A DNA stretch of 64,000 nt, taken from assembly GCA_018268465.1 (NCBI GenBank), contig JAFDWN010000033.1, positions 175,563-239,562 of the forward strand. The letters run 5' to 3'. The notes beneath the pieces were generated by a model, which worked only from the letters and a program-made list of their open reading frames with translations, was not told the origin of the DNA and searched no databases. The DNA comes from Actinomycetota bacterium (lineage in GTDB: Bacteria; Actinomycetota; Actinomycetes; Mycobacteriales; Mycobacteriaceae). The position numbers and the translations under genes are program-made. Within the stretch, counting starts at the first letter, position 1. Each line of letters opens with the position of its first letter. Of the stretch, positions 1-64,000 are shown piece after piece.

Positions 1-1861
1 TCTGGGTGAGCCACATCCGGTCGCCGCTGCGCAGTGCGTATCCGGACTCGGCCAGGCGCGCGAACGTCGGTTCGAGGATTTCGTGGGGTACGCGCAGCCG
101 CTCGGCGATGTCGCCGACCCGCGCGCTGCCGAAGACCTGATTGCTGCGGTAGATCTGCAGCAGGGCCCACAGGCGGGCCACGTCGCCGTCGCATCCGGGT
201 CCGCGGGCCAGCGTGCGCAGCCGGATGTCGGGTGAGTGGCGCATCATCCGCCCGATGGCCGTTTCCAGGAGCGCCTCGGGAGATTCGTCGGACGGCATGG
301 CGAAGCCCTCCCCCAGGTCGACGGCGTCGGCGGTCTCCATTTCCCGCAGCGGGACCTCCTTGAGCAGCAGCGCCACCAGGAACCCGATCAGCGCGACCGG
401 TGCCGCCCACAGGAACACCAGGCTCAGCGAGTCGGCGTACGCGGCGACAATCGGCGCGGCCATCTCCGGTGCCAGGCGGTGCAGTTCCTGCGGCGATTCG
501 GCCGCAGCCGGCGGCGCTCCGCTGCTCATCAGTGCCGTGTCGATCCTGGCGGCGAGGAAGTTGGCGAACAGGGACCCGAAGACCGCGGCACCGAACGAAC
601 TCCCGATGGTCCGAAAGAACGTGACACCCGAGGTTGCCACGCCCAGATCGGCGAAGGATGAGGTGTTCTGCACGGTGAGGATCAGCACCTGCATGCACAA
701 TCCGATACCCGTACCCAGCACGAACAGGTACGCCGACTGCACCCACAGCGGCGTCGTGGTGTCCATCCGCGAGAGCAGCAGAAAGCCCACGAACATCGTC
801 GCGGTACCCACGACAGGGAAGATCTTGTAGCGTCCGGTGCGGCTGACCAGCACGCCGCTGCCGATCGAGGTGAGCAGCAGGCCGCCCACCATCGGCAGGG
901 TGCGCAGTCCCGATTCGGTGGCCGACACCCCGTCGACGAACTGCATGAAGGTCGGCAGGAACGTCAGCGCACCCAGCATCGCGAAACCGACGATGAACGA
1001 GAGCACGCAGCACACCGTGAACACCGGGCTGGCGAACAGCCGGATCGGCAGGATCGGCTCGGCGCACCGGGATTCCACCCACACGAACGCACCCAGCGCC
1101 ACCGCAGAGCCGAGGAACAGGCCGATGATCATCGGTGAGGTCCACGCGTATTGGCCGCCGCCCCAGCTGGTGGCCAGCGTCAGGCCCGCCGCACCGAGGC
1201 CGACCAGCGCGATGCCCGCGTAGTCGATCGTCGGGCGGGCGTTGCGGGCCAGCGCCGGGATGGCGAACGCGGCCACCGCGAAGACGACCACCGCGACCGG
1301 GACGTTGATCCAGAACGCCCAGCGCCAGCTGAGATGGTCGGTGAAGTAGCCGCCCAGCAGCGGACCCACCACGGTCGTCACGCCGAACACCGCCCCCAGC
1401 GCGCCCTGATACCGGCCGCGGTCGCGCAGCGGGATGGTCTCGCCGATCAGCGCCGTCGCCGTCACCATGATCGCGCCGCCGCCGATTCCCTGGAGGGCCC
1501 GCGACGCGACGAGGGCACCCATCGATTCGGCCAGCCCGCACAACACCGAGCCGCCCAGGAAGAACACCACCGAGGTCTGGAAGACCAGTTTGCGGCCGAA
1601 CAGGTCGCCGAGCTTGCCGACGATCGCGGTGGCGATCGTGGAGGCCAGCAGATAGCTGGTGACGACCCAGGACTGGTGTCCCGCGCCGCCGAGGTCGGCG
1701 ACCACCGTCGGAAGTGCGGTGGCCACGATGGTCTGGTCCAGTGCCGCCAGCAACATGCCGAGCAGCACCGCCACGAAGATGAGGTTGCGCCGCCGCGGGC
1801 CGATCAGCAGCGCACCCGACCGTGGATCGGCGGCGCTCTGTGTCGTTGCCGGACGGGTCAT
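1..1861 (-). CDS. DHA2-type MFS multidrug exporter (Rv1877-like), 3' end off the window
   Basis: Inner-membrane proton-coupled drug exporter of the EmrB/QacA (14-helix) type. Read on the minus strand from the ATG at 1861 it stays open for 620 codons to the window edge, so the C-terminus is missing. Residues after about 30 carry motif A-like and motif C-like stretches (ALDQTIVATALPTV, GKLGDLFGRK, GVTTVVGPLLGG) and about 14 hydrophobic segments. After the last helix comes roughly 120 residues of soluble sequence that reads like a winged helix (LQIYRSNQVFGSARVGDIAE). An AAAGG ribosome site lies 6 bases before the ATG. It lies 102 bp downstream of bfrA on the same strand. Family assignment is firm; substrate is unknown. 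Confidence 0.9.
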   Translation of the reverse strand, partial: MTRPATTQSAADPRSGALLIGPRRRNLIFVAVLLGMLLAALDQTIVATALPTVVADLGGAGHQSWVVTSYLLASTIATAIVGKLGDLFGRKLVFQTSVVFFLGGSVLCGLAESMGALVASRALQGIGGGAIMVTATALIGETIPLRDRGRYQGALGAVFGVTTVVGPLLGGYFTDHLSWRWAFWINVPVAVVVFAVAAFAIPALARNARPTIDYAGIALVGLGAAGLTLATSWGGGQYAWTSPMIIGLFLGSAVALGAFVWVESRCAEPILPIRLFASPVFTVCCVLSFIVGFAMLGALTFLPTFMQFVDGVSATESGLRTLPMVGGLLLTSIGSGVLVSRTGRYKIFPVVGTATMFVGFLLLSRMDTTTPLWVQSAYLFVLGTGIGLCMQVLILTVQNTSSFADLGVATSGVTFFRTIGSSFGAAVFGSLFANFLAARIDTALMSSGAPPAAAESPQELHRLAPEMAAPIVAAYADSLSLVFLWAAPVALIGFLVALLLKEVPLREMETADAVDLGEGFAMPSDESPEALLETAIGRMMRHSPDIRLRTLARGPGCDGDVARLWALLQIYRSNQVFGSARVGDIAERLRVPHEILEPTFARLAESGYALRSGDRMWLTQ

Positions 1862-1963
1862 ATCTGCCTTTCGATGCACGGAAGCTGCATCCATGATGTC
1901 GTTAGGCAGTCTAGAAAAGTTACGGCGGGCGCCGCCCTCGGGCGGGCCGGCCGTACGCGAGGG

Positions 1964-2443
1964 TTACTGAGGCGGCCGCGAGACGCACTGCGCGGCGTAG
2001 AGCTGCTCGCCGAGCTTGTCCATCAGTTCCAGCTGCGTCTCGAGGTAGTCGATGTGCTTCTCTTCGTCGGCCATGATGGTCTCGAGCAGGATCGCGCTGG
2101 TGGAGTCCTCCTTCTCGCGGCACATGATGATCCCGGGTCGCAGCCGCGCGGCGACCTCGTACTCGATCGCCAGATCCGCTTCGAATTGCTCGCGCAACGT
2201 CTGGCCGACGCGCAATGAGAACAGCCGCTGATAATTGGGTAGTCCGTCCAGCAGGAGAATGCGATCGGTGATCGCCTCCGCGTGCTGCATTTCCTCGAAC
2301 GACTCTGCGCGGGTATGTGCCGCCAATTCGGTGAATCCCCAATTGTCCTGCATCTTCGAATGCAGAAAATATTGGTTGATCGCGGTGAGTTCGCTGGTCA
2401 ACTGCTCATTGAGCAGTTTGAGGACGTCGGGGTCTCCCTGCAT
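1964..2443 (-). CDS. bfrA: Bacterioferritin BfrA
   Basis: Haem-containing 24-mer iron store that oxidises Fe(II) and mineralises it in the cytosol. The 159-residue length equals the family norm. The dinuclear ferroxidase ligands are all present: Glu18, Glu51, His54, Glu94, Glu127 and His130, together with Tyr25. Met52, which ligates haem at the dimer interface, is also present. I chose the ATG at 2443 because AGGAG lies 8 bases upstream and the family begins MQGDP; an open frame continues upstream but has no homology. It diverges from the gene pair at 2721-3569, with an iron box between them. Confidence 0.98.
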   Translation of the reverse strand: MQGDPDVLKLLNEQLTSELTAINQYFLHSKMQDNWGFTELAAHTRAESFEEMQHAEAITDRILLLDGLPNYQRLFSLRVGQTLREQFEADLAIEYEVAARLRPGIIMCREKEDSTSAILLETIMADEEKHIDYLETQLELMDKLGEQLYAAQCVSRPPQ

Positions 2444-2632
2444 GGCTGGCTCCTCTGTCACCTGGTGGGCTGGCTGTCGGGTAGTGACTGGTGCGCTGGA
2501 CGAGATGGGCTGTCGCGCACCATCCAATCTAGTCCAGAACCAGCGCCGTGGACGCGGCGTTTCGGTTCACCCGCGGCGTGTTTCGGCAGTTCCCGACGTG
2601 AGGCGTCGGCGGCGGGCACGGTTCGCGGCGGG

Positions 2633-2686
2633 TTAGGTGACACACAGCCTGGACTGCCTGGCCTTACTAAGGTTAGACTGCGCTAA
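2633..2686. promoter_or_regulatory. IdeR-like iron box between bfrA and the bfd gene pair
   Basis: Positions 2668-2686 read TAAGGTTAGACTGCGCTAA and match the 19-bp IdeR consensus at about 14 of 19 positions. A second half-site, TTAGGTGA, lies at 2633-2640. The box overlaps a -10-like TAGACT (2674-2679) for the plus-strand gene at 2721, so IdeR would repress that gene. bfrA starts 225 bp away on the other strand; IdeR activation of bfrA is established in M. tuberculosis. The match is by eye. Confidence 0.65.
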
Positions 2687-2720
2687 CATGATGACGCAGG
2701 CGCTGGACAGGCGGGAAAGA

Positions 2721-3347
2721 ATGAGTGAGTACGATCCGCACTCGCTTATTCTTGCCTGCGATTTCCGCGTCGACGACGTCGAACGGATGTCGAATTGGCT
2801 GACGAAACACCGGCCCGGTCTCGCGTCGTTCGGCGCGCATCACGTCGTGCTCTACCATTCGATTTGGGAACCCGATCGCGTATTGGCGACCATCGGAATA
2901 CGTCATCCTGGTTCGATTCGCGAAATATTGCGCTCCCCGGCCATTTTCGAATGGTTCAACATTTCCGGTGCCGACGATATCCCGCCGATCTTCGGCGGTG
3001 AGGTGCTGGAGAAGATCGACCTCGCCGAGCCGGCCGGCGAGGGCTACGCCACCGGTGTGGTGATCGGCGCGATGGCCCCCGTCGCGGATGTGCCGACGCT
3101 GATGCTCAAGGTGCACGACGGACTCGAGCGGTTCCGGCGAGCCGGGATCCGCAAGGTCTGGGTGTACCGGGCCCTCGACGACGGTCGGGAAGTGATGATC
3201 CTGCAGGAGATCGACAACGAGATCAGTGCCAGGCAGTGGATCGACCACCCCGACGCGTCGGCGGAGTGGATGGCCAACGCGGGGTTCGGCGCCTATCCCA
3301 GCCTGTTCGTCGGCAAGCTCGCCTATCTCATGACCGTGGACGAGTAG
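2721..3347 (+). CDS. Conserved protein with two ferredoxin-like halves, iron-box controlled
   Basis: Unrecognised 208-residue soluble protein with no signal peptide. It appears to be two similar alpha/beta halves (about 5-105 and 112-205). Each starts with a hydrophobic strand and contains an acidic D-V/VDVP helix start, resembling the dimeric alpha-beta barrel (ABM/EthD-like) fold. The ATG at 2721 was chosen because GGGAAAG lies 7 bases upstream; earlier in-frame starts would sit inside the iron box. It is 12 bp upstream of the bfd gene, so they are probably co-transcribed, and it diverges from bfrA. Context suggests a role in iron or haem handling; there is no catalytic signature to prove it. 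Confidence 0.75.
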   Translation: MSEYDPHSLILACDFRVDDVERMSNWLTKHRPGLASFGAHHVVLYHSIWEPDRVLATIGIRHPGSIREILRSPAIFEWFNISGADDIPPIFGGEVLEKIDLAEPAGEGYATGVVIGAMAPVADVPTLMLKVHDGLERFRRAGIRKVWVYRALDDGREVMILQEIDNEISARQWIDHPDASAEWMANAGFGAYPSLFVGKLAYLMTVDE

Positions 3348-3359
3348 GGGCACCCGCCG

Positions 3360-3569
3360 ATGTTCGTCTGCCTGTGCACCGGAGCCACCAGTCAAACCGT
3401 CAACGACGTGGTCGCCGCGGGCGCCAGCACGTCGCGCGAGATCGTCGAGGCGTGCGGCGCCGGCGGCGACTGCGGCCGGTGCAGGCGCACCCTGCGGGCG
3501 ATCATCGCCGCACATCAGGTCAACGGCTGCGCCTCGCAGTTCAACGGCTGCCCGCGCATGGCCCGCTGA
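3360..3569 (+). CDS. bfd: Bacterioferritin-associated ferredoxin (Bfd-type [2Fe-2S] protein)
   Basis: Small electron carrier that, in the characterised family, docks on bacterioferritin and reduces its ferric core to release iron. The 69 residues contain the BFD [2Fe-2S] ligands Cys4-X-Cys6 and Cys38-X2-Cys41. Two further cysteines lie near the C-terminus (NGCASQFNGC). Length matches stand-alone Bfd. It follows the 208-residue gene by 12 bp and sits opposite bfrA, which supports a release-and-storage pair. The iron box upstream predicts induction under iron starvation. Confidence 0.9.
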   Translation: MFVCLCTGATSQTVNDVVAAGASTSREIVEACGAGGDCGRCRRTLRAIIAAHQVNGCASQFNGCPRMAR

Positions 3570-3595
3570 GGTCGGCAGGCACCGGGACGTTGTGG

Positions 3596-4357
3596 TCAGC
3601 CGCCGACCCTGCGGTCGGCGAAGGCGGCAAGGGCCTCGGTGTTGGCCGCGCCGCCCACGAGCTGTCCGAACAGGGCCTTCTCCCGCTCCACGGCCGCCGC
3701 GACGGACGCCCGCACCGGTTGCGCCATCGCCTGCTTGACCGCGACCAGGCTCGAAATCGGCCGTGAGGCAAGGATTTCGGCGTGGGCGTGGGCCTCGTCG
3801 AGCAGCGCGTCGGGCTCGCAGACCTTCCACACCAGGCCCATCCGCAGTGCCTCCTGCGCGTCGATCCACTCCGAGGACATCAGCAGCCATGCCGCGTTCT
3901 GTCGGCCGATCAGCCGGGGCATCAGATACGACGACGCCGCCTCGGGCGCCACTCCCAGACTGGTGAACGGGCACTTCAGCCGAGCGGTCGACGCCATGAA
4001 GGCGAGGTCGGCGAACCCGAGGATCGTCGCGCCGATGCCGACCCCGAGCCCGTTGACCGCGCAGATCAACGGTTTCGGAAACGCCGCCAATGCCTCGACC
4101 ATGCCGTAGAACCCGTGTTCCCCGGCGGGATGGTCCGGGTCGGCGATCCGGGCCGCCATCTCGACCAGGTCGTTACCCGCACTGAACGCGCGGCCCGCCC
4201 CGGTGATCACGACGACGGCGACTTCGGGATCATCGGCCGCGGCGAGCAGGGCCGCGGTGGTGGCGTCGTACAGCGCCTCGTTGAACGCGTTGAGGGAGTC
4301 GGGGCGGTCGAGCACCAGCGTGCGCACCCGCTTGTCGTCGCTGATCTGCAGTGTCAC
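3596..4357 (-). CDS. Enoyl-CoA hydratase/isomerase family protein
   Basis: Crotonase-fold enzyme of fatty-acid or related acyl-CoA breakdown, 253 residues. The oxyanion-hole segments GAGRAFSAGNDL and GLGVGIGATILGFADLAF are clear. In place of the usual hydratase acid there is a SLGVAPEAASSY segment with one glutamate, the pattern of delta3,delta2-enoyl-CoA isomerases, so isomerase is as likely as hydratase. GTG at 4357 was chosen for its GAGGAG ribosome site. It converges on bfd with 26 bp between stops. The next gene on the same strand, the PNPOx-like one, starts at 4868 and ends 67 bp upstream. Confidence 0.88.
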   Translation of the reverse strand: MTLQISDDKRVRTLVLDRPDSLNAFNEALYDATTAALLAAADDPEVAVVVITGAGRAFSAGNDLVEMAARIADPDHPAGEHGFYGMVEALAAFPKPLICAVNGLGVGIGATILGFADLAFMASTARLKCPFTSLGVAPEAASSYLMPRLIGRQNAAWLLMSSEWIDAQEALRMGLVWKVCEPDALLDEAHAHAEILASRPISSLVAVKQAMAQPVRASVAAAVEREKALFGQLVGGAANTEALAAFADRRVGG

Positions 4358-4424
4358 GTTCGCTCCTCGATGGCGTGGGTCGGCCAGCGCTCCCCCCGTG
4401 CGCCGCACGGCTGCAGCGTAGCCA

Positions 4425-4868
4425 TCAGCCGTTGCTGTACACCCGGGTCGGTACGACGAGCACCACCGTGCGGTGCTGTTCGGCCATCACCCGGTCGTAT
4501 TCGTCCCAGTCGTCGTGCGTTCCGCCCGCCGCGCTGAACACCTCCCGCAGCAGCAGCCGCAGCTGCTGCGGACCGGTCAGCCACGACTGCCCGTCGCGCG
4601 GGCCCACCAGTTCGGCGCGGCCCTCCACCGTGGCCCACTGCCATCCGCGGCGAAAGGTCGCCGCGAGCTGTGGCCGTGCCCGCAGGTTGGCCAGCTTGAC
4701 CCTGCCGTAGGTGACGAACGCGAGCACCGCCTGCCCGGTCTCCGGGTGAGGTATGACGCCGGCGTTGACCAGCGACGCCTGGATCGTGCCGTCCGCACGC
4801 ACGGTCGACACGACCGCGAGCCCGCTCTCGTCGGCGCCCAGAGCGGCGGCGTCCCGCAGCGTCGTCAT
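4425..4868 (-). CDS. Pyridoxamine 5'-phosphate oxidase-fold protein (Rv1875-like)
   Basis: 147-residue split-barrel flavin/F420-binding family protein. It opens with LAVVSTVRADGTIQASLVNAG, the typical first strands and cofactor-phosphate loop, followed by KLANLRARPQLAATFRRG. Members bind FMN, F420 or haem; which one applies here cannot be read from sequence. Its ATG overlaps the stop of the upstream gene by ATGA, so the two are translationally coupled. M. tuberculosis has the same neighbour pair, Rv1874-Rv1875, next to bfrA. Confidence 0.85.
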   Translation of the reverse strand: MTTLRDAAALGADESGLAVVSTVRADGTIQASLVNAGVIPHPETGQAVLAFVTYGRVKLANLRARPQLAATFRRGWQWATVEGRAELVGPRDGQSWLTGPQQLRLLLREVFSAAGGTHDDWDEYDRVMAEQHRTVVLVVPTRVYSNG

Positions 4869-5596
4869 CGGCCGCGCACCGGTTCGGCATCCGCCACGGT
4901 CGCGAACGGCGTTCGGAACAGATAGCGGCTGGTGGGAATGGTGTCGACATCCCGGTTGGCGCCGAACGCCGCCGTGCTGGCAATCATCTGCCGCATCCGC
5001 CGGCCCAGATCGTCGTCGTCGGCCGCGCCGAAGAACGCATGAAGATCCGACACCGCCCGGTGCGGGAAGAGCTCCTCGACGATCGCGGCCAACACCGGCG
5101 CTCCCGGCGTCAGCGCCCGCACCACCGCGTTCTGGGTGTAACCGAACGTCGCCTGCGTCGCGATCGCGACCGGGGTGTGGTCGATCTGCCACCGGGTCCG
5201 CCATGTCACTTCGTCGAGCTCGACGGGCCTGCGCAGCAACGCGACATTGGCCAGCCCGGCGGTACGCGCACCCGCCGCGGTGTCCGGCGGCGCCAACGGC
5301 ACCGACTCGGTCACCAGATACGCGGCGAGTTCGTCGCATTCCCCGCCGAGTATCGACAGCGCCGCGCCGACCACATCGCCGTAGGACTGCTGTGTCCACA
5401 GGCTGATCAGCGCCACCACCGGCGGGTCCAGCGTAGTGAGCGTCATCAGCGATTCCCGCACCACGTCGTCGCGGACGTTGACGGCGAGCCCCGGCAGGCC
5501 GAGATCGAGCAGTGCCCCGGCCACCTGGCCGCGGATCCGCGCACACCACGCCTCGTCGGCGTGGCGCGCCCGCATGGTCACGATGACCTTCTCCAC
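4865..5596 (-). CDS. Conserved protein, Rv1874-like, possible EthD/ABM fold
   Basis: 243 residues if started at GTG 5596, or 236 from ATG 5575; the longer start gives an N-terminal beta strand (VEKVIVTMRA) typical of ferredoxin-like folds. Two halves are suggested by the repeated strand-helix pattern (LISLWTQQSYGDVVGAAL; HTPVAIATQATFGYTQNAVVRAL). No signal peptide, membrane segment or metal motif. It overlaps the flavin-type gene by 4 bp. It resembles in size and architecture the 208-residue protein at 2721, which may be a distant paralogue. Function unknown. Confidence 0.75.
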   Translation of the reverse strand: MEKVIVTMRARHADEAWCARIRGQVAGALLDLGLPGLAVNVRDDVVRESLMTLTTLDPPVVALISLWTQQSYGDVVGAALSILGGECDELAAYLVTESVPLAPPDTAAGARTAGLANVALLRRPVELDEVTWRTRWQIDHTPVAIATQATFGYTQNAVVRALTPGAPVLAAIVEELFPHRAVSDLHAFFGAADDDDLGRRMRQMIASTAAFGANRDVDTIPTSRYLFRTPFATVADAEPVRGR

Positions 5597-5656
5597 CCGC
5601 GCAAACCTACCCGTGTCCTGCGCCACAAGGGTGCGGGACGAGGGAAGAATGGGAGG

Positions 5657-7657
5657 GTGTCCAACGGTGGCCGGGTGATCGACGCGCTGCGGCTGAACGC
5701 GCCGGATCCGGGCTCGGTGGGCCGCAGCCTGCTGGGTGCGCTGGCGGTGACCGCGCTCGCCTTGTACTGGGGTCCCGACATCGCCGCCGTATGGGTGTTC
5801 GGCGCCGCAGCGGTCACCGGGGCGGTGGCGCTGCAGGACAGCGAGGGCGGCCGGGTGCCGTTGCTCGCGCTGGTCTCGCTGGAACTCGGTGCGGCGGTGC
5901 TGCTCGGCGCGCTGGCCGGGGCGCACAGCGCGCTGTTCGTCGCGGTGGTGGCCGTGTGGTGTTTCGCGGCGGGGATGACATGGGCGCTGGGCAGCAACGC
6001 CGGATTCGTCGCGGCCGCGGCCAGCGCGCTGCTGGTCATCGCCCCGGCGCAGAGCCTGCCCGCCCCGAGTGGGCTGCTGGCGGCGGGTCTGACCGTGGCG
6101 GCGGGTCTGGTGCAGGCCGCGCTGGTCGCCGTCTGGCCGCCACAACGGTGGCGCGTCCAGCGGGAGGCGCTGGCCAGGGCGTACCGGTCACTGGCGGCCG
6201 ACGCGCGCACGGTGGCCGCCGACCGCGACGCCCAACTCGACGTGGCCCCCCTGACGTGGCTGCGGGAGGCGCTGGTCGACGGGCCTGCGGGCACTCGTCC
6301 GGCCCACCAGGCCGGCTACCGGCTGCCCGAACGTGTGGTCGCCACCCTGAGCGAACTGCGTGGGCACGACGGCGACAGCGCGGTCGGGCAGACACTGACC
6401 AACGCCGCGGCGTTCCTGGACACCGTGGCCGACAGCAGCCGCGCCGCGCGGCGTGCAGCCCAAGGCGCACTTGGGCGTCTGGACACCGCGGTCGCCGCCG
6501 TCGTCGGTCCGGAAGCCACTGCGGCGCAACGCCTCTCGGGTCAGCTGCACGAGGTGATGGCGTTGTGTTCGGGGCAGCCGCGCCGGCCCGGAGACAGTCT
6601 GGCCAGCGCCGTCGACGCCGTCCGCGATCACCTCGCCTGGACGTCACCGGTGCTGCGGCACGCCCTGCGCCTGGGGGTCGCGGGGGCAGTGGGCGTCGCG
6701 GTGGCCCGCTTCGGCGGCGTCACGCACGGTTACTGGATCGGCCTGACGGTGCTGATGGTGCTGCGTCCGGAGACCGCCCACACCTACACCCGGTGCGCCG
6801 GACGGCTGGGCGCGTTCTCCGCCGGCGTGGTGTTGGCGTCGCTGATCACGCTCGTGCTGTCCATGTGGGAGCCGGCCGGATTCACGTCGGCGATCGGCGC
6901 GGCCGTCTTCGTCGCGGTGGCCTACGTCGTATCCGGCCTGGGATATCTGGCCGTGACCGCCGCGGTCGGCGCGGCCTGCGTGTTCACCCTCGACATCAGC
7001 GCCGCATTCGACGGAGCCACCCTGGAGAACCAGCTGTTCGCGGTCGTCGTCGGCGGCGCACTGGCCGTCGTGGCCCATGTGGTCCTGCCCGACCACGGCC
7101 TGATCCGCCTGCGTCAGCGCGCGGGCGAACTGCTCATGACCGAAATCGAGTACGCCGCACTCGTAGTCACCGCGTTCGTGCACGAGCTGAATCGGCCCGA
7201 GGAGGCGCTGGCGGCGGCGTGGCAGCGGGCCTTCCGGGCACGGGCCGCGTTCGAGGCCGCCTCCGGCGCGACCCGGATCGACACCGGGGACCTGCGACGC
7301 TGGCTGCGGTCCTACCGCGCTTCGCTCAACGCCGTCACCAGCGCGTGCACGTCGCTGGAGACCAATCTGCCCGGCACCCCGTCACCCGGCCTCAGCGGCG
7401 CGTTCGTGGCCGCGGTGGACGATTACGTCGACGCCCTGCGCGGTGCGCCGCCCAGCCCCGCGGCGCCGTGGCGGCTGGACACCGCCGAACTCGCCGCGGC
7501 GAATCAGAAGGTCCGTGACGTGGCTGCCGCGCTCTCCGCCGATGACACGGCAGCGCGCGTACTGGTGTCCGAGCTGGCGACGATCACCCGCAGCGTGTCG
7601 GGCATCGCGTCGGCGCTGACACCCGTGCCCATCACCCGCGCGCCCACCGCGGGGTGA
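5657..7657 (+). CDS. FUSC-family membrane protein (aromatic-acid exporter-like)
   Basis: 666-residue integral membrane protein with two hydrophobic blocks, residues about 15-165 and 335-480, each with several helices. Soluble alpha-helical regions lie between and after them. This matches the FUSC/YccS/AaeB layout, whose members export aromatic acids or act in envelope stress. The second block holds the typical HGYWIGLTVLMVLRPE segment. GTG at 5657 was chosen because a GAGGGAAG ribosome site precedes it by about 10 bases; the open frame upstream is antisense to the Rv1874-like gene. Its 3' end overlaps the convergent thioesterase by 26 bp. Confidence 0.85.
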   Translation: MSNGGRVIDALRLNAPDPGSVGRSLLGALAVTALALYWGPDIAAVWVFGAAAVTGAVALQDSEGGRVPLLALVSLELGAAVLLGALAGAHSALFVAVVAVWCFAAGMTWALGSNAGFVAAAASALLVIAPAQSLPAPSGLLAAGLTVAAGLVQAALVAVWPPQRWRVQREALARAYRSLAADARTVAADRDAQLDVAPLTWLREALVDGPAGTRPAHQAGYRLPERVVATLSELRGHDGDSAVGQTLTNAAAFLDTVADSSRAARRAAQGALGRLDTAVAAVVGPEATAAQRLSGQLHEVMALCSGQPRRPGDSLASAVDAVRDHLAWTSPVLRHALRLGVAGAVGVAVARFGGVTHGYWIGLTVLMVLRPETAHTYTRCAGRLGAFSAGVVLASLITLVLSMWEPAGFTSAIGAAVFVAVAYVVSGLGYLAVTAAVGAACVFTLDISAAFDGATLENQLFAVVVGGALAVVAHVVLPDHGLIRLRQRAGELLMTEIEYAALVVTAFVHELNRPEEALAAAWQRAFRARAAFEAASGATRIDTGDLRRWLRSYRASLNAVTSACTSLETNLPGTPSPGLSGAFVAAVDDYVDALRGAPPSPAAPWRLDTAELAAANQKVRDVAAALSADDTAARVLVSELATITRSVSGIASALTPVPITRAPTAG

Positions 7658-8258
7658 TGAACACCCCCTCGGCCTCGACGGTGACACCTTCGCCGTCGGC
7701 GAGATGGCCCACCGCGTAGGTCTTGACCCCTTCCGTCCGCGCGATCGCGGCCTCCGCACGCAGCCGTCCCAGCCGGGTGGTCCGCAGGTAGCGCAGGGTG
7801 ATGGTCCCCGTCAGCCGCGGGTTCTCGACGCTGCTGGCCGCCTCACCGAGGACATGGTCGAGCACCATCGCGGCGACACCGCCGTGCACATGGCCCGGCG
7901 GACCCTCGAAGGCCGCGCCGAGATCGAACTCGGCGAACACCCCGCCCGCCGCGTCGCGCTGGATCACCAGCGGTGGCGCCGCCGGATTGCGGACCCCGAT
8001 CACCGGATTCCCCCAGGGCATCCGGTCGCCGTGCGCGGTGAACCGGACTCCGAACGGACCGTCGATCTGCCGGCTGCGCAGGCGCTCGGCCGCGGCGTCA
8101 ATCTCGGCCCTGGCCGCGGCGACGGTGTCGGCGGCGGCCTCGGTGCGGATGGTGGCGTCGATCAGTGCCCGCACCGACTCCGTGAGCGGTTCGTAGAGCG
8201 CCCGCAATCTGGCCACGTCGGCGGGGCTGAGGTCGTCGAGCCGCGTGAAGTCCAGCAC
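7632..8258 (-). CDS. PaaI-type hotdog thioesterase, probable KstR regulon member
   Basis: 208 residues. The C-terminal half is a 4HBT hotdog domain with the signature GHVHGGVAAMVLDHVLG, the PaaI/acyl-CoA thioesterase nucleotide and catalytic loop. The N-terminal 100 residues are helical and of unknown role. It probably hydrolyses an acyl-CoA. The start is GTG 8258. Just upstream (8267-8280) lies a perfect TNNAACNNGTTNNA palindrome, the KstR operator consensus of mycobacterial cholesterol genes, so the substrate may be a steroid-derived CoA ester. That link is inference. Confidence 0.85.
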   Translation of the reverse strand: MLDFTRLDDLSPADVARLRALYEPLTESVRALIDATIRTEAAADTVAAARAEIDAAAERLRSRQIDGPFGVRFTAHGDRMPWGNPVIGVRNPAAPPLVIQRDAAGGVFAEFDLGAAFEGPPGHVHGGVAAMVLDHVLGEAASSVENPRLTGTITLRYLRTTRLGRLRAEAAIARTEGVKTYAVGHLADGEGVTVEAEGVFITPRWARG

Positions 8259-8266
8259 CCCTGAAC

Positions 8267-8280
8267 TAGAACACGTTCCA
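8267..8280. promoter_or_regulatory. KstR-type operator
   Basis: TAGAACACGTTCCA matches TNNAACNNGTTNNA at every defined position. KstR represses cholesterol-uptake and degradation genes in mycobacteria and is released by a sterol-CoA intermediate. It lies 9-22 bases before the GTG of the thioesterase, where a bound repressor would block transcription or initiation. The divergent GntR gene starts 170 bp away and could share it. Confidence 0.7.
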
Positions 8281-8450
8281 GCGGCGGTGTCGAATCCCGG
8301 GGAGGCGTTGCGCAGGTGCTGCGGCGCTCCGTGTGGCTAACGGTCACCGCGTCGAATGAGCAGGGTTCGCCCTGGTCACGGCGGACACGCCGGGCCGGCC
8401 AGGGGCACCTGCGCAGCGCGGCGTCGTGAGAGTTCCTACCATTGACCGGC

Positions 8451-9146
8451 ATGGCAGCACCCAGACCGGCCGATTCGCGGCATCAGTTGCCCGCGACGCT
8501 GGTCGAGGTCGCCGGGCACCGGCTGCGTGACGCCATCCTCAGCGGCGCCCTGCGCCCCGGCGAGAAGATCATCGAAGAGCAGCTCTGCGCGGACCTGGGG
8601 ATCAGCAGGGCGCCGCTGCGGGAGGCCCTGCGGCTGCTGGCCCAGCAGGGGCTGGTCGAGCAGCTGCCCCGGCGGGGATCGCGGGTGGCGGACTGGTCGC
8701 GGTCGGACATCCTGCAGCTGTTCGCGCTGCGCCACGTGCTGGAGCGGCACGCGATCGAGACGACCCTGCCGCTGGCCGACCTCGAGACCTCCCTGGCCCC
8801 GGTGCGCGCCGCTCTCGACGAAATGCGCGGTGCAACAGACGAACTCGACAAAGACGATGCCCACCGGTCGTTCCATGCCGCGGTGGTCGGCCTGGCCGAC
8901 AACCGCCAGCTCAACCTGACGCTGGAGCCGATCCTGCTCAAACTGCAGCTGCCCATGGCGGTAAACCTGCGCGAGGAAGCCCGCCACCACCATGCGCGCG
9001 ACGGGATCCAGCGCCACGCGGCCATCCTGGTGGCGCTGGAGACCAACGACGCCGCCGTGGTCATCGGGGCGTTGCGGGACCACGGGCATCTGCACTACCT
9101 GGGGCTGGACCCGATCCCCCCATCCGGCGCCGAGCCGCATCGCTAA
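8451..9146 (+). CDS. GntR-family regulator, FCD (FadR) subfamily
   Basis: 231-residue repressor. The N-terminal winged helix holds the GntR signature ILSGALRPGEKIIEEQLCAD with LGISRAPLREALRLL. The C-terminal all-helical FCD domain has the metal-binding histidine pattern (DAHRSFH, RHHHARDGIQRH). It probably binds an acid effector. The gene lies 57 bp upstream of the allophanate-hydrolase operon on the same strand, the expected position for its regulator. ATG 8451 was preferred over the in-frame TTG 8442; neither has a strong ribosome site. Confidence 0.9.
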   Translation: MAAPRPADSRHQLPATLVEVAGHRLRDAILSGALRPGEKIIEEQLCADLGISRAPLREALRLLAQQGLVEQLPRRGSRVADWSRSDILQLFALRHVLERHAIETTLPLADLETSLAPVRAALDEMRGATDELDKDDAHRSFHAAVVGLADNRQLNLTLEPILLKLQLPMAVNLREEARHHHARDGIQRHAAILVALETNDAAVVIGALRDHGHLHYLGLDPIPPSGAEPHR

Positions 9147-9185
9147 CACGATCGACACACAGCCGACCCGAAATCGCCATGATTC

Positions 9186-9200
9186 TGTCGACAATCGACA
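9186..9200. promoter_or_regulatory. Inverted repeat, candidate GntR operator
   Basis: TGTCGA-CAA-TCGACA is a perfect 6-bp dyad ending 3 bases before the allophanate-hydrolase ATG. Short GTNNAC-type dyads like this are usual for FadR-type regulators. No Shine-Dalgarno is visible before that ATG, so the transcript may be leaderless with the promoter overlapping this dyad. Confidence 0.5.
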
Positions 9201-9203
9201 ACT

Positions 9204-10607
9204 ATGCCGGATACGCATGGACCGTCGATCGGCCCGTCGGTGGCCGAAATCCTCGCTTCGCACGCAGGAGGGACGGGTTCGCCGACCAAGACCGCGGCCC
9301 GGGTCGCCGACGCGATCGCGGCCAGGGGTGACGACGGCACCTGGCTGTCGACGGTGCCGCGGGACCAACTGCTCGCCGCTGCCGAGGAGATCGAGAACCG
9401 CCCGGGTGCACGCACCCTGCCGCTCTACGGCGTGCCCTTCGGCGTCAAGGACAGCATCGACGTCGAGGGCGTACCCACCACGCTGTCGTGCCCGGACTAC
9501 GCCTATACGGCGTCGGCGACCGCCCCCGCGGTGCAGCGGCTGCTCGACGCCGGGGCGCTGTACGTCGGCAAGACCAATCTCGACCAGTTCGCCACCGGAC
9601 TGAACGGCACCCGCACCCCCTACACCGTGCCGCGCAGCGTCTACGGCGGCGAGATGATCTCGGGTGGTTCCAGTTCGGGCTCGGCGCTGGCGGTCGCGCT
9701 CGGACAAGTCCCGTTCGCGGTGGCCACCGACACGGCCGGTTCCGGCCGGGTGCCCGCCGCGCTGAACGGCGTCGTGGGGTTCAAACCGTCGCGCGGGCTC
9801 ATCAGCACGGTCGGTCTGGTACCGGCGTGCAAGTCGCTGGACTGTCTCAGCGTGATGGCGGGTTGCATCGACGACGTCGACCGGGTCTTCGACGTGATGG
9901 TCGCCCGCGACGACGACGACGCGTGGTCGCGGGACCGCGGCCCCCGCTACGCCGGCGCGCCGATCCGCGTCGGGTTGCCGCCGGCCGAGGAACTGGAGTT
10001 CTTCGGCGACGACGAGATGCGGCTGGCGCACCTCGGCTTTCGTGAGCAGCTGGCGCGGCAGTGCACCGTGGTCGACATCTCACTGGAGCCCTTCCTGGCC
10101 GCGGGGGCGCTGCTCTACCAGGGGCCGTGGGTCGCCGAGCGGCTGGTCGAGTTCGGCGATTTCCTTGCCGCGCAACCGGAGTCGATCCACCCCGTGGTAC
10201 GTGACATCTTCCGCGGCGGCCTGGCGTACACGGCGGTGGACGCCTTCTCCGCACTGCAGCGCCTGCAGGAGCTCAAGGCACTGGTGGCCGGACTGTGGCA
10301 ACAGATGGACGTGCTGGTCCTGCCGACCATCGGCACCACGTTCACCGTCCACGAGGTGCTCGCCCGGCCGATCGACTGCAACACGATGCTCGGCCATTAC
10401 ACGCACTTCGGCAATCTGCTGGACCTGCTGGGGGTGGCGGTGCCGCTGGGCGTCACCGCCGGCGGGCGGCCCTACAGCGCCATGCTGCTGGGTGCCGCAC
10501 TCTCCGACGACACCGCCCTGCAGCTCGCCGCGCAGATCCTCGACGAACCCCGGCGGTCCCCCGACCTGCCCTCCCCCGTCCCCACCGAATCCAAGGAGTC
10601 CGTGTGA
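9204..10607 (+). CDS. Allophanate hydrolase (AtzF-type amidase domain)
   Basis: Amidase-signature enzyme expected to split allophanate to ammonia and CO2. 467 residues cover only the amidase domain; the C-terminal domain of the roughly 600-residue AtzF/Dur1,2 proteins is absent. The Ser-cisSer-Lys triad is visible in [14 protein letters not shown] (Lys) and [16 protein letters not shown] (both Ser). The segments [33 protein letters not shown] and [10 protein letters not shown] resemble AtzF far more than general amidases. It overlaps the next gene by GTGA, giving translational coupling. Alternative: a related ureide amidase. Confidence 0.85.
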
Positions 10608-11305
10608 GCCCGTCGACACAGGTAACCGCCGAACCGGCGCCATTCGATCTCGTCGCGGGGAAGACCGCGCTGATCGTCATCGACATGCAGCGGGATTTCC
10701 TGCTGCCCGGAGGTTTCGGGGAGAGCCTCGGCAACGACGTCGGGCAGCTCCTCAAGGTGGTGCCGCCGCTGGCGGCGCTCATCGCCGCCGCCCGTGAGGC
10801 GGGGATCATGGTGATCCACACCCGCGAGGGCCACCTGCCGGACCTGTCGGACTGCCCGCCGGCCAAACTCAACCGCGGGGCCCCGTCGAAGCGCATCGGT
10901 GATCCCGGAAAGTACGGCAGGATCCTCATCCGCGGCGAGTACGGCCACGACATCGTCGACGACCTGGCTCCCGTCGCCGGCGAGGTGGTCATCGACAAGC
11001 CGGGGAAGGGTGCGTTCTACGCGACCGCACTGCAGGACATCCTGACCGCGGCCGGGATCACCCAGCTGCTCGTGACCGGTGTCACCACCGAGGTGTGCGT
11101 CCACACCACCACCCGCGAAGCCAACGACCGCGGTTACGAGTGCCTGGTCGTATCCGACTGTGTCGGTTCGTATTTCCCCGAGTTCCAGCGCATCGGCCTG
11201 GAGATGGTCAAGGCCCAGGGCGGCATCTTCGGATGGGTCGCCGACAGCGCCGCGGTCATTCCGGCCCTTCAAGGCCTGTCCACCACCCACCAGTCCGTCG
11301 CGTAG
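10604..11305 (+). CDS. Cysteine hydrolase, biuret amidohydrolase (BiuH)-like
   Basis: Isochorismatase-fold amidohydrolase, 233 residues, proposed to turn biuret into allophanate plus ammonia. The Asp-Lys-Cys triad is visible: DMQRDF (Asp27), DKPGKGAFY (Lys132) and [10 protein letters not shown] (Cys165); the Lys-Cys spacing of 33 equals that I recall for Rhizobium BiuH. LSDCPPAK and [14 protein letters not shown] also resemble that enzyme. GTG 10604 overlaps the stop of the upstream gene and has AAGGAG 5 bases before it. Ureidoacrylate hydrolase is the alternative; the adjacent allophanate hydrolase favours biuret. Confidence 0.82.
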
Positions 11306-11318
11306 GAGGCACATTCCG

Positions 11319-12911
11319 ATGAGCACCGACGTTTCCGATCCCCCGGCCAATCCCGCCGAGGCCCCCCGCCTGTCCATCCCCTGGTGGACCCGCGGCGACC
11401 TCAACGCGTTCTTCGGGCTGGGCTTCAACATCCTGGTCAATGTCCTGACCCTGACCGGCCTGATGATCGGCGTGATCGCCGTGCCGGCAGGCGATGTGCT
11501 CGGCACCGTGCTCCCCGCACTCGGCGTCGCGCTCATCCTGGGCAACCTCTACTACACGTTCCTCGCCAGGCGGCTCGCGCGGCGCGAAAACCGCAACGAC
11601 GTCACGGCATTGCCGTACGGGCCGAGCGTGCCGCACATGTTCATCGTGGTCTTCGTGGTCATGCTGCCCGTATATCTCAATACCGACGACCCGATCCAGG
11701 CCTGGCAGGCCGGCTTGGCCTGGGCCTTCCTCATCGGTGTCATCGTGATGATCGGCGCGTTCGTCGGACCCTACATCCGTAAGCTGACCCCGCGGGCAGC
11801 GATGCTCGGCACGCTGGCGGGTATCTCCATCACGTTCATCTCGATGCGGCCCGCCGCGCAGATGTGGGAGGCCGCGTGGATCGGCCTGCCGGTGTTGGCG
11901 ATCATCCTCATCGGGTTCTTCACCAACATGAAGCTGCCGTTCAACATTCCCGTGGGTCTGGCCGCGTTGCTGGTCGGCACCGCGATCGGCTGGATCGGCG
12001 GCTACATGTCGGCGCCCGACGTCGGCCAGGCGGTATCCGACATCGCGATCGGCATCCCCGACCTGCGCATCGAACTGCTGCTCTCGGGTCTGGCCAACCT
12101 CGCGCCGCTGCTGGGCACCGCCATCCCGCTGGGCGTCTACAACTTCACCGAGGCGATGAGCAACGTCGAGAGCGCCGCCGCCGCCGGGGACAACTACAAC
12201 CTGCGCAGCGTGCTGCTCGCCGACGGCGCGGGCGCCGTGGTCGGGTCGGCGTTCGGATCACCGTTCCCGCCGGCGGTGTACATCGGCCATCCCGGCTGGA
12301 AAGACGCAGGCGGCCGGGCAAGCTACTCGCTGGCCAGCGGGGTGGCGATCGGAATCCTCTGCTTCATCGGACTATTCGGCGTGCTCGATGCTCTGCTGCC
12401 GGTGCCCGCGATCGTGCCGATCCTGCTCTACATCGGCCTGTTGATCGGCGCCCAGGCGTTCCAGGCCGTGCCGCGGCTGCACGCCGTCGCGGTCGTGGCC
12501 GCACTGTTGCCCAACCTGGCCGAATGGGCCAGGGGCATGGTGGACAACGCGCTCAACGCGGCGGGTACCTCGGCCGCCGAGGTGGGGATGGAGGCGCTCA
12601 ACGGCGCCGGGGTGGTCTACGAGGGACTCAAGATCCTCGGCGAAGGGGCCGTGCTGGGCGGCCTTATCCTCGGCACGATGGTGGCGTTCATCCTGGAGAA
12701 GAAGTTCCTGCACGCGGCGATCGCCTCCGCCGTGGCGGCGGCGTTGTCCTTCATCGGGCTGATCCACTCCCCTGAGGTCGCCTGGGCCGCCAATCCCCCA
12801 GTGGCCCTCGGCTATCTGTTCTTCGGGCTGGTGTGTGTGGCCTACTGGTTCCTGCCGGGCTCGAAGGACGCCGTCGAGGTCGACGAGTCCGACGTGGTCG
12901 CCGGGCACTGA
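11319..12911 (+). CDS. NCS2-like permease of the biuret/ureide operon
   Basis: 530-residue inner-membrane transporter with about 12-14 helices. It contains the SLC26/NCS2-type half-helix motif regions TALPYGPSVPHMF and FTEAMSNVESAAAAGD plus AFGSPFPPAVYIGHPGWKDAGG. It lies 13 bp after the cysteine hydrolase with an AGGAGG site, so it probably imports the operon's substrate (biuret, allophanate or a related ureide). Substrate is inferred from context only; the protein is diverged from uracil and xanthine permeases. Confidence 0.82.
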   Translation: MSTDVSDPPANPAEAPRLSIPWWTRGDLNAFFGLGFNILVNVLTLTGLMIGVIAVPAGDVLGTVLPALGVALILGNLYYTFLARRLARRENRNDVTALPYGPSVPHMFIVVFVVMLPVYLNTDDPIQAWQAGLAWAFLIGVIVMIGAFVGPYIRKLTPRAAMLGTLAGISITFISMRPAAQMWEAAWIGLPVLAIILIGFFTNMKLPFNIPVGLAALLVGTAIGWIGGYMSAPDVGQAVSDIAIGIPDLRIELLLSGLANLAPLLGTAIPLGVYNFTEAMSNVESAAAAGDNYNLRSVLLADGAGAVVGSAFGSPFPPAVYIGHPGWKDAGGRASYSLASGVAIGILCFIGLFGVLDALLPVPAIVPILLYIGLLIGAQAFQAVPRLHAVAVVAALLPNLAEWARGMVDNALNAAGTSAAEVGMEALNGAGVVYEGLKILGEGAVLGGLILGTMVAFILEKKFLHAAIASAVAAALSFIGLIHSPEVAWAANPPVALGYLFFGLVCVAYWFLPGSKDAVEVDESDVVAGH

Positions 12912-12930
12912 ATCCCGGCGCGCCCCCGCG

Positions 12931-12988
12931 CGAGCAGACGCAAAAGTGCCCCAAATGACGTCATTTGGGGCACTTTTGCGTCTGCTCG
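12931..12988. repeat. 58-bp perfect palindrome
   Basis: Two 29-base arms meet with no loop between 12959 and 12960; every base pairs. The left arm begins CGAGCAGACGCAAAAGTGCC and the centre is ATGACGTCAT. It lies 19 bp after the permease stop and 28 bp before the next start on the same strand. It could act as a transcription terminator on both strands, a protein-binding dyad, or a pair of inverted small repeat elements. Confidence 0.9.
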
Positions 12989-13016
12989 GCGGGTGCGGTG
13001 AATTAACGTCCCATCC

Positions 13017-14672
13017 ATGACAACCGAGCCGTATTACGACCTGGGCTCCTACCACCGGGCGATCGACACCCCGTCGCCGCAGGCCCAGGTCTGGTTCGAC
13101 CGGGCGATGGTGTGGGCCTACGCCTTCAACCACGAGGAGTCGATCCGCTGCTTCGAGCGGGCACTGGCGCTCGACCCCGACCTGGCCATCGCGCGCTGGG
13201 GCATCGCCTACGCCGTCGGACCCAACTACAACAAGGCGTGGGAGGCGTTCGACCCCGTCGACCTCGCCGCGTCCCTGGCCCGCGCCCGCATGGAGCTCGG
13301 CCTGGCCGCCTCCGGCCGGGCGTCGGCACCGGAACGCGCGCTGATCGAGGCCCTGCAGGCCCGGTTCCTCACCGACAACCCCGGCGACGCCGATGCGCTG
13401 AGCGCGGGCCACACCGCCTATGCCGACGCGATGGCCGGGGTGGCGGCCGAGTATCCCGACGACGTCGACGTGCAGGCGCTGGCCGCCGACGCGCTGCTCA
13501 ACGTCACCGCCTGGGCGTTGTGGGACAGCCGAACCGGCGAGCCGGCCCCCGGCTCGCGGGTCGTCGCCGCCAAACGCATCCTCGACGATGCGCTGGCCAC
13601 CCCGGCCGGGCGTGCGCACCCGGGTGTCCTGCACCTGTATCTGCACGCCATGGAGATGTCCACCTCGCCCCAGGACGCGCTGCCCGCCGCAGACCTGCTG
13701 CGCGGACTGGTCCCCGATGCGGGCCACCTCCAGCACATGCCCAGCCACATCGACGTCCTGTGCGGCGACTATCGCAGTTCGGTGGTGTCCAATCTGGTTG
13801 CGGTGCAAGCAGATCGGCGGTTCGTGCAACGCGAGGGGCCACTGAACTTCTATTCGCTCTACCGGGCCCACGACCTGCACTTCGTGGTGTATTCGGCGAT
13901 GTTCGAGGGCAACTCGGCGATCGCGATGCGGGCCGCCGACGAACTGACCGCGCAACTCACCCCGGAGTTACTGGCGATCGAGTCGCCGCCGATGGCCGAC
14001 TGGCTCGAAGCGTTCGTGCCCCTGCGCATCCACGTCCTGGTGCGATTCGGCCGCTGGGACGAGCTGATCGCCCAACCGGTGCCCGCCGACCAGGCGCTGT
14101 ACTGCACCACCACGGCGACCGTGCACTACGGCCGCGGCGTCGCGCACGCCGCCAAAGGCCAGATCGATCGGGCCCGTGCCGAACGGGAGGCGTTCGCCGC
14201 GGCGTATGCGAAGATCCCCGACTCGCGCTACCTGTTCAACAACACCAGCCGCGACATCCTGGCGATCGCCGCGGAGATGCTCGACGGCGAGATCGCCTAC
14301 CGGCGAGGCGATGTCGAGGCGGGATTCGCGCACCTGCGCCGGGCCATCGAACTCGACGACGCGCTGCCCTACGACGAACCATGGGGTTGGATGCAGCCGA
14401 CCCGCCACGCCTACGGCGCGCTGTTGCTCGAACAGGGCCGGGTCGAGGAGGCCGCCCTGGTGTACGCCGCCGACCTCGGCCTGGACCCCACGCTGAGCCG
14501 CGCATGCCAGCATCCGGGCAACGTGTGGAGCCTGCACGGGTATCACGAATGCCTGCAGCGCCTGGGCCGGTCCGCGGAGGCGGCGATCATCGGCCAGCAG
14601 CTGGCGCTGGCCTCGGCGCGGGCCGACGTCCCCATCCAGGCGTCCTGCGCATGCCGCCTCGGCGCCGTCTGA
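13017..14672 (+). CDS. TPR-repeat protein
   Basis: 551-residue soluble protein built of helical hairpins of tetratricopeptide type, clearest at the N-terminus (WAYAFNHEESIRCFERALALDPDLAIARWG, residues about 33-62) and near 390-500. There is a histidine/methionine-rich centre (HLYLHAMEMS, HLQHMPSHID) and the C-terminus has two cysteines (SCACR). No enzyme motif or signal peptide. ATG 13017 directly follows the palindrome. Its role is unknown; the palindrome probably separates it from the biuret operon. Confidence 0.8.
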   Translation: MTTEPYYDLGSYHRAIDTPSPQAQVWFDRAMVWAYAFNHEESIRCFERALALDPDLAIARWGIAYAVGPNYNKAWEAFDPVDLAASLARARMELGLAASGRASAPERALIEALQARFLTDNPGDADALSAGHTAYADAMAGVAAEYPDDVDVQALAADALLNVTAWALWDSRTGEPAPGSRVVAAKRILDDALATPAGRAHPGVLHLYLHAMEMSTSPQDALPAADLLRGLVPDAGHLQHMPSHIDVLCGDYRSSVVSNLVAVQADRRFVQREGPLNFYSLYRAHDLHFVVYSAMFEGNSAIAMRAADELTAQLTPELLAIESPPMADWLEAFVPLRIHVLVRFGRWDELIAQPVPADQALYCTTTATVHYGRGVAHAAKGQIDRARAEREAFAAAYAKIPDSRYLFNNTSRDILAIAAEMLDGEIAYRRGDVEAGFAHLRRAIELDDALPYDEPWGWMQPTRHAYGALLLEQGRVEEAALVYAADLGLDPTLSRACQHPGNVWSLHGYHECLQRLGRSAEAAIIGQQLALASARADVPIQASCACRLGAV

Positions 14673-14771
14673 GCGCCGCCGAGATCCGACTTGTGACACG
14701 GAAAACGCCGCGAAACGTACCTGGACCTTATTTCGTCGGTGGCGGGCGCGGCTCTGCGTAAACTCCGCCGT

Positions 14772-15254
14772 GTGGCGATCAGCGACGACGACCTCCGGCG
14801 GCTGCGGCGCTGCGTCGACCTGGCCCGCACCGCACTCGAAGGCGGCGACGAGCCGTTCGGTTCGATCCTGGTCGCCGACGACGGCCGGACCCTGTTCGAG
14901 GACCACAACCGCGTCAAGGACGGCGACGCCACCGCGCACCCCGAGTTCGCCATCGCCCGCTGGTCGGTCGACAACCTCTCCCCCGCGCACCGGGCACGCG
15001 CCACCGTGTACACCTCCGGGGAGCACTGCCCGATGTGCGCGGCCGCGCACGCCTGGGTCGGGCTGGGCCGCATCGTGTACGCGACCTCGTCGGCCCAACT
15101 CAGCGGCTGGCTGGCGGACTGGGGAGCCGCCGCCGCACCGGTGGCCCCGCTGCCCATCACCGCGGTCGCGCCCGGCCTGACCGTCGACGGCCCCGCACCC
15201 GAACTCGCCGAGCCGATGAAGGCGCTCTACCACGCGAAATGGAGTCGCCCGTGA
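14772..15254 (+). CDS. Zinc-dependent nucleoside/guanine deaminase family protein
   Basis: Cytidine-deaminase-fold enzyme, 160 residues from GTG 14772 (171 from an earlier GTG 14739). The zinc and proton-shuttle motif appears as TAHPEFAI (His, Glu) and EHCPMC (two Cys), as in guanine deaminase and tRNA adenosine deaminase. The protein is short and ends YHAKWSRP without the extended GuaD tail, so guanine deaminase is a guess. It overlaps the next gene by GTGA. Confidence 0.82.
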   Translation: MAISDDDLRRLRRCVDLARTALEGGDEPFGSILVADDGRTLFEDHNRVKDGDATAHPEFAIARWSVDNLSPAHRARATVYTSGEHCPMCAAAHAWVGLGRIVYATSSAQLSGWLADWGAAAAPVAPLPITAVAPGLTVDGPAPELAEPMKALYHAKWSRP

Positions 15255-16579
15255 CCGACCCGGCCTGGATCGAGCATGTGGTCTGGTGGCAGACCTACCC
15301 GCTGGGGTTCGTCGGCGCACATCCGGCCGACCCCGTGCCCGGCCCCCAGGAACACCGGCTGCGCCGGCTCGTGGACTGGTTCGACCACGCGATCGCGCTC
15401 GGCGCCTCCGGCATCGCTCTGGGACCGGTGTTCGCCTCGGTCACTCACGGCTACGACACGACAGACCACTACCGAATCGACCCGCGGCTGGGTGATGACG
15501 ACGACTTCGACCATCTGATCGCCGAGGCCCGCCGGCGCGGGCTGCGTGTCCTGCTCGACGGCGTCTTCAATCACGTCGGCACCGAGTTTCCCCGCTTCCT
15601 CGACGCCCGTGACGGCGCGCCCGGCGGACCCGCCGACGCGTGGTTTCGCCGTCGTGGCGACGCCCCCGGCGGATTCGACACCTTCGAAGGCCACGGCGGC
15701 CTGATCGCGCTCAACCACGACAATGCCGAGGTGGCCGACTACGTCGTCGACGTGATGACCCACTGGCTGGACCGGGGCACCGACGGCTGGCGGCTGGACG
15801 CCGCCTACGCCGTACCCGACCGCTTCTGGCGGCGGGTGCTGCCCCGGGTGCGGCAGCGGCATGCCGATGCCTGGTTCGTCGGGGAGGTCATCCACGGCGA
15901 CTACCCCGCCAGGGTGCGCGCCGCCCGATTCGACTCCGTCACCCAGTACGAACTGTGGAAGGCGGTCTGGAGCAGCCTCAACGACGGCAACTTCCACGAA
16001 TTGGACTGGGCGCTGATCCGCCACAACGAGTTTCTGGACACGTTCGTGCCGATGACGTTCGTCGGCAACCACGACGTCACCCGGATCGCCAGCGTCCTGG
16101 AGAACCCCCGCCACGTCGAACACGCCCTGGTGCTGCTGCTGACCACCGGCGGGACCCCCAGTGTGTACGCCGGCGACGAGCTGGCCTACCGCGGTGTGAA
16201 GGAGCAGCGATTCGGCGGTGACGACGCGGTCAGGCCCGAATTCAGTTCCCCGCCAACCCTTTCCGACGGTCACGTCGCCGACGTGTTTCGCCTGCACCAG
16301 TACCTCGTCGGGCTGCGCCGCCGCCACCCGTGGCTGCACACCGCGCGGACCTCGCCGCTGCGGCTGGACAACCGCCAGTACGTCTACCAGACCCGCAACG
16401 GGTCCGATGCGCTGATCGTCGCACTCAATATCGACGACCGGAATCCGCTGGCGCTGTCCCTGCCCGGGCACGGCATCGCCGGGGGCCACATCGTCGCCGG
16501 ATCGGGTGCCCCGCCGCCCGACGCGGTCACCGACGTGGTGATCGAACCCGACGGCTGGATGATCATCGCGCCGAGCTGA
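15251..16579 (+). CDS. GH13 alpha-amylase-family glycoside hydrolase
   Basis: 442-residue TIM-barrel enzyme without a signal peptide, so cytosolic. The catalytic triad is visible in GWRLDAAYAVP (nucleophile Asp), WFVGEVIHG (acid/base Glu) and FVGNHDVTR (transition-state Asp). A short C-terminal beta domain follows. TPSVYAGDELAYRG is typical of cyclomaltodextrinase/maltogenic relatives. It probably acts on maltodextrin or trehalose-type glucans. GTG 15251 (GGAG upstream) was preferred to ATG 15239. It is coupled to the deaminase by a 4-bp overlap, an odd pairing. Confidence 0.88.
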   Translation: MTDPAWIEHVVWWQTYPLGFVGAHPADPVPGPQEHRLRRLVDWFDHAIALGASGIALGPVFASVTHGYDTTDHYRIDPRLGDDDDFDHLIAEARRRGLRVLLDGVFNHVGTEFPRFLDARDGAPGGPADAWFRRRGDAPGGFDTFEGHGGLIALNHDNAEVADYVVDVMTHWLDRGTDGWRLDAAYAVPDRFWRRVLPRVRQRHADAWFVGEVIHGDYPARVRAARFDSVTQYELWKAVWSSLNDGNFHELDWALIRHNEFLDTFVPMTFVGNHDVTRIASVLENPRHVEHALVLLLTTGGTPSVYAGDELAYRGVKEQRFGGDDAVRPEFSSPPTLSDGHVADVFRLHQYLVGLRRRHPWLHTARTSPLRLDNRQYVYQTRNGSDALIVALNIDDRNPLALSLPGHGIAGGHIVAGSGAPPPDAVTDVVIEPDGWMIIAPS

Positions 16580-16586
16580 CGCGGCC

Positions 16587-17009
16587 TCACCCCAGCAACG
16601 CCGCCGTCGCCGGATCCTCGGCGCCGCCGTAGTACCGCTCCAGCACCGCCACGAAATCGGCGGCCGGCCCCGACGCGCGGGCGAACAGCGTCATCGACGA
16701 TCGCAGCTTGAGGCAGTCCGGCCAGCCGAGGATCTCCTCGATGGGGGCGTCCTCGATCGCGGTCACCAGCCGTGCGCACTCGCGCAGCCGAGGGCCCAGC
16801 ACCGGGTGGGCGAGGTAGGCCCGCGCCTCCTCGACACCCGAGATGCCGAACCGCTGCGCCGTCGCGCTGCGCCCCAGCTCACGCAGCTGCGGGAAGATGA
16901 ACCACATCCAATGGGTGCGTTTTCGGCCGGCCCCCAACTCGGCGACCACCGCGCCGTACACGGGTTCCTGGGCGGCGACGAAGCGCTCGAGATCGAACTG
17001 CGGGCTCAC
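16587..17009 (-). CDS. DUF1810 protein (Rv1873-like)
   Basis: 140-residue soluble helical protein of unknown function. It holds the DUF1810 hallmarks FVAAQEPVYGAVVAELGAGRKRTHWMWF and PQLRELGRSATAQRFGI. Length is standard. GTG 17009 is the family-consistent start; its ribosome site is weak. It converges on the GH13 gene with 7 bp between stops and diverges from the cyclase gene. Rv1873 occupies the corresponding position beside Rv1874 in M. tuberculosis. Confidence 0.88.
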   Translation of the reverse strand: MSPQFDLERFVAAQEPVYGAVVAELGAGRKRTHWMWFIFPQLRELGRSATAQRFGISGVEEARAYLAHPVLGPRLRECARLVTAIEDAPIEEILGWPDCLKLRSSMTLFARASGPAADFVAVLERYYGGAEDPATAALLG

Positions 17010-17099
17010 CTGTTCAGAGTTCCTCGGCTCGGCGATGCGCGCTAGTGTGCTCTGCTGGCGGTGTTCCCAGCCCGCCGGCATCCACCGGGAGAGGAATCG

Positions 17100-19343
17100 A
17101 TGGCGCCAACGTCGCCCACGGACAGCGGCGCCGCGGTGACGCCGGCGGACACCCCGCCGCCGACAGATCCCCCGCGGCCCCCGGACTCGGGTGCACAACC
17201 CCATCCCGGTGGTATCCGATCGCGGTTGGGCCGCAGACCGCTGTCACGGGTCAGCATCCAGTCCAAGCTCATCGTGATGCTGCTGATCTCCAGCATCCTG
17301 TCGGCCGCGGTGGTGGGTTTCATCGGATACCAGTCGGGCCGCAACTCCCTGCGGGAATCGGTGTTCGACCGGCTCACCCAGGTCCGGGTGGCGCAGGCCC
17401 AGACGGTGCGCTCGCGGTTCACCGACCTGATGAACTCCCTGCTCGTCTACACCAGCGGGGCGTCGACTATCGACGCGCTGGGCGCCTTCACCGCCTCTTT
17501 CGACGAATTGGCGGACGCGACCATCAGCCCCGATCAGCAGAAGTTGCTCGACGCACACTACGGCGCCTTCGCCGAACGCACCGAAGAGCGGTCCGGTAAA
17601 CACATCGACGCCAAGGCGCTGCTTCCGGACACCCCGGCCGAGCGGTATCTGCAGGCCGTCTACGGCGCGCCGTTCGAATCGCCCGACCAGGCGATCCGGC
17701 TCGACGATGCGCGCGACGGCAGCGCATGGAGTGGCGCCAACATGCGCTACAACCCGTTCTTCCGGCGGATCGTGACACTGTTCGGGTTCGTCGACGCACT
17801 GCTCATCGACGACCGCGGCAACGTCGTCTACAGCGCCAACAAGGGCGTTGATCTCGGGACCAACGTGCTGACCGGACCGTACCGGGAGGGCAACCTGCGC
17901 GATGCCTACCAGCAGACGATGGCGTCGAACTCGCTGGACTTCGTCGCGGTCACCGACTTCGCCCCCTACCAGCCCGCGATGAACGCACCCACCGCATGGA
18001 TGGTGGCGCCGGTCGGGGTCAACGGGCGTGCGGCGGGCGCGCTGGCCCTGCAGTTCCCGATCACCGGGCTCAACCGTCTGATGACGGTCAACAGGCAGTG
18101 GTCGGAGACCGGGATGGGCCGTACGGGTGAGAGCATCCTGATCGGCTCCGACGCGCTCATGCGTTCGGACTCCCGGCTGTTCCTGGAGGATCCCGAAGGG
18201 TACAAGCAGGCCGCCGTCGCCGCGGGCACCCCACCGGATGTGGTCGACGAGGCGATCAGACTGGGCACAACGGTGCTGGTCCAGCCGGTCGACGGCGAGG
18301 CGGCCCGGCGTGCGCAACGCGGCGAGACCGGCACGCTGATCACCCGTGACTACCTCGGGCACGATTCCCTGCAGGCCTACGCCCCCGTCGATCTGCCCGG
18401 CACCGACCTGCACTGGTCCATCGTGGCCAAGATCGACACCGCCGAGGCCTTCGCACCCGAACGGGCGTTCACCCGGACCATCGTGCTCGCCTCGGCCGGG
18501 ATCGTCTTCGTCGTGTGCATCGTGGCCATGCTGCTCGCCCAGTTGTTCGTGCGGCCCATCCGCCGGCTCGAGGCGGGCGCCCAACGCATCACCGGCGGCG
18601 ACTACGACGTGGCCATCCCGGTCGAGACACGCGACGAGATCGGCGACCTCACGGTGGCGTTCAACGAGATGAGCCGCAACCTCGCCATCAAGGAGGAGTT
18701 GCTGGCCGAGCAGCGCAAGGAAAACGACCGGTTGCTGCTCTCGCTGATGCCCGAACAGGTCGCCCAGCGCTACCGCGAGGGCGAGCAGACGATCGTGCAG
18801 GACCATCAGGACGTGACGGTGATGTTCGCCGACATCGTCGGTCTCGACGCGATGTCCGAGGAGCTGCCGTCCGACGAATCCCTGAGGATCCTCAACGAGC
18901 TGCTGCGCGAGTTCGACGTCGCGGCCGAGGGGCTGGGCGTGGAACGGGTGCGCACCCTGCGCAGCGGCTATCTGGCGAGTTGCGGGCTGACCGTGCCCCG
19001 GCTGGACAACGTGCGCCGCACTGTGGATTTCGCCTTGGAGATGCAGCGGGTGATCGACCGGTTCAACAAGAGCACCGGGCGGCGCCTGGCCCTGCGCGCG
19101 GGCATCGACACCGGAACCGTCACCACCGGACTCGTCGGCCGGTCCACCATCGTGTACGACATGTGGGGTGCCGCGGTCAACCTCGCCTACCAGGTGCAGA
19201 GCGGCACGCCGCAGCCCGGGATCTACGTCACGGCCGACGTCTACGAGATGATGCGTGACTCCCGGCATTTCACCGCGGCGGGCACGATCGCGGTCGACGG
19301 CGCCGAGAAGGCAGTATGGCGGCTCTCGGAGCGGCAGTCGTGA
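17100..19343 (+). CDS. Membrane receptor with HAMP and degenerate class III cyclase domain (Rv2435c-like)
   Basis: 747 residues: a proline-rich cytoplasmic start, helix at about 62-82, a large extracytoplasmic dCACHE-like sensor to about 455, a second helix at about 460-485, HAMP (to about 540), then a nucleotide-cyclase fold. Metal ligand Asp578 is present in VMFADIVG, but the second metal Asp is Ser622 (RTLRSGYL), the base-specifying Lys is Arg and the transition-state Arg is Gln698 (VNLAYQV). Asp687 and Asn694 are kept. It is therefore probably not a normal cyclase. It overlaps the MscS gene. Confidence 0.87.
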   Translation: MAPTSPTDSGAAVTPADTPPPTDPPRPPDSGAQPHPGGIRSRLGRRPLSRVSIQSKLIVMLLISSILSAAVVGFIGYQSGRNSLRESVFDRLTQVRVAQAQTVRSRFTDLMNSLLVYTSGASTIDALGAFTASFDELADATISPDQQKLLDAHYGAFAERTEERSGKHIDAKALLPDTPAERYLQAVYGAPFESPDQAIRLDDARDGSAWSGANMRYNPFFRRIVTLFGFVDALLIDDRGNVVYSANKGVDLGTNVLTGPYREGNLRDAYQQTMASNSLDFVAVTDFAPYQPAMNAPTAWMVAPVGVNGRAAGALALQFPITGLNRLMTVNRQWSETGMGRTGESILIGSDALMRSDSRLFLEDPEGYKQAAVAAGTPPDVVDEAIRLGTTVLVQPVDGEAARRAQRGETGTLITRDYLGHDSLQAYAPVDLPGTDLHWSIVAKIDTAEAFAPERAFTRTIVLASAGIVFVVCIVAMLLAQLFVRPIRRLEAGAQRITGGDYDVAIPVETRDEIGDLTVAFNEMSRNLAIKEELLAEQRKENDRLLLSLMPEQVAQRYREGEQTIVQDHQDVTVMFADIVGLDAMSEELPSDESLRILNELLREFDVAAEGLGVERVRTLRSGYLASCGLTVPRLDNVRRTVDFALEMQRVIDRFNKSTGRRLALRAGIDTGTVTTGLVGRSTIVYDMWGAAVNLAYQVQSGTPQPGIYVTADVYEMMRDSRHFTAAGTIAVDGAEKAVWRLSERQS

Positions 19344-20740
19344 CGGAGATCTTCGCCTCGGGCTGGTTCTACTGGGCGATCGGCGTCGCAATCGGACTGC
19401 CGGTCAGCCTGATCGCACTCACCGAGTGGCAGCAGGTGCTGGTCCGGCGGCGCAGCGCCATGGCCAAACCCGTCAGCCTCGTCCGCAACTACGTCCTGCC
19501 GCTGGCGGCATTGTTGTTGCTGCTGGTCAAGGGCACCGAGGTGTCGGCGGAGGCCACTTCGGTGCGCGTGGTGGCGACGGTGTTCGCCTTCGTGGTGCTG
19601 GTGATTCTGCTGGCCGGGCTCAACGCGACCCTGTTCCAGAGTGCCCCGGAGGGCAGCTGGCGGCGGCGGATGCCGACCATTTTCGTCGACGTGGCACGGT
19701 TCGCGCTGATCGCCGTCGGCCTGGCGATCATCTTCTCCTACATCTGGGGCGCCAACGTCGGTGGCCTGTTCACCGCGCTCGGCGTCAGCTCGATCGTCCT
19801 CGGCCTGGCGCTGCAGAACTCGGTCGGCCAGATCATCTCCGGCCTGCTGGTGCTGTTCGAGCAGCCGTTCCAGATCGGCGACTGGCTCAACACGCCCACC
19901 GCCAGGGGGCGTGTCGTCGAGGTCAACTGGCGGGCCACGCACATCGACACCGGCAGCGGCCTGCAGGTCATCCCGAACTCGGTGCTGGCGGGCGCCTCGT
20001 TCACCAATCTGAGCCGGCCGGCCGGATCGCACAAGATCACCATCACGACGACGTTCGCCACCGGCGACGCGCCCGATGAGGTGTGCGCCATGCTCAACCG
20101 CATGGCGGGCATGCTGCCCCATCGCAAACCCGACGTGGCACCGGTCAGCGTGGCGGCCGGCGACACCGGCTTCAGCACCACGGTGGCATTGCGCTCTCCC
20201 GCCGACGACGGCGCCGCGCGGTCGATGTTCCTGCGCTGGGTGTGGTACGCCGCCCGCCGCGACGGCCTTCACCTCGACGGTGCCGCCGACGAGTACTCGA
20301 CCGGCGAGCGGGTCGAGAAGGCGATGCGCCTCGTGGCGCCCCGGCTGCGGCTGAGCCTGCCCGACCAGCAGTCCCTCGCCACTTACGCGACGCTCGATCG
20401 TTACGGCGCCGACGAGATCCTGCAGCACACGGGCGACGTACCGGACGCGATGATGTTTGTCATCCATGGCCGGGTGCGGCTGACCGCCACCGCCGCGGAC
20501 GGGTCGATCGTGGTCGTCGGGACGCTGGAGGACGGCGCGTTCCTGGGGCAGAGTGCGCTGACGCGGCAGCCGGTGCTCGCCGGCGCCTACGCGCTCGAAC
20601 CGGTCACCGTGCTGAGGATCGCACGCGAACATATGGAGGAGCTGGTGCTGCGTAAGCCGGTGCTGCTCCAAGAGATCGGCCGCGCCATCGAGAACCGGCG
20701 CGCCAACGTCGAGCGGGCGCTGGCCGCGGCTCGCGACTGA
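19340..20740 (+). CDS. MscS-type channel fused to a cyclic-nucleotide-binding-like domain (Rv2434c-like)
   Basis: 466 residues from GTG 19340, which overlaps the cyclase stop by GTGA (an ATG at 19316 is possible). Four to five helices lead into the MscS pore and beta domain (GVSSIVLGLALQNSVGQIISGLLVLFEQPF). A C-terminal CNMP-type beta roll (about 355-450) follows. In its phosphate cassette the canonical Glu is Gln and the Arg is Leu (GQSALTRQPVLAGA), so cyclic-nucleotide binding is doubtful. The same gene pair exists in M. tuberculosis as Rv2435c-Rv2434c. Confidence 0.88.
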   Translation: MTEIFASGWFYWAIGVAIGLPVSLIALTEWQQVLVRRRSAMAKPVSLVRNYVLPLAALLLLLVKGTEVSAEATSVRVVATVFAFVVLVILLAGLNATLFQSAPEGSWRRRMPTIFVDVARFALIAVGLAIIFSYIWGANVGGLFTALGVSSIVLGLALQNSVGQIISGLLVLFEQPFQIGDWLNTPTARGRVVEVNWRATHIDTGSGLQVIPNSVLAGASFTNLSRPAGSHKITITTTFATGDAPDEVCAMLNRMAGMLPHRKPDVAPVSVAAGDTGFSTTVALRSPADDGAARSMFLRWVWYAARRDGLHLDGAADEYSTGERVEKAMRLVAPRLRLSLPDQQSLATYATLDRYGADEILQHTGDVPDAMMFVIHGRVRLTATAADGSIVVVGTLEDGAFLGQSALTRQPVLAGAYALEPVTVLRIAREHMEELVLRKPVLLQEIGRAIENRRANVERALAAARD

Positions 20741-22094
<1,354 letters not shown>

Positions 22095-22107
22095 CGATCC
22101 ACCCACC

Positions 22108-22146
22108 CAGGGAGCCTGCCGTCACCCTCGGACGGCAGGCTCCCTG
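22108..22146. terminator. Bidirectional hairpin terminator after fbpC
   Basis: A perfect 16-bp stem, CAGGGAGCCTGCCGTC at 22108-22123 and its complement at 22131-22146, has a 7-base loop and is followed by CTTT. It sits between the convergent stops of fbpC (22094) and the SDR (22157), so it can serve both. Confidence 0.85.
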
Positions 22147-22156
22147 CTTTCGTGCG

Positions 22157-22903
22157 TCAGCCCTGGACGGTCGGACGGATGGTGATCTCGCCGATCTCCA
22201 CCTCATGGGGTTGTTCGATCGCGTACGCGACGGCACGGGCGACGGCGTCCGGCGGCAGACCGAAGGCGTCCATGCTGGAACGGATCGTGGCCCGCGCCGC
22301 CGGGTCGTCGATCGACGTGTCGAGCTCGGTCCGCACGAAACCCGGAGAGATGGCGGTCGTTCGGATGACACCGTCGGTCGACTCCTGGCGCAGCGATTCC
22401 ATCACCGTGCGCACCGCGTTCTTCGTCGCCGCGTACACCGCCATGTCTGGCACGATCTTGAGTCCCGCAGTCGACACCGTCGTGACGAAGTGACCGCGGC
22501 CCTGGCGCCGGAAAACCGGTGTGGCCGCGGCAATTCCGTACAACACGCCACGCAGGTTGACATCGATCATCGACGACCAGCCGGCCACGTCGCCATCGGC
22601 CAGCGGTCCGATCTTGCTGATGCCCGCATTGCCCACCAGGACATCGAGCCGGCCGAATGCGCCGACCGCGGTGGCGACGAGGCGATCCAGATCGGCCCGG
22701 CGAGTCACGTCGGTTCTCACCGCGACCGCGGCGCCCCCCGCCGCGGTGACCTCCCCAACGACCCGATCCAGCCGGTCGGTGCGCCGTGCCCCGAGGACCA
22801 CCCGCGCGCCGCGTGCCGCCAACAGGCGCGCGGTGGCTTCGCCGATACCGCTGCCCGCCCCGGTGATGGCGACGACGGTGCCGCCGATGGGATCCTCGCT
22901 CAT
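22157..22903 (-). CDS. Short-chain dehydrogenase (clavaldehyde-dehydrogenase type)
   Basis: NADP-type classical SDR, 248 residues. Cofactor motif TGAGSGIG with an RR pair after the second strand (GARRTDRL) favours NADP. NAG motif VGNAGI and the catalytic Ser-Tyr-Lys (TTVSTAG, VYAATK) are intact. The sequence resembles YdfG/clavaldehyde-type oxidoreductases; substrate is unknown. ATG 22903 faces lon, 94 bp away, so the two promoters may overlap. An SDR (Rv1882c, from memory) also lies near an antigen 85 gene in M. tuberculosis. Confidence 0.9.
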   Translation of the reverse strand: MSEDPIGGTVVAITGAGSGIGEATARLLAARGARVVLGARRTDRLDRVVGEVTAAGGAAVAVRTDVTRRADLDRLVATAVGAFGRLDVLVGNAGISKIGPLADGDVAGWSSMIDVNLRGVLYGIAAATPVFRRQGRGHFVTTVSTAGLKIVPDMAVYAATKNAVRTVMESLRQESTDGVIRTTAISPGFVRTELDTSIDDPAARATIRSSMDAFGLPPDAVARAVAYAIEQPHEVEIGEITIRPTVQG

Positions 22904-22941
22904 GGCTGCTACGACCGGTCCCGGGCACGCACTATTCCCCG

Positions 22942-22967
22942 GGAACAAACCCGGCCCCGACAAGGTT
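22942..22967 (+). promoter_or_regulatory. SigH/SigE-like ECF promoter of lon
   Basis: GGAAC at 22942-22946 and GTT at 22965-22967 are separated by 18 bases, fitting the mycobacterial SigH consensus GGAAY-N16-19-GTT. The lon start follows at 22998, with the ribosome site TTTGGAGG between. This predicts heat or oxidative induction. Read by eye. Confidence 0.6.
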
Positions 22968-22997
22968 GAGCGCAACAGGCTGAACTTTGGAGGATTG

Positions 22998-25355
22998 ATG
23001 GCTGACATCACATCACTGCCGGTGTTGTTCTCGAGCGACGCGATCGTGCTTCCGGGCATGGTGGTGCCGATCGAGCTGGACGACGCCGGGCGCGCCGCCG
23101 TCGACGCGGCCAGGTCCAGCGGCTCGGGCAAGCTGCTGATCGCGCCGCGCCTCGACGACCGATACCCGTCCTACGGCGTCGTCGCGTCGATCGTGCAGGT
23201 CGGGCGCATCGCCGGAGCGGCGGCAACCGCCGGGCAGGGCGGCGCCGGACTGGCGGCGGTGGTCCGCGGTGAACACCGCGCGCACATCGGCGCCGGCACC
23301 ACCGGTGCGGGCGCGGCACTGTGGGTCGAGGTGACCGAGGTCGCCGACGAGGAACCCACCGACGAGACCCGCACGCTGGCCGCCGAATACAAGAAACTGC
23401 TGCTGGCGATGCTGCAGCGCCGCGAGGCATGGCAGATCGTCGACTTCGTCAACCAGCTGACCGACCCGTCGGCGCTGGCCGACACCGCCGGATACGCGTC
23501 GTACCTGACCCAGGTGCAGAAGCGGCAGCTGCTCGAGACGCCGTCGGTGGCCGAGCGGCTGCAAATCCTGATCGACTGGACCGGCGACCACCTCGCCGAG
23601 ACCGAGGTCAACGACAAGATCGCCGAGGACGTGCGTTCCGGAATGGAGAAGCAGCAGAAGGAATTCCTGCTGCGACAACAGCTCGCGGCGATCCGCAAGG
23701 AACTGGGCGAGCTGGGTCCGGACGGTGAAGAGGGTTCGGACGACTACCGCGGTCGCATCGAGGCGGCCGACTTGCCCGAGAAGGTGCGCGAAGCCGCACT
23801 GCGCGAAGTCGGCAAGCTCGAACGGTCCAGCGACCAGAGTCCCGAGAGCGGATGGATCCGCACCTGGCTGGACACCGTGCTGGACCTGCCGTGGAGCGTG
23901 CGCAGTGACGACTCGACCGACCTCGGGGCGGCGCGGGAGATCCTAGACGCCGACCACCACGGTTTGGAGGACGTCAAGGACCGCATCGTCGAGTACCTGG
24001 CCGTGCGTACCCGCCGTGCCCAGCGGGGGCTTCAGGTCGTCGGCGGCCGCGGGTCGGGTGCGGTGATGGTGCTGGCCGGACCTCCCGGCGTCGGCAAGAC
24101 GTCGCTGGGTGAATCCGTGGCCCGCGCGCTGGGCCGTACGTTCGTGCGCGTCGCCCTCGGCGGTGTGCGCGACGAGGCCGAGATCCGCGGTCACCGCCGG
24201 ACCTACGTCGGTGCGCTGCCCGGCCGGATCGTCCGCGCGATCGCCGAAGCAGGATCGATGAATCCCGTTGTGCTGCTGGACGAAATCGACAAGGTGGGCT
24301 CGGACTACCGCGGCGACCCGGCGGCGGCGTTGCTGGAGGTGCTGGACCCGGCGCAGAACCACACGTTCCGCGACCACTACCTGGATCTGGACCTCGACCT
24401 GTCCGACGTGGTGTTCCTGGCCACCGCCAACGTGATCGAGAACATCCCCTCGGCCCTGCTGGACCGCATGGAGCTGGTCCAGATCGACGGCTACACCGAG
24501 GACGACAAGGTCGCCATCGCCCGCGACTACCTGCTGCCCCGGCAGCGGGACCGGGCGGCGCTGGCCGACGACGAGGTCACCGTGACCGACGCCGCGCTGC
24601 GCAAGATCGCCGCCGATTACACCCGGGAGCCCGGTGTGCGTCAGTTCGAGCGGTTGCTTGCCAAGGCGCTGCGGAAGGTGACGACCAGACTCGCGACGAC
24701 CGATGCGCCGATCACCGTCGACGAACCGGATCTCGTGGAATACCTGGGCCGGCCGCGGTTCACACCCGAATCCGCCGAACGCACAGCGGTCCCCGGTGTC
24801 GCCACCGGCCTTGCCGTGACGGGTCTCGGCGGCGACGTGCTGTTCATCGAGGCCGGGTCCACCGACGGTGAGCCGGGTCTGCAGTTGACCGGTCAATTGG
24901 GCGACGTGATGAAGGAGTCCGCACAGATCGCGCTGTCCTACGTGCGTTCGCACGCCGCACAACTCGGTGTCGACCCGGCGGCGCTGGACCGGCGGATTCA
25001 CGTCCATGTGCCCGCGGGTGCGGTGCCCAAGGACGGGCCGTCGGCCGGTGTCACGATGGTCACCGCGCTGGTGTCGATGGCGACGGGGCGTCAGGTCCGT
25101 TCCGATGTCGGCATGACCGGCGAGGTCACCCTCAACGGCCGGGTGCTGCCCATCGGTGGGGTGAAGCAGAAGTTGCTGGCCGCGCAACGCGCCGGTCTGT
25201 CAACGGTTTTCATCCCCGCACGCAACGAGCCCGATCTGGACGACGTGCCCGCCGAGGTGCTCGGGGCCCTCGAAGTCAGGCCGATGACCGACGTCGCCGA
25301 GATCGTGGCCCTGGCTCTGGAGCCGGCAGGTGAGGCAGTGACGGCCGCGGCCTAA
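22998..25355 (+). CDS. lon: ATP-dependent Lon protease
   Basis: Cytosolic AAA+ serine protease that removes damaged and some regulatory proteins. 785 residues: N-terminal substrate domain (about 1-200), coiled coil, AAA module with Walker A GPPGVGKT (361-368) and Walker B VVLLDEID, then the protease domain with Ser682 (PKDGPSAG) and Lys725 (GGVKQKLLA) as the dyad. The ATG has a near-ideal TTTGGAGG site. Lon is present in fast-growing mycobacteria and missing from M. tuberculosis. The SigH-like promoter upstream predicts stress control. Confidence 0.97.
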   Translation: MADITSLPVLFSSDAIVLPGMVVPIELDDAGRAAVDAARSSGSGKLLIAPRLDDRYPSYGVVASIVQVGRIAGAAATAGQGGAGLAAVVRGEHRAHIGAGTTGAGAALWVEVTEVADEEPTDETRTLAAEYKKLLLAMLQRREAWQIVDFVNQLTDPSALADTAGYASYLTQVQKRQLLETPSVAERLQILIDWTGDHLAETEVNDKIAEDVRSGMEKQQKEFLLRQQLAAIRKELGELGPDGEEGSDDYRGRIEAADLPEKVREAALREVGKLERSSDQSPESGWIRTWLDTVLDLPWSVRSDDSTDLGAAREILDADHHGLEDVKDRIVEYLAVRTRRAQRGLQVVGGRGSGAVMVLAGPPGVGKTSLGESVARALGRTFVRVALGGVRDEAEIRGHRRTYVGALPGRIVRAIAEAGSMNPVVLLDEIDKVGSDYRGDPAAALLEVLDPAQNHTFRDHYLDLDLDLSDVVFLATANVIENIPSALLDRMELVQIDGYTEDDKVAIARDYLLPRQRDRAALADDEVTVTDAALRKIAADYTREPGVRQFERLLAKALRKVTTRLATTDAPITVDEPDLVEYLGRPRFTPESAERTAVPGVATGLAVTGLGGDVLFIEAGSTDGEPGLQLTGQLGDVMKESAQIALSYVRSHAAQLGVDPAALDRRIHVHVPAGAVPKDGPSAGVTMVTALVSMATGRQVRSDVGMTGEVTLNGRVLPIGGVKQKLLAAQRAGLSTVFIPARNEPDLDDVPAEVLGALEVRPMTDVAEIVALALEPAGEAVTAAA

Positions 25356-25384
25356 GGGGATTCCGGACCCGGGGAAGTTCCGCG

Positions 25385-25442
25385 CGAGCGTGCGTGTTGT
25401 CTGGTTTCGACACGGCGTGTCGGCCGGCGACACGCACGCTCG
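25385..25442. terminator. Nested hairpin element downstream of lon
   Basis: Outer arms CGAGCGTGCGTGT (25385-25397) and ACACGCACGCTCG (25430-25442) pair perfectly over 13 bp. An inner hairpin GACAC-GGC-GTGTC lies at 25409-25421. It begins 29 bp after the lon stop and is a likely terminator. It also marks the exact point where the following luciferase-like gene loses its 5' part, so it may be an inserted repeat element. Confidence 0.7.
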
Positions 25443-25971
25443 GCGAGACCTCCAGCACTCCCCCGGCCTGGCCGAACGGGTCTGGTATGGCGGCGGGCTG
25501 CAGTCGGCGATCTGGGCGGGGCAACAAGGTGTCAACTACATGACCAGCAACGTGGTGAGCGCCGAAGGATCGTCGTCCCGGGACTTCGCGACCCTGCAGG
25601 CCGAACATATCGATGCCTATCGCGCCAACCACCTCCATCCCGAGAGGGCGCGCATATCACAGGGTTTGGTGGTCATCCCCACCGATTCGGCGACGCCGCG
25701 GCAGATCGAGAAGTACCGCGCGTACGCCGCGGGGAGATTCGAACGGACCAAGACCCCGCAGGGTCCGCGCGGCATGGTGTTCTCCCCCGACCTCGTCGGT
25801 GGTTCAGACGAACTCGCCGACGCCTTGTTCGCGCACGAAGGATTCCGGCGCGCCGACGAGATCGCCTTCGCGCTGCCGTTCAGCTTCGACGAGGATGACT
25901 ACGTCCAGATCGTGACCGACATGGCCGGGCTCCTCGGGCCTAAACTCGGGTGGACACCCCACGGAGGTTGA
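25443..25971 (+). pseudogene. C-terminal fragment of a luciferase-like (F420/flavin) monooxygenase
   Basis: The frame here encodes about 170 residues matching only the second half of LLM-class oxidoreductases (LAERVWYGGG, GVNYMTSNVVSAEG, RDFATLQAEHIDAYR, GMVFSPDLVGGSDELADAL). Full members have about 330-350 residues; the N-terminal barrel half with cofactor contacts is absent. The open frame extends back to 25390, but those codons lie inside the hairpin element. Probably a remnant, although the frame is intact and it ends 3 bp before the Ddn-like gene, so read-through expression is possible. Confidence 0.7.
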
Positions 25972-25974
25972 CCA

Positions 25975-26364
25975 GTGCCCGATTTGAAGGCCATCAAACG
26001 GCGGATCGTCCACACCATGCAGCGCCGTGTCGTCAATCCGATCGGTCGCCGCTCACCGGCGACCATGCTGGAGACCATCGGGCGTAAATCCGGCGAGCCC
26101 CGCCTCACCGCGGTGGGTGGCAGCGTCGTCGGCAACCAGTTCTGGATGGTCTCCGAACACGGTGAGCACTCCCACTACGTTCACAACATCAAGGCCAACC
26201 CGGCCGTACGGGTCCGCATCAAAGGTCGTTGGCGCACCGGCACCGCGCATCTGATGCCCGACGACGATCCGGTGCAGCGGCTCCGGCAGCTGCCCTCCGG
26301 GAACAGCGCGGTGGTCCGGCTGATGGGCACCGAACTGCTGACCATCCGTGTCGACCTGGACTGA
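25975..26364 (+). CDS. Deazaflavin (F420)-dependent nitroreductase-family protein, Ddn-like
   Basis: 129-residue split-barrel protein. RRSPATMLETIGRKSGEPRLTAVGG and HYVHNIKANPAVRVRIKGRWRTGTA are the F420-binding signatures of the DUF385/Ddn family. Members reduce quinones or activate nitroimidazoles using F420H2. It is shorter than Ddn (151) and lacks its N-terminal amphipathic extension. GTG 25975 has GGAGG upstream and follows the luciferase-like fragment by 3 bp; both families use F420, suggesting an original F420 operon. Confidence 0.88.
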   Translation: MPDLKAIKRRIVHTMQRRVVNPIGRRSPATMLETIGRKSGEPRLTAVGGSVVGNQFWMVSEHGEHSHYVHNIKANPAVRVRIKGRWRTGTAHLMPDDDPVQRLRQLPSGNSAVVRLMGTELLTIRVDLD

Positions 26365-26369
26365 CCACT

Positions 26370-26705
26370 GTGGGCTACGACCCCGAACTGGCCGATCGCA
26401 TCCGGGAACTCGTCGCCGGTGAACCGGCTGTCGACGAACGACGGATGTTCGGCGGTCTGGCATTTCTGGTCGGGGGTCATATGGCCGTGGCGGTCAGCGG
26501 GCAGGGCGGATTGCTGGTGCGTGTCGCCCCCGGCGAGGCCGACGCGCTGCTGCGCCGCGACCACGTCGAACCGATGATCATGGCGGGCAGGCCGACCCGC
26601 GGCTGGCTGCGGGTCGGCCCCGACGCGCTGGCCACCATGCGGCAGCTGCGCTCGTGGGTCGACAGAGGCGTCGGGTACGCCAGGGGTCTGCCGCCGAAGC
26701 GCTGA
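26370..26705 (+). CDS. TfoX N-terminal-like domain protein
   Basis: 111-residue soluble protein starting at GTG 26370, 5 bp after the Ddn-like stop. The segment ERRMFGGLAFLVGGHMAVAV is the signature of TfoX_N-type proteins. Stand-alone copies are common in actinobacteria and unrelated to competence as far as known. No catalytic residues are recognisable. The next gene starts 20 bp downstream on the same strand, so this may be a small operon. Confidence 0.82.
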   Translation: MGYDPELADRIRELVAGEPAVDERRMFGGLAFLVGGHMAVAVSGQGGLLVRVAPGEADALLRRDHVEPMIMAGRPTRGWLRVGPDALATMRQLRSWVDRGVGYARGLPPKR

Positions 26706-26725
26706 CCGGCGTAGGGTGACGCAAT

Positions 26726-27913
26726 ATGACAGCGTCGTCGAATTTCCTCATCATCGGCGGTGGTCTCGCCGGAGCGAAGGCAGCAGAAGCGTTGCGCGAC
26801 AACGACTTCGACGGTCATATTCTACTTTTCGGGGCTGAGGATCACCTCCCGTACGAGCGGCCTCCGCTGTCCAAGGAGTTCCTGGCGGGTAAGAAGACCC
26901 TGCCGGACTTCACCGTGCAGCCCGCCGCCTGGTACCGCGACCACCACGTCGAACTGCAACTCGGCACCACGGTGTCCGCGATCGATCCCGGCGCCCACAC
27001 GGTCACACTGCCCGACGGCGCCGCCCTGGCTTACGACAAACTGCTGCTGGCCACCGGGTCCGGTTCCCGCCGCCCGCCGATTCCCGGAGCCGACGCCGAC
27101 GGCGTGCACTACCTGAGAACCGTCGCCGACGCCGAGGCGCTCGACGCGAAACTGACCTCCGGGTCCACGCTGGCCGTCGTCGGCGCGGGCTGGATCGGGC
27201 TGGAGGTGGCCGCCAGCGCCCGGACGCGCGGCGTCAACGTCACCGTCGTCGAAGCCGCGGAACTGCCCCTGCTGGCTGCGTTGGGCCGGGAGGCTGCCGA
27301 AGTCTTCGCCGGCCTGCACCGCGAGCACGGTGTGGATCTGCGCCTGGGCTCCTCGGTGCAGGCGATCGACAGTGCCGGCCTCACCCTGGGCGACGGCTCC
27401 ACCGTCGCGGCGGACGCCGTGCTGGTTGCCGTCGGCGCGGCACCCAACATCGGCCTGGCCGAGGATGCCGGCCTGGCGACGGGCCAGGGCGGCGTACTGG
27501 TCGACTCGGCGCTGCGCAGCAGCGACCCCGACATTTTCGCGGTCGGGGATATCGCCGCCGCCCAACACCCGGTGCTCGGCGTGCGCATCCGCACCGAGCA
27601 CTGGGCCAATGCGCTCAACCAGCCCGCCGTCGCCGCCGCGGGCATGCTCGGCAAGACCGCTCACTACGACGCCCTGCCGTACTTCTTCACCGACCAGTAC
27701 GACCTCGGTATGGAGTACGTCGGGCACGCCGCCGGGTACGCGCGGGTGGTGTTCCGCGGCGACGTGCCCGGCCGGCAGTTCACCGCGTTCTGGCTCGACG
27801 GCGACGACCGCGTGCTGGCCGGGATGAACGTCAACGTCTGGGAAGGACTCGACGACATCAAGGCGCTGATCCGCTCCCGCGACAGCGTCGATCCGCAATC
27901 GCTGACCACCTGA
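26726..27913 (+). CDS. NAD(P)H:ferredoxin reductase, FAD-dependent (Rv1869c-like)
   Basis: 395-residue flavoprotein of the rhodocoxin/putidaredoxin-reductase class that passes electrons from NAD(P)H to a ferredoxin serving a P450 or oxygenase. Two dinucleotide folds are visible: FAD motif IIGGGLAGAKAAEAL at residue 8 and NAD motif VVGAGWIGLEVAASA near 152, plus the second FAD motif SSDPDIFAVGDIA. A C-terminal reductase domain follows. No ferredoxin or P450 gene is adjacent. It belongs to the backbone shared with M. tuberculosis and marks the left border of the accessory cassette that follows. Confidence 0.92.
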   Translation: MTASSNFLIIGGGLAGAKAAEALRDNDFDGHILLFGAEDHLPYERPPLSKEFLAGKKTLPDFTVQPAAWYRDHHVELQLGTTVSAIDPGAHTVTLPDGAALAYDKLLLATGSGSRRPPIPGADADGVHYLRTVADAEALDAKLTSGSTLAVVGAGWIGLEVAASARTRGVNVTVVEAAELPLLAALGREAAEVFAGLHREHGVDLRLGSSVQAIDSAGLTLGDGSTVAADAVLVAVGAAPNIGLAEDAGLATGQGGVLVDSALRSSDPDIFAVGDIAAAQHPVLGVRIRTEHWANALNQPAVAAAGMLGKTAHYDALPYFFTDQYDLGMEYVGHAAGYARVVFRGDVPGRQFTAFWLDGDDRVLAGMNVNVWEGLDDIKALIRSRDSVDPQSLTT

Positions 27914-27990
27914 GCCGCGCCGCCCGCCATGCCGGCCGGCGGTCCGTCGCGCACAATGGTGCGCACGCATCCGACAGCAGGGGGTCGTGC

Positions 27991-29010
27991 ATGACGGCAA
28001 CGGCGTACCACACGCCGGTTCCGTGGGCCGAGATCCCCGCCGCCCAGGTCGTGCGGCTGGCCGGTGTCACCGCCGAAGAACTGGCCGTCGCGCTCGACCC
28101 GCCGCCCGACGGTGTGCCCGTGGGGATCTGGTACCGCCCGCCCGCTGTGGGTGCGGCCGCGATGATCGTCGAAGATGCGCTCGCATACTTGGAAAGCGTT
28201 GCGCGCCAGCTCTTTCCGGTGTGGTTGCCGCGCGCCGACCGGCTGGGCACCAGCGATCTGGACCGCCGGGCGGTGCGGGTGCTGGCGCGGGGGCGCGCGG
28301 CGGTCAGCGACCACTACGGCCCATTCCTGGCCGACCTCGCCGACGCCGCCCTCACCGGACGGGACGTCAGGGGCGGCCATTCTCCCGACGTGCGCGCGCA
28401 CGGCCTGTTCCGCGTCCTCGCCGACGCGTACCGCACCGGCCGCATCACCCTGCTCATCGCGGCCGCGGATACCGGTGACGAGGATTCGTGCGGGATCGCG
28501 CTGCGCTGGCTGGCCGCGTACGGCGGCTTCGGGGTCTGGCTGCTGGGTGACGTGCTCTGCTCGGTGGACCGCTTCCCCACCGTGACCCTGCCCCCCGCCC
28601 ATCCGGCCGGCGCCCCCACCGGCGCCGCCGGCCGTGTCGCATTCCCTCCGCTGGCCGGCCGTCCTCATCCCGCGAGTCCGGCCGAACAGGCGCTCGAACG
28701 GGCGCTCGCCCCCTGCGCGTGGGCGCGGGGGCGCAGCTGGAACCAGGTGCATCAGCCCCATCCGCTGGCGCGGCCGATCCGCGTCGACCTGATGTGGCCC
28801 GACGCCCGGTGCGTCGTCGAGGTCGACGGGCCCGATCACCGGGGCGCGGTGAAGTACGCCGACGACCGCCGCCGTGACAACTCCCTGGTGATGGCCGGAT
28901 TCACGGTGCTGCGATTCACCAACGAGGACATCGCCGACGACCTGTCCCGGGTGGTTGGCATGATCGAGGAGTTGGTGTCCGCCAAACGGCCTGAGGGGGA
29001 AAACGCGTGA
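27991..29010 (+). CDS. Protein with C-terminal DUF559/Vsr-like nuclease domain
   Basis: 339 residues. The last 80 form a PD-(D/E)XK-type nuclease fold: Asp266 (IRVDLMWPD), Glu277-Val-Asp279 (VVEVDGPDH), His283, then DDRRRDNSLVMAGFTVLRFT, as in DUF559 and very-short-patch-repair relatives. Residues 1-230 match nothing I recognise and are probably a partner- or target-binding region. Start ATG 27991 follows GGGGG. It overlaps the winged-helix gene by GTGA, beginning a chain of overlaps through the ATPase and lipoprotein. Probably the DNA-cleaving effector of the cassette. Confidence 0.8.
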   Translation: MTATAYHTPVPWAEIPAAQVVRLAGVTAEELAVALDPPPDGVPVGIWYRPPAVGAAAMIVEDALAYLESVARQLFPVWLPRADRLGTSDLDRRAVRVLARGRAAVSDHYGPFLADLADAALTGRDVRGGHSPDVRAHGLFRVLADAYRTGRITLLIAAADTGDEDSCGIALRWLAAYGGFGVWLLGDVLCSVDRFPTVTLPPAHPAGAPTGAAGRVAFPPLAGRPHPASPAEQALERALAPCAWARGRSWNQVHQPHPLARPIRVDLMWPDARCVVEVDGPDHRGAVKYADDRRRDNSLVMAGFTVLRFTNEDIADDLSRVVGMIEELVSAKRPEGENA

Positions 29011-29621
29011 GGGTGACGCCCGATGAACTGACCGGCACCGAGCAGGCGGTCCTGCTGGTCCTGATGGCGGAGTGCCGGCCGGTGCGTAACCCCGAGCTCA
29101 AAGAGCTGGGTCCCGAACTCAAGCTGGAGCACCGCAAACGGCTCAACGAGAAGGGCCTGGTGGAGTCGACCAGGGACGGCACGGCGTATGTCCACGAACT
29201 CACCGACGACGGCTGGCGGATGTGCCGCGCCATCATCGGCGCGGATACGCCGCCCAGATCCCAAGGGCAGGGGAAGGCGCTGTACACGCTGATGCGGGCG
29301 CTGGACCGGTATTTCGTGCGCGCGGACCTGCCGGTGTCGGAAGTGTTCCTGCCCGACGCCGCGGATCTCGAAAAGCGGGTGCGCGAGACCTATACCCGGC
29401 TGGCGAACCGGCCGGGAGGGTGGGTTCCGTTGCTGCGCCTTCGCACGGAACTGGGCGGACCCGACAAACAGGAACTCGACGCCGTGCTCCGGCGGATGTA
29501 CCGGGCGCCGGGCGTGCACCTCATACCGGAGGAGAACCAGAAGGTGTTGACGGTCGAGGACCGCGCCGCCGCCATCGAGATCGGCGACCAGGACAAGCAC
29601 CTGATTGCGATCGAGCTGTGA
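29007..29621 (+). CDS. Winged-helix protein of the nuclease-ATPase cassette
   Basis: 204 residues. The first 75 look like a winged helix-turn-helix (LTGTEQAVLLVLMAECRPVRNPELKE, LNEKGLVESTRDGTAYVHELTDDGW). The rest contains a second helical region and a possible second winged helix (PLLRLRTELGGPDKQELDAVLRRM), with an acidic ending. It may be a DNA-binding subunit rather than a transcription factor because it is translationally locked between nuclease and ATPase (4-bp and 1-bp overlaps). The start GTG 29007 is fixed by the overlap. Confidence 0.75.
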   Translation: MRVTPDELTGTEQAVLLVLMAECRPVRNPELKELGPELKLEHRKRLNEKGLVESTRDGTAYVHELTDDGWRMCRAIIGADTPPRSQGQGKALYTLMRALDRYFVRADLPVSEVFLPDAADLEKRVRETYTRLANRPGGWVPLLRLRTELGGPDKQELDAVLRRMYRAPGVHLIPEENQKVLTVEDRAAAIEIGDQDKHLIAIEL

Positions 29622-32600
29622 TGGACGCCCAGCAGCGCAAGGCGCTGGCCGAGTTACGTCTGACCTGGGCGCCGACACCCGACGACCTGTGGCGATCCCA
29701 GGGTGTGCTGCACGTCCCCGGCCTCAACGAGGGTCCGCTCGCGGAGGTGATGGCCGCATTCGACGACGCGGCGCGTGCCGATGCCAGTCCCCTCGGGGTG
29801 GTGCTGCAGGGTCCCGCCGGTTCCGGGAAGACCCACATGCTCGGCCAGGTGCGAGAACGCGTGCAAGCCGGCGGCGGCTTCTTCCTCAACGTGGAATTGC
29901 TTGACGCGACCAGCTTCTGGCAGTCCGCGCGGACCGGGATACTCGAGAGCCTGGGCCGGCCCGGTGCGGACCGCGAAACACAGCTCAAGGATCTGCTGTG
30001 GACGCTGGCGTCGATCGCGCATATCCCGCGTGCCGACCGGCGGGCGATCGTCGGCGACGACGAGTTGACACCCGAAACGCTCGACGCATTTGCCAACGCA
30101 CTCAACAAGAACCACCGCGAGACGATTCGGCAGTGCCGCCACACCCTGCGGGCACTGGTGCTGTCGGGTTCGGCCGACTACACCATGCAGGACATCGGCG
30201 ACGCGTTCCTGCAGGGCAACCACGACCCCGACCGTGAGCACGGGGACTGGGCTTTTCCCGCACCGCCGGCGACCGCGCAGGAGACGGTGCGCGACATCGC
30301 CCGCATCATCGCGATCGCGGGGCCTTCGGTGCTGGCCGTGGATCAGATCGACACGCTGCTCGCGCAGTCGACCGACAGGACGGACTCCGCCACCGAGCAG
30401 GCCGACAACCGCGACCTCGAACACGTCGCGCACGGCCTGATGTCCATTCGCCAGACGATGCGCAGGACGGTCGGGGTGGTCGCGTGCCTACCGGCGGCCT
30501 GGGAGAGCATCCGGGCCCGCGCCACCGCCACCGTCGGCGACCGGTTCCGGGTGACATTCCCGCTCAAAGGTCTGCCCAGCGCCGAACTCGGCAGGACCAT
30601 CCTCGAACGCAGGTTCGCCGTTCGGTACGCCAGCGTCGGTTTCACCCCTCCGTACCCGAGCTGGCCCATCCTGCCGTCGGCGTTCAGCGATGCGCCCGAC
30701 TACACCCCGCGCCAACTGCTCAAACGGGCCGACGACCACATCCGCGGGTGTCTGGCGGCGGGCGCGGTCGAAGAACTGACCTCACTGCACAAATCCGCAC
30801 GCCAGCAGGACCCGCGGGATGTGACGGATGTGGTCGTGGACGTGCCCGGCGACGCCCCCACCTCGCTGGACGTGCGGTTCGCCGAGTATCGCAGCCGTGC
30901 GGTGACCGGCGCCGCCCTCGACCCCGAGGGCGAGGACACCACGGTGCCCGAATTGTTGCGGGCCGCATTGCGGGCCTGGATCGTCGAACGCGACGGTGAC
31001 GGCGACGAGTTCCGCGTCGACGACAAACCCGGCGCGAAACCGGCACTGCATGCCAGGCTGCGACAGAGTCTCGACAGCTCCACCGACGACGAACAGCACT
31101 GGGCGTTCCGGGCGATCGCGCACACCAACTCGGTGGCGGTGCTCAACCGGCTGCGCAGCGCCTGTTCGGCGACGGGCATCACCGCTCAGGTGGATCGGCG
31201 CCGGCTGTACCTGCTGCGCAACGGGCCGTGGCCCGGGGGCAAGAAAACCGCCGAGGCGCTTGCCGAGTTCGAAGCGGCCGGCGGGCGCACCCTGCCGATG
31301 TCCGACGACGACCTCAAGACGATGATCGCGCTGCGCGACCTCATCGACGACGATCCCGCCGACCTGCCGGGGTGGCTCGCGGCCCGCAAGCCCGCACACG
31401 GCATCGCGCTCATCCGGGCGGCGCTCGGCGACAAGGCCGGCGAATTGCCGCCACCGGTCCCGGAACCGGCGTCCGGCGCCCAAGCGCCGGATGTCACACC
31501 GCCGGACCAGCCGTCCGACTCGCCCGCCGAACCCCTGTCCCCCTTCGCGATTCCACTCGGCGCCGACGACTCCGCCGGTGTCCAGCGCAGCGTCCAGCTG
31601 CTCGCGCTGCGCAAGCACGCGGCGGTTTTCGCCGGATCCGGGTCCGGCAAGACGGTCCTGCTGCGGCGGATCATCGAGGAGTGCGCGCTGCGGGGCGTGT
31701 CGTCCATCGTGCTCGACCCCAATAACGATCTCTCGCGGCTGGGAAGCGCGTGGCCGGAGCGGCCCGCGGGGTGGGCACCGGCCGACGACGACCGTGCCGC
31801 CGACTACCTCACCCACACCGAAGTGGTGGTGTGGACCCCGAACCGGTTGGGCGGGCGTCCCCTGTCCTTCCAGCCACTGCCGGATTTCGCGTCGGTGGCC
31901 GACGATCCCGACGAATTCAACGAGGCGGTCGAATCGGCCGTCGCGGCACTGGAGCCCCGGGCGCTCATCAGCGGCAGCCGCGCCAAGGTGGCCCACGCCC
32001 GGGCGGTGCTCAAAGAGGCATTGCAGTGGTTCGGACAGCAGTCCTCGGCATCCCTGGAGGATTTCATCGCCGTCCTGGCCGATCTGCCCGACGAAGCCGG
32101 AACGCTGCGCGGCGCCAGGGAGCGGGCTGCCGAACTCGCCATGAACCTGCGCGCGGAGATGATCAACGACAACACGTTCGGTGGTGTCGGTGCCTCCGCC
32201 GACCCCGGTGTGCTGCTGACACCGTCGGAGGGCTACCGGGCCCGGGTCTCGGTCATCAGCATGATCGGGTTGATCAACGAACGGCAGCGCGAAGGGTTCG
32301 TCAACCAGTTGCAGATGGCGCTGTTCTCCTGGATCAAACGCAACCCGGCGGGCGACCGACCGCTGGGTGGTCTACTCGTCATGGACGAGGCGCAGAACTT
32401 CGCGCCGTCGGGCCGGTCGACGATCAGTCTGCGCAGCACGCTCGCACTGTCGTCGCAGGCCCGCAAGTACGGACTGGGCCTGTTGTACGCCACCCAGGCC
32501 CCCAAAGGGCTGCACAACCACATCCCGGGCAATGCGGCGTCGCAGTTCTTCGGGTTCCTCAACTCCTCGACCCAGATCGCCGTGGCCAACGAGCTGGCCC

Positions 32601-32782
32601 GGGTCAAGGGCGGGGAGGTACCCGACATCAGCCGACTGCGTGCGGGCAACTTCTATGTGGCGCTGGAGGGCGAAGCGTTCCACAAGGTCAGGTCGCCGTG
32701 GTGCCTGTCGCATCATCCGTCCAGTCCGCCCACCACCGAGCAGGTACTCGACCTGGCGCGGCGGCCGCTCGGTCCGCGGTGA
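29621..32782 (+). CDS. Dual-ATPase protein: AAA domain plus HerA/FtsK-type motor
   Basis: 1053 residues with two P-loop modules. Module 1 (about 25-330): Walker A GPAGSGKT (64-71) and Walker B LAVDQID (Asp241), an ORC/STAND-like AAA fold. Then a helical and winged-helix linker to about 615. Module 2 (about 640-1040): Walker A GSGSGKT (672-678), Walker B LLVMDEAQN (Asp922-Glu923) and a sensor segment SSQARKYGLGLLYATQAPKGL, typical of HerA/DUF87 DNA translocases. ATG 29621 shares one base with the previous stop (TGATG). With the nuclease gene it forms a HerA-nuclease pairing known from DNA repair and phage defence. Confidence 0.85.
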   Translation: MDAQQRKALAELRLTWAPTPDDLWRSQGVLHVPGLNEGPLAEVMAAFDDAARADASPLGVVLQGPAGSGKTHMLGQVRERVQAGGGFFLNVELLDATSFWQSARTGILESLGRPGADRETQLKDLLWTLASIAHIPRADRRAIVGDDELTPETLDAFANALNKNHRETIRQCRHTLRALVLSGSADYTMQDIGDAFLQGNHDPDREHGDWAFPAPPATAQETVRDIARIIAIAGPSVLAVDQIDTLLAQSTDRTDSATEQADNRDLEHVAHGLMSIRQTMRRTVGVVACLPAAWESIRARATATVGDRFRVTFPLKGLPSAELGRTILERRFAVRYASVGFTPPYPSWPILPSAFSDAPDYTPRQLLKRADDHIRGCLAAGAVEELTSLHKSARQQDPRDVTDVVVDVPGDAPTSLDVRFAEYRSRAVTGAALDPEGEDTTVPELLRAALRAWIVERDGDGDEFRVDDKPGAKPALHARLRQSLDSSTDDEQHWAFRAIAHTNSVAVLNRLRSACSATGITAQVDRRRLYLLRNGPWPGGKKTAEALAEFEAAGGRTLPMSDDDLKTMIALRDLIDDDPADLPGWLAARKPAHGIALIRAALGDKAGELPPPVPEPASGAQAPDVTPPDQPSDSPAEPLSPFAIPLGADDSAGVQRSVQLLALRKHAAVFAGSGSGKTVLLRRIIEECALRGVSSIVLDPNNDLSRLGSAWPERPAGWAPADDDRAADYLTHTEVVVWTPNRLGGRPLSFQPLPDFASVADDPDEFNEAVESAVAALEPRALISGSRAKVAHARAVLKEALQWFGQQSSASLEDFIAVLADLPDEAGTLRGARERAAELAMNLRAEMINDNTFGGVGASADPGVLLTPSEGYRARVSVISMIGLINERQREGFVNQLQMALFSWIKRNPAGDRPLGGLLVMDEAQNFAPSGRSTISLRSTLALSSQARKYGLGLLYATQAPKGLHNHIPGNAASQFFGFLNSSTQIAVANELARVKGGEVPDISRLRAGNFYVALEGEAFHKVRSPWCLSHHPSSPPTTEQVLDLARRPLGPR

Positions 32783-33366
32783 GGCGGGTCGCGCCGGCGA
32801 TCCTCGCGGCGGTGCTGGCGACGGGCTGCGGCGGTCCCGCCGTCGTCAACACCGGCGAGCCGCCGGCGACGTCGCGGTCTGCCGAACCGCCCGCCGCCCC
32901 TGCACCGGTCAACGACCTGCGGATGGTCAGCGCGTTCGACTACGTCGCACACGTCGACGGGACGGCCGGCTACTACTTCACGACGCCCAGCGGGAAATGG
33001 GCGTGCGCAATCCTCCCGCGGGAGAAGGCCGGATGCCAGTCGGCGAGCGGATGGCCGTCAGCGATGGGGCTCCCCGGCGAACCCGACTCCGCGGCCGGCG
33101 CCGCCGGGGATACGGGCGTGCCGAACGCGATCGTCATCGAGCGCGAGGGCGACGGACACTTCGCGGCGCTGGAAGCCCCCGAGTTCGCCGTCGATCCGGG
33201 GCCCGCGAAGGCGCTGCAGTTCGACGAGATCCTCGTCGTCGCGGGCTTCCGCTGCAATGTGCAGGAGGCCGGGGTGTCGTGTATGAGCGAGCAGAGCGGA
33301 CAGGGGTTCACGTTCTCGTCGGAGGGGTTCCAGATGCGATACACCGACCTGCCCCCGGCGCCGTGA
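32779..33366 (+). CDS. Probable lipoprotein coupled to the ATPase gene
   Basis: 195 residues. An N-terminal hydrophobic stretch ends LATGCGG, a lipobox-like site giving a lipid-anchored cysteine at about residue 17, followed by a Pro/Ala-rich linker. The globular part has four cysteines (WACAIL, KAGCQ, FRCN, VSCMS) that may form two disulfides. GTG 32779 overlaps the ATPase stop by GTGA. A surface protein translationally coupled to a DNA motor is odd: it may be a membrane part of the system or simply the next gene in a compact operon. Family unknown. Confidence 0.75.
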   Translation: MRRVAPAILAAVLATGCGGPAVVNTGEPPATSRSAEPPAAPAPVNDLRMVSAFDYVAHVDGTAGYYFTTPSGKWACAILPREKAGCQSASGWPSAMGLPGEPDSAAGAAGDTGVPNAIVIEREGDGHFAALEAPEFAVDPGPAKALQFDEILVVAGFRCNVQEAGVSCMSEQSGQGFTFSSEGFQMRYTDLPPAP

Positions 33367-33425
33367 CCGCCGCCCGGCCGAGAACACCTCCGGCAGGGGG
33401 GAACCGGGCCGTGCGGTGATGACGC

Positions 33426-33749
33426 TCAGTGCCCGTGCCTGCCGCCGCCGGGCTCTGCGTTGAATCCGGGCGAGGCCACCTCGGCTTCGGTGAGCTGGAA
33501 CGGAGGGTCGAAGAGGCTGGGGTTGTTGAGCGACGAAACCACATCGTTGACGTTTCCCTGCGGAAGCCCCAGAGCGGCCGTCGGGCCGTCCGCGGGCGGA
33601 ACGCAGGTGCCGTTCAGCGCGACCTCACCGTCCGAGCACGTCAGGTCGTCCGCGTGGGCAACGGCGATGGGTACACCGAGCACGGCGAATGCGGCGGACA
33701 ACACACCGGCTGCCACCGAGGTGATGGTTCGTGATCTCGTCGGGCGCAC
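33426..33749 (-). CDS. Small secreted protein
   Basis: 107 residues from GTG 33749. A cleavable signal peptide ends AVAHA before DDLTCSDGEVALNGTCVPP, so the mature form is about 74 residues with one cysteine pair. It ends in a glycine/histidine tail (GGGRHGH). This pattern of a short CxxGxxxxNGxCVPP peptide is common among small mycobacterial secreted proteins of unknown role. It converges on the lipoprotein gene with 59 bp between stops. Confidence 0.7.
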   Translation of the reverse strand: MRPTRSRTITSVAAGVLSAAFAVLGVPIAVAHADDLTCSDGEVALNGTCVPPADGPTAALGLPQGNVNDVVSSLNNPSLFDPPFQLTEAEVASPGFNAEPGGGRHGH

Positions 33750-33936
33750 AGCTCGCCTTCTTCCTATCGTCGGAGTGCGAGAAGCTAACACGTGGACCCG
33801 GCTTTCGACAGGGGTGTGAGCAACGAAGACGCCATGAGGTTCCCGACGGCCGGCATCGACCGGCCGAGGATCACACCCTCGATGCGAAACCCGATGAGCC
33901 GCCACCGCATTCGGCTCACCGGGTCCGCCTCTCCGA

Positions 33937-34986
33937 TTACGGCTGCTTCTGCCCGGGGATGGCCTCGTAGGCGATGTCGCCGGTTTTGAGGTTCTGCTCG
34001 GTCAGCTCCACCAGCCCGTCGAGGAACTTCTGCCGGTCGGTGACCACATGCTGCAGGGCCACGTCGACGTTGTCCTTGGTGATCGCGGGCATGACGTACA
34101 CCGGCTCGGTGTTCACCTGCTCACCGCGGACCAGTGCGTCGGCGACGGCCAGACCCGCCGACAACTCCACCGTGCCGTTCTGCAGTGAGGTGCCGATGAA
34201 CTCGCCGCTCTGCACCGCCTTGAGACCGTCCTCGATCCCGTCGATACCGACGATCGGCACGCCGGTACGGCCGGCCTCCTTGAGTGCCTGCAGGGCACCC
34301 AGGCCCATGTCGTCGTTCTGCGCCACCACACCGTCGATCTGACTGCCGAAGCTGGAGATCCAGTTCTTCGTCTTGTTGACGGCTTCGTCGCGCTTCCAGT
34401 TCGCGGTGTCCTTGGCCAGCACCTTGATATCGGGGTACTTGGCCAGCACCTGGTCGATGCCCTTGCCGCGGTTGATCTCGCCGGAGCCGCCCAGCGGACC
34501 CTGCAGGATCACGATGTTGCCGCGCCCGCCGAGACGGTCGGCCATCATCTGCATCTCCTGGGCGCCTGCCGCCACATCGTCGGGCTGGACGTTACCCGCC
34601 AGGTCGGCGCTGTCCAGCGCGGCGTTCACCGCCAGCAGAGGGATGCCCTTGCCCTTGGCCGAGGCGATCTGCGGGCCGAGCGAATCCGCCTGCACCGGAA
34701 CGACGATGATCGCATCCACACCCTGGTTGATCAGCGAGTCGACCTGGCTGGCCTGGGTCGCGACGTCGTTGTTGGCGGAGTTCCACACCAACTCGATGTC
34801 CTTGGCCTTGGCGTAGGCCTCCATGCCCTCCTTGCCGGCGGTGACGAACGAACTCATGTCGTAGACCGTCACACCGATGCGGGTTTTGTCGCTGTTGGCC
34901 TCGGTGTCCCCGGCGCCGCACGCCGTCAGACCGAATCCGAGGACACCCGCCGACGCGATTGCCAGGAACTTCGTTCTCAACCTCAT
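33937..34986 (-). CDS. Sugar ABC transporter substrate-binding lipoprotein
   Basis: 349-residue periplasmic-binding-protein type 1 (ribose/xylose class) lipoprotein. The lipobox LTAC gives acylated Cys23. The fold markers are [38 protein letters not shown] and [17 protein letters not shown]. It collects the sugar or polyol for the adjacent permease and ATPase. It is the last gene of a minus-strand operon, 25 bp after the permease. Neighbouring polyol-type dehydrogenases suggest a sugar alcohol as substrate. Confidence 0.92.
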
Positions 34987-35011
34987 TGTCTCTCTTTCTG
35001 TTGTCGTACGG

Positions 35012-36052
35012 TCACGTTCGTCGGCGCGACGACCACACATCGACGGCGACCGCCGCCACGATCAACACGCCCTTGATGACGTCCTGCCAGTAGGCCGGCA
35101 CCACGAGGATGTCCAGGCCGTTGTTGAGTGTCTGAATCATCAGCAGGCCCAACGCCGTTCCCCATATCGTGCCGCGACCGCCCATCAGGCTCGCACCGCC
35201 GATGACCACCGCGGCGATCGCGTCGAGTTCGTAGCCCTGACCCAGGTTGGGCGGTCCGGAGATGACCCGCGACGCCAGCATCACGCCCGACAGCCCGGCC
35301 AACATGCCGGAGAAGGCGTACACGGAGAACAGGACGTTGCGGGCGTTGATACCGGCGATCTCCGCGGCGTTGCGGTTCCCGCCGACCGCGTACACCCGCA
35401 TCCCGTAGGTGGTGCGCTTCATGATCACCGCGAACGCGATGATCCCGAAGATCATCAGCAGCACGGGGATCTGCAGGCCGAAGATCTTGGTGTTGGCGAT
35501 CGAGCCGAACTCCGCGGGCAAGCCGTTGATGGGTGCCCCGCCGCCGATCACGTACGCCATGCCCGAACCGGCCGTCAGGGTGCCCAAGGTGGCGATGAAC
35601 GGCGGAACGTTGATGCGTGACACCAGGAATCCGTTCACGCAGCCCACCGCCAGGCCGACGAGCATCGCGACCAGCACGCTCAGCCACACCTGACCGGGAT
35701 TGGCCTTGGCGGTGGCCGCGGCCGACATCGCCGACACCGCGATGACGCTGCCCACCGACAGGTCGATACCGCCGGTGAGGATCACCAGCGTCTGCCCCAG
35801 CGCGATGAGCGCGAACGGCGCGGCCGCCACCAGGATGGTGACGAGATTGTCGGGGGTGGCGAAACGTGCACTGCGGTAGCTGAAGTATCCGATGACGACG
35901 AGCATCACGATCACCATGGCGTAGCGCAGCGCCATGCCCTCGATCCACTGCTTGGAGAACAGGCGCACCGGCTCGCCGGTGATGGGCGACGCGACGGTGG
36001 TGCCGCCCGGCCCTTCGGGGACCCTGTCGTCGGGTTTGAGTTGCGTTGTCAC
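35012..36052 (-). CDS. Sugar ABC transporter permease (RbsC/XylH type)
   Basis: 346-residue inner-membrane subunit with about ten helices. [23 protein letters not shown] and [16 protein letters not shown] are the classic carbohydrate-uptake-2 (CUT2) permease motifs, the latter being the ATPase-contact loop. An extra 30-residue hydrophilic N-terminus precedes the first helix. GTG 36052 overlaps the ATPase stop by GTGA, so stoichiometric synthesis is likely. Confidence 0.93.
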
Positions 36053-37593
36053 GCTGTTGCCTCCTGCTGGCTGGTGTCGGTCCGGGCGGCCAGGGCGGTC
36101 GCCAGCCGGAACACCGACTCCTGGACTTCGGGGTGGTCGAGTGCGTCGCGGTCGAGTTCGCCGACCAGCTGCCCCTCGCGCATGACGAAGGCGCGGTGCG
36201 AGAGCCCGACGACTTCGGGCATATCGGAGGAGGCCATCACGACGGCCATGCCCTGCGCGGCGAATTCGGTGATGATGCGGTAGATCTCGCTGCGGGCACC
36301 GACATCGACACCGCGGGTCGGTTCGTCGAGCAGCAGCACGTTGACGGTGCCGGTGAGCCAGCGGGCCAGCACCACCTTCTGCTGATTGCCCCCGGACAGG
36401 GTGCCGACCTCCTGGCTCAGGCCCCTGCTGCGCAGCCGTACCGACGCCATCACATCGGACACCGCCTTGGTGCGGGTTTTCCCGCGCAGCCAGCCCGCCA
36501 GGCTGAACGAGGTCAGCCGAGGCAGCGATCCGTTGTCCAGCACGCTCATCGAGAGCACGACCCCGGACAGTTTGCGGTCCTCGGGCACCATCGCCATCCC
36601 CGCGGTGATGGCCGAGGCGGGCTGGTTGCGTTTGACGAGCTTGCCGCGAACCACGATGTCGCCCGCCGAGGTGTGCCTGGCCCCGAAGATCGCTTCGAGC
36701 AGTTCGGTGCGCCCGGCGCCGACCAGTCCGGCCAGCCCGACGATCTCACCGGCCTTGACGGTGAACGACACCGGCCCGGCCGCCCCGTCCACGTGCAGAT
36801 CGCGCACCTCGAGCACGGTGTCGGTGCCGGGTTCGGGGCGGTCGGGGAACAGCGTGTCGAGTTCGCGGCCGATCATCGCCGTGACGATGTCGTCGTCGGA
36901 GACGTTCTCGATGCTCTTGTCGAGGATCAGGCCCCCGTCGCGCAGAACCACCACCCGGTCGGCGATGGCGCGGATCTCGGCCATCTTGTGGGTGGTGTAC
37001 ACCATCGCGACTCCGCGGTCGCGCAGCCGCCGCACGATCCGGTACAGGCCTTCGACCTCGCGCTCGGAAATGGCCGACGTGGGTTCGTCGAGCATCACCA
37101 CCTGCGCGCCGGTGCGGGCGGCTTTGACGATCTCGACGATCTGACGCAGCCCGACGGGCAGGCTGCCCATCCGCGCCGTGGGTGAGATGCCGACGTCGAA
37201 CACGGCCAGGGTCTGTCTGGCCTCGGCGATCATCGCGCGCCGGTTGAGGAACGGGCCGCGGGCGAGTTCGCGTCCCACGAACAGGTTTTCGTAGACGGTC
37301 ATATCTTCGATCGATGCCAGCTCCTGCGGAACGATGGCCACGCCGTGCCTGACCGCGTCCCGGGTGTTGCCCGGCGAGAGCTGATGCCCCTGCACCGACA
37401 CGCTGCCGTGGTCGGCGGTGTACTGACCGCTGACGATCTTCATCAGTGTCGACTTGCCCGCGCCGTTCTCGCCGGCCAGCGCGGTGACCGTGCCGGGCTG
37501 CAGGTCCAGCGTGATCCCCTTGAGCACAGGCACTCCGCCGAAACTCTTGCGGATGTCCGCACACGCGAGCAGGGGTGCGGTGTCGCTCACCAT
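36049..37593 (-). CDS. Sugar ABC transporter ATP-binding protein, two-domain (RbsA type)
   Basis: 514-residue tandem ATPase of the CUT2 family. The first cassette has Walker A GENGAGKST and Walker B VVMLDEPTS with a diverged signature (LPVGLRQIVEI). The second cassette has a degenerate P-loop (GLVGAGRTE) as usual for RbsA, with signature LSGGNQQKV and LLLDEPTRGVD. ATG 37593 or GTG 37590 both overlap the upstream SDR stop; the GTG gives the 4-bp overlap seen elsewhere in this operon. Confidence 0.94.
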   Translation of the reverse strand: MVSDTAPLLACADIRKSFGGVPVLKGITLDLQPGTVTALAGENGAGKSTLMKIVSGQYTADHGSVSVQGHQLSPGNTRDAVRHGVAIVPQELASIEDMTVYENLFVGRELARGPFLNRRAMIAEARQTLAVFDVGISPTARMGSLPVGLRQIVEIVKAARTGAQVVMLDEPTSAISEREVEGLYRIVRRLRDRGVAMVYTTHKMAEIRAIADRVVVLRDGGLILDKSIENVSDDDIVTAMIGRELDTLFPDRPEPGTDTVLEVRDLHVDGAAGPVSFTVKAGEIVGLAGLVGAGRTELLEAIFGARHTSAGDIVVRGKLVKRNQPASAITAGMAMVPEDRKLSGVVLSMSVLDNGSLPRLTSFSLAGWLRGKTRTKAVSDVMASVRLRSRGLSQEVGTLSGGNQQKVVLARWLTGTVNVLLLDEPTRGVDVGARSEIYRIITEFAAQGMAVVMASSDMPEVVGLSHRAFVMREGQLVGELDRDALDHPEVQESVFRLATALAARTDTSQQEATA

Positions 37594-38354
37594 GCGGTGT
37601 ACCCCCCGTCGGCCACCAGCACCGAACCGGTGATGAACGAGGCCGCGTCACTGGCCAGGAACACCACGCCGGGGGCGATCTCCTCGGGCACCGCGTAACG
37701 CAATTGCGGTGTGTCACCGATCCAGTGGCGCTGGAACTCGGGCCGGTCTACCGGCGACATATCGGTCTTGACGTAGCCGGGGGCCAGGGCGTTGACCCGG
37801 ATACCCAGCGGAGCCCATTCCGCGGCCAGCGATTTCGTCAGGTGATGCACCGCCGCCTTGGACGCGTTGTATGCCGGCTGCAGCTGCGGGCGGTTGACGA
37901 TGATGCCCGACATCGACCCGATGTTGACGATGGAGCCCGATCCGCGTTCGCGCATATGCGCGCCGACCGACCGCGAACATGCCCACAGCGCTTTGACGTT
38001 CAGGTCGAACACCTCGTCCCACTGGTCCTCGGTCACCGCCCAGGATTCGCCGTGGTGACAGGCGCCCGCGTTGTTGACCAGGATGTCGATATGCCCCAGG
38101 GCCGTGATCGCCGCGGCGGTCATCCGGTCGACGTCGCCGGCTCGGGTGATGTCGGCGGTGATCGGGTGCAGGATGTGTCCGGCCGCGGCGGCCTCGGCCG
38201 TGGCCTTCTCGTTGCGTTCGGCATTGCGGCCTGCGAATGCGACCCGCGCGCCGGCCTGCGCCAGCCCGAGCGCGAAGGCCTTGCCGAGTCCCTGATTGCC
38301 GCCGGTCACCAGGGCCGTGCGGCCGGTGAGATCGAACGGCGATCGTGCACTCAC
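37587..38354 (-). CDS. Short-chain dehydrogenase of the polyol operon
   Basis: 255-residue classical SDR with TGGNQGLGKAF, NNAG and the triad in IGSMSG / YNASK, all intact. DGGYTAW at the end is typical of gluconate-5-dehydrogenase and mannitol/polyol SDRs. NADP preference is suggested by GRNAER after strand 2. Translationally coupled on both sides (GTGA with the next upstream gene, overlap with the ATPase). It probably oxidises the imported polyol or its keto form; the exact substrate cannot be read. Confidence 0.9.
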   Translation of the reverse strand: MSARSPFDLTGRTALVTGGNQGLGKAFALGLAQAGARVAFAGRNAERNEKATAEAAAAGHILHPITADITRAGDVDRMTAAAITALGHIDILVNNAGACHHGESWAVTEDQWDEVFDLNVKALWACSRSVGAHMRERGSGSIVNIGSMSGIIVNRPQLQPAYNASKAAVHHLTKSLAAEWAPLGIRVNALAPGYVKTDMSPVDRPEFQRHWIGDTPQLRYAVPEEIAPGVVFLASDAASFITGSVLVADGGYTAW

Positions 38355-39406
38355 GAAGGAACCACGATCGACTTGAGGCTCGCAGGATCGGTGTCGCTGT
38401 CGAGGGCGTCGCCGACGTGGTCGAGATCGTAACGCCCGGTGACCATCGAATCGAGGTCCACCCCGCCGGAAGCGACGAGATGTATTGCGGCAGGCCAGGT
38501 ATTGGCGTAGCGGAACACGCCGGTCACCGTGATCTCCAGGTTCTGGATGTGGCCGATCGGCAGCGCGTAGTCATCGGCCCCCATCCCCACCAGGACCACG
38601 TGGCCGGCCGGCCCGACCGCTTTGATCCCGCTGACCACCGCCGCGGCGACGCCGCTCGCGTCGACGAATGCGTCGACCGGCGGATCGAGGGCCGCCACGT
38701 CGTCGGTCACGGGGTCGAGCACGTCGGTGGCCCCGAACTCCAGCACACGTGCCCGCCGCGACGCCACCGGATCGGACACGACGATGCGCGCTGCGCCGAA
38801 TGCGCGCGCGGTCTGCGCGCAGATCACCCCGATGGGGCCGGCCCCGGCGATGAGGATGGACGAACCCGGCTCGACACCGGCCTTGCGCATGGTCGCGACC
38901 GCCACCGACAGCGGCTCCAACAGCGCTGCGGCATCGTCGGATACGGCATCGGGCACCGGATGGGCCATATCCGCGTCGATGGTGACGTAGCGGCAGAACG
39001 CGCCGTCGATGGGCGGTGTTGCGTAGAACTCGATCTGCGGACACAGGTTGTAGCGCCCGGCGCGGCACTGTGCGCACCGGCGGCAGGGGCGCTGCGGTTC
39101 GACGGCAACCCGCTGGCCGACCCTGGCGGGGTCGACGGACTCCCCCACCGCGGCGATGCGGCCGGACAGTTCGTGGCCGAGGATCATCGGCTCCTCGACG
39201 ACGAAGTCGCCGATCCGGCCATGCCGGTAGTAGTGCACATCCGAACCGCACACCCCGACGGCGGCAACCTCGACGAGCACCTGCCCTTGCCCCGGCACCG
39301 GCACCGGCCGGTTCTCGACACGCAGTGCGCCCACGCCGGTCATCACGCTGGCGCGCATGGATTCCGGCGCGGCGCCGGCTACGGCCGCCCCGACTGTGCT
39401 GGTCAT
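38351..39406 (-). CDS. Zinc-dependent polyol dehydrogenase (sorbitol/xylitol-dehydrogenase family)
   Basis: 351-residue medium-chain dehydrogenase. Catalytic zinc ligands in VCGSDVHYY (Cys) and GHELSG (His-Glu), structural zinc cysteines in CRRCAQCRAGRYNLC, cofactor motif AGAGPIG. FYATPPIDGAFCRYV and EPLSVAV are typical of sorbitol/xylitol dehydrogenase. First gene of the operon (AAAGGAAA site), facing the SorC regulator across a 174-bp gap. It would convert a polyol to a ketose, feeding pentose-phosphate metabolism. Confidence 0.92.
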   Translation of the reverse strand: MTSTVGAAVAGAAPESMRASVMTGVGALRVENRPVPVPGQGQVLVEVAAVGVCGSDVHYYRHGRIGDFVVEEPMILGHELSGRIAAVGESVDPARVGQRVAVEPQRPCRRCAQCRAGRYNLCPQIEFYATPPIDGAFCRYVTIDADMAHPVPDAVSDDAAALLEPLSVAVATMRKAGVEPGSSILIAGAGPIGVICAQTARAFGAARIVVSDPVASRRARVLEFGATDVLDPVTDDVAALDPPVDAFVDASGVAAAVVSGIKAVGPAGHVVLVGMGADDYALPIGHIQNLEITVTGVFRYANTWPAAIHLVASGGVDLDSMVTGRYDLDHVGDALDSDTDPASLKSIVVPS

Positions 39407-39580
39407 GGCAGGTTTCCTTTCGCTGCGGGCGGTATGCGACCGCCCCGGGAGATTGCTCATCTGTGATGCCCGGTACTCATCTGATATCGCGTGTTGTGGA
39501 TCATGCAATGACCTATGCTCATGTGTCAACGACGCTGCACATATGAGCGCGCACTGCCAACGGTCGAAGGAGGACGCGAG
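39407..39580. promoter_or_regulatory. Divergent control region with CTCAT repeats (SorC operator candidate)
   Basis: Between the polyol operon and its regulator, GCTCATCTGTGAT (39455-39467) and CTCATCTGATAT (39476-39487) form direct repeats. GCTCAT (39517-39522) and ATGAGC (39543-39548) form an inverted pair. Such spaced repeats suit a tetrameric SorC-type activator/repressor. Both promoters must lie here, but I cannot fix their hexamers. Confidence 0.55.
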
Positions 39581-40501
39581 ATGGGACCGGACGAGTTGTT
39601 CCAGCGTGCGGTGATCGCACGGCGCTACTACCTCGAAGGTCACACCCGGGTGCAGATCGCCGAGGAGTTCGGCATCTCCCGATTCAAGGTGTCACGGATG
39701 CTCGACGAAGCGCTGGCGTCGGGGATGGTGGAGATCAAGATCCACAACCCGGGCGCCATCGACGTGGAGCTGTCGACGGCGTTGCAGCGCAGGTACTCAC
39801 TCGAGCACGCCTACGTGGTGGCCGCCGACACCCGCAGCCGCACCGACCGCGTCGAAGCGGTGGCCAGGGCGATGGCCGAACTGCTGCAGTCGATCCTGCG
39901 CGACGGCGACGTCGTCGGCGTCGACTGCGGCCGCACCCTGACCCACGTCGCCCACTACCTCACCTCGCTGCCGGTCTGCGACGTCGTCCAGCTCACCGGG
40001 ATGGCCGGCGCGATCACCTACAACGGCACCGACCTGGTGCGCCGGATCAGCGAAGTCAGCGGCGGCAAGTCACTGCCGATGTACGCACCACTGGTGGTGC
40101 CCGATGCGCGCACCGCCGCGAGCCTGTCCGGCAACCGGCAGATCCAGGAAGCCTTCCGGCACCACGCCAAGGTCACCTGCGCCATCGTGTCCGTCGGCGC
40201 CTGGCACCCCGGCGCCTCCCAGGTCCACGCCTCCCTCACCGACGACGAGGCGCGCCAACTCCAGGACGCCGGGGTGTGTGCCGAAACCTGTGCGCTGCTG
40301 CTCGACGCCGACGGCAACCGTGTCCCCGGAGTCGACAAGCGCCGCATGGGAATCGACGAGAACACCCTGCGGGCGATCCCCACCGTCATCGCACTGGCGA
40401 CCGGACCCGAGAAGATCGCCGCCACCCGCGCCGTCCTGCGCTCGAAACTGGTGTCCTCCCTGGTCACCGACAGCGAGGTCGCCGCAGCGGTGCTCGAATA
40501 G
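39581..40501 (+). CDS. SorC-family sugar-responsive regulator
   Basis: 306 residues: N-terminal helix-turn-helix (ARRYYLEGHTRVQIAEEFGISRFKVSRMLDEAL, about 13-45) and a C-terminal sugar-phosphate-binding domain with DVVGVDCGRTL and VVQLTGMAG, typical of SorC/DeoR-like regulators. It lies divergent to the polyol ABC operon, the standard place for its controller. ATG 39581 has AAGGAGG 9 bases upstream; an earlier in-frame ATG is unsupported. It probably senses a phosphorylated sugar from the imported polyol. Confidence 0.92.
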   Translation: MGPDELFQRAVIARRYYLEGHTRVQIAEEFGISRFKVSRMLDEALASGMVEIKIHNPGAIDVELSTALQRRYSLEHAYVVAADTRSRTDRVEAVARAMAELLQSILRDGDVVGVDCGRTLTHVAHYLTSLPVCDVVQLTGMAGAITYNGTDLVRRISEVSGGKSLPMYAPLVVPDARTAASLSGNRQIQEAFRHHAKVTCAIVSVGAWHPGASQVHASLTDDEARQLQDAGVCAETCALLLDADGNRVPGVDKRRMGIDENTLRAIPTVIALATGPEKIAATRAVLRSKLVSSLVTDSEVAAAVLE

Positions 40502-40519
40502 CTGCGGCGGCGGGCGAAT

Positions 40520-41944
40520 TCACGCCGACGGCCCGACCCGGTAGATCGATTTCAGCGTCTGGCATGCAGCCAGGCCCTCCGGTCCCAGCTCCCGGCCCAT
40601 ACCGCTGGCCTTGACGCCGCCGAACGGGGCGTCGATGTCCATCTGATAGTCGTTCACGCCGACCGTGCCGGTGTGGATCGAGCGGGCCACCTCGGTGGCG
40701 CGCTCGGTGTCCGACGACCATACCGACCCACCGAGCCCGAACGGGCTGTCGTTCGCCAGCTCGACCGCCTCCCGTTCGTCGCGGTACGGGATGACCGCGA
40801 GCACCGGGCCGAAAATCTCCTCCTGCGCGATCCGCGACGAATTGTCGACGTCGGCGAACACGGTCGGGGACACAAACCAGCCCCGGGGCTGATCCGCCGG
40901 AACCGTGCCGCCCGCAACGATTCTCGCGCCTTCCGCGACGCCGATCCCGATGTAGTCCAGCACCCGTTGCCGCTGGCGGGCGCTGACCAGCGGACCCACC
41001 TCGGTGGACTTGTCCAGCGGGTCGCCGACGGTCAGACCGTGGGCCAGCGCGGCCACGGCATCGACGACCTCCCCGTAGCGCGACCTCGGCGCGAGGATCC
41101 TGGAATTGAGGTGACACGTCTGGCCGTTGTTGGCGAACGACACGTACTTCAGCGCACGCATCGTCGCGTCCAGGTCGGCGTCGTCGAGGATGATCGCGGC
41201 CGATTTGCCGCCGAGTTCCAGGGTGACCGGGCGCAGCAGACGCCCGCAGGTTTCGCCCACGAGCCGGCCCGCCGCGGTGGACCCGGTGAACGTGACCTTG
41301 TCGACACCGGGGTGTGCGACCAGCCACGAGCCGGTGGCGGGCCCGCCGGCGACGACGTTCAGCACTCCGGCGGGCAGCCCGGCCTCGGCGGCGGCCTCAC
41401 CGAAAACCAGGGCGTCCAAGGCTGTTTCGGGTGCAGCCTTGAGAACCATCGTGCATCCCGCGGCCAGCGCGGGGGCGAACTTCATCGCCGCAAGCGCCTG
41501 CGGGTAGTTCCACGGTGTGATCGCGGCGACCACACCGACCGGCTCCCGGCGCACGATGGTGTGCCCGATCATGCTCGGGCGGACCTCCTCGTCGGCGGAG
41601 TCGGCGATCATCGCCGCGTAGTAGCGCAGCAACCGCGCCGGGAAGGCCCCGTTGGCGCCGCGGGACAACCGGATCGGCATCCCGTTCTCCCGGGTGCACA
41701 GCTCGTTGGTCTGCGCCGCCCGCGATTCCAGGGCGTCGGCGAACCGGTTGAGCGCCTCGGCGCGCTCCGCGGCCGGCGTCGCGCGCCAGCCGCCCAGCGC
41801 CGCCGCCGCAGCGCCGACCGCCTCGTCGATCTCCGATTCCCCGGCCGACGAGCCGTCGCCGAGGGGCGCTCCCGTCGCCGCTTCGATCACCGGTACCGCC
41901 GCCTGCGCGGTCCGGAACCGGCCGTCGATGAACAGGGTGGCCAT
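40520..41944 (-). CDS. NAD(P)-dependent aldehyde dehydrogenase
   Basis: 474-residue ALDH. The catalytic Glu is in VTLELGGKSA, the catalytic Cys in FANNGQTCHLNSR, the cofactor motif in FTGSTAAG. The family is broad (betaine/benzaldehyde type). It ends 18 bp from the convergent SorC regulator and starts 3 bp after the double CoA-transferase gene, so the two are co-transcribed. The pair suggests an aldehyde to acid to CoA-ester route, but the substrate is unknown. Confidence 0.93.
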   Translation of the reverse strand: MATLFIDGRFRTAQAAVPVIEAATGAPLGDGSSAGESEIDEAVGAAAAALGGWRATPAAERAEALNRFADALESRAAQTNELCTRENGMPIRLSRGANGAFPARLLRYYAAMIADSADEEVRPSMIGHTIVRREPVGVVAAITPWNYPQALAAMKFAPALAAGCTMVLKAAPETALDALVFGEAAAEAGLPAGVLNVVAGGPATGSWLVAHPGVDKVTFTGSTAAGRLVGETCGRLLRPVTLELGGKSAAIILDDADLDATMRALKYVSFANNGQTCHLNSRILAPRSRYGEVVDAVAALAHGLTVGDPLDKSTEVGPLVSARQRQRVLDYIGIGVAEGARIVAGGTVPADQPRGWFVSPTVFADVDNSSRIAQEEIFGPVLAVIPYRDEREAVELANDSPFGLGGSVWSSDTERATEVARSIHTGTVGVNDYQMDIDAPFGGVKASGMGRELGPEGLAACQTLKSIYRVGPSA

Positions 41945-41947
41945 CAG

Positions 41948-44293
41948 CTAACTTCCTTTCGCAGAGAACAGGACTCCGTCGCAGAACAGCGCAGCGATCT
42001 CGGCGGAGTCCATCCCGAGCACCTTCTGGCAGATGTCGCGGGTGTGCTCGCCGGGCAACGGCGCGGGGCGCAGGTCGGCGCGCGGGATGTGCGTATAGGG
42101 CGCGGGACCGGTTTCGCTGGGGATGGGCCCGTCGAACAGTGGATGGTGCAGCGCGCTGAACACCCGGCGGTGTGTCAACTGCGGATCGCTCAGGACGTCG
42201 GCGGCCCGGTTCATCGGCGCGGCGGGCACTCCCCCACGCTGCAGGGCGGCCGCCGCGGCCGCGGGATCCCGGTGCGCCGTCCAGGCCGACACCACCGCCT
42301 CGAGGTCACGTCCGTCGTCGGGCAGCTCGCCGACGACGGCGGCCAGCGCGTCGCGGTCGGCCGCCGAACGCACCGAGACCACGCACCATTCGTCCTCGCC
42401 GTCGCAGGGACAGACGGCGTGCACCACCGGATCGTCGGTCACCGGATGGCCTGCCGACCGCGCCTCCTCCGCGACATAGGTGGCGCCCAGCTGGGCGACC
42501 GCGACCTCGGCCTGCGAGACGTGCACGTGTGCCCCGGTTCCGGTGCGCCGGCGGCGGATGAACGCGGCCAGCGTCGCGATCGCGGTGACGCGCGCGACGA
42601 CATGATCGGGAAACACCGTCGTGGCGTCGAAGAACGCGTCGGTGCCCGCACCCGCCCAGAGCCGGGTGACCCCGGTGGCGGCGCGGACCAGCGGACCGTA
42701 TCCCATCCGGTCGCTCCACGGTCCCGTCGCACCGTAGGCGCTGCTCTCGGCCAGCACCAGCGCCGGGTTGAGCGCACGCAGCCGTTCGGGCGGAAACCCC
42801 AGAGCTGCAAGGGTTCCCGGCTTGAAATTGGCGAACAGCGCGTCGGCCCGCGAAATCAGCCTGGCGAAGACGTCCGCGCCTGCGGGCCGGCGCAGATCGA
42901 CACCGACGCTGTACTCGTTGCGGTGCGTCAGCGCCCACGACCGGCTCATCACCCGACCCGGTGGGGCCTGGCGCAGTCCGTCCGGGTAGGACGCGCTTTC
43001 GACCTTGACGACCTCGGCGCCCATGTCGGCGAACAGCCGGCCGAGTTCCCCGCCCGCCACGATGACACCCAGATCGACGATTCGCATCCCGTCGAAAGGC
43101 CTGCCGGACAAGCCGATCGGGTCGCGGGTCCGCCCAGGCACCCCAGCTGGCGCCGCCCAGGCCGCGCTGTCCGTGCCGGCCGCGCGCACCCTACGGGCAT
43201 ATCCGGCACGCCTGCCGTCGATGACGACGGGGCCGACGGGCACCGACACCGTGCGCCCGGGCGCCAGCTCGGTCCTCGTGACCGCTCCCACCGCACGGAA
43301 ATGCGCCGACATCAACGCGTCCGCGGGACGGTGCACCGCGGCGATGGGGATCCCCCGCGCCTGCCCCTCGGAGACCAGACGGTCCACCGGCTGCGCGGCG
43401 AAGAACTCCGCCACCGTGGCGTTGAGTTCCCGCGACGCGGCGTACCGGGCTGCAATGGTGTCGAACGACGGGTCGGCGAATGCCCGGGGCGCGCCCAGCC
43501 ACGTGTGCAGCGCACGCCATTGACGCGCCGACAGCACACAGATCCGCACGTGCCCGTCCCGGCAGGCGAAGATCGGATAGATCTGCTGATTGCGCGGCCG
43601 GCCGCGCCACAGCTCACCGGTGTCCTTCACGCCGCTCACCGCCTGCCCCGCCGAGCCGAACGGTGGGTCGAGGGCCTGCACCACCCCCTCGAACCGCGAG
43701 AAGTCGACGTACTCGCCTCTGCCGCTGCGTAACCGATGGAAATATGCGACCAGGACGGCCCAGGCCGCCTGCACCGCCGCGGTGTGCGAGGCCAATCCGT
43801 CCGGCGGCAGCACAGGCGTCCCGGTGGGCGGACCCGACCGCGACAGGGCGGTGGACAGTGCATAGAGCTCGGCGTCGGTGGCAGACCACCGGGCCCGCGG
43901 ACCCGAGGTGCCGAAGTCGGTGACCGACATCGCCACGACATGGCCGTAGCGTCGCGCCAGCTGGGCGCACGACGTTCCGAACGCCGCGGCGCGGCCCGGC
44001 CGCCCGCTGTCCACCACGATGTCGCACCCGCTCACCAGCTCGAAGAACCGGCGCCGGTCGGCCGCCGCGCCCGGGTCCAGCGTCGCGGCGCGCTTGTTGG
44101 TGTTGTCGAGGGCGAACCCGATGCTCGTCGCGTCCAGGGTGGGCGCCTGCCGCCGCGCCTGCGCGCCGCCTGGCGGCTCGATCTTCAGGACGTCGGCGCC
44201 GAGGTCGGCCAGCAGCCGCGTCACCGCCGCGGCGTCGCCGTCGGACAGGTCCAGGACGCGCAATGACGCGAGGCATGCGTCGCCGTCGGTCAT
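41948..44293 (-). CDS. Fused double CaiB/BaiF CoA-transferase (Rv1866-like)
   Basis: 781 residues made of two class III CoA-transferase copies (about 1-385 and 395-775). Each starts with LRVLDLSDG / [10 protein letters not shown] and has a [12 protein letters not shown] / [12 protein letters not shown] segment. The N-terminal copy keeps an Asp ([14 protein letters not shown]) where the acyl-CoA-forming aspartate belongs. In the C-terminal copy the same place reads [11 protein letters not shown], with no Asp. Single-copy relatives work as dimers, so this is a built-in pseudodimer with probably one active site. Length matches Rv1866 (about 778). Confidence 0.9.
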
Positions 44294-44458
44294 CGGTCCA
44301 CGATATTCGGCGGTCACGGTGATGCCGCGATGGCGTCCGTCCGCCCGGCGTCGAAGCGTTTCGTGAACATCGCACCCGACAACGGGCGCCGGGCCGCCGG
44401 GCACGGTTGGATGGGACGTGGACACCGAACCCACCGACGCAGCGAGAGCGGGGAAACA

Positions 44459-46948
44459 ATGACCGCGACGACGACAACGTGGCAAACCGCCGACGACGAC
44501 CAACTCGACGACGCGATGTTGGCAGCCATCGACGGCTGGTGGCGCGCCGCCAATTACCTCTCGGTGGGCCAGATCTACCTGCTGGACAACCCCCTGCTGC
44601 GGACACCGCTGTCACGCGACGACGTCAAACCGCGGCTGCTCGGACACTGGGGCACCACACCGGGCCTGAACTTCCTCTATGCGCACCTGAACCGGGTGAT
44701 CGCGCACCGGAGCCAGTCGACGATCTTCATCACCGGCCCGGGCCACGGCGGCCCCGGACTGGTGGCCAACGCCTATCTGGACGGCACCTACACCGAGACC
44801 TACCCGGACATCACCGAGGACGTCGAAGGTCTGCGCCGGCTGTTCCGCCAGTTCTCGTTCCCCGGCGGCATCCCGTCACACGTCGCCCCCGAGACCCCCG
44901 GGTCGATCCACGAGGGCGGCGAACTGGGCTATGCGCTGTCCCACGCCTACGGCGCCGCATTCGACAACCCCGACCTGCTGGTCGCCGCCGTCGTCGGCGA
45001 CGGCGAGGCCGAGACCGGCGCGCTGGCGACGAGCTGGCACTCCAACAAGCTGCTGCACCCGGCCAAGGACGGCGTGGTGCTGCCCATCCTGCACCTCAAC
45101 GGCTACAAGATCGCCAATCCGACTGTGCTGGCCCGGATCCCCGAGGACGAGCTGCGCAGCCTCATGATCGGCTACGGCCACAACCCCTACTTCTTCGAAG
45201 TTCCCGACGACGACTCCGACGACCCCGGTGTGATCGCCGACGCCCACCGCCGCTTCGCCACGCTGCTCGACGCCGTGCTCAACGACATCGCGGCGATCAA
45301 GGCCGACGCGGCGGCCGGCGGCGAAACACGCCCGCGCTGGCCGATGATCGTGTTCCGCACCCCGAAGGGATGGACCGGCCCCGCCACCATCGACAGCAAG
45401 AAGACCACCGGCTCGTGGCGCGCCCACCAGGTACCGCTGGCCAGCGCCCGCGACACCCCCGAACACCTTCAGGTGCTCGCGGACTGGCTGGCCTCCTACC
45501 GGGCCGACGAACTCTTCGACACCGCAGGCACACTCGACCCGGCGATCGCGGCCCTGGCCCCTGCGGGTCACCTACGGATGAGCGACAACCCGCACACCAA
45601 CGGCGGACTGCTGCTCAAGGATCTGCGCCTGCCCGACTTCCGCGCCTTCGGCGTCGACGTACCCGCGCCCGGCGCCGCCATCGCCGAAGCCACCCGGGTA
45701 CTGGGTCAGTGGCTCACCGAGGTGGTACGCCTCAACCCCGACAACTTCCGCATCTTCGGCCCCGACGAAACCGCATCCAACCGGCTACAGCCCGTATTCG
45801 ACGTGACCGACAAACAGTGGAACGCCGAATTCCTGGGCCCCGAGGTCGACGAACACCTGGCACGCGTGGGCCGGGTGGTCGAAATGCTCTCCGAACACCA
45901 GTGCCAGGGCTGGCTGGAGGGCTACCTGCTGACCGGGCGCCACGGCCTGTTCAACTGCTACGAGGCGTTCATCCACATCATCGACTCGATGTTCAACCAG
46001 CACGCCAAATGGCTCAAAGTCACCAACCACATTCCGTGGCGGCGCCCCATCGCCAGCCTCAACTACCTGCTCTCCAGCCACGTCTGGCGCCAGGACCACA
46101 ACGGCTTCTCCCACCAGGATCCGGGATTCATCGACCACGTCGTCAACAAGAGCGCCGACGTGGTGCGCGTCTACCTGCCGCCGGACGCCAACACCCTGCT
46201 GTCCACCTACGACCACTGCCTACGGTCGCGTCAGTACGTCAACGTCGTCGTCGCGGGTAAACAACCCCACCCGAACTGGCTGACCATGTCCGAGGCGATT
46301 GCGCACTGCACCCGCGGGCTGGGCATCTGGGAGTGGGCGGGTACCGAAGAGCTCGGCACCGAACCCGACGTCGTCATCGCCGCCGCCGGTGACGTCCCAA
46401 CCCTCGAGGCGCTGGCCGCCGCCGACCTGCTGCGCACCCACCTGCCCGCGCTGAAGGTCCGATTCGTCAATGTCGTGGACCTGATGCGGCTGCAGGACGA
46501 CACCGAACATCCGCACGGACTGTCCGACCGCGACTTCGACATGATCTTCACGCGGGACAAGCCGATCATCTTCGCCTACCACGGCTACCCCTGGTTGATC
46601 CACCGGCTCACCTACCGCCGCGCCGGGCACAACAATCTGCACGTCCGCGGATACAAGGAGGAGGGCACCACCACCACCCCGTTCGACATGGTGATGCTCA
46701 ACGACCTCGATCGCTACCACCTGGTCATCGACGTCATCGACCGGGTCCCGTCGTTGCGCTCCACCTGTGCCACGCTGCGGCAGCGGATGGTGGACAAGCG
46801 CCTCACCGCCCGGGAGTACACCCGTTCCCACGGTGACGACATCCCCGAGGTGCGCGACTGGGTGTGGCCGGCCGCCCGCGGGGTCGAGGTCAGCCCCGCA
46901 GCGAGTCTGACCAATGCCACCGCGTCCACCGGCGGTGACAACGAGTAA
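44459..46948 (+). CDS. xfp: Phosphoketolase
   Basis: 829-residue thiamine-diphosphate enzyme that splits xylulose-5-phosphate (and often fructose-6-phosphate) with phosphate to acetyl-phosphate and a shorter sugar phosphate. Family hallmarks include the ThDP region [18 protein letters not shown], the phosphate-site [10 protein letters not shown] and [26 protein letters not shown]. Length is standard. The ATG follows a purine-rich stretch GGGGAAACA. It diverges from the CoA-transferase gene with a 165-bp gap. No acetate kinase or phosphotransacetylase gene is adjacent. Confidence 0.96.
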
Positions 46949-46995
46949 TCCGTTTGACCTGGGCAGATGACAGGCCCCGGTACACTGGCGGGGTT

Positions 46996-47760
46996 ATGTC
47001 TGAAGCCAGCGCCATGCCCGCGCCCCCCCACCCGGTCCTCGGGCAGCTCGCCGCGCTGCACCATTTCCGCATCTACGTCGACATCGCCGTGGTCGTCGTG
47101 GTGCTCGCCATCAGCAATCTGATCGCCCACTTCACCACGCCGTGGGCCGCGATCGCCACCATCCCTGCGGCCGCCGTCGGACTGCTCGCCCTGGTCCGCG
47201 CCCGCGGTCTGGGGTGGGCCGAACTCGGCCTTGGGCGTGAACACTGGAAGACCGGTGCGGGGTACGCACTGGCCGCGGTCGCGCTCGTGGTCACGGTGAT
47301 CGCGATCGGCGCGCTGCTGCCGTGGACGCGGCCGATGTTCATGAACAACAACTACGCCACCCTCTCGGGGGCGCTGATCGCGTCGATGATCATCATCCCG
47401 CTGCAGACGGTGATTCCCGAGGAACTCGCGTTCCGCGGGGTGCTGCAGGGCGCGCTCACCCGGGCGTGGGGTTTCCGAGGCGTCGCCGCCGCGGGTTCGC
47501 TGCTGTTCGGGTTCTGGCACATCGCGACTTCACTCGGGCTGACCAGCAGCAACGTCGGTTTCACCCGGTTGTTCGGCGGCGGTGTGGTCGGCACCGTCGC
47601 CGGTGTGGTGCTCGCCGTGATTGCCACCGGCTGCGCGGGTTTCGTCTTCACGTGGTTGCGCCGGCGCAGCGGCAGCCTCATCGCCCCGATCGCGCTGCAC
47701 TGGTCGCTCAACGGGCTGGGCGCGCTGGCCGCCGCCCTGGTGTGGCACCTGTCGACGTAG
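46996..47760 (+). CDS. CPBP-family intramembrane protease (Rv1863c-like)
   Basis: 254-residue membrane protein with about seven helices. The CPBP/Abi active-site motifs are in order: PEELAFRG (EExxxR), FGFWH (FxxxH) and HWSLN (HxxxN). In eukaryotes this family cleaves CAAX proteins; bacterial members have varied roles, often immunity or signalling. ATG 46996 lies 10 bases after a -10-like TACACT (46981-46986), so the transcript may be nearly leaderless. Its last 53 bp overlap the convergent CGNR gene. Confidence 0.88.
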   Translation: MSEASAMPAPPHPVLGQLAALHHFRIYVDIAVVVVVLAISNLIAHFTTPWAAIATIPAAAVGLLALVRARGLGWAELGLGREHWKTGAGYALAAVALVVTVIAIGALLPWTRPMFMNNNYATLSGALIASMIIIPLQTVIPEELAFRGVLQGALTRAWGFRGVAAAGSLLFGFWHIATSLGLTSSNVGFTRLFGGGVVGTVAGVVLAVIATGCAGFVFTWLRRRSGSLIAPIALHWSLNGLGALAAALVWHLST

Positions 47761-48382
47761 CACGCCCGGTACCGTCGCCGCGCCGCCTGGCGCTGGTACC
47801 GTCGGCGCGCCGCCTGGCGCGGAAATCCCTGTTCTTGAGCTTGTTCCCACACGTCGACATCTCGCACCACGAGCCGCCGTGGTTGCGCGATCGGTCGTAG
47901 AACGCCCAGTGACATTCGTCGTTGGCGCACGCCTTGAGCCGCGCCCAGCTGCCGTCGCGCTGCGCGTCACCGACGGTGAGTAGCAGTCCGACGAGGCCTG
48001 CGGTCAGCGAAGACCCGACGGGCTGCACCAGCACCGCCCCGTGGTCGTCGACGTCGACGCGGACGGAGCCGTCGGCGCCGAGGGTCCGCAGTGTTCGCAA
48101 GGCGTCCACCGAGGGGGCCCGCCCGCCCGCGTTGTGGACCAGCATCTCGCGCAACGCCTCGCGGACCGCGCGGACCAGTCCGAGATCCTCGTCCGTCACA
48201 TCGTCGCTCGGCGCGAGCAATCCCTCGGCGACCAACCACGGTCGGGCATCGGCCGGGGAGCGCAGCCGATCCGCCCCGTCGGGCAGCTCAACGGTGTTGA
48301 CCAGAGCCTGAACGCGCAGCAGAGGTCCCGGCGCGGGTTTGGGTTCGTCGTCGCCGGGCCACTCGTAGGACGACAGCGTCAT
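47708..48382 (-). CDS. CGNR zinc-finger protein (DUF1470) with repeat tail
   Basis: 224 residues. An N-terminal ABATE-like helical domain (about 20-145) is followed by the CGNR finger CANDEC...WCEMSTCGNKLKNRDF, a zinc-binding and probably DNA- or RNA-binding motif. The last 35 residues are Arg/Gly/Thr-rich and contain a duplicated nine-residue unit from a 27-bp tandem repeat; this tail is longer than usual and overlaps the CPBP gene, so part may result from loss of an earlier stop. ATG 48382; a GTG lies one codon before. Confidence 0.85.
   Translation of the reverse strand: MTLSSYEWPGDDEPKPAPGPLLRVQALVNTVELPDGADRLRSPADARPWLVAEGLLAPSDDVTDEDLGLVRAVREALREMLVHNAGGRAPSVDALRTLRTLGADGSVRVDVDDHGAVLVQPVGSSLTAGLVGLLLTVGDAQRDGSWARLKACANDECHWAFYDRSRNHGGSWCEMSTCGNKLKNRDFRARRRADGTSARRRGDGTGRATSTGATPGRRPARPAR
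47768..47821. repeat. 27-bp tandem repeat, two copies
   Basis: Copies at 47768-47794 and 47795-47821 each begin GGTACCGTCG and differ at two positions. They extend the CGNR protein by one repeated nine-residue unit and begin 8 bp past the convergent CPBP stop. Replication slippage is the likely origin, and copy number may vary between strains. Confidence 0.85.
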
Positions 48383-48419
48383 CACATGAGGTTACGCCGT
48401 GCATGACCTTCTAAACAAC

Positions 48420-48449
48420 TTGACTGGTCATTCGTGACCGTCGTAATCT
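48420..48449 (+). promoter_or_regulatory. SigA-like promoter for the 159-residue hypothetical gene
   Basis: TTGACT (48420-48425) and TAATCT (48444-48449) are separated by 18 bases. The start codon is at 48511, after an AAAGAGGG ribosome site. The TGGTCAT-TCGTGACC stretch between the boxes is a possible short dyad. Confidence 0.55.
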
Positions 48450-48510
48450 AAACACTAGTCACGATCTCTGGCGGATGGCCCGCTACAGGAGCAGTAAAGA
48501 GGGTGCGACG

Positions 48511-48990
48511 ATGGCTGACAACAGGATTTCTCCCAGCATCTGGACGGCGTCATCCGCGCCCGAGGTCGTATCGCCCGGTAGGGCGCCGGTCACGGCCCGG
48601 CTCACCGCACGGCTGCGGGCCGGCCGCCTCGACGCGATGCTCGCTGTCGGCGCCGCACCGACCCCTCGTACTGCGCTGGCCGTCCACGCCGCGCGGGTGA
48701 CCTCCCGGGAGGAACGGGAATGCCTCGCGCGGACCCTGCTCCTGGCGCGGCGCGACGCGCAGGATCCGACGGTCACCCTCACCGCTCGAATCCCCTTGCA
48801 TCGCGAGAACGTCGCCTGCGCGGCGGACCTCATCGACGCGATCGCGCTGCGGTTGCATTCGCCTCTGCCCGTCAGCGCTCGCGGGATGGCTCGGTTGCGG
48901 CGGGTGATGGCCGACGGCCGAGGTCCGCTGTATCGGCACGGCCGCGGCGATCTCGCCGGCCGGCTGGGTGCGGCCTTCGCCGCGCTGTAA
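48511..48990 (+). CDS. Conserved hypothetical protein, arginine-rich
   Basis: 159-residue basic soluble protein (many Arg: VTARLTARLRAGRLDA, RVTSREERECLARTLLLARRDAQ) without signal peptide or membrane segment; one cysteine in each half. Helical in character. I recognise no family. ATG 48511 was chosen for AAAGAGGG at good spacing; an earlier ATG at 48475 lacks one. It has its own promoter, diverges from the CGNR gene and converges on adhA with 9 bp between stops. Confidence 0.65.
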   Translation: MADNRISPSIWTASSAPEVVSPGRAPVTARLTARLRAGRLDAMLAVGAAPTPRTALAVHAARVTSREERECLARTLLLARRDAQDPTVTLTARIPLHRENVACAADLIDAIALRLHSPLPVSARGMARLRRVMADGRGPLYRHGRGDLAGRLGAAFAAL

Positions 48991-48999
48991 CCGATCGGA

Positions 49000-50016
49000 T
49001 CACACCTGCAGAACCGCGGCCCCCTCGATACGTCCGGCCCCGAGATCCTGCAGCGCCCTGTCGGCGTCGGCGAGCGGGTACAGCGGGGTGGTCACGTCGA
49101 TGTGGTGGCGGCCCGCCAGCGCCAGGAACGCGCGGGCGTCGGCGCGGGTGTTCGACGTCACCGATCGCACCTGGCGCTCCTGGAAGAGATGACGCTGGTA
49201 GTTCAACGCGGGTATGTCACTGAGGTGGATGCCCGCGATCGCCAGGGTGCCGCCCCGCTCGAGCGCCTCCAGCGCGGGCAGGACCAACTCGCCGACCGGC
49301 GCGAACAGGATCGCCGAATCGAGGCGCACGGGCGGCGGGTCGGCGGCACCCTGCGCGGAGGCCGCCCCCAACGCGATCGCCAGCTCCCGGGCCTTCTCGC
49401 CGCGGGTCATGACGTGTACCTCGGCGCCCTGCGCCAGGGCGACCTGGGCGGTGATATGCGCGCTGCCGCCGAAACCGTAGATGCCGAGGCGGCCGCCCGG
49501 CGGCAGGTCGGCGCGCAGTAGCGAGCGGTAGCCGATGATGCCCGCGCAGAGTAGCGGCGCCAGCTCGCTGTCCGAGTAGCCGGCGGGCAGCGGATGGGCG
49601 AAGGCGGCCGGAACCGTGGCGAACTCGGCATAGCCGCCGTCGGCGTCCCAGCCGGTGTAGCGCGAGCCTGGACACAGGTTCTCCCGCCCGCTGCGACACC
49701 AGCGGCATTCCCCGCAGGTGTGGCGCAGCCACGCGATGCCGACCCGATCCCCGGTCGCGAACCCGTCCCCCGCTCCGGAGCCGACAGCCACCACCTCCCC
49801 GACCACCTCGTGTCCGGGGGTGACCCCCTGCCGGTGCACCGGCAGGTCGCCCTCGGCCACGTGCAGATCCGTCCGGCACACGCCGCAGGCGCGTACCGCG
49901 ACCAGCAGTTCGCCGTCGGCCGGCTCGGGTACCGGCGCGGTGACACGCTCCAGCGGTCGGGTACTCATCGGTCCCGGCGCGCGCACCCGCCAGGCAGTCA
50001 TCGTCGCGCTGCTCAT
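49000..50016 (-). CDS. adhA: Zinc-dependent alcohol dehydrogenase AdhA (Rv1862-like)
   Basis: 338-residue medium-chain dehydrogenase. Catalytic zinc ligands [10 protein letters not shown] and TPGHEVVG, structural zinc site [15 protein letters not shown], cofactor motif GFGGSAHIT. The sequence is of the bacterial class resembling Rv1862 and the propanol-preferring AdhP/Adh of other actinobacteria. The cofactor motif is slightly unusual (GFGGSA instead of GxGxxG). It lies 31 bp after the GlsB-like gene on the same strand, as Rv1861-Rv1862 are neighbours in M. tuberculosis. Confidence 0.92.
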
Positions 50017-50047
50017 AGGGCAATCGTGCCCTGTGAGCGCCGGTCGG

Positions 50048-50350
50048 TCAGGTGCGGCGCTGCATCATTCCCACGATCCAGAGCAGGATGACCGAGCCCA
50101 GGATCGCCGTGAACAGCGTGAACCACCATCCGCCGCCGGCCGTGTTCAGGAAGAAGCTCAGCAGGAATCCGCCGATCAACGCGCCGACGATGCCGATCAC
50201 GATGTTCATCAGGATCCCCGAACCGCTACCTTTGACGATCTTGCCCGCAATCCAGCCCGCGAGCGCACCGATGATGATGTAGCCGATCCAGCCAACGCTG
50301 GTGAGCGTGGTCGAACGGGCGAGGATCTCGGTAGCCGCTAACACATCCAT
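50048..50350 (-). CDS. GlsB/YeaQ/YmgE stress-response membrane protein (Rv1861-like)
   Basis: 100-residue protein with three hydrophobic helices and the family signature [26 protein letters not shown]. Members are small glycine-rich membrane proteins raised in stationary or acid stress; biochemical role unknown. ATG 50350 has an AGGAG site; an in-frame ATG 13 codons earlier has none. It lies between apa and adhA, the same order as Rv1860-Rv1862. Confidence 0.9.
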
Positions 50351-50441
50351 CGCAGAACTCCTGTCGCCGGCAAACCCAGCGAGAACCACTGGGACACCAG
50401 GTATACCCGGCGCCGGTAACGATTAGACCAGCGAATCGGCA

Positions 50442-51431
50442 TCACGCCGGCGGCATCATCTCCGGAGGAGCGTCGGTGACGGGGACGGGTACGCCCACTC
50501 CCGGGCGTGCCGGCGGCGGCGCGTTGGGATCCGGCGGCGGCGGAGGCGCGTTCGGATCCGGTGGCGGCGGCGGGGGCGGAGGAGGCGGCGGCGCCCACGG
50601 CCGGATGGAGTTGGCGAGCGTCGCCGCGGCGCCCTTGTCCACCGGATGATTCGCCGAACCGAGCCACACGACGAACCAGCGTTCGGGTGCGCGCTGGCCG
50701 CGCGGGGTGCCCCGCGGGGTGGGTTGGCCGACGACGCCCGCCCAGATCTGGCCGTTGGGCTTGTTCGCGTCGGTGAATTTCACCTCGTAGTACGAGGCGA
50801 CGCCCGGCATCCCGTTGGCGTCGAGCGGGACGGTCTCCTGGTTGACCCTGGTACCCGGGAACGGCATGAAGAACTCGCCCATATCCGACGCCAGCCGGAC
50901 GGCGGCCTTGGTGTTGTCGTCCTCGGCCCCGGCGAACAGTTTCAGGTCCAGCCGGCCGAGCAGGATGCTCGTGTCATTGGGGGGTTCGGTCGCTCCCGCG
51001 GGCGGAACTTTCGTCAACAGCGCCTGCCCGTAGGACAGCTGGGTGGCGTCGGAGAGTTTCCAGCCCTCGGGGATGACGTAGCTGAACCCCCCGGCCGCGT
51101 TGTCCACCCGCCCCGGCTCCGGGGGCGGCGGTGGCGGGGCGTTCGGGTCGGCGGGCGGCGGGGCGTTGGGGTCCGCGGGCGGCGGCGGGGGTGCCGGCGG
51201 CGCGTTGGGGTCGGCCGGCGGCGGCGCCTCCGCCGCGGGCGGCGGTGCGTTCGGGTCCGCCGGTGGCGGGGCGACCGCCGCGGGCGGCGGCGGGGGCGGG
51301 GCGGGCGTCTCGGGCTGGGCATGGGCCACCCCGGGCAGCGCGAGCGCCAGCGCGGTGGCACCGCTGACGGCCGCGGCCAGTGTTTTCGAGAGGCCCCTGC
51401 GTCGTGGTGACATCGCGTCCGGGTGCTCCAT
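50442..51431 (-). CDS. apa: Alanine/proline-rich secreted antigen Apa (ModD, fibronectin-attachment protein)
   Basis: 329-residue secreted, probably O-mannosylated glycoprotein that in mycobacteria binds fibronectin. The signal peptide ends GVAHA (about residue 38). Proline-rich repeats built on ADPNAPPP follow to about 105 and again near the C-terminus, flanking a globular domain with [47 protein letters not shown] and [19 protein letters not shown], all shared with Apa. ATG 51431 aligns with the Mtb N-terminus; ATG 51413 has the better ribosome site. An inverted repeat overlaps its promoter. Confidence 0.95.
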
Positions 51432-51476
51432 GGGGATGAAACTACCGTGTTACCGCCGTGACGCAAGTGTGAGTTG

Positions 51477-51516
51477 CTCTCAGAGTGCATATCTGAGAGA
51501 TTGCTGAAACAGTCAA
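51477..51516 (-). promoter_or_regulatory. apa promoter with overlapping inverted repeat
   Basis: On the minus strand TTGACT (51516-51511) and GATATG (51493-51488) are 17 bases apart. A perfect dyad CTCTCAG-N9-CTGAGAG at 51477-51499 covers the -10. The start codon is about 46 bp downstream of the dyad. A repressor bound there would shut off apa. The -10 is weak, so the promoter call is less sure than the dyad. Confidence 0.5.
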
Positions 51517-51641
51517 AGGCAGAGGTGAAAGGCACGACGTACCGTTGCCGGACACGGCGACCACCCCGGCGCCGCGCCGGGGTGGAAACGGGTCGTCAGG
51601 ATGGTGGCCTGACCACTTGATCGCCGCCCGTCGCGGCGGCG

Positions 51642-52736
51642 TTACGACCTCGGATAGACGGTCACTTCCTGTGCCTTGACCGCGAAGTAGACCCGCTCGC
51701 CCGGCGCCAGCCGAAGGTCGGCCGCGGATTCGGCGGTGACGTCGGCCGCCAATCCCGGCGCGCCGTCGGGTTGTTCGTCGGCCCGCACCCGGATGCCGGC
51801 GCCGCGACTGTCGAGTTCGGCGACGGTCACCTCGACGGTGTTGCGGGGGCTGCCGTGGGGTTTGTCGCGGTACACGGCGACCGCCGACGGTGCGAAGATC
51901 GCCACTGCGGGTTCCCCGCTCACCGGTGCGTCCTCGGGTCTGCCGTGCCAGGCGGTGCCCCATTCGGTGACGAGCGCGCCGTCGGCTCCCGCTCTTCCGG
52001 CAACCAGGTTCACACCCGCGAAGCGTGCCCCGAAATGACTCCGCGGTGCGGTGAGAATGGTTGCGGCCGAACCGGTCTCGACGATCCGGCCCGACTCCAC
52101 GATCGCCACGCGATCGGCCAGGGTGAGTACGTCGAGCAGATCGTGGGTGACCAGCAGCGCCGAGCGGCCATCGCGCGCCAGCACCCGGCGCAGCACTTTG
52201 CGCATCGCGGTGGCGGTGGCGACATCGAGGCCGGCCATCGGTTCGTCGAGCATCACCACCTCGGGTTCGGCTGCCAGCGCCCGCGCCAGCGCGACCCGCT
52301 GCGCCTGGCCGCCGGACAGCTGCCGCGGCATCCGGTCGGCCAGGTCGGCGGCGTCGACCTCGGCCAGCCAGTGCGCGGCCGCGGCCGCGGCCACCCTGCG
52401 TGCGCCCATCCGCCCGAACCGGTGGCGGCTTCGCGGCGCGAATGCCACGTTGGCGGCCACCGTCAGGTGCGGAAACAGCAGCGGATCCTGTAACAGCAGC
52501 CCGACGCGCCGATCGTGGGTGGGCACGTGGATGTCGGCCGAGGTGTCCGTCAGGACGCGCTCACCCACCCGGACGACACCGGAGTCGGGATGGACCAGAC
52601 CGGCGATCACATGCAGCGCCGTCGACTTACCGGCCCCGTTCGGGCCCAGAACGGCGAGCACCTCCCCCGCGGCGATCGTGAGATCCAGTTCCACGCCGCG
52701 GTTCGCGACGACGGCATGCACCTCTACACCGGTCAT
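51642..52736 (-). CDS. modC: Molybdate ABC transporter ATP-binding protein ModC
   Basis: 364 residues: ATPase with Walker [10 protein letters not shown] (about 31-39), signature [15 protein letters not shown] and Walker [15 protein letters not shown]-terminal TOBE/Mop-type molybdate-sensing domain follows ([23 protein letters not shown]). It powers uptake of molybdate for molybdopterin enzymes. Its ATG overlaps the modB stop by ATGA. Length agrees with Mtb ModC (about 369). The apa gene follows downstream, as in M. tuberculosis. Confidence 0.93.
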
Positions 52737-53542
52737 GACCAGCCACCCGCACGCAGCCTGCGGCTGCCCAGCCCCACCACCACGACGGCGGCCACCGCCA
52801 CGAGGAGCATCGACAGCGCCACGGCCGCGTCGGCGTCGCTCTCGCGCTGCAGGTAGATCTCGAGCGGCAGCGTGCGGGTGACTCCCTCGCGGGACCCCGC
52901 AAAGGTCAGCGTGGCGCCGAACTCGCCGAGGGATCGGGCGAAGGCGAGCACCGTGCCCGAGATCAGGCCGGGTAGCAGCAGCGGCAGGGACACCCGCCAC
53001 CAGACGGTGCTGGGGCGTGCGCCCAGCGTGGCCGCCACCACCTCGTAGGCGGCGCCCGACGTGCGCGCGGCACCTTCCAGGGCGATGACCAGAAACGGCA
53101 AAGACACGAACGTCTGCGCCAGCACCACCGCGGTGGTGGTGAAGGCGATCTGGATGCCCGCGGCATCCAGATACTGGCCGATCAGGCCCAGCCGGCCGAA
53201 CGCGTAGAGCAGGGCGATGCCGCCCACCACGGGAGGGAGCACCAACGGCAACAGGATCAGCGGGCGGGTCAGCCGGATGACCGTCGACTCGCTGCGCGCC
53301 AGCACCAGTGCCAGCGGAACACCGAGAAACAGGCACAACACGGTGCTCGCGCCGGCAGTCTCGAGGCTGAGCACCAGGGCCGCCCGCGACGACTTGCTGG
53401 TGATCAGCGACCAGAACTGGGGCCAGTCGACCTTGGCGGCGACCGCGACGAGCGGCAGGACGATGAACACCGCCGCGACGCACGCGGGGACATAGATCCA
53501 TCCGGGTAGTCCAGGACCGCGTGCGCCCGGACGTCTCGACAT
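52733..53542 (-). CDS. modB: Molybdate ABC transporter permease ModB
   Basis: 269-residue inner-membrane permease with six helices and the ABC coupling motif [27 protein letters not shown] (EAA loop). [13 protein letters not shown] and [17 protein letters not shown] are typical of ModB. An AAGG site lies 8 bases before ATG 53542. In M. tuberculosis modA (binding protein) comes immediately before modB; here the upstream neighbour is a divergent SDR, so modA is missing from this locus. Confidence 0.93.
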
Positions 53543-53709
53543 AAGCGAAACCTTAATTGAGCCGGTCCCGGCGGTCGGTGGCGATCGGCGCGCTGCCCGC
53601 CCGGCGCGGCGGTTTTGCCGACTAGCTACTGTCCAGTAACATCAGCCGAAGTCAACGCCATCGACGATGGCGCGACTCGGTCAACGAAGAATTCGAGGAG
53701 GTCGTGGCG

Positions 53710-54378
53710 ATGGATGTGCTGGTCACTGGCGGTGACACCGATCTGGGCCGCACCGTCGCGGAAGGCTTCCGCGACGCCGGCCACAAGGTGCTGATCGCAG
53801 GCGCACGCCGCGACGAACTCGAAATCGCCGCCAAGGAGCTGGACGTGGACTCGATCCTCGTCGACAACTCCGACCCCGCCAGCCTGCAGGCGGCCCGCGG
53901 ACGGTTCCCGCAGCACCTCGACGTGCTCGTCAACGTCCCGGTGGCCCCGTGGGAGGGCGACCCGCGTGCCTACAGCCTGGCCGACACGGCCACTGCGTGG
54001 GGCACCGCGCTGAATTCCACCGTGCTCTCGGCGGTGCTGACCGTTCAGCTGCTCGGTGAATACCTGCGCTCCGGCGGCGCGATCGTCAACGTCGTCCCCG
54101 ACCACCCGCACGACGGCAGCGCCGGCGCGGCGATCAAGGCCGCGCTGTCGAACTGGACCGCCGGGCAGGCCGCCCACTTCGGCACCCGCGGGATCACCGT
54201 CAACGCGGTGGCTTCCGGCCGCGGCGCCGAGCCCGGTTACGACGGCCTGTCCAGCACTCCGCCGTCGATCGCCATGGAGATCGCGCGGCTGGCGCTGTTC
54301 CTGAGCACGCCCAGCGCGCGCCACATCACCGGGCAGACGCTGCACGTCAGCCAGGGCGCCCTCGCCAGCTTCGCCTGA
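53710..54378 (+). CDS. SDR-fold protein lacking catalytic residues (Rv1856c-like)
   Basis: 222 residues with a short-chain-dehydrogenase fold: nucleotide motif TGGDTDLGRTV and RRDELE after strand 2, and the C-terminal ITGQTLHVSQG. The NNAG motif is NVPVA, the catalytic serine is absent (VNVVPDH) and the YxxxK motif reads GAAIK, so Tyr is Gly. It may bind a nucleotide without redox activity. ATG 53710 was preferred to GTG 53704 because GAGGAGG then sits at proper spacing. It diverges from modB. Confidence 0.85.
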   Translation: MDVLVTGGDTDLGRTVAEGFRDAGHKVLIAGARRDELEIAAKELDVDSILVDNSDPASLQAARGRFPQHLDVLVNVPVAPWEGDPRAYSLADTATAWGTALNSTVLSAVLTVQLLGEYLRSGGAIVNVVPDHPHDGSAGAAIKAALSNWTAGQAAHFGTRGITVNAVASGRGAEPGYDGLSSTPPSIAMEIARLALFLSTPSARHITGQTLHVSQGALASFA

Positions 54379-54543
54379 CCGGACCCGCCCGCCGCATCCC
54401 ACCGATGCCGTGGGATCGGACGGTCGCGCCGGATCCCGGGTGACGTTCGGATCCCGCACTGGGGAAACCGGCTACCGGCCCGGCGACATCACCGCCCTCG
54501 GCGGGCAGCTGAAGTCACTCGTCGGCGCCCGATCTGCCGTAGC

Positions 54544-54583
54544 GTGGCCTACGCCGCGCCGCCCTGGGCGTGGCTTACGCCAC
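54544..54583. promoter_or_regulatory. Pair of dyads upstream of ndh
   Basis: GTGGC-CTAC-GCCGC at 54544-54557 and GTGGC-TTAC-GCCAC at 54570-54583 are two near-identical sites with centres 26 bp apart; the second is a perfect 5-bp dyad. They lie about 90-130 bp before the ndh ATG in the 294-bp gap after the SDR-like gene. Paired, phased sites suggest cooperative binding of a dimeric regulator controlling ndh. Confidence 0.55.
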
Positions 54584-54672
54584 AGCGGCCGATTCCCCGA
54601 TCGGTGCGGGTGCCGACTACCGTTGTGGGCGTTACAGCGAACAGCATGTAGTAGCCGTCAAGGAGCAGCCCG

Positions 54673-56043
54673 ATGAGCCACCCTGGAGCCACTGCAACCG
54701 ATAAGCACAGAGTCGTGATCGTCGGGTCGGGCTTCGGCGGATTGAATGCCGCCCAGAAGCTCAAGCGTGCCGATGTCGATATCAAGTTGATCGCCAAGAC
54801 CACCCATCACCTGTTCCAGCCGTTGCTGTACCAGGTGGCCACCGGGATCATCTCCGAAGGCGAGATCGCACCGCCGACGCGGATCATCCTGCGCAAGCAG
54901 CAGAACGCCCAGGTTCTCCTCGGCGAGGTCACCCATATCGACCTGGCGAACCAGTCGGTCGACTCCATCCTGCTCGGGCACACCTACCGCACCCCCTACG
55001 ACAGCCTGATCATCGCCGCGGGCGCGGGCCAGTCCTACTTCGGCAACGACCACTTCGCCGAGTGGGCCCCGGGGATGAAGACCATCGACGACGCGCTGGA
55101 GTTGCGCGGCCGCATCCTCGGCGCCTTCGAACAGGCCGAGCGCTCCAGCGATCCGGAGCGGCGCGCCAAACTGCTGACATTCGTCGTGGTCGGGGCGGGA
55201 CCCACCGGCGTGGAGATGGCCGGGCAGATCGCCGAACTGGCCGACCACACCCTGCGCGGTGCGTTCCGCCATATCGACCCGACCGAAGCCCGGGTGATCC
55301 TGCTCGACGCCGCGCCCGCCGTGCTGCCGCCGATGGGCGAGAAACTGGGCAAGAAGGCGCAGGCCCGGCTGGAGAAGATGGGCGTCGAGATCCAGCTCAA
55401 CGCGATGGTGACCGACGTCGACCGCAACGGCCTGACCGTCAAGTACAAGGACGGCACGATCAAACGCATCGAAGCCGCCTGCAAGGTGTGGTCGGCAGGT
55501 GTGTCGGCCAGCCCGCTCGGCAGGGATCTGGCCGAACAGTCCGGTGTCGAACTGGACCGGGCCGGGCGGGTCAAGGTGCTGCCCGACCTCACCATCCCCG
55601 GACATCCGAACGTCTGGGTGGTCGGCGACATGATGGCCGTCGACGGGGTGCCCGGCATGGCCCAGGGCGCCATCCAGGGTGGCAAATACGCGGCCAACCT
55701 CATCAAGGCCGAACTCAAGGGCGCCAACCAGGCCTTCCGCGAACCCTTCAAGTACTGGGACAAGGGTTCGATGGCCACCGTGTCGAAATGGTCGGCCGTG
55801 GCAAAGGTCGGCAAGATCGAATTCGCCGGATTCTTCGCCTGGCTGGCCTGGCTGTTCCTCCACCTGATCTACCTGGTCGGTTTCCGCACGAAGATCGCGA
55901 CCATGCTGGGCTGGGCGACCACATTCTTCGGACGCGAACGCGGCCAGCTGACCATCACCGAACAGCAGGCCTACGCGCGAACACGCATCGAACAACTCGA
56001 GGAGATCGCCGCGACGGTCGAAGACGAGAAGGCGGCCAGCTAA
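54673..56043 (+). CDS. ndh: Type II NADH dehydrogenase
   Basis: 456-residue membrane-bound, non-proton-pumping NADH:menaquinone oxidoreductase, the main NADH oxidase of mycobacteria. FAD motif VVIVGSGFGGLNAAQKL near residue 14, NADH motif VVVGAGPTGVEMAGQI near 175, and quinone-site AQGAIQGGKYAA. A hydrophobic C-terminal segment (FFAWLAWLFLHLIYLVGF) anchors it to the membrane. ATG 54673 has an AAGGAG site. Its stop overlaps the convergent ureD by 4 bp, conserving the Rv1853-Rv1854c arrangement. Confidence 0.97.
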   Translation: MSHPGATATDKHRVVIVGSGFGGLNAAQKLKRADVDIKLIAKTTHHLFQPLLYQVATGIISEGEIAPPTRIILRKQQNAQVLLGEVTHIDLANQSVDSILLGHTYRTPYDSLIIAAGAGQSYFGNDHFAEWAPGMKTIDDALELRGRILGAFEQAERSSDPERRAKLLTFVVVGAGPTGVEMAGQIAELADHTLRGAFRHIDPTEARVILLDAAPAVLPPMGEKLGKKAQARLEKMGVEIQLNAMVTDVDRNGLTVKYKDGTIKRIEAACKVWSAGVSASPLGRDLAEQSGVELDRAGRVKVLPDLTIPGHPNVWVVGDMMAVDGVPGMAQGAIQGGKYAANLIKAELKGANQAFREPFKYWDKGSMATVSKWSAVAKVGKIEFAGFFAWLAWLFLHLIYLVGFRTKIATMLGWATTFFGRERGQLTITEQQAYARTRIEQLEEIAATVEDEKAAS

Positions 56044-56672
56044 CCGATCAGCCGGTCGCCCTGCCACGTGGCCAGCACGCCTCCGCCCGCCAGCTCCAGG
56101 GGCGTGCCCGGCCCGTCGAAAGATGTCTGCGGATAACGCAATTCGCTGACACAGGCGAGCGGTGTGCCGAGGGCGTCGTCGGCGACGGCGCCGGTGCCGA
56201 GTTCCACACGGTGCCGCAGCAGCGGCGCACCGTCGGCGTCGGCGGACAGACACCCCGACCAAAACCCTTCTCGCTCACCGGATCGGCCGATCTGGACGCG
56301 CTCACGCAGCCGCACCGAGCCCGCGCCGTGCAGCCGCAGGGATGTCACGGTCACATGCCGTGAGCCGCCCGCCACCACGGTCGGCTCGGGATCGACGTCC
56401 AACTCCCCCGCCGCCTCGATATCCCAGCGCGCATGGGACTCCACCGTGGCCGCGCCGGGCAGCGCGAGCGTCGCCGCGACACTGCGCAGCCGCAGCCGCG
56501 CACCGCTCTCCACGACCACCCGGACGGCGATGGTGTCCCCGCCCAGTGGCGTCGCGGCCGCCGAGACGAGGTGCACGGTGTCCGGTCCGGTGCGGCGCGC
56601 CGTCAAGCCGCCCGAGGATTCGATCCGTGGCGGTCGCCCCGGGCAGGCGACGATGGTCAGATCCGAACGCAT
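56040..56672 (-). CDS. ureD: Urease accessory protein UreD
   Basis: 210-residue scaffold that, with UreF and UreG, delivers nickel and CO2 to apo-urease. It is the short mycobacterial type (Mtb about 208) rather than the roughly 270-residue form of enterobacteria. Recognisable segments are RVVVESGARLRLRSVAATLALPG and REGFWSGCLSADADGAPLLRHRVELG. Last gene of the urease operon, 3 bp after ureG. Confidence 0.92.
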   Translation of the reverse strand: MRSDLTIVACPGRPPRIESSGGLTARRTGPDTVHLVSAAATPLGGDTIAVRVVVESGARLRLRSVAATLALPGAATVESHARWDIEAAGELDVDPEPTVVAGGSRHVTVTSLRLHGAGSVRLRERVQIGRSGEREGFWSGCLSADADGAPLLRHRVELGTGAVADDALGTPLACVSELRYPQTSFDGPGTPLELAGGGVLATWQGDRLIG

Positions 56673-56675
56673 CGG

Positions 56676-57356
56676 CTAGTTCTGCACCACGACGCGCAGC
56701 TGCTCGCGCACCCACCCGAGCACCGCTGTCGCCGCCGGGTCCTCGGTCAGCGAGATCAGGGCGGTCGGGCGGGCACCGCGGACGGCTGCCGCGTCGCGGC
56801 GCATCACGTCGAGGTCCGCCCCGACCATCGGCGCCAGGTCGGTCTTGTTGACCACCAGCAGATCCGAATAGGTCACCCCCGGTCCGCCTTTGCGCGGGAC
56901 CTTGTCGCCGCCGGCCACGTCGATGACGAAGACCTGCACGTCGACCAGACCCGACGAGAACGTCGCCGTGAGGTTGTCGCCCCCGGACTCCACCAGGATG
57001 AGATCCAGGCCGGGATTGGCGGCGATCAGATCGTCGATGGCGTCGAGGTTGGCGGTGATGTCGTCGCGGATTGCGGTGTGCGGACACCCGCCGGTCTGCA
57101 CTGCGGCGATGCGCTCATCGGGCAGTACGGCGTTTCGGCGCAGGAAGTCGGCGTCCTCGGTGGTGTAGATGTCGTTGGTCAACACCGCAAGAGACAGCTC
57201 GTCACGCAGCTGACGGCACAGCGCCGCGACCAGAGCGGTTTTACCCGAGCCGACCGGGCCGCCGACGCCGACGCGTAGCGGCTCCCCCGGCCGGCGTGTG
57301 CGTTTGGGTCGCTCCGTGTGGGTGTGCGGCTCGCCGTCGATGAGATGTGGTGGCAT
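56676..57356 (-). CDS. ureG: Urease accessory GTPase UreG
   Basis: 226-residue SIMIBI-class GTPase that powers nickel insertion into urease. P-loop GGPVGSGKT (33-40), nickel-site CPH motif ([11 protein letters not shown]), [12 protein letters not shown] and the guanine motif NKTD (VVNKTDLAP). The first 20 residues contain several His ([12 protein letters not shown]), a possible nickel store. UreE is absent from the operon, as in M. tuberculosis, and this His-rich start may partly stand in for it. Confidence 0.97.
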
Positions 57357-57366
57357 GGTGCGCCTT

Positions 57367-58011
57367 TCAGGATGCGAACAACGGTCGCTCGCGTGCGCTG
57401 TGCCGCTGGGCCAGCACGTCGAGCAGCGGATCGGACAGGTCGGCCAGCTCCTTGACGGCGGCCGCGGCGGTCCGGTCGCACAGATCGGCCAGTTCGAACG
57501 TCAGCGCCGCGACGTCGCCGGGATCCAGTGCCAACAGCCGCTGGGCGGCCGTCGCCGACCCGGTCATCGTGGTGTACACGACACACAGGGCGGTGTGTTC
57601 GGGGGGCAGATCCCCTGCGGCGCCGACGGATCCGGCGGCCACCGCGAGGTGCGGGGTCGGTCCGAGGGCGGCCCAATCGCGGTCGGGCCACACTCGCCGG
57701 GCCAGCCGGACCAGCCCGCGGCCCTGCGCTCGGGAGGCGGCGCGCGCCGCGGGAGCCGGTGTGCGGGCGTCGGTTTCGCGATCCGCCGCCCGGGCGTCCA
57801 GCGCGCCGGTGTGCACCGCCGCCGCCAGCGAAGCCGCCACCAGACCCTGCGTCCGGATACGTCGCACGAGATAGGCCCGCAGCGTCCTCAGGTCGGTCAC
57901 CACGCCGCTGGTGACGGCCTCCTCCACACCACCGGAGTGTACGTGTCCACCTGTCGGCAGCCGCGAATCGGAGAGCGTCAGCAGAACGGACAGCCCAGAC
58001 ACGCCGGGCAT
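57367..58011 (-). CDS. ureF: Urease accessory protein UreF
   Basis: 214-residue all-helical partner of UreD and UreG that gates GTP hydrolysis during urease activation. [24 protein letters not shown] and the C-terminal [13 protein letters not shown] are family features. ATG 58011 shares one base with the ureC stop (TGATG), giving coupling; a longer open frame upstream lies within ureC. Length agrees with Mtb UreF (about 211). Confidence 0.94.
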
Positions 58012-59744
58012 CAGAACAGGAAGTACCGCTGCGCCATCGGGAGTTCGGTGGCGGGTTGCTCCTGCCACACGTCTCCGTCGATGCGCACGGTGAACGTGTC
58101 GGGGTCGACCTCGATGCGGGGCAGCGCATCGTTGAGCGGCATGTCGGCCTTACCGACGGCGCGCACGTTCTGCACCGCGACGAGCCGGCGCCGCACGTCG
58201 AGCCGGTCGGCGAGGCCGTCCTCGATCGCCTGGGGGGCGACGAAATGCACCGACGTGGCCGCGGCCGCGGCGGGTGCGGCCCCGAACATCGGCCTGGGCA
58301 GCACCGGCTGCGGTGTCGGGATCGACGCGTTGGCGTCACCCATCGCCGCCCAGGCGATCATGCCGCCCTTGAGCACCGCGTGCGGCCGCACCCCGAAGAA
58401 TGCGGGTTCCCACAGCACCAGGTCGGCCAGCTTGCCGACCTCCACCGACCCGATCTCGCGGTCCAGGCCGTGCGCGACGGCCGGGCAGATCGTGTACTTC
58501 GCCACGTAACGGCGGGCGCGCATGTTGTCGCTGTCCTTTCCGCCCGCCCCGTCGCCCGGCAGCGCCCCGCGGCGACGTTTCATGACGTGCGCGGTCTGCC
58601 AGGTCCGCATCACCACCTCGCCGATGCGGCCCATCGCCTGCGCGTCGCTGCCGATCATCGAGATCGCCCCGATGTCGTGCAGCAGGTCTTCCGCGGCGAT
58701 CGTCGACGGCCGGATCCGGCTCTCGGCGAACGCGAGATCCTCGGGCACGCTCGGGTTGAGGTGATGGCACACCATCAACATGTCGAGATGTTCGTCGAGG
58801 GTGTTGACCGTGTGCGGGCGGGTCGGGTTGGTCGAACTCGGCAGCACGTTCGGGTGCGAGGCGACGGTGATGATGTCCGGCGCGTGCCCGCCGCCCGCGC
58901 CCTCGGTGTGATAGGCGTGAATCGATCGGCCCTTGATGGCGGCCAGGGTGTCCTCGACGAACCCCATCTCGTTGAGCGTGTCGGTGTGAATGTTGGCCTG
59001 CACGCCCGCGGCATCGGAGACCGTCAGACAGGCGTCGATCGCCGCCGGCGTAGTGCCCCAGTCTTCGTGCAGCTTGAAACCGGCTGCGCCGCCGCGTAAC
59101 TGCTCCCACATGGCTTCGGCGCTGACCGTATTGCCCTTACCCAGCAGCACGATGTTCATCGGCCAGGTGTCCAGCGCCTCCAGCATGCGCGCCAGATGCC
59201 ACGCACCGGGGGTGACGGTGGTGGCCTTACTCCCCTCGGCCGGACCCGTGCCGCCCGCGATGATCGTGGTGATGCCGCCGCCAAGGGCTTCGTCCATGAT
59301 CTGCGGGCAGATCAGGTGGACGTGGCAGTCGATGGCGCCGGCGGTGGCGATGCGCCCGTTGCCGGCGATGATCTCCGTCGACGGGCCCACCACGAGATCC
59401 GGATGCACACCGTCCATCGTGTCGGGATTACCCGCCTTGCCGATCGCCACGATGCGCCCATCGCGAATTCCGATGTCCGCCTTTATAACTCCCCAGTAGT
59501 CGAGGATCACCGCGCCAGTGATGACGGTGTCGGGTGCGCCGTCGGCGCGGGTCGCCCGGCCCTGCCCCATCGACTCGCGAAGCACCTTGCCGCCGCCGAA
59601 CACCGCCTCGTCGCCGGCCAGGCCGGGTCCACCGCTGCGGTCCTCGGTGATCTCGATGAACAGATCGGTGTCCGCCAGGCGGATCCGGTCGCCCGTCGTC
59701 GGTCCGAACAGTGCGGAGTAGCGGGCGCGGGACAGGTCGGTCAT
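58011..59744 (-). CDS. ureC: Urease alpha (catalytic) subunit UreC
   Basis: 577-residue nickel amidohydrolase that converts urea to ammonia and carbamate. All metal ligands are in place: His141 and His143 (CHVHLICPQ), carbamylated Lys224 (GFKLHEDWG), His253, His279 and Asp367 (GSDAQ). The mobile flap [12 protein letters not shown] carries the general-acid His. Standard length. It lies 28 bp after ureB. Activity in mycobacteria helps nitrogen supply and acid resistance. Confidence 0.98.
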
Positions 59745-59772
59745 CGGGTTCCTCTGCTCTTCGCGCGAGCGC

Positions 59773-60099
59773 TCATTGCGAATCCAATCGGCCGGGGGGA
59801 TCCAGAGTCAGCCCGTGCACCTCGCGCCGGCCGCCGAGCGGGACCAGCCCGACCGTCTGGGCGATCCCCGGCTCGAACCGCACCGCTGTCCCCGCGGGGA
59901 TGTCCAGCCGGTGTCCGCGCGCCGCGTCGCGATCGAAGGTCAGCGCCGCGTTGGCCTGCGGCAGATGCACGTGGCTGCCCACCTGGACCGGGCGGTCGCC
60001 GGAGTTGACGACCTCCAGTTCGAGGCGCTGCGCGCCGGCGTTGATCTCGATATCGCCGTCGCCGTGGCGGATCTCGCCGGGAACCATCGCCGCGCTCAC
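59773..60099 (-). CDS. ureB: Urease beta subunit UreB
   Basis: 108-residue structural subunit of the (alpha-beta-gamma)3 urease. MVPGEI near the start, [16 protein letters not shown] and [27 protein letters not shown] are diagnostic. GTG 60099 overlaps the ureA stop by GTGA; the inner ATG (MVPGEI) is the alternative start. Separate ureA, ureB and ureC genes are the usual actinobacterial arrangement. Confidence 0.97.
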
Positions 60100-60398
60100 G
60101 GGATCGGATGGTGGACGGTGACCAGTTTGGTGCCGTCGGGGAAGGTGGCCTCCACCTGGACGTCGTGCAGCATCTCGGGTACTCCCTCCATGACGTCGTC
60201 ACGGCTGAGCACCGCACGGCCGCTCACCATGAGTTCGGCGACGTTGCGTCCGTCGCGGGCACCCTCGAGCAGATGGTCGGTGATCACCGCGACCGCCTCG
60301 GGGTGGTTGAGCCGCAGTCCGCGGGCCTGGCGTCGCCGTGCCAGTTCGGCGGCGTACGAGATCAGCAGCCGGTCTTGTTCATGCGGGGTCAGGCGCAT
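60096..60398 (-). CDS. ureA: Urease gamma subunit UreA
   Basis: 100-residue structural subunit; standard length. [45 protein letters not shown] and [13 protein letters not shown] are the family signatures. First structural gene of the urease operon, 46 bp downstream of the thioesterase gene with which it probably shares a transcript. An in-frame extension of six residues upstream lacks homology. Confidence 0.97.
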
Positions 60399-60444
60399 AG
60401 TGGGCGATATTGCCACGGTGCGCTGCGGTCAGCAGCGCAGGCGT

Positions 60445-60843
60445 TCACTCGGCAGGCAGGTTCTGCAGCCGGACCTGGCCCCGTGCCACCGTTCGATCGT
60501 CCTCATCGGTGATCGTGATGAGCCACAACTGCTGACGGCGGCCGCGGTGGATGGGCGTCGACGTGGCCGTCACGGTGCCTGCGCGTAGCGCCCGTAGGAA
60601 ATCGGTGTTGTTGTTGACGCCGACGACGGTCCCGCCGCCGTTCTCGTGGAGCCAGACGTGCGCGGACACGCTGGCCACACTCTCGACGATCGCGCAGTAG
60701 ACCCCGCCGTGCACGATGCCCCATGGCTGGAGCAGCCGGTCGGTGATGGTCAGCTGCGCACGCCCGCCGTCGGGGGTCATCTCGAGGTACTTCAGCCCGA
60801 TCTCCCCGTCGAATCCCCCGGTTTCCGATGGTGCTGTGCTCAT
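60445..60843 (-). CDS. Hotdog thioesterase (Rv1847-like)
   Basis: 132-residue acyl-CoA thioesterase of the PaaI/4HBT type. WGIVHGGVYCAIVESVAS is the active-site helix, GVNNNTDFLRAL the following strand. The Mtb equivalent, Rv1847, sits at the same place before ureA. Substrate unknown; a role with urease is not obvious. ATG 60843 agrees with the family N-terminus (MSTAPSETGGFDGEIGLKYL). An iron box lies about 145 bp upstream, with a strong hairpin in between. Confidence 0.9.
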   Translation of the reverse strand: MSTAPSETGGFDGEIGLKYLEMTPDGGRAQLTITDRLLQPWGIVHGGVYCAIVESVASVSAHVWLHENGGGTVVGVNNNTDFLRALRAGTVTATSTPIHRGRRQQLWLITITDEDDRTVARGQVRLQNLPAE

Positions 60844-60884
60844 CCATGAGTGTTTACACGCCGCCGGGCCCATACAGAGAAGCG

Positions 60885-60917
60885 GGCGGGCCCCGCGCGC
60901 TGTGCGCGGGACCCGCC
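60885..60917. terminator. Strong GC hairpin before the thioesterase-urease operon
   Basis: GGCGGGCCCCGCGC (60885-60898) pairs with GCGCGGGACCCGCC (60904-60917) with one mismatch and a 5-base loop. On the minus strand a pyrimidine-rich stretch follows. It lies about 85 bp after the siderophore-reductase-like gene and is its likely terminator, separating it from the urease operon. An RNA leader structure is the alternative. Confidence 0.6.
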
Positions 60918-60985
60918 CTCGAGGGGGACCGGGGGTCACTGCAGCCCTCAGGACGCCTGCGCGGTCCGTTTGCCTCACGAGAATA

Positions 60986-61004
60986 ATAGGCAAGCCTGCC
61001 CTAA
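60986..61004. promoter_or_regulatory. Second IdeR-like iron box
   Basis: ATAGGCAAGCCTGCCCTAA matches the IdeR consensus at about 14-15 of 19 positions, including the CCTAA end. It overlaps the stop codon of the siderophore-reductase-like gene and is 143 bp before the thioesterase start, upstream of the hairpin. Its target is unclear; possibly a chance or relic site. Confidence 0.4.
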
Positions 61005-61765
61005 TTAAGCAAGACCTTCCCTGTCGTCCCCCTGGCGCCGCCGCGCACCGGTAGCCCGAAGCCGACCAGTGCGTCCAGGACGGCCTGGCTGCGCCGCATG
61101 CTGACGAACTCGCCGGACCCCGCGAGCAGGGGGACGTGTGTGGCGGCGCTGACCACCGAAGCGCCGACCAGGTGCCACATCGCCGACCGGGTCATGGCGC
61201 CGCCGCTGATGTCGACGAGTTGGTCGAACATCGGCTCGAGGGTGCGGTGGCTGCGGTGGGCGATCCACGTGGCCAGCGCGGCCTCGCCGGGCAGGGCCAC
61301 GATGCCGTCGGCGACACCGCGGGTCCGGCCGGACAGGCAGGGGTCGTCCGGCAGTGCCCGCAGCGTCGGATCGACGACGCCGACCCAGTCGATCGCACCT
61401 TCGGAGTCGCCGTGCACCCACAGGTTCTCGATCCCGGTGTCCCACGCCCTGCCCTCGAGGGCGACCAGCGGCACAACCCGGCCGAGGACCACGTGTGACA
61501 ACGTCGCGGCGAGCTGGAGTGCGACCGCCGCGCGGTTGCCGGTGTCGGCGGCCGCGGCGTCGAACATGTCGCGCAGCCGGTCGGAGCCCAGCGCGTCGGT
61601 CAGCGGCCACCATCGGCGGCGCGACACGTCGCCCATCACCGCCACGCCGTACACCCGGGGGCACTCCGGGTAGAGATCGCGCAACCGACGGCTGGAATCG
61701 TGCAGCGGGAGCTGACGCTTGATTGTCATACCCGCGATGAGCGGGTCCTCGACGACGACCGTCAC
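61001..61765 (-). CDS. FhuF/IucA-IucC C-terminal-like protein, probable siderophore-iron reductase
   Basis: 254-residue soluble protein. The segments VHGDSEGAIDWVGVVDPTLRALP, LATWIAHRSHRTLEPMFDQLVDISGGAMTRSAMWHLVGASVVSAA recall the C-terminal ferric-reductase-like domain shared by FhuF and IucA/IucC relatives. The CCxxxxxxxxxxC iron-sulfur motif of true FhuF is absent. Its promoter has a strong iron box, so expression should rise when iron is scarce. GTG 61765 has an AGGAGG site. Not part of the Mtb backbone. Function as reductase or siderophore binder is inference. Confidence 0.65.
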   Translation of the reverse strand: MTVVVEDPLIAGMTIKRQLPLHDSSRRLRDLYPECPRVYGVAVMGDVSRRRWWPLTDALGSDRLRDMFDAAAADTGNRAAVALQLAATLSHVVLGRVVPLVALEGRAWDTGIENLWVHGDSEGAIDWVGVVDPTLRALPDDPCLSGRTRGVADGIVALPGEAALATWIAHRSHRTLEPMFDQLVDISGGAMTRSAMWHLVGASVVSAATHVPLLAGSGEFVSMRRSQAVLDALVGFGLPVRGGARGTTGKVLLN

Positions 61766-61778
61766 AAGGCCTCCTGAG

Positions 61779-61797
61779 TTAGGTTAGCCTTACTATA
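61779..61797 (-). promoter_or_regulatory. IdeR-like iron box over the promoter of the siderophore-type gene
   Basis: TTAGGTTAGCCTTACTATA matches the IdeR consensus at about 15 of 19 positions. On the minus strand it overlaps the -10 hexamer TATAGT (61797-61792), so iron-loaded IdeR would block transcription of the gene starting at 61765. It is the best iron box in the window. Confidence 0.78.
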
Positions 61798-61927
61798 GTC
61801 TGGACGGAGGCGGCCGCGGCCAGCGGCTGTGACCGGTTTCACAGGCCGCCGGCAAACACTTCTGACCTTGAGCGGAATCTCCGGCGGGGGGTCGCCCGTT
61901 GATGGGCGTAGATCGATACGACGCACG

Positions 61928-61948
61928 GTAGTAAGCCCGTAGTACTCT
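61928..61948 (+). promoter_or_regulatory. BlaI operator/promoter candidate
   Basis: GTAGTA occurs at 61928-61933 and 61939-61944, 11 bp apart, and TAGTACT contains the TACT half of the BlaI box. A -10-like TACTCT (61943-61948) overlaps the second copy. The blaI ATG is 31 bp downstream. This fits autorepression, as described for M. tuberculosis BlaI. Confidence 0.55.
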
Positions 61949-61978
61949 GGACCTATTGCGCAGGAGAGTGAACAGACT

Positions 61979-62395
61979 ATGGCCAAATTGACGCGTCTAG
62001 GGGAACTCGAGCGCGAGGTGATGGACCACCTGTGGTCCGCACCCGAACCCCAAACCGTGCGCCAGGTGCACGAGGATCTCGCCGCCAGGCGCGATCTGGC
62101 CTACACGACGATCATGACGGTGCTGCAACGACTGGCGAAGAAGAACCTCGTGGTCCAGCACCGCGACGACCGCGCCCATCGTTACGCACCCACTCACGGT
62201 CGCGACGAGCTGGTGGCGGGGTTGATGGTCGACGCACTCGATCAGGCCGCGGATTCGGGCAGCCGGGAAGCCGCGCTGGTGCACTTCGTGGAACGTGTGG
62301 GCGCGGGCGAGGCGGCGGCGCTGCGGCGCGCACTGGCCGAACTCGAGGCCAAACACGGTTCACCCCCACCGGCTGGCGGTCAAGGTACCGGCTGA
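61979..62395 (+). CDS. blaI: BlaI/MecI-family repressor
   Basis: 138-residue winged-helix repressor. RLGELEREVMDHLW, PQTVRQVHEDLAARRDLAYTTIMTVLQRLAKKNLV is the DNA-binding domain and the C-terminal helices dimerise (REAALVHFVERVGAGEAAALRRAL). In M. tuberculosis BlaI controls the beta-lactamase gene, its own operon and ATP-synthase genes. It is followed 15 bp later by blaR, forming the sensor-repressor pair. ATG 61979 matches the family start. Confidence 0.95.
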   Translation: MAKLTRLGELEREVMDHLWSAPEPQTVRQVHEDLAARRDLAYTTIMTVLQRLAKKNLVVQHRDDRAHRYAPTHGRDELVAGLMVDALDQAADSGSREAALVHFVERVGAGEAAALRRALAELEAKHGSPPPAGGQGTG

Positions 62396-62410
62396 GGGAC
62401 ACTAAACGCC

Positions 62411-63361
62411 GTGTCCGCGCTGGCCTTCACCGTCGTGGCGCTGCTCCTCGTCGGACCGGTGCCCGCCGTGCTGGCACGCGCGTCCTGGCCGCACCGGGCG
62501 CCCAGGGCGGCGATCGTCCTCTGGCAGGCGATTGCGCTGGCCGCGGTGCTCTCGGCGTTCTCCGCAGGTATCGCCATCGCCAGCCGGCTGTTCGTACCGG
62601 GACCCGACGGCAAACCGACCGCCACCATCACCAGTGAGATCAGGGCCCTCGGCTGGCCGCTGTGGCTGCTCTACGTCGTCTGCCTGGGCGCGACACTGTT
62701 GATCGGCGCCCGGCTGATCGTCGCGGTGGTGCAGGTCGGGATCGCCACCCGGCGCAGGCGGGCCCACCACCGGATGATGGTCGACCTGCTGGACAAGTCG
62801 CACGGCAGCCGCCTGCCCATGAGCTGCGGCCATTCCTCGGACGTCCGGATCCTCGACGTCGAACAGCCGCTGGCCTACTGCCTGCCCGGTGTGCGCAGCC
62901 GGGTCGTGGTCAGCGAAGGGACGCTGACCAACCTCTCCGAGAGCGAGATCGCGGCGATCCTCAGCCACGAACGCGCCCACCTGCGCGCACGCCACGACCT
63001 GGTCCTGGAGATGTTCACCGCGGTGCATGCCGCATTCCCGCGTTTCGTCCGCAGCGCCAGCGCGCTGGACGCGGTTCGCCTGCTGATCGAACTGCTCGCC
63101 GACGACGCGGCCGTCCGGGCCCAGGGCCCGACTCCCCTGGCGCGCGCGCTGGTTGCCTGCGCCTCGGGCCGCACCCCGTCGGGCGCACTCGCGGCGGGCG
63201 GCCCGACCACGCTGCTGCGTGTGCGCCGGCTCTGCGGGGAGCCCAACAGTCCGGCCCTGGCCGCCATGGCCTACCTGGCCGCGGTCGCCGTCCTGGTCGT
63301 GCCGACCATCGCCGTGGCGGTACCGTGGCTGACCGAACTCCACCGGCTATTCCTCGCGTAG
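62411..63361 (+). CDS. BlaR-like M56 membrane metalloprotease (Rv1845c-like)
   Basis: 316 residues with about four helices (N-terminal 5-25, 40-60, 80-110 and C-terminal 280-305) around a zinc protease domain with HERAH (HExxH) motif in ILSHERAHLRARHD and a downstream ELLADDAA. It would cut BlaI on induction. It lacks the extracellular penicillin-binding sensor domain of staphylococcal BlaR1, so the signal must enter differently. GTG 62411 start. Downstream gnd1 is 54 bp away. Confidence 0.92.
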   Translation: MSALAFTVVALLLVGPVPAVLARASWPHRAPRAAIVLWQAIALAAVLSAFSAGIAIASRLFVPGPDGKPTATITSEIRALGWPLWLLYVVCLGATLLIGARLIVAVVQVGIATRRRRAHHRMMVDLLDKSHGSRLPMSCGHSSDVRILDVEQPLAYCLPGVRSRVVVSEGTLTNLSESEIAAILSHERAHLRARHDLVLEMFTAVHAAFPRFVRSASALDAVRLLIELLADDAAVRAQGPTPLARALVACASGRTPSGALAAGGPTTLLRVRRLCGEPNSPALAAMAYLAAVAVLVVPTIAVAVPWLTELHRLFLA

Positions 63362-63415
63362 CCGATCGCACACTCAAATCTTTTGCGCCACAACAAAACA
63401 ACGAAAGGCTGCCGA

Positions 63416-64000
63416 ATGAGCTCGTCCGCAACCCCCGCCACCGGCACCGCTCAGATCGGCGTGACCGGCCTGGCCGTGATGGGTTCGAACATCGCCCGCA
63501 ACTTCGCCAGACACGGCTATACCGTCGCACTGCACAACCGCTCCATCGCCAAGACCGACGCACTGCTCGCCGAGCACGGATCGGAAGGCAGCTTCGTACG
63601 CAGCGAGTCGATCCCGGAATTCCTGGCCGCGCTGGAGAAACCCCGCCGCGTGCTGATCATGGTCAAAGCCGGCGAGGCCACCGACGCCGTCATCAACGAA
63701 CTCGCCGACGCGATGGAGGAAGGCGACATCATCATCGACGGTGGCAACGCGCTCTACACCGACACGATCCGGCGCGAGAAGGCGATGCGTGACCGCGGCC
63801 TGCACTTCGTCGGCGCCGGCATCTCCGGCGGCGAGGAGGGCGCCCTCAACGGCCCGTCGATCATGCCCGGCGGACCGGCCGAATCGTATGTGTCGCTGGG
63901 TCCACTGCTCGAGGAGATCTCCGCCCACGTCGACGGCGTGCCGTGCTGCACCCACATCGGCCCCGACGGCGCGGGACACTTCGTCAAGATGGTGCACAAC
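63416..64000 (+). CDS. gnd1: 6-phosphogluconate dehydrogenase, 3' end off the window
   Basis: First 195 residues of the oxidative pentose-phosphate enzyme that converts 6-phosphogluconate to ribulose-5-phosphate, CO2 and NAD(P)H. NADP motif GVTGLAVMGSNIARNFARHGY with NRS after strand 2 (NADP-type), IIDGGNALYTDT, and the catalytic-site GAGISGGEEGALNGPSIMPGG. The frame is open to the window edge. GAAAGG lies 7 bases before the ATG. Gene order blaI-blaR-gnd1 equals Rv1846c-Rv1844c. Confidence 0.96.
   Translation, partial: MSSSATPATGTAQIGVTGLAVMGSNIARNFARHGYTVALHNRSIAKTDALLAEHGSEGSFVRSESIPEFLAALEKPRRVLIMVKAGEATDAVINELADAMEEGDIIIDGGNALYTDTIRREKAMRDRGLHFVGAGISGGEEGALNGPSIMPGGPAESYVSLGPLLEEISAHVDGVPCCTHIGPDGAGHFVKMVHN

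Follow-up and report, generated by a model that had tools for sequence, protein, structure and literature searches.

A three-gene cassette with a Vsr-type nuclease and an ORC/STAND-like, HerA-type dual ATPase in Mycobacteriaceae as a candidate anti-invader DNA restriction machine

Gene neighbourhoods that combine an ORC/Cdc6 ATPase, a HerA/FtsK motor, a REase and a wHTH have been described as 'HerA/FtsK capture systems', which, in the portion of the article available to us, are proposed on the basis of comparative genomics to intercept invader DNA (Rakesh, Aravind, Krishnan 2024; PMC10853773). In the same portion, the domains are reported to be combined in one or several proteins, the active REase belongs to one of two families, one of them AbiJ-like, and an inactive REase, which is called invariable, is inserted between the AAA core and the wHTH. 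Related principles are known from BREX, where, according to the accessible part of another article, ATPase-dead STAND domains are fused to effectors (PglW, type-4 PglZ; iSTAND; PMC12839542).

The locus analyzed here lies in a stretch of 64,000 nucleotides from a member of the Mycobacteriaceae, in the following called the window. Four reading frames, A to D, had been predicted in an initial annotation to be joined by overlapping junctions, and both the frames and the overlaps (GTGA at 29007-29010, TGATG at 29619-29623 and GTGA at 32779-32782) were found as described (Table 1). The cassette itself, however, comprises three genes, A, B and C, and not four as had been assumed, because D is a resident neighbour.

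Table 1. Genes of the locus in the window and domains of the protein encoded by gene C.
Feature	Position	Strand	Description
FAD-dependent oxidoreductase gene	26726..27913	+	resident left flank; adjoins D in empty sites
Gene A	27991..29010	+	339 aa; N-terminal P-loop-less domain (residues ~7-205) and DUF559/Vsr-type nuclease (residues ~227-334)
Gene B	29007..29621	+	204 aa; DNA-binding or adaptor protein, possibly of winged-helix type; both roles putative
Gene C	29621..32782	+	1053 aa; ORC/STAND-like AAA module, alpha/beta middle domain and HerA/FtsK-type motor
C, AAA module	residues ~37-380		
C, alpha/beta middle domain	residues ~415-606		
C, linker			low-confidence
C, motor	residues ~640-1047		helical insert at residues ~756-865
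Gene D	32779..33366	+	195 aa; secreted/lipoprotein-like; resident right flank, outside cassette

A scan of GTDB genomes gave 115 relatives of C, from which 80 loci were kept, and B accompanies C in every one of them. The called genes A and B overlap by 4 bases in 27 of 39 loci and B and C by 1 or 4 bases in 69 of 79 (L081 and L069 excluded in both counts). The recurrence of the same gene order together with these frequent short overlaps indicates that A, B and C are associated beyond chance. Profile comparisons among parts of the three proteins with hhalign gave no sign of kinship beyond the P-loop stretches of the two ATPase modules in C.

The resident nature of D became evident from its distribution. 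It was matched in 131 of the 297 genomes of the genus. Among the 29 D loci from other genomes that represent the best D matches only (L094-L122), D directly follows the FAD oxidoreductase gene in 12, with a spacing of 3-36 bases when the start of D is projected from the alignment, and none of these 12 genomes belongs to the 74 genus genomes with C. Hence, the A-B-C genes of the window occupy the gap of a known empty arrangement, and the occurrence of D across the genus as well as its adjacency to the FAD gene in genomes without C led us to reject it as fourth component. Where D is present among the 80 loci, it is situated before B-C; tblastn at E <= 1e-20 did not detect a D match downstream of C in any of these loci, some of which end within the flanks. 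In many mycobacterial loci that lack A, the FAD gene stands ahead of B-C. The former label of D as lipoprotein is soft: it still looks like a secreted or lipoprotein-like protein, but neither a Pfam family nor the strict lipobox pattern was found. Furthermore, several mycobacteria with B-C only carry upstream of D two small related proteins flanking a protein of ~290 aa (L001:5233-6608 and similar loci).

Regarding gene A, a Pfam search assigned residues 265-327 to DUF559 (PF04480, E 1.3e-11) and also returned REase_MTES_1575, while SIR2 and DUF4297 were matched neither by Pfam nor by the defence-profile search. The residues Asp266, Glu277, Asp279 and His283, which had been named initially for a C-terminal PD-(D/E)XK-type nuclease, are invariant across 23 aligned sequences, and the AlphaFold model compared with VIA-align displays a Vsr-like nuclease fold at residues 227-334, so that the outcome named beforehand as speaking against a nuclease, namely a model of A lacking such a fold, did not occur. 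Family profile, fold and active-site residues thus all point to a DUF559/Vsr-like nuclease. The N-terminal domain resembles the P-loop fold and is nearest to STAND/ORC ATPases, yet it is devoid of a P-loop. Foldseek with A gave no match at E <= 0.001. In the PADLOC library, residues 263-318 match the start of the DpdF model (E 6.4e-6).

The evidence on B is less distinct. The winged helix initially attributed to it is reflected in weak matches, i.e. a profile match to AspA 4rs8 (E 9.8e-4) and winged-helix-type Pfam matches in a few of 26 B members, whereas the Pfam search of the window copy returned no family. Calmodulins score better than AspA (best E 5.4e-4); these matches, like the CATRA-C match in two B members (best E 0.0025), were taken as chance.

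Protein C shows Pfam matches to AAA_22 (E 2.4e-9, over the curated cut-off) and to DUF87/HerA (E 3.2e-10). Its P-loops start at residues 64 and 671, and both, as well as the DEAQ of the motor and the DQxD of the AAA module, are kept in all 36 aligned sequences, which bears out the previously noted two complete P-loop modules with a HerA/FtsK Walker B. Judged from the sequence, the AAA module is beyond doubt, while the orc1/cdc6 model matched C at E 0.2 only. The fold of the motor is nearest to HerA and DndH, the motor region filling the whole fold-match list of C, and its best match in the defence libraries is PADLOC mad8 (E 5.7e-18, residues 642-974). C hence possesses the HerA/FtsK motor that characterizes the capture systems. 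The middle domain has the order helix-strand-strand-strand-helix-strand without a conserved (D/E)xK; profile searches with it gave nothing significant, the best restriction-enzyme match being at E 0.4. Collectively, family, structure and synteny searches support the initially recognized combination of a DUF559 nuclease with a HerA-type motor that is fused to an ORC/STAND-like ATPase.

Relatives of C occur in mycobacteria, Rhodococcus, Williamsia, Gordonia, Actinoplanes, Herbidospora, Kribbella, Streptomyces, a Myxococcales MAG, Xanthobacter and others. A was matched in 41 of the 80 loci, with the fragments in L014 and L036 counted. All three genes are present in Xanthobacter, the Myxococcales MAG and a Methylobacterium megaplasmid, such that A-B-C was seen in Actinomycetota, Pseudomonadota and Myxococcota. 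Within the genus, C was found in 74 of 297 genomes (two copies are fragmentary) and A in 16 (E <= 1e-20), always immediately before B-C; one of the 16 copies is fragmentary (94 positions) and another has a stop codon. The other 58 of the 74 genomes with C are without A. These frequencies differ from a presence in nearly all mycobacteria at one locus with a housekeeping function, which had been put forward as the case against a defence cassette. C occurs in 84 of 301 genomes of the family and in 6 of 396 genomes of the phylum. In one related genus, however, C as well as A are present in 36 of 37 genomes, and in a second one C was found in 15 and A in 11 of 16 genomes. The near-universal occurrence of C in these two genera weakens the reading as a purely accessory defence function. 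A search of phage records for the cassette gave no match and none of 111 pattern matches in viral contigs was a relative, hence the idea of a phage-borne system was discarded. Three matches were obtained in PLSDB, one of them convincing; NZ_LT559118.1 (L125, 11.85 Mb long) and NZ_LR134464.1 (L123, holding ribosomal operon genes) are probably chromosomes.

The partner of B-C is variable. A midpoint-rooted tree of C, built from 78 proteins including that of the window but not those of L045, L050, L069 and L081, contains 40 rows with A, 31 without a recognised partner and 7 with other genes. A PDC-M02A/B pair stands in A's place in L052, L068 and L079 (PADLOC E 2.7e-60 and 1.1e-71 in L052), a P-loop/TPR-like gene in L061 and L063, and an AIPR/AbiU-type gene was found behind C in L065 (PADLOC AbiU, E 1.5e-109) and, assigned by cluster, in L066. 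A further possible partner is the 867-aa gene located behind an A-less B-C pair (L076:7388-9991), which shows weak TPR matches and none in PADLOC at E <= 0.1. A itself is found in the long, deep rows of the tree (Xanthobacter, Myxococcales) and in many actinobacterial branches. From this spread, loss of A in mycobacteria appears to be the simplest reading, the midpoint root and long branches making the deep order unsure. A-like fragments before B were detected in 4 of the 38 loci without a called A, clear ones in L014 (57 residues) and L013 (48 residues) and weak short ones in L026 (17 residues) and L023 (14 residues, E 0.01). B and C are constrained in B-C-only pairs, with dN/dS values of C between 0.046 and 0.194 (six pairs).

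The cassette was found at several insertion sites. In 20 of the 80 loci, genes that we take from their sequences to be ribosomal-protein genes are located within 4.5 kb of it, in 12 cases on both sides. In Rhodococcus-type bacteria, the S10-spc cluster of ribosomal-protein genes has gaps that are a recurrent insertion site (L038, L040-L046, L048, L051, L055-L059, L062, L067, L070, L071, L077; also L123). The annotated Tsukamurella record (L123) has the cassette between rplN and rpsQ, and L056 and L058 have it in another S10-spc gap. At the ribosomal site of one genome (L126:610-9579), a divergent A-B-C is found directly before a resident, shorter-called B and an intact C without its own A, an arrangement that looks like the partial displacement of an old cassette by an incoming one; this genome and one other harbour a further cassette elsewhere. 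The recurrence in S10-spc and the second cassette beside the A-less resident C indicate that the ribosomal-operon site is old and that its contents turn over. In M. houstonense, repeated and interrupted FAD, B and C segments (L069:9420-13499) suggest duplication and breakage of the locus. The cassette genes do not encode a transposase or integrase, and candidate terminal repeats at its ends were dismissed as weak matches in GC-rich DNA.

How could the three proteins act? We consider it somewhat probable that the cassette restricts the DNA of invaders, as a machine of the ORC/Cdc6 plus HerA/FtsK 'capture' kind with exchangeable effectors. Defence or DNA processing, as suggested initially, stays the best reading, although a function that we infer. 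C would assemble as a ring with a HerA-type module for the translocation of DNA and an ORC/STAND-like module for loading on, or sensing of, foreign or aberrant DNA, with B as a putative DNA-binding adaptor aiding the latter. Docking of the P-loop-less N-terminus of A to C's AAA module may keep the Vsr-type nuclease silent until DNA is pumped, upon which it would nick or cut that DNA. B-C would thus be the constant sensor-motor and the nuclease an exchangeable effector. This function is favoured by the exchange of effectors, the patchy distribution outside the two genera and the turnover at the site. It is also supported by the constant pairing of B with C, the position of A always before B-C in the genus, the several sites and the empty site, as well as by a motor nearest to HerA and DndH, the presence of A-B-C in distant taxa and the published concepts (PMC10853773, PMC12839542).

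The main rival is a role in the maintenance of chromosomal DNA, where B-C would be a motor processing DNA ends or forks like HerA-NurA and A an optional, NurA-like repair nuclease. We regard it as rather unlikely: near-fixation of C in two genera (36/37 and 15/16) favours such a role, but C is unmatched in 223 of the 297 genomes of the genus and in 390 of the 396 of the phylum, and the fold of A's nuclease matches the Vsr type. Also against it are the multiplicity of insertion sites, the exchange of partners, the second cassettes and the turnover of the site's contents. The same near-fixation also speaks against machinery of a mobile element serving transfer, segregation or integration instead of immunity, be it a TnsA/TnsC-like pair of nuclease and AAA protein or a partition system. 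Such a role is improbable, given the lack of transposase and integrase genes, the weak end repeats, the single convincing plasmid match among three and the missing matches in phage records and viral contigs. Finally, A, B and C could be mere neighbours without joint function. The absence of A from most C-bearing genomes of the genus (58/74) would agree with operonic coincidence; however, the invariable B-C pairing in 80 of 80 loci with its frequent 1- or 4-base overlaps and the recurrence of A-B-C in three phyla make it highly improbable. If the anti-invader reading is correct, the cassette lets one follow, as a natural experiment, how an immune core that pumps DNA recruits, swaps and discards its nucleases. 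Its near-fixed place in the Rhodococcus-type ribosomal operon and the nuclease-free survival in mycobacteria are questions raised by it.

Compared with known systems, several differences are apparent. None of the four window proteins matched DndF or DndG (E <= 10). Weak matches to DndH or DndF (E 0.0069 to 0.099) came from some relatives of C, and C differs from DndH in joining AAA and HerA in one chain of 1053 aa. From SIR2-HerA and DUF4297-HerA, the cassette is distinguished by its DUF559/Vsr-type effector, the fusion of the motor to an ORC/STAND-like AAA module, and the third protein B, which accompanies the motor at every locus seen. MADS is a multi-gene set with methyltransferase and kinase; the Mad8 match of C spans the motor only, and no further Mad protein was detected among the four window proteins. 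The PDC-M02A/B pair, a PADLOC candidate, is found upstream of B-C in A's place, but none of the PDC models matched B or C in the copies scanned; a literature search for PDC-M02 found no paper under that name. The similarity of A to DpdF covers ~56 residues of a model of 1078 positions, and at that level the window proteins matched no further Dpd model. A resembles the BREX iSTAND-effector fusions, as described in the accessible part of PMC12839542, in its ATPase-dead STAND-like domain joined to an effector, whereas PglZ, BrxC and BrxX were not matched in the window proteins. The literature search retrieved no paper on DUF559 paired with DUF87 and nothing on the exact A-B-C set, preprints and subscription papers being largely outside its scope.

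The closest resemblance is to the capture systems. As far as the available portion of PMC10853773 allows comparison, both encode an AAA module, putatively ORC-like in C, a HerA/FtsK motor and a REase-fold nuclease together, with the domains variously split or fused, and the helical insert of C has a counterpart in a subset of the HerA proteins there. Differences concern A, whose nuclease is of the DUF559/Vsr type on a P-loop-less STAND-like domain, and possibly the inactive REase described there as invariable, for which profile searches with C's middle domain returned nothing significant. A-B-C fits the capture plan in its motor and appears compatible with it in AAA, nuclease and wHTH, with the inactive REase unproven. 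As similar ORC/Cdc6, HerA/FtsK, REase and wHTH sets have thus been proposed, the initial designation as undescribed is correct in part only; the nuclease is unusual, and the A-B-C lineage itself may already be contained in the supplement of that article. Since the fit to the published plan is incomplete, we do not place A-B-C as a proven capture member but as a variant working like one. More tentatively, and with considerable doubt, it could represent a distinct capture class, in which a constant wHTH and ORC-HerA sensor-motor operates with interchangeable effectors, most commonly a Vsr-type nuclease whose tether, a dead STAND domain, joins the live AAA ring during assembly. In this class, the motor left without a nuclease would be kept by selection and would still protect, for instance by stripping or trapping the DNA of invaders or by pumping it at a cost in ATP. 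Provided that the anti-invader function holds, A-B-C would give the HerA/FtsK capture systems a concrete member that is open to testing.
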